DNA of 32,851 nt. It comes from an uncultured Bacilli bacterium. Its GTDB lineage: Bacteria; Bacillota_I; Bacilli_A; RF39; UBA660. The stretch covers positions 1 through 32,851 of the forward strand of contig CALVKJ010000008.1 in NCBI GenBank assembly GCA_944332675.1, given 5' to 3'. Position numbers and translations under genes: made by a program. The notes beneath the pieces were generated by a model. That model saw nothing but the letters and a program-made list of their open reading frames with translations. It was not told the origin of the DNA and ran no database searches. This document shows, piece after piece, positions 1-32,851 of the stretch; positions within the stretch are counted from its first letter, which is position 1, and every line of letters starts with the position of its first letter.

Positions 1-173
1 GGCATAGACACAAAATTAATTTCAATAAAAGATTTATAATTTTCTTTACCAAACTTTTCAATAGAAGTAGTTTTTCCTGTTTGCCTAGCTCCTTTAATAA
101 TTAATGGTTTTCTTGTTTTTAAGGTCTTCCAATCAAGCAAAAATTTATCTATTTTTCTTTTTAATTCAACCAT
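1..173 (-). CDS. AAA-type ATPase, N-terminal fragment (gene runs off the left edge)
   Basis: The ATG at 173-171 has a GGAGAG ribosome-binding site about 7 nt upstream. The 57 visible residues contain a P-loop, GARQTGKT, preceded by a short hydrophobic strand (PLIIK). This arrangement (basic N-terminus, then LIIKGARQTGKT, then a conserved acidic/aromatic stretch) is typical of the AAA_14/DUF4143 ATPases common in gut Firmicutes. Their function is largely unknown and they are often accessory. The catalytic and C-terminal parts lie outside the window, so the subfamily cannot be confirmed. It is transcribed leftward, away from the tatD operon terminator, from its own promoter within a repeat array. 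Confidence 0.7.
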   Translation of the reverse strand, partial: MVELKRKIDKFLLDWKTLKTRKPLIIKGARQTGKTTSIEKFGKENYKSFIEINFVSM

Positions 174-193
174 TATTATCACTCTCCAAGCAA

Positions 194-223
194 ATTATAT
201 CACATTTTTAGAAAGAAAATCAA
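194..223 (-). promoter_or_regulatory. Promoter of the AAA ATPase gene
   Basis: On the minus strand a TTGATT box (223-218) is followed after 18 nt by a perfect TATAAT (199-194), 20 nt before the start codon. The first copy of the 33-bp-spaced repeat lies between the two boxes, so a repressor could bind there. Confidence 0.55.
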
Positions 224-280
224 TATTAAAAATCACATTTTTAGAAAGAATTTAGGCGCAAAAAATCACATTTTTAGAAA
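199..280. repeat. Three direct repeats with 33-bp period upstream of the ATPase gene
   Basis: The 16-mer ATCACATTTTTAGAAA occurs perfectly at 199-214, 232-247 and 265-280, exactly 33 bp apart (about three helical turns). Read on the minus strand the unit is TTTCTAAAAATGTGAT. The first copy sits between the -35 and -10 of the ATPase promoter, which suggests an operator. The DNA between copies is not conserved. Confidence 0.8.
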
Positions 281-344
281 ATAAATCAATTGCTACTCGG
301 TTATTTGTAGATTAAAGCAAGTTTAAGTCTTTGACAAATAAGTT

Positions 345-390
345 TAAAAAAGTCTTAACTTATCCTAAAAATATAGGAAAATCAAGACTT
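345..390 (-). terminator. Intrinsic terminator of the dut-metG-tatD operon
   Basis: On the minus strand AAGTCTT (390-384) pairs with AAGACTT (356-350). An inner helix TTTTCCTA/TAGGATAA has one mismatch, and a run of T residues follows (350-345). It lies just downstream of the tatD stop codon. Confidence 0.8.
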
Positions 391-403
391 ATAAAATACT
401 TAA

Positions 404-1159
404 CTAATTTATTTTAGTATATAACTTTTTCACATTATCTGTAGTTATACTAGCTACTTCTTCTAAAGATAAATCATATACCTTACTAATGTACTTAGCA
501 ATATCTAAAATATGACTAGGATTATTTTGTTTACCTCTATATGGTACCGGAGTTAAATATGGTGAATCAGTTTCTAATATAATTTTTTCTATTGGTACTT
601 CTTTTAATGTATCTTTTAAATTACAATTTTTAAATGTAACTACACCATTAATACCTAATAAATAACCCATTTTAATGTATATTCTTGCAGTTTCTAAACT
701 ACCTGAAAATGAATGAATTACACCTTTTACTTTATATTTCTTTAAGGTATTTATTGTATCTTCCGTTGCATCTCTTGAGTGAATTATTACAGGCATATCA
801 TATTTTTCTGCTAATTCTAGTTGTAACTCTAGTAATTTTATTTGTTCACTCTTATTTTCTTTAGAATAATGATAATCTAAACCAATTTCTCCAATAGCAA
901 CTATTTTTGGATTATTTAAATTATCTTCAATAAATTTAATATCATCTAAAGTATAATTTGAAACATTCTCTGGATGTATTCCTAAAGCCCCATAAACATT
1001 AGAGTATTTTTCTACAGATTCTAATACCTCAATATTGCTTTTAGCATCACACCCATTATTTATATAATACATTACATTATTTTCTTTAGATAACTTTATA
1101 ATACTATCAATATCTTCATAATACTCTTTATATAAATGACAATGCGTATCAATAAGCAT
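404..1159 (-). CDS. tatD: TatD-family metal-dependent hydrolase (3'-5' DNase-like)
   Basis: This 251-aa protein has the full TatD metal-binding set: HCH at residues 6-8, Glu91 in GEIGLDYHY, His127 in VIIHSRDA, His149 in VIHSFSG and Asp197 in LETDSPYLTP. Family members are two-metal TIM-barrel hydrolases acting as 3'-5' exonucleases on DNA, with reported roles in DNA repair and tRNA processing. Its ATG follows the last base of the metG stop codon directly, so the two are translationally linked. The metS-yabD order in Bacillus subtilis is the same. It is the last gene before a terminator and should be co-regulated with metG by the methionine T-box upstream. Confidence 0.95.
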   Translation of the reverse strand: MLIDTHCHLYKEYYEDIDSIIKLSKENNVMYYINNGCDAKSNIEVLESVEKYSNVYGALGIHPENVSNYTLDDIKFIEDNLNNPKIVAIGEIGLDYHYSKENKSEQIKLLELQLELAEKYDMPVIIHSRDATEDTINTLKKYKVKGVIHSFSGSLETARIYIKMGYLLGINGVVTFKNCNLKDTLKEVPIEKIILETDSPYLTPVPYRGKQNNPSHILDIAKYISKVYDLSLEEVASITTDNVKKLYTKIN

Positions 1160-2686
1160 TTATTTTACCTCAATTCTATCAAATAGATGAATCGGAGCAT
1201 TTAAAGTTATTGGACTTTCTAAATTACCAAATTCTTTTGTACTATAATCACGTTTCTTGGTATTTAATTGATCAAATATTTTATTACTTGTATCAGGTAA
1301 ATATGGGCTTAAGAATATGGCACAAATTCTAATAGATTCAAGCAAATTATAAAGAACAGTTTCTAATCTATCTTTCTTAGATTCATCTTTTGCTAAAACC
1401 CAAGGAGTTGTATCATCAATATATTTATTACACTTACGAAGTATTTCAAATATTTCTTCGATAGCTTCTCCAACGTGTAAATCATCCATTTTTGCAGTAA
1501 CTTTATTATCTAGATTATTTACTGCATCGATTAAATTTTTATCAATTTCTTCAGTAACTCCCTTATTAGTAACAGTTCCATCAAAATATTTATGAGCCAT
1601 ACTAACAGTTCGATTTACTAAATTACCTAATATGTTTACTAAATCAGCATTAATTCGTTCAATTAATAAGTCCCGTGAGAATACTCCATCTGATGCATAA
1701 GGTATTTCGTGTAGAAAATAATATCTTACAGCATCTACTCCAAATTCATTAACTAAATCGTCCGCATAAACAACATTTCCTTTAGATTTACTCATCTTAC
1801 CATCTGCCATAATTAACCAAGGATGACCAAACACTTGCTTTGGCAGTGGTAAATCAAGGCTCATTAGGAAGCAAGGCCAATAAATCGTATGAAAACGAAT
1901 TATATCTTTGCCAATCAAATGTAAATCAGCTGGCCACAACTTTTTAAATTCTGCAGTTGGATTATCCACTTCATAACCAATATTCGTAATATAATTTGTT
2001 AGGGCATCTAACCAAACATAAACAATATGTTTTGGATCAATTGTTACAGAAATTCCCCAGTCAAATGAAGAACGTGATACACATAAATCTTGTAATCCCG
2101 GTTTAATGAAATTATTGATCATTTCATTTTTTCTTGCTTCTGGCTTAATAAATTCTGGATGTTCTTCAATATAATGCTCTAATCTATCTTGATATTTAGA
2201 TAATTTAAAAAAGTAAGCTTCTTCACTTTTTTTTTCGACATCTCTGCCACAATCGGGACATTTGCCATCAACAAGTTGGGATTCGGTCCAAAATGATTCA
2301 CAAGGAGTACAATAAAGTCCTTTATATTCGCCCTTATAAATATCTCCTTTTTCATACATTTTATTAAATATTTCTTGAACTACTCTTTCGTGATTTTGAT
2401 CTGTAGTTCTAACAAATTTATCATAACTGGTATTCATAATATCCCAAATACGTTTGATTTCTGCAGCTACATCATCAACAAATTCTTGTGGAGTAACACC
2501 AGCATCTTTTGCTTTTTGTTCTATTTTTTCTCCGTGTTCATCAGTACCAGTTTGAAAATATACATCAAAACCTTTTAATCTTTTAAATCTCGCAATTGCA
2601 TCTGCTAAAACAATCTCGTAAGTATTTCCTATATGAGGCTTACCTGAAGTATAAGCAATTGCTGTTGATATATAATATTTTTCCAT
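1160..2686 (-). CDS. metG: Methionyl-tRNA synthetase
   Basis: Class I aminoacyl-tRNA synthetase charging tRNA-Met. The HIGH-type motif is HIGN (residues 18-21) and KMSKS is exact (298-302). A single zinc knuckle is formed by Cys127, Cys130, Cys144 and Cys147. At 508 aa it ends after the anticodon-binding helical domain. It lacks the C-terminal tRNA-binding (EMAPII/Trbp111-like) extension that brings the B. subtilis enzyme to about 660 aa; shorter forms without it are known. The start lies 2 nt after the dut stop codon and the stop abuts tatD. The upstream T-box has an AUG specifier, which agrees with this identity. Confidence 0.97.
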   Translation of the reverse strand: MEKYYISTAIAYTSGKPHIGNTYEIVLADAIARFKRLKGFDVYFQTGTDEHGEKIEQKAKDAGVTPQEFVDDVAAEIKRIWDIMNTSYDKFVRTTDQNHERVVQEIFNKMYEKGDIYKGEYKGLYCTPCESFWTESQLVDGKCPDCGRDVEKKSEEAYFFKLSKYQDRLEHYIEEHPEFIKPEARKNEMINNFIKPGLQDLCVSRSSFDWGISVTIDPKHIVYVWLDALTNYITNIGYEVDNPTAEFKKLWPADLHLIGKDIIRFHTIYWPCFLMSLDLPLPKQVFGHPWLIMADGKMSKSKGNVVYADDLVNEFGVDAVRYYFLHEIPYASDGVFSRDLLIERINADLVNILGNLVNRTVSMAHKYFDGTVTNKGVTEEIDKNLIDAVNNLDNKVTAKMDDLHVGEAIEEIFEILRKCNKYIDDTTPWVLAKDESKKDRLETVLYNLLESIRICAIFLSPYLPDTSNKIFDQLNTKKRDYSTKEFGNLESPITLNAPIHLFDRIEVK

Positions 2687-2688
2687 TA

Positions 2689-3168
2689 TTAATCTTTCCT
2701 CTCTTTATTTGTACTACCTAAGCCACCTTCACGCTTAGAAGTAACATTATCATCATCACATATTAAAAATTTTGTAAAAATTCCTTGAGTGTAAGCATCT
2801 CCTTTTTTAACAACAAAATCTTTATCACCTTCATTTTGCAGTGATACAAGCATATGCCCTTCATTATCAACATTATTATGGTAATCACTTTCAATTACTC
2901 CAACTTGATTAGTCATACGAACATTATATTTAAATCCCATACTACTGCGAACTAAAAGCAGAAGCATCTCATCATTGCCAAAAGTTGCTTTATACCCTGT
3001 TGGAATTTTTTTTATTTCTCCCGGTTTAATTGTAAAACCTTCAATTGCAAAAAAATCATATCCAGCGCTATGGCTGGTCATTCGTTTTGGTAAATCATAT
3101 TCTTCATACAAAGACTCATCATAATATTTACTAAATTCTTCAATACTAACTTTTTCAAACTTCCGCAT
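2689..3168 (-). CDS. dut: Trimeric dUTP diphosphatase (dUTPase)
   Basis: Hydrolyses dUTP to dUMP and PPi, keeping uracil out of DNA and feeding thymidylate synthesis. All five motifs are visible in 159 aa: SAGYDFFA (34-41), RSSMGF (74-79), GVIESDY (90-96), GDAYTQGIF (123-131) and the P-loop-like arginine motif R146-EGGLGST. The insertion after motif 3 (HNNVDNEGH) is typical of a Bacillus-type subgroup. The usual catalytic Asp of motif 3 is Glu93 here, a conservative change. A GGGGTGA ribosome-binding site precedes the ATG. It is the first gene behind the T-box leader, followed by metG and tatD, an unusual companion for a tRNA synthetase. Confidence 0.92.
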   Translation of the reverse strand: MRKFEKVSIEEFSKYYDESLYEEYDLPKRMTSHSAGYDFFAIEGFTIKPGEIKKIPTGYKATFGNDEMLLLLVRSSMGFKYNVRMTNQVGVIESDYHNNVDNEGHMLVSLQNEGDKDFVVKKGDAYTQGIFTKFLICDDDNVTSKREGGLGSTNKERKD

Positions 3169-3180
3169 AATTTCACCCCA

Positions 3181-3385
3181 AAATAAAAATCATAAACTAA
3201 GGACGAGTTTTAACCCGCGGTACCACCTTAATTCATGATTTACATGCTCTTCATTTGATAACGGCTAAGACCGAGTTTTTGCTCCAAAAATCATACTCAA
3301 TACCACCACTTATTCTTTTTCACCCAACAAGAATTCTCTAAAAAGCAGTAAATATTTACCCTTTCCTTCATCGCTAAACTAGCCT
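3181..3385 (-). promoter_or_regulatory. T-box riboswitch, methionine specificity
   Basis: The minus-strand leader contains the T-box signature AAGGTGGTACCGCGG (3229-3215) and a Stem I start with GCGATGAAGG. The specifier loop aligns with the glyQS leader: GAGT-ATG-ATTTTTGGAGCAA here against GAAA-GGC-ATTCTTGAGCAA, giving an AUG (Met) specifier at 3294-3292. A 12-bp helix, CATGAATTAAGG (3237-3226) with CCTTAGTTTATG (3202-3191), encloses the T-box and is followed by T-rich sequence, forming the terminator. Uncharged tRNA-Met should favour the antiterminator and expression of dut-metG-tatD. A possible promoter (TTGAAA 3415-3410, TAAACT 3392-3387) overlaps the end of spoVT and is weak. Confidence 0.93.
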
Positions 3386-3411
3386 TAGTTTATCATAATT
3401 AATTTTTATTT

Positions 3412-3927
3412 TCAATATATATTTACTTTTTCCGATATAATTTTAGCCATTAACCTAGCTAAATTAGCATAATCTTTGTCATCACTTGACTTAATTATTA
3501 TTAATCCCAAAGAATCAATTGAAGCAATAATTGGCACAATAGTAAATCTACCATTAATATCGATATCTTCAAACTTAATAATTTTGTTTACATCTTCTAT
3601 CAATTCTTCACGATTATCTATTAAATATATAAGATCTTTATTTAGTTTTTTATTAACTATCATTTTATCATTAGTTGCGGCGATTACTTTTTCTCTATCT
3701 GTAACAATTACATCTATTTTAAAAATTGAACTAATCAAATCTCCCAATTTTAAGCCTAAATCTTCATATTTTTCTATTTGTGAATGCTTCTTTAATATGA
3801 TACTATCTTCATCAGTAAAAATTTCTAAACTTTCTCCATCTCTTATTCCTAAATTTCTTCTTATTTCCTTAGGTATAACAACTCTTCCTAATTCATCTAT
3901 TTTTCTTGTAATTCCAGTTGACTTCAA
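3412..3927 (-). CDS. spoVT: Stage V sporulation protein T-like AbrB-family regulator
   Basis: The N-terminus is a canonical AbrB swapped-hairpin DNA-binding domain (TGITRKIDELGRVVIPKEIR) and the remaining ~120 residues match the GAF-like C-terminal domain of SpoVT. The length, 171 aa, is close to B. subtilis SpoVT (178). SpoVT controls late forespore sigma-G genes. I chose the TTG at 3927: it lies 8 nt after a GGAG and gives the family start M-K-S-T-G. The GTG at 3936 overlaps that Shine-Dalgarno sequence. The gene sits 54 nt after mfd, the same pth-mfd-spoVT order as B. subtilis. A perfect DnaA box (3955-3963) lies just upstream. Confidence 0.88.
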   Translation of the reverse strand: MKSTGITRKIDELGRVVIPKEIRRNLGIRDGESLEIFTDEDSIILKKHSQIEKYEDLGLKLGDLISSIFKIDVIVTDREKVIAATNDKMIVNKKLNKDLIYLIDNREELIEDVNKIIKFEDIDINGRFTIVPIIASIDSLGLIIIKSSDDKDYANLARLMAKIISEKVNIY

Positions 3928-3981
3928 AAATTTCACTCCACTTCTAATAACTAGTGTGGATAACTTAAAAGTTTTTATACT

Positions 3982-6900
3982 CTATAAAATTTTTTCCAAT
4001 AAAGTAACTAAATAAAATATAAAATGCTTATCTAAATTATTTATATATAAAGTAATTACTATCTTTTTATTTACGTATTTTATATTAAAATATTTTGTTA
4101 AAGACATTGCTTCAATTAATAATTTATCACCCTTAATATTATTTGATACATCCTCTGGCAAAGTAACTTCTACTAATCTATCAGTTTGAACGACATTAGT
4201 AATGTTGTACTTTTCGGCAATTTTTTCAAACCATTCTTCATACATATATACAAGCATATCATCTGATACTTTACCAAATCTATCTTCTAATTCATCTTTT
4301 ATTTCGAGTAATTTATCATATGAATCAATTTCATTAATCTTTTGATGAATTTCAATCTTTATATCTTCATCACTAACATAATCATCACTAATATGCGTAG
4401 TTACATTAATTAAGCTTGTTGCTTCATCATCCTCTTCTTCTACTACTTCCCCTTGTTGACGTTTTATTTCATCTTCAATCATTTTCATATATAAAGAAAT
4501 ACCTACAGAATCGACGAAACCCGCTTGAGAGGCTCCAAAAATATCTCCCGCACCCCGAATACTCAAATCACGCATAGCTATACGATATCCGCTACCGAGT
4601 TCTGTAAACTCTTTAATTGTATTAAGTCTTTTTATCGCAATTTCATTGAGCATCTTATTTTTTTCATACATCAAATAAGCATAAGCAATTTTATCACTTC
4701 TACCAACTCTACCTCTAATTTGATATAATTGACTAAGACCAAAATTTTCCGCATCGTGAATAATTAAAGTATTGACATTTGGTACATCGATACCACTTTC
4801 GATAATCGTCGTACAAATCAAAATATCATATTTATAATCGATAAAATCACTCATAATATCATCTAGTTCATTTTTATCCATTTTGCCGTGAGCAAAAGTA
4901 ATTCTCGCATCTGGAACCAATTCTTTAATGTGTGATGCATACCTACTTATTGATTCAACGCGATTATATAGCATAAACACTTGTCCATTTCTGGCCAGTT
5001 CCTTATAAATAACATCCTTTATTAAGAAATCATCTTCGATAACAACATAAGTTTGCACAGGATATCTATTCACTGGTGGTGTATCGATAACTGATAGATC
5101 TCTAAGACCAGATAAAGCCATTTTTAGAGTCCTTGGAATAGGAGTTGCACTAAGAGTTAAAACATTAACATCATTTTTAAGTTCCTTAATCTTTTCTTTG
5201 TGCGTTACCCCAAAACGTTGTTCTTCATCGATTACTAAAAGTCCTAAATCTTTAGCTTTAACATCATCACTTAAAATACGATGCGTTCCAAATAAAATAT
5301 CTATCTTACCATTTTTAAAATCATCAATAATTCGATGGGCATCTTTCGTACTTACGTGTCTATTTAATAATGCTATTTCGATTGGCCAATCTTTAAACCT
5401 TTCCTTAGCTACCATATATTGTTGTTTGGATAAAATAGTTGTAGGACATAAATACATAACTTGATGATTATTTAATACTGTTTTAAATATTGCTCGCATA
5501 GCTACTTCTGTTTTACCAAAACCAACATCACCACAAAGCAAACGATCCATTGGAATATTGCTTTTTAAATCATTATTTATTTCTAAAATACTTTTTTCTT
5601 GGTCTTTTGTTAAAGTATATTTAAAAGATGCCGCAAAAGTTTCTTCTTCTGGATAATCTTTATAAGGTACTTTTTTAAGTTCCAATCTCTTCTTATATAA
5701 ACTAATTAAATTCGCCGAAATGTCCTTAATTTTACTAGAGATATATTTCTTAGTCTTTTCCCAATTAGGACTTCCTAATTTATTTAATTTTGGTACACTA
5801 CCATCTTTCCCTGTATATTTATAAATCGTATTTATCTTTTCAACAGGTACATATATCTTATCAGTTCCTGCATAGAAAATTGTCAAATAATCCTTTTTAC
5901 TTCCCCGAACAGTGAGTGTAGTTAAACCTTGATAAACCCCAATACCATGGGCAATATGTACCACATAATCGCCTTTTTCTAATTGATTAAAATCTTTAAT
6001 TTTCTTACCAATATGAAAATTATTCTTATATTTATTAGTTTGATGATTTGCTTTTTCTATATCATTTTCACTAACTATCACATATTTATCCAAAATAAAC
6101 CCATTATTAATACTTTTAATAACAATTTTAGCATCTGGAATATATGATTTTATTATATCTGCTTGTCTTTGATTAGATAAATAAAAATATATTTCTTTAC
6201 CTTGAACTTGCCACAATTTATAATCTTTAACTAATCTATCAAAATCTTGATTATAGTTTTCAATAGACTTAGCCCCTAAGTTATATTTCCCACTTGCAAA
6301 TAAATTAACATATATTCTATCATAATCTGGAATATCTTCTAATTCATACATTAATTTATCATTTATATCATTGCTTTCCTTATATTCGACGATATCTCCT
6401 GCTAATTTACGATATGATGCTTCAATTTGACTTTTATCAACATAGACTACTATTGGATTACCAGCATAATCAAATAAAGAATTATGACCACTTGTACTAA
6501 CTTCATCGATTGCTTTGATTGTAATATTATCTAATTTACCAGATGAAAGTTGGGTATTTTCATCAAAATACCTTATTGCTTCAATTGTATTACCATCAAA
6601 CTCAATTCTAATAGGATGTACTTCATCAATTGGATAAATATCGACGATAAAACCTCGAACAGCAATCTCACCACTCATTGTAACAAGTGATTCAGCATGA
6701 TATCCTAAATCCGTAAGCTTACTTACTAAATCATCTCTTCTGATATTATCACCATTGTTAATTACTAACGAATTATCAACACTTTTTTCTGATAAAAATT
6801 TTAAATATCCCATCAAATTGGTGATAATAACATTTTTTCCACCACGTTTTAATTTATCTAAAGTTTCTAATCTCTTGTACTTAAGTTCTGGAGATGCCGC

Positions 6901-7131
6901 CACAATCATTGATGATAAAAAATCATCCATCGGAAATAATAATGTATTTTCTAGATAATTACTTAACATATTATATATTTTATTTGCTTCATACAAAGAA
7001 GAAGTCAAAACAATGATGTTTCGATTCATTTTATTATGTAATTTTAACAAATAAAAAACGTTTAACTGTTCGGTTAAACCAGATATTTCCGTACCAATTT
7101 CATATTTAAAATAATTATCTAAAAAATCCAT
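3982..7131 (-). CDS. mfd: Transcription-repair coupling factor (SF2 translocase)
   Basis: Mfd displaces RNA polymerase stalled at DNA lesions and recruits UvrA. The 1049-aa protein shows the N-terminal UvrB-like region, the polymerase-interaction domain (GDYVVHIAHGIGVYQGL) and the RecG-like motor: Walker A GDVGFGKTEVA, DEEQ box (VIDEEQRFGV), motif III TLSATPIPRTL and motif VI QIRGRVGRS. A C-terminal TRCF domain follows. It is somewhat shorter than B. subtilis Mfd (about 1177 aa) but no motif is missing. The start is 1 nt after the pth stop, with a GAGG ribosome-binding site inside pth. Confidence 0.97.
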   Translation of the reverse strand: MDFLDNYFKYEIGTEISGLTEQLNVFYLLKLHNKMNRNIIVLTSSLYEANKIYNMLSNYLENTLLFPMDDFLSSMIVAASPELKYKRLETLDKLKRGGKNVIITNLMGYLKFLSEKSVDNSLVINNGDNIRRDDLVSKLTDLGYHAESLVTMSGEIAVRGFIVDIYPIDEVHPIRIEFDGNTIEAIRYFDENTQLSSGKLDNITIKAIDEVSTSGHNSLFDYAGNPIVVYVDKSQIEASYRKLAGDIVEYKESNDINDKLMYELEDIPDYDRIYVNLFASGKYNLGAKSIENYNQDFDRLVKDYKLWQVQGKEIYFYLSNQRQADIIKSYIPDAKIVIKSINNGFILDKYVIVSENDIEKANHQTNKYKNNFHIGKKIKDFNQLEKGDYVVHIAHGIGVYQGLTTLTVRGSKKDYLTIFYAGTDKIYVPVEKINTIYKYTGKDGSVPKLNKLGSPNWEKTKKYISSKIKDISANLISLYKKRLELKKVPYKDYPEEETFAASFKYTLTKDQEKSILEINNDLKSNIPMDRLLCGDVGFGKTEVAMRAIFKTVLNNHQVMYLCPTTILSKQQYMVAKERFKDWPIEIALLNRHVSTKDAHRIIDDFKNGKIDILFGTHRILSDDVKAKDLGLLVIDEEQRFGVTHKEKIKELKNDVNVLTLSATPIPRTLKMALSGLRDLSVIDTPPVNRYPVQTYVVIEDDFLIKDVIYKELARNGQVFMLYNRVESISRYASHIKELVPDARITFAHGKMDKNELDDIMSDFIDYKYDILICTTIIESGIDVPNVNTLIIHDAENFGLSQLYQIRGRVGRSDKIAYAYLMYEKNKMLNEIAIKRLNTIKEFTELGSGYRIAMRDLSIRGAGDIFGASQAGFVDSVGISLYMKMIEDEIKRQQGEVVEEEDDEATSLINVTTHISDDYVSDEDIKIEIHQKINEIDSYDKLLEIKDELEDRFGKVSDDMLVYMYEEWFEKIAEKYNITNVVQTDRLVEVTLPEDVSNNIKGDKLLIEAMSLTKYFNIKYVNKKIVITLYINNLDKHFIFYLVTLLEKIL

Positions 7132-7132
7132 A

Positions 7133-7693
7133 TTATCCTCTTACTTTAGTATTGTAAATATTCATTGTTTTATCAGGACCATTTTTTACAAAAGAATCTA
7201 TTATATCTTTATAAGTTTCTAAATTACTTTTAAATACTTCCATTTCATCTTTTGATATCTTTCCTAAGACAAAATCTATAGTATCTCGTCGATACTTACT
7301 ATTAATACCTATTTTAAGGCGCAAAAAAGCCTGACTATTCAAATGACTTATAATTGATTTTATCCCATTGTGTCCCCCACTACTACTATTGATCTTTAAT
7401 TTATATTTGCCCACTTCTTCATCTAAATCATCGTGAATAACTAACAAATCTTTAATATCAATATTAAAGTATTTCATAAATGCCGCTACGGCTTGTCCTG
7501 AATTATTGACATAAGTCAAAGGCTTTAAAAAATAAACAGTTTCTCCATCAATTATTTTTTTTGCATATAAAGCGTTAAACTTTTCTTGATAAGACACATC
7601 GCCAAGATAGGCATCAACTACCATAAAACCTATATTATGTCTTGTATTTTCATAAGACTTACCAGGATTACCAATTCCCACAATTAATTTCAT
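7133..7693 (-). CDS. pth: Peptidyl-tRNA hydrolase
   Basis: Releases tRNA from peptidyl-tRNAs that drop off ribosomes. This complete 186-aa Pth has the N-terminal strand IVGIGNPG, catalytic His19 (TRHNIGF), the Asn pair in TYVNNSG (63-64), Asp88 in HDDLD and the glycine-rich SSSGGHNGIKSI loop. It begins 4 nt after trmN6 and ends 1 nt before mfd, matching the pth-mfd linkage in Bacilli. Confidence 0.96.
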   Translation of the reverse strand: MKLIVGIGNPGKSYENTRHNIGFMVVDAYLGDVSYQEKFNALYAKKIIDGETVYFLKPLTYVNNSGQAVAAFMKYFNIDIKDLLVIHDDLDEEVGKYKLKINSSSGGHNGIKSIISHLNSQAFLRLKIGINSKYRRDTIDFVLGKISKDEMEVFKSNLETYKDIIDSFVKNGPDKTMNIYNTKVRG

Positions 7694-7697
7694 TTAA

Positions 7698-8405
7698 TCA
7701 CTCACAATCAAATATATGTTGATAAGTAGTACACTTACTAACATCATAAATTTTTCTAAACTTAATACCACCCTTACTATTTTTTACACATTTAACTAAT
7801 ACAAGGGCTGGAATCATACTTTTATTAGTAATAACTAAAGCTATTTCTTTCACATTCATCTTGTATCTATTTGCTAAAATAATAATTTCATCTAATCTTT
7901 CCGGGCGATGAACCATATATAAAATACCATTATTTCTCAAATATTTAAAGCCTAAATTAAAAATATTATCTAAATTTATGGCGATTTCGTGTCTTGCTAA
8001 AGACTTATAATCATTTTTATTTACTAAACTACTATTTTTTTTAAAATATGGTGGATTACAAGTAATTATATCAAAAGTATTTTCTTCATAGTAATTACCA
8101 ATATTTTTTATATCGTCATTGATTATTTCTATTTGTTCTGTTAATTTATTTTCTTCTACGGACTTTTTAGCTAAATTGGCAATATCTTTTTGAATTTCAA
8201 AACCTACAATACTACTATTTGTCTTAGTTGAAATAATTAAAGGTACCGGCGCATTACCAGTACACATATCAAGAATATTTTGATTATCAGAAACTTTGAC
8301 ATATTCCGCCAACAATATAGAATCTAAAGAAAATTTAAACCCATCATCCATTTGCCAAATATAGCGATTACTATAATCGAATAAATCATTTTTGACTGTC
8401 TTCAT
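7698..8405 (-). CDS. trmN6: tRNA1(Val) adenine(37)-N6-methyltransferase-like protein
   Basis: A SAM-dependent N6-adenine methyltransferase of the TrmN6/YfiC (B. subtilis YabB) group. It has the SAM-binding motif ILDMCTGNAPVPLI and the catalytic NPPY motif, followed by FKK as in this family. Expected target is A37 of tRNA-Val. I chose the ATG at 8405 (235 aa), preceded by AGAGGA; upstream in-frame codons up to a TTG at 8435 have no ribosome-binding site. It overlaps ricT by 20 nt, implying coupled translation. The ricT neighbourhood agrees with yaaT-yabA-yabB order, but yabA is absent here. Confidence 0.85.
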   Translation of the reverse strand: MKTVKNDLFDYSNRYIWQMDDGFKFSLDSILLAEYVKVSDNQNILDMCTGNAPVPLIISTKTNSSIVGFEIQKDIANLAKKSVEENKLTEQIEIINDDIKNIGNYYEENTFDIITCNPPYFKKNSSLVNKNDYKSLARHEIAINLDNIFNLGFKYLRNNGILYMVHRPERLDEIIILANRYKMNVKEIALVITNKSMIPALVLVKCVKNSKGGIKFRKIYDVSKCTTYQHIFDCE

Positions 8406-9168
8406 CAATATAAAAGTCCTCTTTATTACCATCAATCATTACTTGACATTTACGATTTAAAATATCCAAACTAACTACTTCTCCTTCACCATGCCCTGTA
8501 TTTATAACATCACCTATTTTAGGCATTCCCTTTGAAGCTTCTAAGTAATTTGCATCTTCATAAGCAAGACAACACAAAAGTCTACCACACACACCATTAA
8601 TTTTACTAGGATTTAAAGCTAAATTTTGATCCTTTGCCATATTTATAGAAATTGTTTCCATATGTTGCAAAAATCTAACACAACAAAGTTGTTCTCCACA
8701 TATACCAACTCCCCCAACTTCTTTAGCTTTATCACGAGCCCCTATTTGACGTAATTCAATTCTAGTGTGATATATACTAGCTAACTTTTTAGCAAGTTCT
8801 CGAAAATCAACTCGATCATCTGCCGTAAAATTAAACAATAACTGGGTTCTTTCCAAAGTAAACTGGGCATTTATAACCTTCATATTTAATTTCAATTCTT
8901 CTATAAACTTATTACATTTTTTTAAAGCTTGATCGGCGTCTTTTAAATTTTTCAAGTAATTTTTTGTATCTTCTTCATTTGCTAGTCTGACAATACTTTT
9001 TAAAGATTCATCTACAGCTTTATTATCATAAACTTGAACAACCTTTGCATATTGTAGTCCTTTTTCGGTATCTACTACTACATAATCATCTTTTTTATAA
9101 GATTCTTCACCTTTAAAAAAATAGGTTTTTGTTCCATCTTTAAATACTATACCATATACTTTTTCCAT
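8386..9168 (-). CDS. ricT: RicT/YaaT, PSP1-domain regulator of RNase Y and phosphorelay
   Basis: The PSP1 C-terminal domain is clear: a cysteine-rich segment GICGEQLCCVRFL and, about 30 residues later, NGVCGRLLCCLAYE. In B. subtilis RicT works with RicA and RicF in a Fe-S-containing complex that stimulates RNase Y maturation of mRNAs and is needed for competence, biofilm formation and sporulation. The length, 260 aa, is normal (B. subtilis 275). The start ATG directly follows the holB stop codon. With bofA, spoVT and a ComK-like gene nearby, it fits a developmental regulatory set. Confidence 0.95.
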   Translation of the reverse strand: MEKVYGIVFKDGTKTYFFKGEESYKKDDYVVVDTEKGLQYAKVVQVYDNKAVDESLKSIVRLANEEDTKNYLKNLKDADQALKKCNKFIEELKLNMKVINAQFTLERTQLLFNFTADDRVDFRELAKKLASIYHTRIELRQIGARDKAKEVGGVGICGEQLCCVRFLQHMETISINMAKDQNLALNPSKINGVCGRLLCCLAYEDANYLEASKGMPKIGDVINTGHGEGEVVSLDILNRKCQVMIDGNKEDFYIDEDSQK

Positions 9169-10035
9169 TTAAATATCACTCAATTCTATTATAAACTTAT
9201 CTAATAGCAATTCCAAATTAACATTACAAGAAATATCATCTAAAAATGTTGTTACTAATTTAATTCTTTTTAACAAATCCTGACTACTTAAATTACTTAA
9301 AAAGTGCATATTTGCAAATAACTGAGCTTTATTATTTAATTTTAAAGAACTTTTAAAAAATTCTTCATAAATAATCAGTATTATTTTAAATAGAGTTTTA
9401 ATATCTTCTCTTTCCGTAATTTGGCTAATTACTACTTCTTTATTATACATTATTGAATTATTTTTTTCCACTTCAATTTTTTCCAAGTATTTATATGCTA
9501 TATCTAAAAATTTCTTATTTTGTTCGTCAAATAAAGAATCAATATTTAATTCGTGTATATCATACATAGCTTTAATAACTTCACATCTACTACGAATTGT
9601 AGGAATAACATTATTTAAATTAGTTGTAATAAAAAAGCCAATAATATGTTCTTCAGGTTCTTCTAAAAACTTAAGCATCGTATTAGCAGATGCCTGATTC
9701 ATTGCTTCAGCCTTTTTTATAATATAAATATTATCTTTAGTATATATTGGCACTGTACTAAATTTTCTTTTTAAATCAAGTATTTGTTCTTTTTTTATTG
9801 TACTACCATCTGGTTCAATTATCTCAAGTGATGGCAAATAATTTTGATCTACTAAATTACATATATTGCATTTAACACAATTATCAGTATATTTATCTGA
9901 ACAAAAAATTTGCTTGGCAATATCTTTGACATCATTTAAACAAGCATCTATATTATTTGTTTCCACTAAATAAACATGAGAAATTTTATTCTCATGATAA
10001 TATTTTACTAGCTTTTCTAATTCTTTTAATGCCAT
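9169..10035 (-). CDS. holB: DNA polymerase III delta' subunit
   Basis: A clamp-loader subunit, 288 aa. It resembles DnaX but has no usable P-loop: the Walker A position reads HVYLVETNNIDACLND. That is expected for delta', which does not hydrolyse ATP. A zinc cluster (CSDKYTDNCVKCNIC) and the SRC motif (TIRSRCE) are present. A GGGAGG ribosome-binding site precedes the ATG. In B. subtilis tmk, yaaQ and yaaR lie upstream of holB; here bofA is directly upstream and no thymidylate kinase is in the window. Confidence 0.93.
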   Translation of the reverse strand: MALKELEKLVKYYHENKISHVYLVETNNIDACLNDVKDIAKQIFCSDKYTDNCVKCNICNLVDQNYLPSLEIIEPDGSTIKKEQILDLKRKFSTVPIYTKDNIYIIKKAEAMNQASANTMLKFLEEPEEHIIGFFITTNLNNVIPTIRSRCEVIKAMYDIHELNIDSLFDEQNKKFLDIAYKYLEKIEVEKNNSIMYNKEVVISQITEREDIKTLFKIILIIYEEFFKSSLKLNNKAQLFANMHFLSNLSSQDLLKRIKLVTTFLDDISCNVNLELLLDKFIIELSDI

Positions 10036-10044
10036 TAATCCTCC

Positions 10045-10233
10045 CTACAATAGTACAAAATATATTGCAATTAAAGCCAGTAATCCACACATACCTAAAG
10101 AAGCTACAACACTTACAGTAATAAGATTGATGGGAATAAATATTTTTAAGCCTGATGCTACTAAATTAAAAGCATAGACTAAACAGATTGCAAATACTAT
10201 TTTTTTTAATACTGTAATTATTATATCTTTCAT
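10045..10233 (-). CDS. bofA: BofA-like pro-sigma-K processing inhibitor, small membrane protein
   Basis: A 62-aa protein made of two hydrophobic segments (about residues 4-27 and 38-62) with the BofA-type C-terminal pattern IPINLITVSVVASLGMCGLL, and in the B. subtilis position between recR and holB. BofA holds the intramembrane protease SpoIVFB inactive until sigma-K activation during sporulation. I chose the ATG at 10233, 6 nt after AAGAGG; the in-frame TTG at 10251 would put that Shine-Dalgarno sequence inside the gene. The assignment rests on pattern, size and synteny; a generic small membrane protein is the alternative. Confidence 0.8.
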   Translation of the reverse strand: MKDIIITVLKKIVFAICLVYAFNLVASGLKIFIPINLITVSVVASLGMCGLLALIAIYFVLL

Positions 10234-10274
10234 ATGCATCCTCTTTACCAAAACATATGAAATTAATATAAAAT

Positions 10275-10877
10275 TTATTCAGAAATTTTCTTGCGATCTT
10301 CCAATGCTTTATCAAGCGTAATAATATCTAAATAATCTATTTCTGCTCCCATTGGAATACCATATGAAAGCCTAGAAATCATTACGTCTTTATGTTCAAA
10401 TATCTTCTTTATATAAAGTGTAGTTGTTTCCCCTTCAACAGTTGATTTTAAAGCTAAAATTAACTCCGGATTTTTTAATTTTTCAACTCTTTTAACCAAT
10501 GATGCTAAATTTATATTATCAGGACCTATGTTATCTGCTGGAGAAATAAGACCATTTAATACGTGATAAACACCGTGATAATTTCCAACTTTCTCAAATG
10601 AAAAAACACTCTTATAATCTTCAATTACACATATCACATTATGATCCCTAGATTCATCAGCACAAATATTACATACTTCATCTTCTGATAAATGTCCACA
10701 AATACTACATTTTTTTATTTTAGTTTTTACATTTTTTAAAGCATCAGCAAAATTTTCAACATCTTCCTCTTTAAAATTCAGGGTTGCTAAAGCCATTCTT
10801 TCGGCATTTTTTTCTCCAATTCCTGGCAACTTTTTATAATAATTGATTAACTTTTCCAGCGATGCAGGATAAATCAT
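10275..10877 (-). CDS. recR: Recombination mediator RecR
   Basis: A 200-aa RecR with an N-terminal helix-hairpin-helix (LPGIGEKNAERMA), a four-cysteine zinc finger (CSICGHLSEDEVCNIC) and a Toprim domain (VICVIEDYKSVFSFE), ending with the Walker-B-like loop region around SYGIPMG. It acts with RecO and RecF to load RecA at gaps. The gene begins 1 nt after the ebfC stop, the conserved dnaX-ebfC-recR arrangement. Confidence 0.97.
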   Translation of the reverse strand: MIYPASLEKLINYYKKLPGIGEKNAERMALATLNFKEEDVENFADALKNVKTKIKKCSICGHLSEDEVCNICADESRDHNVICVIEDYKSVFSFEKVGNYHGVYHVLNGLISPADNIGPDNINLASLVKRVEKLKNPELILALKSTVEGETTTLYIKKIFEHKDVMISRLSYGIPMGAEIDYLDIITLDKALEDRKKISE

Positions 10878-10878
10878 A

Positions 10879-11175
10879 TTACATCAATCCACTCATCGAA
10901 GCATATTGACCTAATTTACTTTCAGTTTCTTTATCAATTTTACTAAAAGCATCTTTAATTGCAATCATAATCATATCTTCTAACATTTCTTTATCATCTT
11001 CATCAATCACTCCTTCTTTAGTGATTTTAAAAGATAAAATTTCTCTTTTACCATTAAAAGTAATATTTACCCATTCTGATTTTCCTTCAAAAGTAGAATT
11101 ATCAATTTCTTCCTTTTTCTTAGTTATTTCTCTTTGCATTCTTTGTGCTTGTTGCATTATTTGTTGCATATTCAT
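10879..11175 (-). CDS. ebfC: YbaB/EbfC-family nucleoid-associated protein
   Basis: A 98-aa protein with the typical N-terminal MQQIMQQAQRMQREI helix, a central strand set (VNITFNGKREILSFKI) and a C-terminal helix. Family members are dimeric DNA-binding proteins almost always encoded between dnaX and recR, as here. GGAGAG precedes the ATG. Confidence 0.95.
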   Translation of the reverse strand: MNMQQIMQQAQRMQREITKKKEEIDNSTFEGKSEWVNITFNGKREILSFKITKEGVIDEDDKEMLEDMIMIAIKDAFSKIDKETESKLGQYASMSGLM

Positions 11176-11192
11176 AAATTTCTCTCCTTTTC

Positions 11193-12788
11193 TTATTCAA
11201 TTTCTATTTTATCTATATCAAATAAATCAGTAGCTATCGAAGTTATATCTTCACTATCTTCCTGTGTAGCTTTATTTTCTTCAATATCTTCTGAAATATA
11301 GGTATATTTATAATGTTTTTGCAAATTATTAATATATTTTTGTTTTTCTTGATTCCATTTATCTTCACTTATAAAAACTAATGTATATGAAGCTTTACTG
11401 TATTCATCAAACAACCTCTTAATATTAGCTAAATTTGCATTTATTTCTATTTCTTGGTGATTTATCGTCGTAACAAGTATTGCATACTTATCAGATGCTG
11501 TTACAACCATTGTATCACTAACTAAGCCCTTTATTAAAGCCGAATCCACACTCGCAATAAAATTCTTCCATTTTTCTTGTAAATCTTTCAAATATATCTT
11601 TGAAGCGTTAACAAAACAATTATTAATTTGAATATCTATTAGTTCATTATTTATTAGATAATTATCTTTTGTTTTGACTTCATTTTTTACAATTTCTTTT
11701 TTAACACTTTCTTTTTCTTCGGTATTTTCTTCTATTTTTTTAGGTTTATCTATCAAATTATTATTCACATTCATATAACCTAAAAGCGTTATTTTAATAA
11801 GTAAATATGGATCGACATTTATATTTATTTTATTTATTAAATTATTTAAATCCAATATTATATTTTTACAAGTGTCATAATCCATTGTAATATCACTATT
11901 ACCTTTAATTTTTTCAACAGCTATTTGACTTAAAGAATAAATTATTTTTTTAATAACTACTTTGTAATTTAGGCTATTTTCTTGAAAACTTTGCATTATT
12001 TTTTCAAAATTTTCAATGTCATTATTAGCAATTGTTTTAATTAAATCGGTAATTTTTTGATTAGAAATACTTCCTATTTCTCGTACAACTAAATCAGTAG
12101 TTATTTTTTCTTCGTTTTTTGATAATTGATCTAAGATACTAAGAGCATCTCTTAAACCACCATCTGCCAAATTAGCAATTTCCGTTAATCCATCTTCATC
12201 ATAATCAATTTTTTCAGAATCACAAACAAACTTTAATTGTTTCAACAAATCGGCATTGCCTATACGCTTAAAATCGAATCTTTGACAACGCGATAAAATG
12301 GTAATAGGTACACTTTCAATATTGGTAGTTGCTAAAATAAATATAACGTGTTCTGGAGGTTCTTCAAGTGTTAATAATAAAGCATTAAAAGCACTTTGAC
12401 TAAGCATATGAACTTCATCAATAATATAAACCTTATATTTTAAAGATGTTGGCATAATTTTTATATTATTAATAAGTTCTCTTATCTCATCTACTCCATT
12501 ATTTGAAGCCGCATCTATTTCGATGATATCGGGATTACCATTAAAAGATATACAATTAGCACATTTTCCACAAGCTACACCATTTTTATTATCTAAACAA
12601 TTAATTGATTTAGCTAAAATACGAGCAGTTGATGTTTTTCCTGTTCCTCTAGGTCCTGAAAATAAATAAGCGTGTGCTATTTTGTTTTCTTTAATTGAAT
12701 TTTTAAGTATTTCTACTACGTGATTTTGTCCAATTAAACCCTCAAAACTATCAGGACGATATTTTCTATATAATACTTTATAATTCAT
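11193..12788 (-). CDS. dnaX: DNA polymerase III subunit tau/gamma
   Basis: The clamp-loader ATPase, 531 aa. Walker A is GPRGTGKTS (about residues 45-53). The zinc module CGKCANC, Walker B (YIIDEVHML) and sensor 1 (ATTNIESVP) are present, with SRC in LSRCQRFDF. A charged, low-complexity linker around residue 345-375 separates domain III from the tau-specific C-terminus. An A7 run at codons near 350 (minus strand 11741-11735) could allow slippage to a gamma-length product, since both alternative frames stop soon after. GGAGGG precedes the ATG. Confidence 0.96.
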   Translation of the reverse strand: MNYKVLYRKYRPDSFEGLIGQNHVVEILKNSIKENKIAHAYLFSGPRGTGKTSTARILAKSINCLDNKNGVACGKCANCISFNGNPDIIEIDAASNNGVDEIRELINNIKIMPTSLKYKVYIIDEVHMLSQSAFNALLLTLEEPPEHVIFILATTNIESVPITILSRCQRFDFKRIGNADLLKQLKFVCDSEKIDYDEDGLTEIANLADGGLRDALSILDQLSKNEEKITTDLVVREIGSISNQKITDLIKTIANNDIENFEKIMQSFQENSLNYKVVIKKIIYSLSQIAVEKIKGNSDITMDYDTCKNIILDLNNLINKININVDPYLLIKITLLGYMNVNNNLIDKPKKIEENTEEKESVKKEIVKNEVKTKDNYLINNELIDIQINNCFVNASKIYLKDLQEKWKNFIASVDSALIKGLVSDTMVVTASDKYAILVTTINHQEIEINANLANIKRLFDEYSKASYTLVFISEDKWNQEKQKYINNLQKHYKYTYISEDIEENKATQEDSEDITSIATDLFDIDKIEIE

Positions 12789-12821
12789 TGATAACCCTCC
12801 ATTAAAATTATATCATAATTC

Positions 12822-13244
12822 TTACTTTTTTTCTCGTAATTTCTTAAAAAAATCTTTTAATATTTTTAAGTATTCTTCTTGAGCACTAGAATCATCAAAA
12901 TTATGAACTGCTGTTTTGCTATACTCAAACTTTTCTTTGGGTTTATCAAGTAAATAATACACAAAATCTATTCTAGATTCTCTAATAACATCCATACACA
13001 TTGCGCAAGGCTTTAATGTAACATATAAAATAGATCCCTTTAAATTCCAATTATTAAGTCTAGCACTAGCTTCTTTTATAGCATTAATTTCTGCGTGGCC
13101 TAAAATATTTTGATCTCTTTCTCTAGTATTAAATCCTTCACCAATTATTTTATTATCTTTTACTATTATTGCTCCAATAGGAACATCGTTAGTTTCTAAA
13201 GATTTTGTTGATAATTCAATAATTTTTTTTAAATAATGATCCAC
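12822..13244 (-). CDS. tadA: tRNA-specific adenosine deaminase
   Basis: Converts A34 to inosine in tRNA-Arg(ACG). The zinc-dependent deaminase motifs are HAE (in LGHAEINAI) with the proton-shuttle Glu, and PCAMC (in TLKPCAMCMD). I chose the GTG at 13244 (140 aa), 6 nt after GGAGG. A longer in-frame reading to 13274 would run into the SRP RNA gene. The tadA-SRP RNA-dnaX neighbourhood is the B. subtilis arrangement, and the gene follows the SRP RNA by 20 nt in the same direction. Confidence 0.95.
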   Translation of the reverse strand: MDHYLKKIIELSTKSLETNDVPIGAIIVKDNKIIGEGFNTRERDQNILGHAEINAIKEASARLNNWNLKGSILYVTLKPCAMCMDVIRESRIDFVYYLLDKPKEKFEYSKTAVHNFDDSSAQEEYLKILKDFFKKLREKK

Positions 13245-13264
13245 AATAAACCTCCAAATAAAAA

Positions 13265-13335
13265 GTGCACACAAATAGAGGCTGATGTGGCTGCTATCTT
13301 CCGATTCTGACCAGGTTACAGCATAATTGTTGCAC
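13265..13335 (-). ncRNA. ffs: Signal recognition particle RNA (4.5S, minimal form)
   Basis: The minus strand carries the conserved SRP domain IV loop: CTGTAACCTGGTCAG, then CGGAAGATAGCAGCC (consensus GGTCAGG-CCGGAAGG-AGCAGCC). The ends pair, GTGCAACA with TGTGTGCAC, giving one hairpin of about 71 nt followed by TTTTT (13264-13261 and beyond). There is no Alu domain. B. subtilis scRNA is about 270 nt with Alu, so this is the short form. It sits between its promoter and tadA, as in B. subtilis. Confidence 0.93.
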
Positions 13336-13341
13336 GAATAA

Positions 13342-13370
13342 ATAATAGCAAATTATAATAAATATGTCAA
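13342..13370 (-). promoter_or_regulatory. Strong sigma-A-type promoter of the SRP RNA
   Basis: A perfect TTGACA (13370-13365), 17 nt of spacer and TATTAT (13347-13342) place the transcription start at or next to the 5' end of the SRP RNA (13335). Read-through beyond the RNA may supply the long tadA-dnaX-...-spoVT gene run, for which I see no other strong promoter. Confidence 0.85.
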
Positions 13371-13395
13371 ATAGTATCCAATTCTTAATCATAAA

Positions 13396-13411
13396 TATTT
13401 CCCGGGAAATA
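13396..13411. promoter_or_regulatory. Noc-binding-site-like palindrome 1
   Basis: A perfect copy of TATTTCCCGGGAAATA, which contains the B. subtilis Noc site ATTTCCCGGGAAAT. Noc is a ParB paralogue that blocks division over the nucleoid. It is not coding here. Confidence 0.85.
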
Positions 13412-13564
13412 TTCTAAATTTGTTCAATTTTTTTGTTGATAACTTATTATAATAATTTTTGCATTTAAAAAATATAGCTATTTTTCGGCATACTTCTGGG
13501 ATTTTTTAATTTGCAAAAACAAAATTAATTAAAATAATTGTACAAAAAAGTTGTTTTTTCATTA

Positions 13565-13580
13565 TATTTCCCGGGAAATA
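13565..13580. promoter_or_regulatory. Noc-binding-site-like palindrome 2
   Basis: A second perfect TATTTCCCGGGAAATA, 169 bp from the first, in the same non-coding region. Confidence 0.85.
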
Positions 13581-13713
13581 ATGTATCTTTAAATAAAAAT
13601 TTAAAATTTGGCTATTTTTTTACATTTTCTTGTAAATTTATAGTTAAATTTTAAAATTTAATGATTAAAATTTAAAAATTCTATACACTAAGTATAACTT
13701 AAACGTTTGTTCG

Positions 13714-13729
13714 TGTTTCACGTGAAACA
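13714..13729. promoter_or_regulatory. parS site 1
   Basis: Perfect TGTTTCACGTGAAACA, the ParB/Spo0J centromere palindrome. Confidence 0.93.
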
Positions 13730-13813
13730 TTTTTCAAAAAAATTAAGATAAACAATTAACATTTATTTTAGCAATTATGTGTTTCTTCCTATAAACATTT
13801 TATTAACATCCAA

Positions 13814-13829
13814 TGTTTCACGTGGAACA
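13814..13829. promoter_or_regulatory. parS site 2 (GGAACA variant)
   Basis: TGTTTCACGTGGAACA, the same one-base variant as the common B. subtilis parS (TGTTCCACGTGAAACA) read on the other strand. TTATTAACA lies at 13800-13808, 5 bp away. Confidence 0.92.
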
Positions 13830-13885
13830 TTAAAATGTACTTTAACTAGAAAAATATAAATTAATCACCAGTTGTCAACAGATGA

Positions 13886-13901
13886 TGTTTCACGTGAAAC
13901 A
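13886..13901. promoter_or_regulatory. parS site 3
   Basis: Perfect TGTTTCACGTGAAACA, within a longer palindrome (13883-13904). TTGTCAACA lies at 13872-13880, 5 bp away. Confidence 0.93.
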
Positions 13902-13988
13902 TCACTCGAACAAATACCATAAATATAAAATGATCAAAATAAAAAAATTATAAATTAATTTCTATTAATAATAACATTTTATCAACAA

Positions 13989-14004
13989 TGTTTCACGTGA
14001 AACA
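13989..14004. promoter_or_regulatory. parS site 4
   Basis: Perfect TGTTTCACGTGAAACA. TTATCAACA lies at 13979-13987, 1 bp away. It begins the first copy of an ~85-bp duplicated segment. Confidence 0.93.
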
Positions 14005-14159
14005 TAAATCAATTTTGAAAATTTTAGCTATATTTGAAAAAAATTATAAATATTGCACCAAATTATCAAAATTTATTTTATGTTTAAATAAAAAATATTT
14101 CACAGAATATAAAACTTTTTACCTGTTGATAAGAAAATTAAAAACAACTTATCAACATA

Positions 14160-14175
14160 TGTTTCACGTGAAACA
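14160..14175. promoter_or_regulatory. parS site 5
   Basis: Perfect TGTTTCACGTGAAACA inside a 26-bp perfect palindrome (14155-14180). TTATCAACA lies at 14149-14157, 2 bp from the parS core. Confidence 0.93.
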
Positions 14176-14287
14176 TATGTCTTAAAAAAAGATAAAAATA
14201 AACAACACAAAATATTAATTCAAATAAAAATATTTTTGTTTAACAATTTGTGCATTTGATTTTTGCAAACAAATTATTAACATCTTA

Positions 14288-14303
14288 TGTTTCACGTGAA
14301 ACA
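14288..14303. promoter_or_regulatory. parS site 6
   Basis: Perfect TGTTTCACGTGAAACA. TTATTAACA lies at 14274-14282, 5 bp away. It begins the second copy of the ~85-bp duplicated segment. Confidence 0.93.
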
Positions 14304-14377
14304 TAGATTAATTTTTAAAATATTTAGCTATATTTGAAAAATTTTATAAATAATTAAGCAAATTATTAAAATTGCAT

Positions 14378-14406
14378 AAAAAAGAATGTTTCACGTGAAA
14401 CATTCT
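14378..14406 (-). terminator. gyrA terminator formed by parS site 7
   Basis: Read leftward from gyrA, the transcript can fold AGAATGTTTC/GAAACATTCT (10 bp, loop ACGT), followed at once by six U residues (14383-14378). No other terminator-like structure is evident immediately after gyrA. Confidence 0.7.
14387..14402. promoter_or_regulatory. parS site 7
   Basis: Perfect TGTTTCACGTGAAACA, 9 bp from the gyrA stop codon, embedded in a 24-bp perfect palindrome (14383-14406) that also has terminator form. Confidence 0.93.
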
Positions 14407-14410
14407 AACA

Positions 14411-16882
14411 CTATTCTTGTATATTTGTATCTATTTGATCAGAATCCAATTCTATAGAACTATCTTCTTCAACAACTTTATCAACTAAACTAATCGTCGA
14501 CACTTTTTGATTATCTCTTAAATGAATCAATCTTAAGCCTTGAGTAACTCGACCTAAAACAGATATTTGATCAATTGGCATTCGCATTGTCATACCAGAA
14601 TCAGTCATAATTACAAGTTCCTTATCAGGTTTTACAATTTCCACAGCAACCAAGTTACCATTCTTTTCAGTAATATTAAGAGCTTTAACTCCTTTACTGC
14701 CTCTCTTAGTTTGTCTAAATTCACGAACATATGTTTGTTTACCATAACCCTTTTCTGTAACCAGTAAAATTAGATCTTCTTCATTGACAATTTCACAACA
14801 AATACACAAGCTATCTTCTAAATTAATTCCTCTTACACCACTAGCAGTTCTACCCATAACACGAATTTCTTCTTCATTAAATTTAACCATTCTTCCAGCA
14901 CTGCTACCAAGTAATACTAGATTTTCACCAGTTGTCTTTTTAACATCAATTAATTCATCGTCATCACGTAATGTTATACAAATCTTACCACTATTACGTA
15001 TATTTTCAAATTCACTGACTAAAGTTTTCTTAACAATACCCTTTTTAGTAGCAAATAACAAATATTTACACTCATCTTCACTATTAATGTTGATAACTGT
15101 ATTAACCTTTTCTTCTTTATCGATTTGTAATAAATTAACTATCGGTAATCCTTTAGATTGTCTACTATATTCAGGTATTTCATAACCTTTCAATCTATAA
15201 ACTTTACCTTTATTTGTAAAGAATAATACATAATCATGAGTTGATAAGTTAATCATATGTTCAACAAAATCTTCATCATTCGTCGACATTCCTTTAATAC
15301 CAACTCCTCCACGATTTTGTGATTTAAAGGTATCCGCAGTAGTCCTCTTGATATAACCATTATGTGTAAGAACAACCAAAATATTTTCTTCTGGTATCAA
15401 AGATTCATCTTCGATAAAATCAACTGCAGTCATATCGATTTTAGTTTTTCTTTCATCGCCATATTTGTCTTTAATTTCTAGCAGTTCCTCTTTAATAATA
15501 GCTAATACCTTATTATTATCCGCTAAAATGCCACGTAAACGATCAATTTCAATGTGCAATGCATTTAACTCTTCTTCAATTTTTTCGCGTTCTAAACCTG
15601 TCAAACGACGTAATTTTAATTCTAAAATGTTATCAGTTTGAATTTCAGTAAAGCCAAATCTTGACATCAATTTTTCTTTTGCTTCAGCATCTGCCTTTGA
15701 TTCTTTAATAATCTTAATAACTTCATCTATATTATCTAAAGCAATCTTATATCCTTCTAAGATATGTACACGTTTTTCAGCTTTATCAAGTTCAAATTGT
15801 GTTCTTCTAATAATAACTTCTTTTTGAAAATCAATATACTTCGAGATAATACTCTTTAAACCTAAAGTTATAGGAGTTCTATTATCTAGCATAAGTAAGT
15901 TAATACCAAAAGTTGTTTGTAATTGAGTATGTTTATATAAATTATTTAAAACAACACTACCGTTTGCTTCTTTCTTAAGAGTTATTACTATTTTTATACC
16001 ATTTTCTAAGTTAGTTTCTTCGTGATAATCAGCAATTCCTTCAAGAACTTTATCTCTAACCAATTCACCAATTCTTTTCTTTAACTCTAAAGTATTTATT
16101 CCATAAGGAATTTCTGTAATAACAATACGATGTTTATTTCCTTCTTCTTCAATTTCTGCTTTCGCTCTGATAGTAATTGTTCCTTTACCAGTTTCATAAG
16201 CCTTTCTTATACCAGAATTTCCTAAGATAATAGCTCCAGTTGGAAAATCTGGCCCCTTAACATATTGCATCAATCCATCAGTATCTATATCAGGATTATC
16301 AATATAAGCAACACATCCATCGATCACTTCACCTAAATTATGTGGTGGAATATTTGTTGCCATCCCTACAGCAATACCCATTGTTCCATTTACTAAAATA
16401 TTAGGAAATCTACTAGGTAAAACTTCAGGTTCCATTTCCGTTTCATCAAAGTTTGGTTCAAAATTAATCGTATTTTTGTTAATATCTCTTAAAAGTTCTA
16501 AAGAAATTTTAGAAAGCCGTGATTCAGTATAACGCATTGCTGCAGCACCATCGCCATCCATATTACCAAAATTTCCATGACCATCAACTAAAACATAACG
16601 ATAGCTAAAATCTTGTGCCATTCTTACCAATGCATCATAAATTGAACTATCTCCATGAGGGTGATATTTTCCCATTACATCCCCAACAACTCTTGCACAT
16701 TTACGATATTGCTTATCAGGAGTATAACCAGATTCAAACATTGAATATAATATTCTTCTATGCACTGGTTTTAATCCATCTCGTAAATCAGGGATTGCCC
16801 GGGATACAATAACACTCATCGAATAGTCCAAAAATGACTTTTCAATTTCATCAACTATATTATTTTGTTTAACTCTATCCAT
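14411..16882 (-). CDS. gyrA: DNA gyrase subunit A
   Basis: A type II topoisomerase subunit that cuts and reseals DNA for negative supercoiling. The catalytic Tyr is in [10 protein letters not shown] (about residue 118), and the winged-helix region holds [17 protein letters not shown]. Its Ser and Asp match E. coli Ser83 and Asp87, the quinolone-sensitive state. The C-terminal pinwheel has the GyrA-box ([10 protein letters not shown]), so this is gyrase rather than topoisomerase IV. I chose the second of two adjacent ATGs (16882, 823 aa), 5 nt after GGGAGG; the first, at 16885, leaves only 2 nt. It is 10 nt downstream of gyrB. Confidence 0.97.
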
Positions 16883-16892
16883 CATAACCTCC

Positions 16893-18806
16893 CTAAATAT
16901 CTAAGATCGCATAACCAGCATTCTTTTCAATAAATTCTCTTCTTGGTTCTACTTCTTCTCCCATTAATTTTTCAAATGCTGCATCTGCCGCTTGTAAATC
17001 TTCTACTGTTATTTGGCGTAAAATTCTTGTTTCTTTTGCCATTGTTGTATCTCGAAGTTCATCAGGATCCATTTCTCCTAGCCCTTTATTTCTTGATATT
17101 TCTGGCTTAACATTCGCAGGTAAACTTGCTAAATATTCATCTTTTTCATCATCGTCAAGTACATACTTTATTGTTTTGCCATGAGTTATTTTATAAAGTG
17201 GTGGACATGCTGCATAAACGTGTCCTGCTTCTACAATTGGTCTAAAGAAACGATAGAAAAGTGTTAACAACAATACTCTAATATGCGATCCATCGACATC
17301 AGCATCGGTCATAATGATGATTTTATCATATCTTAACTTAGACAAATCAAATTCATCACCAATGCCTGTACCAAAAGCGGTAATAATTGTTTTAATTTCC
17401 TCATTTCCTAAAGCTCTATCAAGTCTAGCCTTTTCAACATTTAAAATCTTACCACGTAAAGGCAGTATTGCTTGAGTCATATAATCTCTTCCATTTTTAG
17501 CAGATCCACCAGCTGAATCCCCTTCGACTAAGAATATTTCCGATACACTAGGATCTTTACTCTTACAATCCGTAAGTTTTCCATAGAATGCTGTAATTTC
17601 TAAATCTCCCTTACGTCTTACTAATTCTCTAGCCTTCTTTGCAGCAATTCTAGCTCGAGATGCTGACATAGCTTTTTCAATAATCACCCTTGCCACTTGG
17701 GGATTTTCCATCAAATAACGATCAAATCCTGTACTAAAAACATCGCTCGCAATCTTTTTAACTTCACTATTACCAAGTTTTGTCTTAGTTTGACCTTCAA
17801 ATTGTGGATCAGGATGTTTACAAGAAATAATCATTGTAAGACCTTCACGAACATCTTCACCTGACAATGATTCATCTTTATCTTTAAATAACTTTTGATT
17901 TTTACCATAATTGTTGATAACTCTCGTTAATGCAAGTTTTACTCCATCTTCATGAGTTCCACCTTCATAAGTATTAATATTATTCGTAAACGAATAAATA
18001 TTAGAGTTATAACCATCATTATATTGAAATGCTACTTCAAAGAAAATATTATCTTCTTCTCCACTTAAATAAATTACATCATCGTGAAGCACATTTTTAT
18101 TTTTATTAAGCATCCCTACATATTCAATAATACCACCATTATAAAGGAAAGTATCGTGTTTATCATCTTCTCTTAAATCATATAAATTAATTCTAAGTCC
18201 TTTATTCAAAAAAGCAATTTCTTGTAATCTTTTATATAATGTATCATAATCAAAATGTGTAGTTTCCCTAAATATTTCTTCATCTGGTTCAAATCTTACT
18301 GTACTTCCTGTTCTCTCTGGATCACAAGTTTCGATAATTTTAAGTGGTTCAACTGGATGTCCACCATTTTCAAAACGTTGATAATAAACATTTCCATCTC
18401 GGTAAATCTTAACTTCCAACCACTTTGATAAAGCATTAACAACTGATGCTCCAACACCGTGAAGTCCTCCACTTACCTTATATCCTTCACCACCAAATTT
18501 ACCTCCAGCATGAAGCACTGTAAATATTGTTTCAACTGTTGATAAACCAGTCTTTTCATTGATACCTGTTGGAATACCACGACCGTCATCGCGAACTTCG
18601 ATAACATCACCTTTATCAACAATTACTTCAATATCATCACAAAAACCCGCTAAAGCTTCATCAACTGCATTGTCAACAATTTCCCAAACTAAGTGATGTA
18701 ATCCTCTCTCACCAGTTGATCCAATATACATACCAGGTCTTTTACGAACAGCTTCTAAGCCTTCAAGAACCTGAATATCTGAATCTGTATAATGTGTTTC
18801 TTTCAT
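16893..18806 (-). CDS. gyrB: DNA gyrase subunit B
   Basis: The ATPase subunit of gyrase. The GHKL ATP-binding site shows [19 protein letters not shown] and [15 protein letters not shown]. The Toprim domain has EGDSAGGSA and DADVDGSHI, and the C-terminus has RNKGLGEM. I chose the ATG at 18806 (637 aa; M-K-E-T-H-Y), 8 nt after a strong AAGGAGG. It starts 1 nt after the recF stop, and recF-gyrB-gyrA form one leftward operon. Confidence 0.97.
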
Positions 18807-18807
18807 T

Positions 18808-19902
18808 CTATTCTTCCTCCTTAATGTTACCACTATCAACCTTAAAAATCTTAGCCTTTTTGATAATTTTTTTATCTACCTTATTAATCTCCGTCGTTGT
18901 AATAAATGTTTGTACTTCTTCATTCAACATCTTTAAGATATTTGTTATCTTTTCTTTATCAAGTTCACTAAATAAATCATCTAAAATAAGTATTGGATAA
19001 TATTTTTTTATATCCTTTGTTACATTTAATTCCGCAAGTTTGAATGATATAATAGCATTTTTTCTTTGCCCTTCACTTCCCCATTCTTTCAAATTATTAT
19101 TATCTAAGACAAACTCTATATCATCGTGATGAACACCTAGTAAAGTCTTACCAGCTTCCATTTCTTTTCTGTAATTCTTTTGATAACTTTTTAATAACTC
19201 GCTAGCAGTTTTATTTTTATAACCAGATACATACTTTATTTTTAATTCTCCACTTTTAAAAATACTTACATAAATATCCGTAATATATTTATTAATATTT
19301 TCAATAAATTCGCGACGATATTTAGCAATTAAACAGCCATATTCTACTAACTTTTTAGTAACAATATCTAAATAACTTGTATCGTTATTACCATTAACAT
19401 ACATACTTCTAAGATAAAAATTTCGCTGCTTAAGTACTCTATTATAATTTGCTAATATTACTAAATATTCTTTATAAAGTTGACTTATCTCGATATTTAA
19501 TAACTTTCTTCTCTCCGCTGGAGCATCATCAATTAATCTTGTATCGACAGGATTAAAGAGTATTACATTGATTTTTGATACATAATCACTTATTTTATCA
19601 ACTTTGTTATCATCAATCTCTACTGTCTTACCATCATTACTTATTGTAACCGCATAACTTGATAAATCCTCGTTTTTTCTGATTTCACCTCTTACTTTTG
19701 TCTTAATATTTCCCTTACGTATCAAAGATTTATCATTACTTATTCTAAATGACTTTGTTAAAGATAGTAAATAAATTGCTTCAATTAAATTAGTTTTACC
19801 TGATCCGTTTTTACCATAAAAAATATTTAAAAAATTATCAAACTCGACATTTAACTTTTCATAGTTTCTAAAATTAACCAAGTTTATTGATTCAATTTTC
19901 AC
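18808..19902 (-). CDS. recF: DNA replication/repair ATPase RecF
   Basis: An SMC-like ATPase, 364 aa, that binds gapped DNA and helps RecR/RecO load RecA. It has Walker [10 protein letters not shown] (about residues 30-38), an ABC signature region ([18 protein letters not shown]) and Walker [14 protein letters not shown]. The start is GTG with GGGGG 6 nt upstream. The usual B. subtilis yaaA (S4-domain) gene between dnaN and recF is missing; a ComK-like gene lies there instead. Confidence 0.96.
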
Positions 19903-19938
19903 GATTTACCCCCTTTAACAGTTAGTATTTAAAATTAA

Positions 19939-19956
19939 AGGTATTGTGGTATACCT
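19939..19956. promoter_or_regulatory. Inverted repeat in the recF leader
   Basis: AGGTAT (19939-19944) and ATACCT (19951-19956) form a 6-bp inverted repeat just downstream of the recF promoter. It could be an operator or a small leader hairpin; there is no T-run to make it a terminator. Confidence 0.35.
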
Positions 19957-19968
19957 ATACACATATTA

Positions 19969-19997
19969 ATTATAACACAAAATAAAGCCATTTTAAA
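19969..19997 (-). promoter_or_regulatory. Promoter of recF-gyrB-gyrA
   Basis: On the minus strand TTTAAA (19997-19992), 17-nt spacer, then TATAAT (19974-19969) with the extended TGT triplet before it. It is the only good promoter between the ComK-like gene and recF. Confidence 0.7.
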
Positions 19998-20082
19998 GCA
20001 AAAAACGACTTTTAGATACTAAAATCATAAATAATTAATTCTTTTTTAAAATAGTTAATTTTTTTCTTATATAATTCTATAA

Positions 20083-20520
20083 TTAACCCCTATTCATATA
20101 AATTATTAACATTCTACTACACTTAAGTATTTGATTATTTAATATTGCATAAGATATCATAAATTTTTTTATTTCACCATCATTAAATGTAATACTAACA
20201 AACTCTCCATCTTTCTCATAACTTTTAATCATTCCAAAATTAAACCAAATAACTTCACCATTTTTCTTTCCACTCAAAGGAAAAAATAAAATGTTATTCT
20301 TTTCACTAATTATAATAGGTATTTTATATCTACTATTGATCAATTTTCTAGCCCCAATTATTCTTCCCTGTAAAGAACTACCATAATATTCGCAACTATT
20401 TTCTAAAATATTTTTTAAATTATTCCCTGGAATTATTAGTTCTGTTGATAATTCATTAATAATTGTTTTGTTATCATCATACATTAAATAATAAGTATTT
20501 TTATTGATAATATAATCCAT
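20083..20520 (-). CDS. ComK-like competence transcription factor
   Basis: A 145-aa protein with clear motif-by-motif similarity to B. subtilis ComK. CEYYGSSLQGR (43-53) corresponds to CRFFGSSYAGR. P68-I and FFP (79-81) match PIMV and LFP, Trp92 matches GWISH, ITFNDG (110-115) matches VTFSNG, and MISYAILNNQ (121-130) matches PISYNSFENQ. ComK is the master activator of DNA-uptake genes, binding AAAA-N5-TTTT boxes. This version lacks the C-terminal ~40 residues of B. subtilis ComK, the part involved in MecA/ClpC control there. GAGGTGG precedes the ATG. It lies alone between a dnaN terminator and the recF promoter, with its own extended -10 (TGC-TAGAAT, 20550-20542). Confidence 0.8.
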   Translation of the reverse strand: MDYIINKNTYYLMYDDNKTIINELSTELIIPGNNLKNILENSCEYYGSSLQGRIIGARKLINSRYKIPIIISEKNNILFFPLSGKKNGEVIWFNFGMIKSYEKDGEFVSITFNDGEIKKFMISYAILNNQILKCSRMLIIYMNRG

Positions 20521-20573
20521 AAACCCACCTCTTGAGGGCCTATTCTAGCACACCAAAAACAAAAATTTTGTCG

Positions 20574-20601
20574 AAAAAAAAGAACAACTTATAAATTGTT
20601 C
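20574..20601 (-). terminator. Terminator after dnaA-dnaN
   Basis: On the minus strand GAACAA (20601-20596) pairs with TTGTTC (20587-20582), followed by eight T residues (20581-20574). It ends the dnaN transcript before the ComK-like gene. Confidence 0.85.
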
Positions 20602-20605
20602 AATT

Positions 20606-21724
20606 TTAATACGTTTTTATCGGTAAAATTAGTTCGATCAACGATTCATCAGTAACTGGTTTAATTAAAATTGGCTTATCATCAGTATTTAAAAGTAAGA
20701 ATATATTTTCTTCTTTTACTACCTTTAAAGCATCCATCATATACTTAGAACTAAATGAAACTTCAATCTTTTCTTTATTATTACAATCAATATGTAGCTT
20801 TTCTTCAGCATTTCCTAATTCATTACTAGTAGAAGTAATAACCATTTCTTTATCTTCTATATGCATCTTTATAATATTTTTTTCTTTATTTTGAGCTAAC
20901 AATGCTGCTCTATCTACTGCATCATAAAATTCTTTCAAATTTAAATTGATCATATATGCAAAATCATTTGGTATAAAGTGGCTAGTTTCTGGATAAGTTC
21001 CACTAAGTAAATTACTTTGAACATAAATATTTTTATAAATAAATAGTATTTTGTTAGTAAATACATGGATTTCCACATTATCATCATCACTTATGATCTT
21101 TTCAAGTTCTGTTATACTTCTACCAGGAATTACTATATTAATTAATTTATTAACTGGAGTTGTTAACTTAATATTTTTCTTAGATAATCTATATGAATCT
21201 GTTGCAATACATTCTAATATATCCCCGTTTATTTTTAAATTAATCCCTGTAAGTATTGGTCTTACTTCTTGTGTTGATAATGCATATGAAGTTTGAGCAA
21301 TTATTTCTCTTAATTTTTCGGAATCAATATTTATAGCATCATCACTTTTTTCAAGATTAATATTTGGATAATCATTAGGATTATAACAATTAAGTCTATA
21401 TTGGTTGCTTGGTGTTGATATCTTGATCTTTAAATTATCTTCAATTTCAAAATCAATTACATCTGCAGGCATCTTTCTAATCATATCAACAAAATATTTA
21501 CTTTGAATAATAATTCTTCCACTACCTTCTAAATGTTTGATATTTTCTTCAGGAATCATTACTTTAATAGTTAGTTCAGAATCACTTGCTAACAGTTCAA
21601 TTCCACTATTCTTAATATCGAATACAATTCCGTTTAATACTGGTATTGTAGTCCTTTGTGATAAAGCTTTTGTTACATTGTTTAATGCTTCTAAAATTAC
21701 AGTTTTTTCAATCGTCCATTTCAT
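20606..21724 (-). CDS. dnaN: DNA polymerase III beta sliding clamp
   Basis: A 372-aa beta clamp of the usual three-domain form. Recognisable stretches are VLNGIVFDI and ASDSELTIKV near the N-terminus, the middle-domain RPILTGINLKI...ATDSYRLS, and the C-terminal ELILPIKTY tail, which ends in the LIELILP(I/V)RTY-type motif forming part of the partner-binding pocket. AAGGATGG precedes the ATG. dnaA is upstream, with a box-flanked AT-rich spacer. Confidence 0.97.
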   Translation of the reverse strand: MKWTIEKTVILEALNNVTKALSQRTTIPVLNGIVFDIKNSGIELLASDSELTIKVMIPEENIKHLEGSGRIIIQSKYFVDMIRKMPADVIDFEIEDNLKIKISTPSNQYRLNCYNPNDYPNINLEKSDDAINIDSEKLREIIAQTSYALSTQEVRPILTGINLKINGDILECIATDSYRLSKKNIKLTTPVNKLINIVIPGRSITELEKIISDDDNVEIHVFTNKILFIYKNIYVQSNLLSGTYPETSHFIPNDFAYMINLNLKEFYDAVDRAALLAQNKEKNIIKMHIEDKEMVITSTSNELGNAEEKLHIDCNNKEKIEVSFSSKYMMDALKVVKEENIFLLLNTDDKPILIKPVTDESLIELILPIKTY

Positions 21725-21855
21725 ATATTCTCCATCCTTCTTTCTTATATATTATAAATAATTATTTTATTAATAGAGTTAATAATGTTGATAACTATAT
21801 TATATCATAAAATTTCCCTGTTTTTTCGACAAATTTTATTAAACATTTATCAACA
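21725..21855. other. dnaA-dnaN spacer: probable unwinding half of oriC
   Basis: 131 bp with DnaA-box-like TGTTGATAA (21786-21794, i.e. TTATCAACA on the minus strand) and TTATCAACA (21847-21855). Next to the first is a nearly pure A/T run (21745-21780) containing CTATTAATAAAATAATTAT on the minus strand. This resembles the box/trinucleotide/AT-rich arrangement of the B. subtilis unwinding region before dnaN. An extended -10 promoter for dnaN, TGA-TATAAT (21807-21799), is also here. Confidence 0.6.
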
Positions 21856-23205
21856 TTATTGTAACGTTTTCTTTATATCATTTAAACAATTTTGCAAGTT
21901 CTCATTTGTTTCTAACTCTTCCTTTATTTTATCTATTGCTGTTGATACTGTGGAGTGATCTCTTCCCCCAAATTCCAGGCCAATTTTTGCTAAATTCTCA
22001 TCAGTTTCTTCCCTACACAAATACATTGCTATATGCCTTGGTCTTACAACACTATTCGTTCTTCGCTTACTTTTTAAGTCTTCCACCGATATTTTAAAGT
22101 AAGCAGCAACAGCATTTTGAATTGATGCAATTGAATTGTTGATAAATATGTTGGTAGTTACATAATCTTTAAGTGCTTCATTAGCAAAATCAAGAGTTAT
22201 CTTATCTGGTACCATCATTGCTGAGTAAGCGAGTAATCTATTGATAGTTCCTTCGATATGTCTTACATCATTAACACAGGAATTAGCAATATATTCAATA
22301 GCATCATCAGTTAATTTTGTTTCAATACTAGTGTTTTTAACTTTAGCTTTAATTATTTCACATCTAAGGTTGAAATCTGGTGGATAAATATCCACTGGAA
22401 GCCCCCACATAAATCTACTTCTAAGCCGTTCTTCTATCTTTTTTAAGTCGTCTGGACTCTTATCACTACTAATAATTATTTGTTTATTTGCTTGATGTAA
22501 GGCATTAAAAGTGTGAAAAAACTCTTGTTGTGTCCGCTCTGCTCCAACTAAAAATTGGATATCATCAATTATTAATACATCAACATTTCGGTATTTATTC
22601 TTAAATTCGTTAGCATAGTTTATACTATTTCCTTTATCTACGCTTGCAATTCCCGTAAACTCTGTCATAAATTCATTACTAGTTGTATATAATACCTTTT
22701 TATCACTGTTTTCATGAATATAATTTCCTATTGCTTGCATCAAATGTGTCTTACCAAGTCCACTTCTTCCATATATAAACAAAGGATTGTGTATTGTTCC
22801 TGGTGCCTCTGCAACGGCTCTCGCTGCAACAAATGCCAGTCTATTAGAGTTACCAACAATATAGTTATCAAAAGTAAATTTCGGATTTAAATTAGTATTC
22901 CACTCTACTTCTTTATTAACCTTTTCTTCCTCAACTACTGGTTGGGTAAAAGTTTCTACTTCATCTTCTGTAATATATTTAAAAGTATAATTAACTCCTG
23001 TTAGAGAAAAAAATGAAGCATCAATTATATCATTATAAGTTTCACTAAGCATTTGCTTATGAATCTCCATTGGAACTTTTATTGTTACTACATTGTTAAC
23101 AATTGAAAGTAGTTCAAGTTTTGAAAACCAAATAGTAAAAGCATTTTGACTAACTTGACCTTGAATATCATTTAAAAATTGAGAAAAAAGTTCATCTGTC
23201 TTCAA
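21856..23205 (-). CDS. dnaA: Chromosomal replication initiator DnaA
   Basis: A 449-aa AAA+ initiator. Domain I is at residues 1-80, followed by an acidic linker (domain II, around EDEVETFTQPVVEEEK). Domain III has Walker A GRSGLGKTH and Walker B LIIDDIQFL. Domain IV has the DnaA-box-binding helix-turn-helix with GGRDHSTVSTAI. The start is TTG at 23205, preceded by GTGAGG; an in-frame TAG lies five codons upstream and no ATG or GTG is available between, so a TTG start is forced unless translation begins inside the gene. Flanked on both sides by DnaA-box clusters. Confidence 0.97.
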   Translation of the reverse strand: MKTDELFSQFLNDIQGQVSQNAFTIWFSKLELLSIVNNVVTIKVPMEIHKQMLSETYNDIIDASFFSLTGVNYTFKYITEDEVETFTQPVVEEEKVNKEVEWNTNLNPKFTFDNYIVGNSNRLAFVAARAVAEAPGTIHNPLFIYGRSGLGKTHLMQAIGNYIHENSDKKVLYTTSNEFMTEFTGIASVDKGNSINYANEFKNKYRNVDVLIIDDIQFLVGAERTQQEFFHTFNALHQANKQIIISSDKSPDDLKKIEERLRSRFMWGLPVDIYPPDFNLRCEIIKAKVKNTSIETKLTDDAIEYIANSCVNDVRHIEGTINRLLAYSAMMVPDKITLDFANEALKDYVTTNIFINNSIASIQNAVAAYFKISVEDLKSKRRTNSVVRPRHIAMYLCREETDENLAKIGLEFGGRDHSTVSTAIDKIKEELETNENLQNCLNDIKKTLQ

Positions 23206-23548
23206 AACCTCACCCCACTAACAACATTTCACTGATTACATTTTAAACCATTTTTTTAAAAATGAAAAGAGGAAAGTTATCAAAAATTTTTATCCCCAAA
23301 ACTATCAACAAAAAAAGTTCGACAAAATCTGACATAAATCGACTTATCCATATTATCAACAAATTCAAATAAACAATATCAACATACCAACAAACTATCA
23401 ACAGCCAAGTTAATAACATGTTGTTAATTGTGTTGATTATTTTTAATAGTTATCCACATTTTATCAACAATCCACAATTTATGTGGATAAGTTGTGTCTT
23501 TCTTGCAAATTTTTTTATTATCCCTTAAAATTTAGTAGGGGAATAATT
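23206..23548. other. oriC: Origin of replication: DnaA-box cluster upstream of dnaA
   Basis: Two perfect TTATCCACA boxes, 23450-23458 (+) and 23482-23490 (-), lie with many near-matches: TTATCAACA at 23353-23361 and 23461-23469, TTATCCATA 23344-23352, TTATCCCCA 23290-23298, CTATCAACA 23302-23310 and 23395-23403, and ATATCAACA 23376-23384. Most face the same way. Genes diverge here (dnaA left, WYL regulator right). With the dnaA-dnaN spacer this gives the bipartite oriC typical of Bacilli. Confidence 0.9.
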
Positions 23549-24025
23549 ATGAACAAAATTGCTAATATGTTAAATATGCTTCAAATATTAAAAGATAATC
23601 AAATACACAGTATTGATGAATTATCAAAAGTATTAGAAGTATCACCAAGAATGATTCGGCGATATAAAGAAGAATTAGATCAAACTGGTATTTATATAAA
23701 ATCATATACTGGTAAATATGGGGGTTATCAACTTTATGATAATAGTAACTTTTTAAAGTTAGAAACTCCTGTAAAAGAAAAGATGTATATAATAATGAAA
23801 AGGGCAATAGTCAATAAAAATAAAGTTAAAATTAAATTTTTCTCCATAAATTCAGGATTAACCGAAAGAATTATTCATCCAGCTGAATTATTTAACTATT
23901 TAGATAAATGGTATATCGCGGCATTTTGTGAATTACGCCAAGAAATAAGGTTATTTAAACTAGATGATATTAAAGATTACATTGTATTAGAAGAAAAATA
24001 TAATGAAAATAATCTAAAATTATAA
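23549..24025 (+). CDS. HTH/WYL-domain transcriptional regulator
   Basis: A 158-aa protein. Residues 1-60 are a winged helix (LQILKDNQIHSIDELSKVLEV-type, with RMIRRYKEEL as recognition helix). Residues 85-145 are a WYL domain: the signature reads WYI (121-123) in KWYIAAFCELR and is followed by IRLFKLDDI. WYL domains bind nucleic acid or nucleotide ligands and often regulate DNA-damage or defence genes. I chose the ATG at 23549, 8 nt after AGGGGA; the longer frame would begin inside the DnaA boxes. A possible promoter is TTGTGT (23492-23497) with TATTAT (23516-23521). It is divergent from dnaA across oriC. Targets unknown. Confidence 0.85.
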   Translation: MNKIANMLNMLQILKDNQIHSIDELSKVLEVSPRMIRRYKEELDQTGIYIKSYTGKYGGYQLYDNSNFLKLETPVKEKMYIIMKRAIVNKNKVKIKFFSINSGLTERIIHPAELFNYLDKWYIAAFCELRQEIRLFKLDDIKDYIVLEEKYNENNLKL

Positions 24026-24078
24026 TTGTGTCCAATATATTACCTAAATATTTGATACAATGGTTATACGGAGGAAAT

Positions 24079-24675
24079 ATGGAAAAAATAGTATTTGTAA
24101 CTCATAACAAAGGAAAAATTGAAAGTGCTAAAAGAATACTTAAGGATGTTGATTTAGAAATTTTTGAATATGATTTAGATGAACCCAGAAGTGATGATAT
24201 TGCTTATATATCAAAAACCAAAGTTTTAAAGGGTTTCAACTTAGTAAAAAAGCCTTGTATTTCTCTAGATTGTGGATTTTGGATAGATGAGTTAAATGGA
24301 TTTCCTAAGGCATTTGTTAATTTTGCTTTAAAAACTATTGGCATTGAAGGTATACTAAAACTTATGGAAGGAATTAGCAATAGGGCATGTCGTTTTACTG
24401 AATGCTTATCTTACTATGATGGCGAATATTTACACCAATTTATGGGTTCTCACGAAGGAACTTTAGCCAAAAATTTAAGAGGAAATGATAGTAATCAAAA
24501 ATGGTCAGATCTTTGGTACATATTTATTCCTGCAGGTTATACTAAAACTCTAGCAGAAATGAGTGAAGAAGAAAGAAAAAATCGTAAGAAAATTGCTTCA
24601 ACTGATGCTTTTTTAGAATTTGCCAACTGGTATAATATTGAAAAAAACGCTTCAATTTTACAAAGAAAACGTTAA
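24079..24675 (+). CDS. HAM1/RdgB-like non-canonical purine NTP pyrophosphatase, divergent
   Basis: 198 aa. ITPase-family motifs are visible but unusual: THNKGK at residues 8-13 (canonical TxNxxK) and SLDCGFWIDELNGFP (62-76), where most members read DDSGL.VDALNG.PG. FIPAGYTKTLAEM (149-161) matches the canonical FxPxGxxxTxAE. The family removes ITP, dITP and XTP from the nucleotide pool. The ATG at 24079 follows GGAGG by 4 nt; the upstream in-frame ATG at 24028 has no ribosome-binding site. It follows the WYL regulator by 53 nt, probably one transcript. The changed metal/substrate loop suggests a separate subfamily. Confidence 0.8.
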   Translation: MEKIVFVTHNKGKIESAKRILKDVDLEIFEYDLDEPRSDDIAYISKTKVLKGFNLVKKPCISLDCGFWIDELNGFPKAFVNFALKTIGIEGILKLMEGISNRACRFTECLSYYDGEYLHQFMGSHEGTLAKNLRGNDSNQKWSDLWYIFIPAGYTKTLAEMSEEERKNRKKIASTDAFLEFANWYNIEKNASILQRKR

Positions 24676-24690
24676 AAGGCACGGTTTTTC

Positions 24691-24720
24691 TTGACTTATC
24701 TTAGAATTTAATATTATAAT
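24691..24720 (+). promoter_or_regulatory. Promoter of rpmH
   Basis: TTGACT (24691-24696), 18-nt spacer, TATAAT (24715-24720), 31 nt before the rpmH start codon. Confidence 0.8.
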
Positions 24721-24751
24721 AAGAGGGCTAAAGAAAAGGAGAAATTGTATT

Positions 24752-24874
24752 ATGAAAAGAACTTACCAACCAAATAAAAGAAAACAAGCAAAAAAACATG
24801 GATTTTTTGCTAGAAAAGGTACAAAAGTATTAAATAATCGTCGCCGCAAGGGACGCAAAGTTTTGTGCAAGTAA
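24752..24874 (+). CDS. rpmH: Ribosomal protein bL34, short variant
   Basis: 40 aa, starting [11 protein letters not shown] and ending [11 protein letters not shown]. The N-terminal MKRT(F/Y)QPxxRK signature and the HGFFAR segment identify bL34. Most bL34 proteins are 44 or more residues with an ATKNGRxVL segment; here [12 protein letters not shown] implies loss of three residues in the central turn. AAAGGAG precedes the ATG by 11 nt. It stands first in the conserved rpmH-rnpA-yidC-jag order to the right of dnaA, but two genes have been placed between dnaA and rpmH. Confidence 0.96.
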
Positions 24875-24898
24875 AAACCACTTTAATGTGGTTTTTTT
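24873..24898 (+). terminator. Intrinsic terminator between rpmH and rnpA
   Basis: AAAAACCAC (24873-24881) pairs with GTGGTTTTT (24888-24896), loop TTTAAT, with a T-run as the 3' arm. It overlaps the rpmH stop codon. rnpA follows 18 nt later with no visible promoter, so partial read-through is likely. Confidence 0.85.
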
Positions 24899-24915
24899 CC
24901 TAAGGAGAAAATTTT

Positions 24916-25254
24916 ATGAAACGCTATGAAATGGTTAAAAAACACGAAGATTTCAATAAAATAATTAATACCAGAAAAAAAGTTTCAAATAAATACATGA
25001 TTATTTTTTCTTTAGAAAAAAGTTTTCCAAAACCTAACTTTGGTATTGCTGTTGGCAAAAAGTTAGGCAACGCTGTAGAACGTAATAAAATGAAAAGAAT
25101 ATTTAGAAATCTCATTGATAATAACCGTTTACTATTTAAAAATTATCATAATTATATTATAATGATTAAGAAGGAAGCAAAAAATACTTCCTATCAAACA
25201 CTAGATGAAGAGATGAAAAAAATTCTTAAGAAAGAGGAAAAATATGAAAAATAA
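24916..25254 (+). CDS. rnpA: Ribonuclease P protein component
   Basis: 112 aa, assisting the RNase P RNA in tRNA 5' processing. The RNR signature is clear (GNAVERNKMKRIFRN), after an AVGKK strand. AAGGAG precedes the ATG. Its 3' end overlaps yidC by 11 nt, the usual rnpA-yidC coupling. Confidence 0.96.
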   Translation: MKRYEMVKKHEDFNKIINTRKKVSNKYMIIFSLEKSFPKPNFGIAVGKKLGNAVERNKMKRIFRNLIDNNRLLFKNYHNYIIMIKKEAKNTSYQTLDEEMKKILKKEEKYEK

Positions 25255-26299
25255 ATTCAAGGTATTTGCCTTAGTATGTATACTTTTACTTACTAGTGGT
25301 TGTGGTACCTCAAATTACATTCAAGATGAAGATGGTAATATAATTACCTACGAAGAAACTGGTCAAATGCTTCAAAAAGATATCTTATGTTTGCCAGAAA
25401 ATGATGGTGAACTATATAAGTTATATGAAGAAAATAAAGATCAATTAAAATATGATTTTGAAGAACTTCCAAGTTGTGAAGATTATAATCTATCATCAAC
25501 AGAAAGTTCAGGATTATGGGAATTTCTATTTGTTAAACCATTAGCATTCTTAATATTAAAGTTAGGAAATCTAATTGGTAACTTAGGTGTATCCTTAATA
25601 TTAATAGGTTTAGCAATTAGACTTATATTATTACCATTTACAATTAAAAGTTCTAAACAAACAATTAACATGCGTAAGGCTCAGCCAGAAATAGAAAAGA
25701 TTGAACGAAAATATCGTAATCGCACAGATAATGAATCTTTGATGGCTAAAAGTCAAGAAACAATGCTTATTTATAAAAAGTATAAAGTAAATCCGATGGT
25801 AGGTTGCTTGATGGCTTTAATACAAATTCCATTGTTCTTTGCCTTCTTACAAGCAATATATCGTACACCTGCAATTTATGAAGAAACATTATTTGGTTTT
25901 GATTTAGGTATGACACCAACTGTTGGACTATCTCAAGGTAATTACTTATATATACTATTATTAATATTAATCGCAGTATCAACATATTTTTCATTCCGCC
26001 AAACAATGACTCAAACACCGCAACAAACACCTGAAGCGGCTAAACAAATGAAAATAATGCTTTATGTGATGTTGGTAATTGTTGTATATGCATCTCTTAC
26101 TCTTCCAACTGCCTTAGCATTCTACTGGATTGTAACATATGCATTCATTGCAATTCAAAATATTATTATCAATATGGTTAATAATAGATCCTTAACTAAT
26201 AAACCTCGTAAGAAAAAAGATGAAAAGGGGAATAAAAAGGAAAAAATAAAGGATAAATTAGTTAAGAAAGAAGGTATGAAGTATGGAAAAAATAATTAA
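25244..26299 (+). CDS. yidC: Membrane protein insertase YidC/OxaA (lipoprotein form)
   Basis: 351 aa. A signal peptide with lipobox LTSGC (around residues 16-20) marks it as a lipoprotein insertase like SpoIIIJ/YqjG. Hydrophobic segments lie near residues 89-125, 181-205, 230-252 and 266-310. The conserved positively charged Arg of the insertase groove is in LAIRLILLPF. It inserts membrane proteins with or after SecYEG. The tail is highly basic (PRKKKDEKGNKKEK), fitting ribosome contact. It overlaps rnpA by 11 nt and jag by 17 nt. Confidence 0.95.
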   Translation: MKNKFKVFALVCILLLTSGCGTSNYIQDEDGNIITYEETGQMLQKDILCLPENDGELYKLYEENKDQLKYDFEELPSCEDYNLSSTESSGLWEFLFVKPLAFLILKLGNLIGNLGVSLILIGLAIRLILLPFTIKSSKQTINMRKAQPEIEKIERKYRNRTDNESLMAKSQETMLIYKKYKVNPMVGCLMALIQIPLFFAFLQAIYRTPAIYEETLFGFDLGMTPTVGLSQGNYLYILLLILIAVSTYFSFRQTMTQTPQQTPEAAKQMKIMLYVMLVIVVYASLTLPTALAFYWIVTYAFIAIQNIIINMVNNRSLTNKPRKKKDEKGNKKEKIKDKLVKKEGMKYGKNN

Positions 26300-26888
26300 G
26301 AATGGAAAAGTTACTGAAGAAATATTAGATGAAATTCTAAGTGAAAATGACTTAACTAAAGATGAAATAGTTTATACATCTCATGATAAAAAAGGTAAAT
26401 TATTTCAAGGAACTTTAAAAGAAGTAACAGTTTATAAAAAGACTGATATTAATGATGCTATAAAAGAATTTTTAAAAGAAATAATTGAAAATATGGGGCT
26501 TGAAGTATCTTTTGAAGTAGTTACAAAAGATGAAAGAACTACCATAAAGATGTATTCTAATAATAATCCAATAATCATTGGTAAAAATGGCCATACGTTA
26601 AAAGCATTAGAGAATCTTGCCAAACAAAAGATTCAAAATGACACAGGTATATTTTATAAAATTAATTTAGATGTCTCAAATTATAAAGAAAAAATCCAAA
26701 AGAGCATTGAAAGACTGGCTAAAAATACAGCAAGAGAAGTTGCTAAAACAAAAATACCTGTAGCTCTTGATAATATGACTTCATATGAAAGAAGATTGGT
26801 TCACAACATTCTTACTGATTTTAAAGGTGTTAAAACAGAAAGTGAAGGGGAAGAACCAAACAGACACGTAGTAATTAAACCAGAATAG
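26283..26888 (+). CDS. jag: RNA-binding protein Jag/KhpB
   Basis: 201 aa with the three Jag parts: an N-terminal Jag_N domain (about 1-50), a KH domain with the GxxG loop as IIGKNGHTLKAL, and an R3H domain ending the protein (MTSYERRLVHNIL...GEEPNRHVVIKP). KhpB partners KhpA as an RNA chaperone and affects cell division and elongation in Firmicutes. Linked to yidC as in most Bacilli. It ends at a terminator; the conserved order is broken here by the accessory island. Confidence 0.95.
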   Translation: MEKIIKNGKVTEEILDEILSENDLTKDEIVYTSHDKKGKLFQGTLKEVTVYKKTDINDAIKEFLKEIIENMGLEVSFEVVTKDERTTIKMYSNNNPIIIGKNGHTLKALENLAKQKIQNDTGIFYKINLDVSNYKEKIQKSIERLAKNTAREVAKTKIPVALDNMTSYERRLVHNILTDFKGVKTESEGEEPNRHVVIKPE

Positions 26889-26910
26889 GGAGCAATAGCT
26901 TCTTTTTTTT
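26889..26910 (+). terminator. Terminator after jag
   Basis: GGAGC (26889-26893) pairs with GCTTC (26898-26902), one G-U pair, loop AATA, followed by eight T residues. Confidence 0.8.
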
Positions 26911-26920
26911 GAATTACATC

Positions 26921-26966
26921 TTGACAAATACACCGTATTTTTGTATAATTACGGTGTATTTGTCAA
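26921..26966 (+). promoter_or_regulatory. AbiE operon promoter embedded in a 17-bp perfect inverted repeat
   Basis: TTGACAAATACACCGTA (26921-26937) and TACGGTGTATTTGTCAA (26950-26966) are exact reverse complements separated by 12 bp. The left arm contains the -35 (TTGACA, 26921-26926) and the spacer ends with the -10 (TATAAT, 26944-26949), 17 bp apart. AbiEi antitoxins are known to repress their own promoter by binding inverted repeats, so this is the likely operator. Confidence 0.9.
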
Positions 26967-26980
26967 AGAAGGGGTTATTT

Positions 26981-27607
26981 ATGGACTTAAAAAAAATTAA
27001 CAAATTTCAAACCGAAAATAATATAGAAATAATTGAAAATCTTATTAAAATAAATGGTGGATACATAACTTCTAAAATCTTGACTGATTTGGGAATTCAT
27101 AGAATGTATTTAAAAATAATGCTAGATAAACACATGATAGAGAAAGTTAATAGGGGAATTTATATTTCTAAGGAAACAATTGAAGATTCTTTTTTTACAT
27201 TTCAATTAAGATATCCTAAAGTAATTTTTTCTAGATTTACTGCTTTATATTTTTATGGATTAACTGAAATAATTCCATATAATTTTGATTTAACAATGGA
27301 TAATAATTATCATGTAGATAAAATAAATAAAAATCATAATATAATTAGATGTAAAAAGGAATTTCTAAATTTAGGTTTAACTGAAGTAAAAACACCATAT
27401 GGCCATAAAGTTAAAACTTATGATCGGGAAAGATGTATATGTGACATTATAAAATATAAAAATAAATTAGACTTAGAACAAGTAAAAAAATCAGTAAAAA
27501 TGTATCTAAAAGATAAAAATAAAGATTTAATAAAACTATCTGAATATTCTAACATTATGGGAATAAACAAAGAAGTAATGGAATTTGTGGGGATGTACAA
27601 TGAATAG
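26981..27607 (+). CDS. abiEi: AbiEi-family antitoxin (type IV toxin-antitoxin)
   Basis: 208 aa. An N-terminal winged helix (ENLIKINGGYITSKIL... MLDKHMIEKVNRGIYI) is followed by the AbiEi core with FSRFTALYFYGLTEIIP and the KTYDRERCICDII segment, as in AbiEi_4-type antitoxins. Members repress the operon and neutralise the AbiEii nucleotidyltransferase without binding it. The ATG at 26981 follows AAGGGG by 6 nt; an upstream in-frame start at 26909 would precede the promoter. Its stop overlaps the abiEii start by 8 nt. It is first in an island that splits jag from mnmE. Confidence 0.88.
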   Translation: MDLKKINKFQTENNIEIIENLIKINGGYITSKILTDLGIHRMYLKIMLDKHMIEKVNRGIYISKETIEDSFFTFQLRYPKVIFSRFTALYFYGLTEIIPYNFDLTMDNNYHVDKINKNHNIIRCKKEFLNLGLTEVKTPYGHKVKTYDRERCICDIIKYKNKLDLEQVKKSVKMYLKDKNKDLIKLSEYSNIMGINKEVMEFVGMYNE

Positions 27608-28427
27608 TATGCAAATAAAAAATAAATTGAAAAATATCGCTAAAGAAAAAAATATTGAATTTAACATTCTATTAAAATTTTATGCTTTTGATAGATTTAT
27701 TTTAAGACTTTCAAAAAGTAAGTATGCAGATAATTTTATAATTAAGGGCGGATTCTTATTAAGTAAATTTTTTGGCTTAGAAAATAGAAGTACAATGGAT
27801 ATTGATTCTGCACTAAATAATTTTGATTTAACAAAAGAAAATACTATAAAAATAATTACTGAAATTATAAATATTGATTTAAATGATAATGTAATATTTG
27901 AATTTAATGATATTACTAATATAAGAGAAGAAGATGAATATGGTGGCTTTAGAGTTCATTTAACATTTAAACTTGATAATATAAAAGAGTTACTAAAATT
28001 TGATATAGCTACTGGTGATCCGATTACTCCTAGTGCAGTAACAGTTAATTATAATTCATTATTAGATGAGGAAAAAATTAAAATTTGGGCTTATAATATT
28101 GAAACAATTATATCGGAAAAATTAGAATCAATATTTAGTAAATTAGAAACTAGTAGCAGAATGAAAGATTATTATGACCTATATTTAATTTATACATTAT
28201 ATTGGAATAAAATAAATAAAAACAATTTACTAAATGCTATTAAAAATACTTTTAATTATCGTAATTTTAATATAGATTTTGTAAAAGGATTAGCAGTAAT
28301 TAAAAATAGTTTAATTTTAAAAACAAGATGGAAGTCGTACTCTAGAAAGCATAATTATGCTAAAGATATTACTTTTGAAGACACTACAAAATCCATTAAT
28401 GATATTATAAATGACTTGTTACTATAG
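27600..28427 (+). CDS. abiEii: AbiEii-family nucleotidyltransferase toxin
   Basis: 275 aa with all four motifs of the family: KGG (49-51) with DID (67-69), D135-IATGD, EKLES (173-177) and SRMKDYYDLY (186-195). The fold is a DNA-polymerase-beta-like nucleotidyltransferase; characterised relatives bind GTP or modify tRNA, halting growth during phage infection. The ATG at 27600 sits in ATGA-type overlap with abiEi and follows GGGG; the TTG at 27585 is less likely. Nothing appears disrupted, so the module should be functional. Confidence 0.9.
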   Translation: MNSMQIKNKLKNIAKEKNIEFNILLKFYAFDRFILRLSKSKYADNFIIKGGFLLSKFFGLENRSTMDIDSALNNFDLTKENTIKIITEIINIDLNDNVIFEFNDITNIREEDEYGGFRVHLTFKLDNIKELLKFDIATGDPITPSAVTVNYNSLLDEEKIKIWAYNIETIISEKLESIFSKLETSSRMKDYYDLYLIYTLYWNKINKNNLLNAIKNTFNYRNFNIDFVKGLAVIKNSLILKTRWKSYSRKHNYAKDITFEDTTKSINDIINDLLL

Positions 28428-28437
28428 GCTAATTTAT

Positions 28438-28488
28438 TTTCAAAGTGCAAAGTGCAAATTTCAAAGTGCAATTTTTGCACTTTGAAAT
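28438..28488. repeat. Direct and inverted copies of TTTCAAAGTGCA
   Basis: Perfect TTTCAAAGTGCA at 28438-28449 and 28459-28470, a partial AAGTGCA at 28450-28456, and the reverse complement TGCACTTTGAAA at 28476-28487. The last two copies form a 13-bp stem with a 5-nt loop (28458-28488). No T-run follows, so an operator for the next small gene, or a processed 3' hairpin of abiEii, is more likely than an intrinsic terminator. Confidence 0.8.
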
Positions 28489-28512
28489 ATACACGAAATG
28501 GAGGGAATACTT

Positions 28513-28746
28513 ATGAATAACAAATATATATTTGAAACTGATGATTTAAATGAAATGAATTTAGTAGTAAATAAATATAAATTACTAAGTGCTTTAGAAG
28601 AACTAAAATCTTTGAGAAGAGATTTATATAAAGGATATGATAATGATATCAAATATTTAGCTAATGGTAATTTATATAGTCACCAAGAATTATTAGAAGA
28701 TAAAAATATTCCTAGAAATGAACAATGGTATAATAAAAGATTGTAA
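28513..28746 (+). CDS. Small protein of unknown function
   Basis: 77 aa, preceded by GGAGGG 7 nt from the ATG, which supports translation. It is acidic at the N-terminus (IFETDDLNEM), then has an amphipathic helix with ALEELKSLRRDLYKGYDN and a polar tail ending QWYNKRL. I do not recognise a family with confidence; the layout loosely resembles small phage-type proteins. It sits directly after the AbiE pair and its repeat cluster. Confidence 0.6.
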   Translation: MNNKYIFETDDLNEMNLVVNKYKLLSALEELKSLRRDLYKGYDNDIKYLANGNLYSHQELLEDKNIPRNEQWYNKRL

Positions 28747-29086
28747 AGATATATATTTCGTAGATAATATTATAGATTGCATAGATGAAATATTATATAA
28801 TGTTAATAATTTTTTAGATTGATAAACTCAAATAAAAAAGTTCTGTTCCAGTGTCTAATACAAAATTCCTAGACTAACGCCCTAAGCGAACTGGAGTACG
28901 AACTTTATATAAAAATACCATAACTCATATAAATTATCAATATCAAATTGACAAATCTAATGAAAAAAAATAAATATCATTAGTTTTGTCAATCATACTG
29001 AATAGTATTGAATTTTCAGTATAGTTGTCAAGAAAAATTTTTAATCAACTTACCAAAAGTGTGTGAACACACAATTTTAGTAAATG
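28747..29086. other. Non-coding spacer of the accessory island
   Basis: 340 bp without a credible gene. It holds a candidate minus-strand small RNA (28831-28906) and three inverted repeats: a 16-bp one with one mismatch (28948-28963 with 28977-28992), ATACTGAA/TTCAGTAT (28995-29002 with 29015-29022), and GTGTG/CACAC (29060-29072 region). A minus-strand promoter-like pair, TTGACA (29031-29026) and TACTAT (29007-29002) with an 18-bp spacer, overlaps the second inverted repeat. Confidence 0.6.
28831..28906 (-). ncRNA. Candidate structured small RNA
   Basis: On the minus strand AAAGTTC (28906-28900) pairs with GAACTTT (28843-28837). Inside, ACTCCAGT-type sequence (28896-28890) pairs with ACTGGAA (28852-28846), enclosing two hairpins: CGC-TTAGG-GCG (28888-28878) and GTCTA/TAGAC (28874-28870 with 28857-28853). 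The 3' end runs into six T residues, like a terminator. A promoter-like TTGATA (28940-28935), 17-nt spacer and TATTTT (28917-28912) would start transcription at the closing stem. No known RNA family is recognised. Confidence 0.4.
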
Positions 29087-29120
29087 AAAAAGGTAGATGA
29101 TTGTGAGTTATCTACCTTTT
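29087..29120 (-). terminator. Terminator overlapping the end of the cysteine-cluster gene
   Basis: AAAAGGTAGAT (29088-29098) and ATCTACCTTTT (29110-29120) form a perfect 11-bp stem that includes the stop codon of the leftward gene; T-rich tails occur on both strands, so it may work in both directions. Confidence 0.8.
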
Positions 29121-29612
29121 AAAGTGATAAATTTTCTTTAATTCCTCTAGTATTTCATATACAACAGGGCAAATACTAGCATTACCAATAATGCCATATA
29201 AACTAAATAATCTCTCACTTTTATTTGTATAAGGATAATCCCTACAAGATTCTGGCAAGCAACTATCTACTAAACAATTATTATCATCATCTAAAAACTT
29301 ACATCTATTACATTTAAATGAGTACTTACCACTAGTATTTATTTCTAATTCATTACTTATCAATTCTTCTTTATCTAAATTCAATTTATTACATATAGTA
29401 TCTAATTCTTCCTCAGTCATAGATGTATTTAATTTCTTACAACAATTCCTACAATCTTTACAGTTATATATCTTAAAATATTTTTCATGTAGTTCTCTAA
29501 ATTGTTTATCTAATTCTTTATCATCAGCATGCATCTTTAAATAACTTCTAAATCTAAGATTTTCTTCTTCTTTTCTATTAGCTATAACAGCAAGTTCATC
29601 AATATTTATCAT
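29112..29612 (-). CDS. YkgJ-type cysteine-cluster protein
   Basis: 166 aa. The N-terminal C-x2-C-x2-CC cluster (Cys51, 54, 57, 58) is followed by Cys101, Cys104, Cys113, Cys118, Cys123 and Cys148, the pattern of the YkgJ/UPF0153 family, thought to bind zinc or iron. The biochemical role is unknown. GGAGG lies 4 nt before the ATG. Transcribed leftward, against the replication-aligned direction of this arm, probably together with the small gene at 29661-29855, 48 nt upstream. Confidence 0.85.
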   Translation of the reverse strand: MINIDELAVIANRKEEENLRFRSYLKMHADDKELDKQFRELHEKYFKIYNCKDCRNCCKKLNTSMTEEELDTICNKLNLDKEELISNELEINTSGKYSFKCNRCKFLDDDNNCLVDSCLPESCRDYPYTNKSERLFSLYGIIGNASICPVVYEILEELKKIYHFKR

Positions 29613-29660
29613 AAAGCCTCCGATTGATTAATCATATAATAATACTATTTATGTATTTAA

Positions 29661-29855
29661 TCAATTATTTTTTTCTTTATCTTCTTCTTTTTCCTCAGCA
29701 TTATCTAATGCATATCTACATGCTTGTAATACAAATCCTGAAAAAGTTACATCTTTCTTTTCAATAAATTTTTCTATTTCTTCAATTAATGGAATAAGGA
29801 ATCTAATACTTTTATTTTCTGTTTCTTGTCTATCTTCTCTTAAAATAAATGCCAT
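29661..29855 (-). CDS. Small ribbon-helix-helix-like protein
   Basis: 64 aa. The core KSIRFLIPLIEEIEKFIEKK followed by TFSGFVLQACRYALDNA has the strand-helix-helix spacing of MetJ/Arc-type DNA-binding proteins, often antitoxins or mobile-element regulators. The tail is highly charged (EEKEEDKEKNN). GGAGG lies 9 nt before the ATG. The tandem 11-bp repeat in the upstream divergent promoter region (29912-29933) is a plausible operator. No toxin partner is obvious; the cysteine-cluster gene follows. Confidence 0.65.
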   Translation of the reverse strand: MAFILREDRQETENKSIRFLIPLIEEIEKFIEKKDVTFSGFVLQACRYALDNAEEKEEDKEKNN

Positions 29856-29911
29856 AATCTAATGCCTCCATTAATATGATAATATAAGTTGTATGCAAAA
29901 TATGTAATTCA

Positions 29912-29933
29912 AATGTAGCACAAATGTTGCACA
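29912..29933. promoter_or_regulatory. Tandem 11-bp repeat in the divergent promoter region
   Basis: AATGTAGCACA (29912-29922) and AATGTTGCACA (29923-29933) are adjacent copies with one difference, in the spacer between the small RHH-like gene (left) and the surface-protein gene (right). The second copy covers the -35 (TTGCAC, 29927-29932) of a promoter with TATCTT (29950-29955, 17-bp spacer) facing right. Confidence 0.6.
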
Positions 29934-29972
29934 AAACATAAAAATATGTTATCTTAATAATGGTGATAATAA

Positions 29973-31145
29973 ATGAGTGTAATTAAATCATTAAAAAAAT
30001 CTAATGTTATTTTAATAGCAATAATATTAATTTTATTAGTAATTATAGCAATGTTACTTATAAATAATAATATTGATAATGTAGTTAAAAGTAATGAGAG
30101 TAATTTTAAAGAGAATATTGTTAATTCTAATGCATTAACCATGATGTATGAAACAGAAGCGGGGAGTGGAGAATATCAAGTATCAAGTGATACAACCTGG
30201 CCACAGGAAGGATATATATTTAATGAAATATTGTCTAGTTGTGAAAATGGCAGTACTTTAGTTTGGGATGATGAAAATAAAAAAGTAGTGATGCAAGCTA
30301 ATACTAGTGATAAATGTTATGTTTATTTTGATAAGGAACCTGATGTTGTTTATTTAGCAGACTATGTAATCAGTCAATATACAAACGATGGCGATAATGG
30401 GCTTTATTATCATGATGGAATGGGAAGTTATACAAATGCAGATCAAGAAGCGGGAGATAATTCATATAGATATGCAGGAGCTAATCCAAATAATTATGTC
30501 TGTTTTGGGTCAGATGAAGAAAGTTGCCCAGCAGATAACCTATATAGAATTATAGGGTTATTTAATTATTCTAGAGAATATCGAGTAAAATTGATAAAAG
30601 CCACAATTTACGGAAGTTATTTATGGGATGACAATGCAAAAACATGGAATGAAACAACAAAACCGAATATATATACAACATTAAACGAAACATATTATAA
30701 TACATTAGAAAATGAATGGCAAAATCTAATAGCAGAAACAACATGGCAAGTTGGAGGAATGGATCGAAATGATTCCTACACAGCAAAACAATATTATAAT
30801 GTAGAAGTGGGGAGTGGCCAAACAGGGTATGAAGAAACAATGAAAATAGGATTAATGTACGTAAGTGATTATGGTTACGCAGCAGCGCCGAGTAATTGGA
30901 CAACGGAGTTATATAATTATTCAGCAACAAATGCAAATTGGGCATATTTGGGCGCTACTGAATGGTCTATTTCCCGCTGTTGGCAGAATGACTATGGTGT
31001 GTTCCTTGTGGGTAGCAATGTAAGCTCTAGCATAGACATCAACATGGGACGTAGTCGTAACACTCGTCCAACATTCTACCTAAATTCAGATGTTCAATAC
31101 ATCTCCGGCACAGGAACCCAATCTGACCCTTTTAGAATTGCCTAA
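29973..31145 (+). CDS. Membrane-anchored surface protein of a gut-Bacilli type, mosaic 3' end
   Basis: 390 aa. A basic N-terminus and one hydrophobic segment (residues 12-30) suggest an uncleaved anchor, with the rest outside the cell. Residues 58-122 form a small domain with Cys90 and Cys115; residues 165-390 form a larger domain starting YRYAGANPNNYVCFGS, with Cys177/Cys185, several Trp and Gly, and ending TRPTFYLNSDV and GTQSDPFRIA. The C-terminal pattern (W-S-x-SR...RP-x-FYLNS) recalls C-type-lectin-like or sulfatase-modifying folds used as variable ligand-binding domains. The last 60 codons are far GC-richer than the rest. Ligand unknown. A GGTGAT lies upstream of the ATG. Confidence 0.75.
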   Translation: MSVIKSLKKSNVILIAIILILLVIIAMLLINNNIDNVVKSNESNFKENIVNSNALTMMYETEAGSGEYQVSSDTTWPQEGYIFNEILSSCENGSTLVWDDENKKVVMQANTSDKCYVYFDKEPDVVYLADYVISQYTNDGDNGLYYHDGMGSYTNADQEAGDNSYRYAGANPNNYVCFGSDEESCPADNLYRIIGLFNYSREYRVKLIKATIYGSYLWDDNAKTWNETTKPNIYTTLNETYYNTLENEWQNLIAETTWQVGGMDRNDSYTAKQYYNVEVGSGQTGYEETMKIGLMYVSDYGYAAAPSNWTTELYNYSATNANWAYLGATEWSISRCWQNDYGVFLVGSNVSSSIDINMGRSRNTRPTFYLNSDVQYISGTGTQSDPFRIA

Positions 31146-31152
31146 TTTATGC

Positions 31153-31158
31153 TATAAT
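31153..31158 (+). promoter_or_regulatory. Extended -10 promoter of mnmE
   Basis: TGC-TATAAT (31150-31158) with a weak TTTAGA (31131-31136) 16 bp upstream, inside the end of the surface-protein gene. Transcription would begin near 31165. Confidence 0.55.
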
Positions 31159-31186
31159 ACTTCCGTTGAAAGGAAGTATTTTTATT
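31156..31186 (+). terminator. Hairpin between the surface-protein gene and mnmE
   Basis: AATACTTCC (31156-31164) and GGAAGTATT (31172-31180) form a perfect 9-bp stem, loop GTTGAAA, followed by TTTATT. It can terminate the upstream transcript. The 3' arm also contains the mnmE ribosome-binding site. Confidence 0.65.
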
Positions 31187-32539
31187 ATGGAAGATACAAT
31201 TTGTGCAATATCAACATCGATTGGTATCGGTGCTATTTCGATAGTTCGTGTTAGTGGACCTGATGCCATAAAAATAGTAGATAGCATATTTGATGGTAAC
31301 TTAACAGATAAAGAAACTCATACAATTCATTATGGCCATATTAAATATAATAATGAAGTAATTGATGAGGTTTTAGTAATGCTAATGCGTGGACCTAAGA
31401 CTTATACAACTGAAGATACTGTTGAAATTAATTGCCATGGTGGTAAATCTACTACGGAAAAAGTATTAGAAATATTACTATCTTGTGGATGTAGATTAGC
31501 AGAACCTGGTGAATTTACCAAAAGAGCCTTTCTAAATGGTCGTATTAATCTTTTAGAAGCGGAATCCGTTAATGATTTAATTGTTGCAAAAACTGATGCT
31601 GCCAGAACTTTAGCTATTAATAATGTTGATGGAATTTTAACTAAAAAAATCAGAAATATCCGTGAAAAAATAGTAAAAATACTTGCAAATATTGAAGTAA
31701 ATATTGATTATCCAGAATATCAAGATGAAGTACAGGTAACTCACAATTTAATGAATGAATACTTAACAGATATAACTAAAGAATTAAAAAGTTTAGTTGA
31801 TGGTGCCAAAAATGGTCGCATTATTAAAGAAGGAATAAATATTGCGATAATTGGAAGACCTAATGTCGGAAAAAGTAGTATTTTAAATCATTTGCTTGAT
31901 GAAGAAAAAGCAATTGTTACTGATATTCCTGGCACAACACGCGACATTGTTGAAGGATCAATTACTCTAAATGGGGTTGCTATAAACTTTATTGATACCG
32001 CTGGAATTAGAGAAACAGATGATGTTGTTGAAAAAATTGGGGTGGATCGTAGTAAACGTTCTGCAGATTCGGCAGATATTGTATTATTCGTTGCAAATAA
32101 TAATGAAAAATTGACCGAAGAAGACCTGGAATTACTGGAAAAATATGATTCTGAAAATTTAATATTTTTTGTAAATAAATCAGATTTAGAACAAAAAATA
32201 GAAATTCCGGGAAATATTTCCCGGGAAATAATTTTGGGAAATACGGTCGATGTAAATGGACTAGAATCTTTAAAAAATGCTATCAAAAACAAACTAAATT
32301 TAGATAGTATTGTTAATAAAGATATGAGTTATTTATCAAATATTCGCCAAATAGACTTAGTAAATAAGGCAAATTCGACAATTGAAAATGCTTACAATGC
32401 CCTAAAAAATGATATGCCAATCGATATGATTGAGATAGATTTAAAGTCTGCTTGGGAATACTTAGGAGAAATAATCGGCGACTCTTATCAAGATGAACTA
32501 GTTGATAATATATTTAGTAACTTTTGTTTAGGAAAGTAG
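31187..32539 (+). CDS. mnmE: tRNA modification GTPase MnmE
   Basis: 450 aa. With MnmG it makes the cmnm5 modification at U34 of several tRNAs. The N-terminal THF-binding domain is followed by a G domain: G1 [10 protein letters not shown]2 region [10 protein letters not shown]3 [17 protein letters not shown]4 NKSD. The C-terminal FCLGK supplies the conserved CxGK cysteine. I chose the ATG at 31187; the TTG at 31166 lacks a ribosome-binding site. A Noc-type palindrome lies within the coding sequence (32215-32230). mnmG follows 8 nt later. Confidence 0.96.
32215..32230. promoter_or_regulatory. Noc-binding-site-like palindrome 3, inside mnmE
   Basis: A perfect TATTTCCCGGGAAATA within mnmE, encoding part of NISREI. 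Immediately before it (32203-32215) is a one-base-shorter copy, AATTCCGGGAAAT. Confidence 0.8.
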
Positions 32540-32547
32540 GTGAGATT

Positions 32548-32851
32548 ATGTATGACGTAATAGTTGTTGGTGGTGGACATGCTGGAATAGAAGCAAGCCA
32601 CATTGCTGCTAAAATGGGTAAGAAAACACTTTTAGTAACTGGTAATATTAAAAATATTGGTGATATGCCATGTAATCCATCAATCGGTGGAACTGCTAAA
32701 GGGATAATTGTCCGCGAAGTAGACGCGCTTGGTGGTTTAATGGGACATATCGCTGATATATCTCAAATTCAAATAAAAATGCTTAATAATTCTAAAGGTC
32801 CAGCAGTTCGTTCTTTGCGTGCTCAAGCTGATAAAATAACTTATCCTAAAA
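32548..32851 (+). CDS. mnmG: tRNA uridine 5-carboxymethylaminomethyl modification enzyme MnmG, N-terminal part
   Basis: The first 101 residues of the FAD-dependent partner of MnmE. The Rossmann motif [11 protein letters not shown] (residues 6-16) and the conserved [13 protein letters not shown] and VREVDALGG segments are visible. The ATG at 32548 follows GGTGAG by 3 nt and is 8 nt after mnmE. The gene continues beyond the window. Confidence 0.96.

Follow-up and report, generated by a model that had tools for sequence, protein, structure and literature searches.

Seven clustered parS sites beside Noc-binding sites in an uncultured Bacilli bacterium: a putative compact centromere next to the replication origin

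Why should seven parS sites be packed into 689 bp next to a replication origin, and which proteins would make use of them? This question is raised by a stretch of 32,851 nucleotides of an uncultured Bacilli bacterium of the gut (hereafter the window), for which the original prediction had named six exact copies of the parS 16-mer and one single-base variant at 13714–14402 as a compact centromere. All seven sites were found again exactly there (Table 1). The claimed distance of 9 kb to oriC held as well, as DnaA boxes and a switch in GC skew are located at ~23.2–23.5 kb. Overlooked until now were, however, the Noc-binding sites (NBS) in the same intergenic region, which is thus more than a ParB centromere. 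All genome-wide site counts given below cover a draft assembly of 1,045,358 bases in 69 contigs with a completeness of 67.8%, which was searched for parS with up to two mismatches and for NBS with up to one.

The cluster occupies an intergenic region bordered by gyrA (3′ end at 14411) and by the gene for the small SRP RNA, behind which tadA, dnaX and recR follow. On the other side of the region lie gyrB, recF, dnaN and dnaA, and the 5′ end of dnaA is 8.8 kb away from the 3′ end of gyrA. Neighboring parS sites are 72–171 bp apart. Based on composition, about 0.0003 exact sites would be expected in the assembly, and dinucleotide shuffles of the window gave 0.17 matches even at up to three mismatches, with none of 100 shuffles reaching seven. 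The chance that seven uniformly placed sites fall within 689 bp is about 10^-18. A scan for clusters of similar density elsewhere returned no further parS in the whole draft at up to two mismatches, although the DNA missing from the assembly may hold additional sites; the total hence stays at seven, of which all but one match parS exactly.

Table 1. Position of parS sites, Noc-binding sites, DnaA-box-like 9-mers and landmark genes in the window.
Feature	Position	Strand	Remark
Small SRP RNA gene (bacterial)	13259..13339	-	RF00169, 53.4 bits; far border of the intergenic region
NBS 1	13397..13410	.	exact ATTTCCCGGGAAAT; same intergenic region as parS
NBS 2	13566..13579	.	exact; same intergenic region as parS
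parS 1	13714..13729	.	exact TGTTTCACGTGAAACA
DnaA-box-like TTATTAACA	13800..13808	+	5 bp before parS 2
parS 2	13814..13829	.	one mismatch, TGTTTCACGTGGAACA
DnaA-box-like TTGTCAACA	13872..13880	+	5 bp before parS 3
parS 3	13886..13901	.	exact
DnaA-box-like TTATCAACA	13979..13987	+	1 bp before parS 4
parS 4	13989..14004	.	exact
DnaA-box-like TTATCAACA	14149..14157	+	2 bp before parS 5
parS 5	14160..14175	.	exact
DnaA-box-like TTATTAACA	14274..14282	+	5 bp before parS 6
parS 6	14288..14303	.	exact
parS 7	14387..14402	.	exact; gyrA stop 9 bp away
gyrA	14411..16885	-	parS cluster directly 3′, likewise in relatives
dnaA	21856..23205	-	
Probable oriC	23290..23490	.	DnaA boxes clustered upstream of dnaA, where the GC skew switches
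NBS 3	32216..32229	.	exact; inside mnmE, across oriC from parS

The genome encodes the proteins that such a cluster would call for. Soj (261 aa) and Spo0J (292 aa) form a canonical adjacent pair on contig C4, so that a ParB homolog is present; the N-terminus of Spo0J carries an intact ParA-activating motif (ALGKGLEQLF), and its closest solved structure in a phmmer search is Spo0J of B. subtilis. SMC was found on contig C5 (925 bits together with its frame neighbors). The features of a chromosomal ParABS system, i.e., the parS palindrome, a soj-spo0J pair, proximity to oriC and SMC, are consequently all present. The suggestion that soj and spo0J might follow mnmG-rsmG has to be revised, as this pair is encoded on a different contig and the gene directly after mnmG-rsmG (contig C19) encodes a second ParB_N protein at the position typical of noc.

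A gyrA-based search gave 80 named loci, mostly from drafts of uncultured Bacilli of animal guts, of which 67 could be assigned to the lineage. Among the 42 of these reaching at least 2.7 kb beyond gyrA, 40 feature three or more parS sites just 3′ of this gene. In total, 304 parS sites fall into the 126 kb of DNA following gyrA and only 3 into the other 1,034 kb of the same loci, and the gene order around the cluster is identical throughout the relatives. In 12 well-assembled genera of the family, each genome has its exact parS cores gathered in a single cluster. As many contigs of relatives stop inside the array, its true size may exceed the number of sites counted. Traorella, the sole cultured relative found, has two parS sites at a distance of 2.5 kb. 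Given that the draft holds no other parS, encodes Soj-Spo0J and SMC, and shares the place of the cluster with its relatives, these seven sites are best read as a compact centromere, which is well supported as far as sequence comparison reaches; ParB would bind and SMC would be loaded here.

ParB and Noc are a textbook example of a duplicated protein pair, the copies of which have different sites and different jobs. In the window, the two NBS next to the cluster form a block of their own, 135–317 bp away from parS 1, and do not alternate with the parS sites. The third one is located within mnmE, so that the NBS bracket oriC from the gyrA side and the mnmE side. A fourth NBS was not found in the draft at up to one mismatch, and all three lie within 20 kb around oriC. 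In described species, by contrast, NBS are distributed across most of the chromosome (PMC7383237), e.g., over 41 loci and ~1.4 Mb in Staphylococcus aureus (PMC5540599); such a widespread distribution, as characteristic of nucleoid occlusion, was not seen in this draft. The relatives give a similar picture: in the loci compared, 88 NBS were counted inside the DNA following gyrA and 28 outside, and in the 12 well-assembled genera 17 of 18 NBS cores are on the contig of the parS cluster or on that of noc. Most relatives have 2–5 NBS per genome among the matches listed, and 13 of 48 classified loci are devoid of NBS within 2.8 kb of gyrA. Congener positions, taken from the loci and a dozen chosen genomes, revealed that the codon position of the mnmE site is kept in five to six congeners, four of which also keep ISREI, spelled with TCC and CGG as rare codons; in L149 a residue is changed to Gln, yet the site still lies within one mismatch.

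What kind of protein could read these sites? Of the 117 genera of the family that were sampled, 116 have a match to the C19 protein, and nearly all encode two ParB_N proteins. Based on synteny, its closest relatives (the closest solved structures in phmmer are those of Noc) and its DNA-reading residues, it belongs to the Noc clade. The specificity code for NBS consists of Q173, K179 or K184, and R201 in Caulobacter ParB numbering (PMC7383237), with Q136, K142 and R164 of the C19 protein corresponding to Q173, K179 and R201. In a comparison of 30 genera (linkers of L103–L132), Q136 and R164 never vary and K142 is kept in at least 90%; the CTP-site motifs GERR and ENxQR are retained as well. B. 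subtilis Noc requires an N-terminal amphipathic helix for membrane targeting (PMC4331003; PMC8429893). All 30 genera lack this helix; their ParB_N domain starts after ~8–15 residues, none of which resemble it. Moreover, the C19 protein scores 273 bits and is thereby below the 315-bit cut-off of the NCBIfam model nucleoid_noc (TIGR04285). Considering its score, the missing helix and the narrow spread of NBS, we did not class it as a nucleoid-occlusion factor.

A further peculiarity is the linker of ~70–300 residues behind the DNA-binding domain. A motif [KR]FF[NST], typically NKFFNFLEDE..ANM, occurs in 17 of 30 linkers (0.14 expected by shuffling), and PNIxxIKxNAxDIN represents a second conserved motif. 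AlphaFold predicts a confident ParB fold for the C19 protein and a disordered linker except for a short helix at 288–294. The likeness to the RFF of Noc suggested that FFNFLE could be a relocated membrane helix; this is no more than a guess, as no helix is predicted at 336–341 (pLDDT ~50). The hydrophobic moment of the FFNFLE region is moderate (0.36–0.54) and not always the maximum of the linker.

While the genus of the window has an NBS block beside a parS block, other branches alternate parS and NBS, partly at fixed spacing. In L088, eight of eight parS-NBS pairs show a center distance of 44–46 bp; they are scattered over 2 kb and separated by DNA that is unrelated from one gap to the next. 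L062 has five of five pairs at 27–28 bp, and L066, L083 and L055 each have three of three at a single spacing. When NBS were placed at random inside the span of the parS sites, the regularity seen in L088, L062, L066, L083 and L055 was reached in 0, 0, 3, 3 and 7 of 5000 trials, respectively. Fixed spacing within one locus can result from duplication of a composite unit, but the pairs are kept where the surrounding DNA is not conserved. One NBS-parS distance for the whole family was rejected, as lineages differ (27–28, 35, 39, 45–46 and ~59 bp). The same applies to a single origin of interleaving, since a GyrA tree, albeit a quick one with an unsure root and Traorella on a long branch, demands at least four changes of state over well-supported branches.

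Taken together, we consider it reasonably probable that the intergenic region between gyrA and the SRP RNA gene acts as a compact centromere and that the Noc-like protein serves as a second, origin-confined centromere protein. Spo0J would load as CTP clamps at the seven parS sites and thereby form a dense partition complex at a distance of 9 kb to oriC; Soj would act on this complex, and SMC would be loaded from it at essentially a single point. The Noc-clade protein, in turn, could load at the NBS in the cluster and in mnmE and hence onto the same origin domain. Devoid of the N-terminal helix and equipped with a long linker frequently carrying the FFNFLE-type motif, it would no longer mainly mediate chromosome-wide nucleoid occlusion in this lineage; its linker might rather join the ParB complex to another partner, e.g., a membrane, division or replication protein. 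From sequence comparison we infer that ParB and Noc bind, that they load as clamps, that SMC is loaded here and that Noc has this role. A more far-reaching version, for which the case is tentative and slightly weaker than even, is that Noc was recruited to the ParB centromere, with the helix lost, the sites confined to the origin and dyads of fixed spacing providing for two CTP clamps in several branches.

An alternative option could be an ordinary ParABS centromere, in which local duplication multiplied the parS sites, their density is of minor importance and the few NBS are the shrinking remnant of nucleoid occlusion in a reduced genome of ~1.1 Mb. In fact, repeat-unit duplication is visible in the parS region of the window, the number of parS sites varies from 2 to 11 between relatives and amounts to just 2–3 in sibling families (both among the matches listed), and a single parS near the origin is enough in Pseudomonas aeruginosa (PMC4368675). 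A mere remnant is, however, difficult to reconcile with exact NBS palindromes near parS and a site in mnmE held at a fixed position with rare codons, with relatives multiplying NBS up to eight together with parS at fixed spacing, or with DNA-reading residues of Noc that hardly vary, if at all, among 30 genera. Likewise, the place of the array is conserved although the spacers diverge. We regard this explanation as rather unlikely.

Also unlikely, and slightly more so, is a role of the Noc-like protein mainly in the timing of replication initiation, uniting Noc, Soj/ParB and DnaA. Noc of S. aureus does control initiation, but its NBS nonetheless span ~1.4 Mb (PMC5540599). In the window, NBS flank dnaA on both sides; among the relatives, NBS near dnaA are rare and were found in L045 (-317 bp) and L071 (-326 bp) only. 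A link to DnaA could further be seen in the 9-mers listed in Table 1: a DnaA-like box (TTATYAACA or TTGTCAACA) lies no more than 8 bp away from five of the seven parS sites, with strand and side being constant, and this pairing recurs in most congeners. Among the relatives' loci, it is absent beyond the genus of the window and its nearest relatives, which argues for a local elaboration.

The enrichment of DnaA-like 9-mers in the window and in the parS region (six versus 0.2 expected there) could also mean that the region belongs to the replication origin or serves to titrate DnaA, with parS as passenger of a DnaA-box repeat. This is very improbable: L031, L032, L041, L045 and L062 have parS clusters without DnaA-like boxes, and a conventional box cluster with skew switch is located upstream of dnaA. 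An origin or titration role of the array was thus rejected, the boxes being absent in relatives that retain the parS array. An assembly artefact or foreign insertion, as might be suspected from a fragmented draft and from the 19 of 67 family loci whose contig stops no more than 600 bp away from gyrA, is practically negligible, because over 40 loci of independent projects share the place, the genes and the sites, including the near-identical genome L101 with slightly different site spacings.

Compared to known systems, the compact centromere proposed here combines familiar parts in an unusual manner. With B. subtilis ParABS it shares the identical parS 16-mer, the Soj-Spo0J pair, SMC and origin-proximal sites, which in B. 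subtilis are scattered over the origin domain, whereas here all known sites lie in 0.7 kb 3′ of gyrA and adjoin NBS. The contrast drawn by the original prediction is valid insofar as such scattering is noted for Bacilli; clustering itself is common elsewhere. Most bacteria have their parS within 5–40 kb, and scattering is peculiar to few lineages including Bacilli (PMC8357415). Several parS sites near oriC acting as one centromere are also found in other phyla, e.g., in P. aeruginosa (parS1-4), C. glutamicum and Caulobacter. Clustered parS is therefore a known kind of centromere, but the density is unusual, being about an order of magnitude higher than in the clusters of other phyla, occurring within the class Bacilli and in combination with NBS. 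With Noc of B. subtilis and S. aureus, the Noc-like protein shares the NBS palindrome, the gene position after mnmG-rsmG, the ParB_N and HTH_ParB domains, the Q/K/R residues and the GERR and ENxQR motifs. It differs by having few, origin-near NBS instead of dozens across the chromosome, by the lack of the N-terminal amphipathic helix, by the long linker with conserved motifs and by a score below the NCBIfam cut-off. While clustered parS alone is known, the confinement of NBS to the parS region and origin domain together with an altered Noc is new.

Tight clustering results in effectively one SMC loading point, which is thought to prevent collisions of separately loaded complexes (PMC8357415), and the lineage bears on the question whether parS density is chosen for this purpose. 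With both site types in one putative compact centromere and a Noc devoid of its membrane helix, it could offer a natural experiment on the purpose of Noc, and on whether the clamps of ParB and Noc help or hinder each other on shared DNA. As parS and NBS are short and orthogonal, dyad arrays could be rebuilt in B. subtilis.

Plasmid centromeres feature tandem arrays of partition sites. A similar architecture was observed in L053, L057 and L060, where exact tandem arrays of parS-like sites with a unit of 26–28 bp start just 3′ of gyrA and run to the contig end, and L058 has a parS-like tandem array at the same place with a unit of about 30 bp, also reaching the contig end. Probably, short-read assemblies break on long identical arrays in these four loci. 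Different from plasmid arrays, the system described here is chromosomal, uses canonical parS and has two site types for two paralogous proteins. A 71-bp tandem array in L068 (12406-12829) contains four NBS and no recognizable parS up to the contig end.

Apart from the centromere region, the window offers several minor observations. The 9-mer TTATCAACA occurs in 20 copies (0.9 expected), mainly at 13.2–23.5 kb; many copies are intragenic and codon usage is a possible cause. Upstream of mnmE, an open reading frame of 390 aa (29973-31145, +) is without Pfam or NCBIfam match. Between jag and mnmE (26909-28427, +), we found an AbiEii-type nucleotidyltransferase toxin gene (27585-28427) with an unassigned upstream gene of 232 aa, which probably encodes the antitoxin. 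A ComK-family competence regulator is encoded between dnaN and recF (20083-20520, -; PF06338, E 6.8e-25), and a T-box leader is located at 3196-3380 on the minus strand (RF00230, 102.6 bits).
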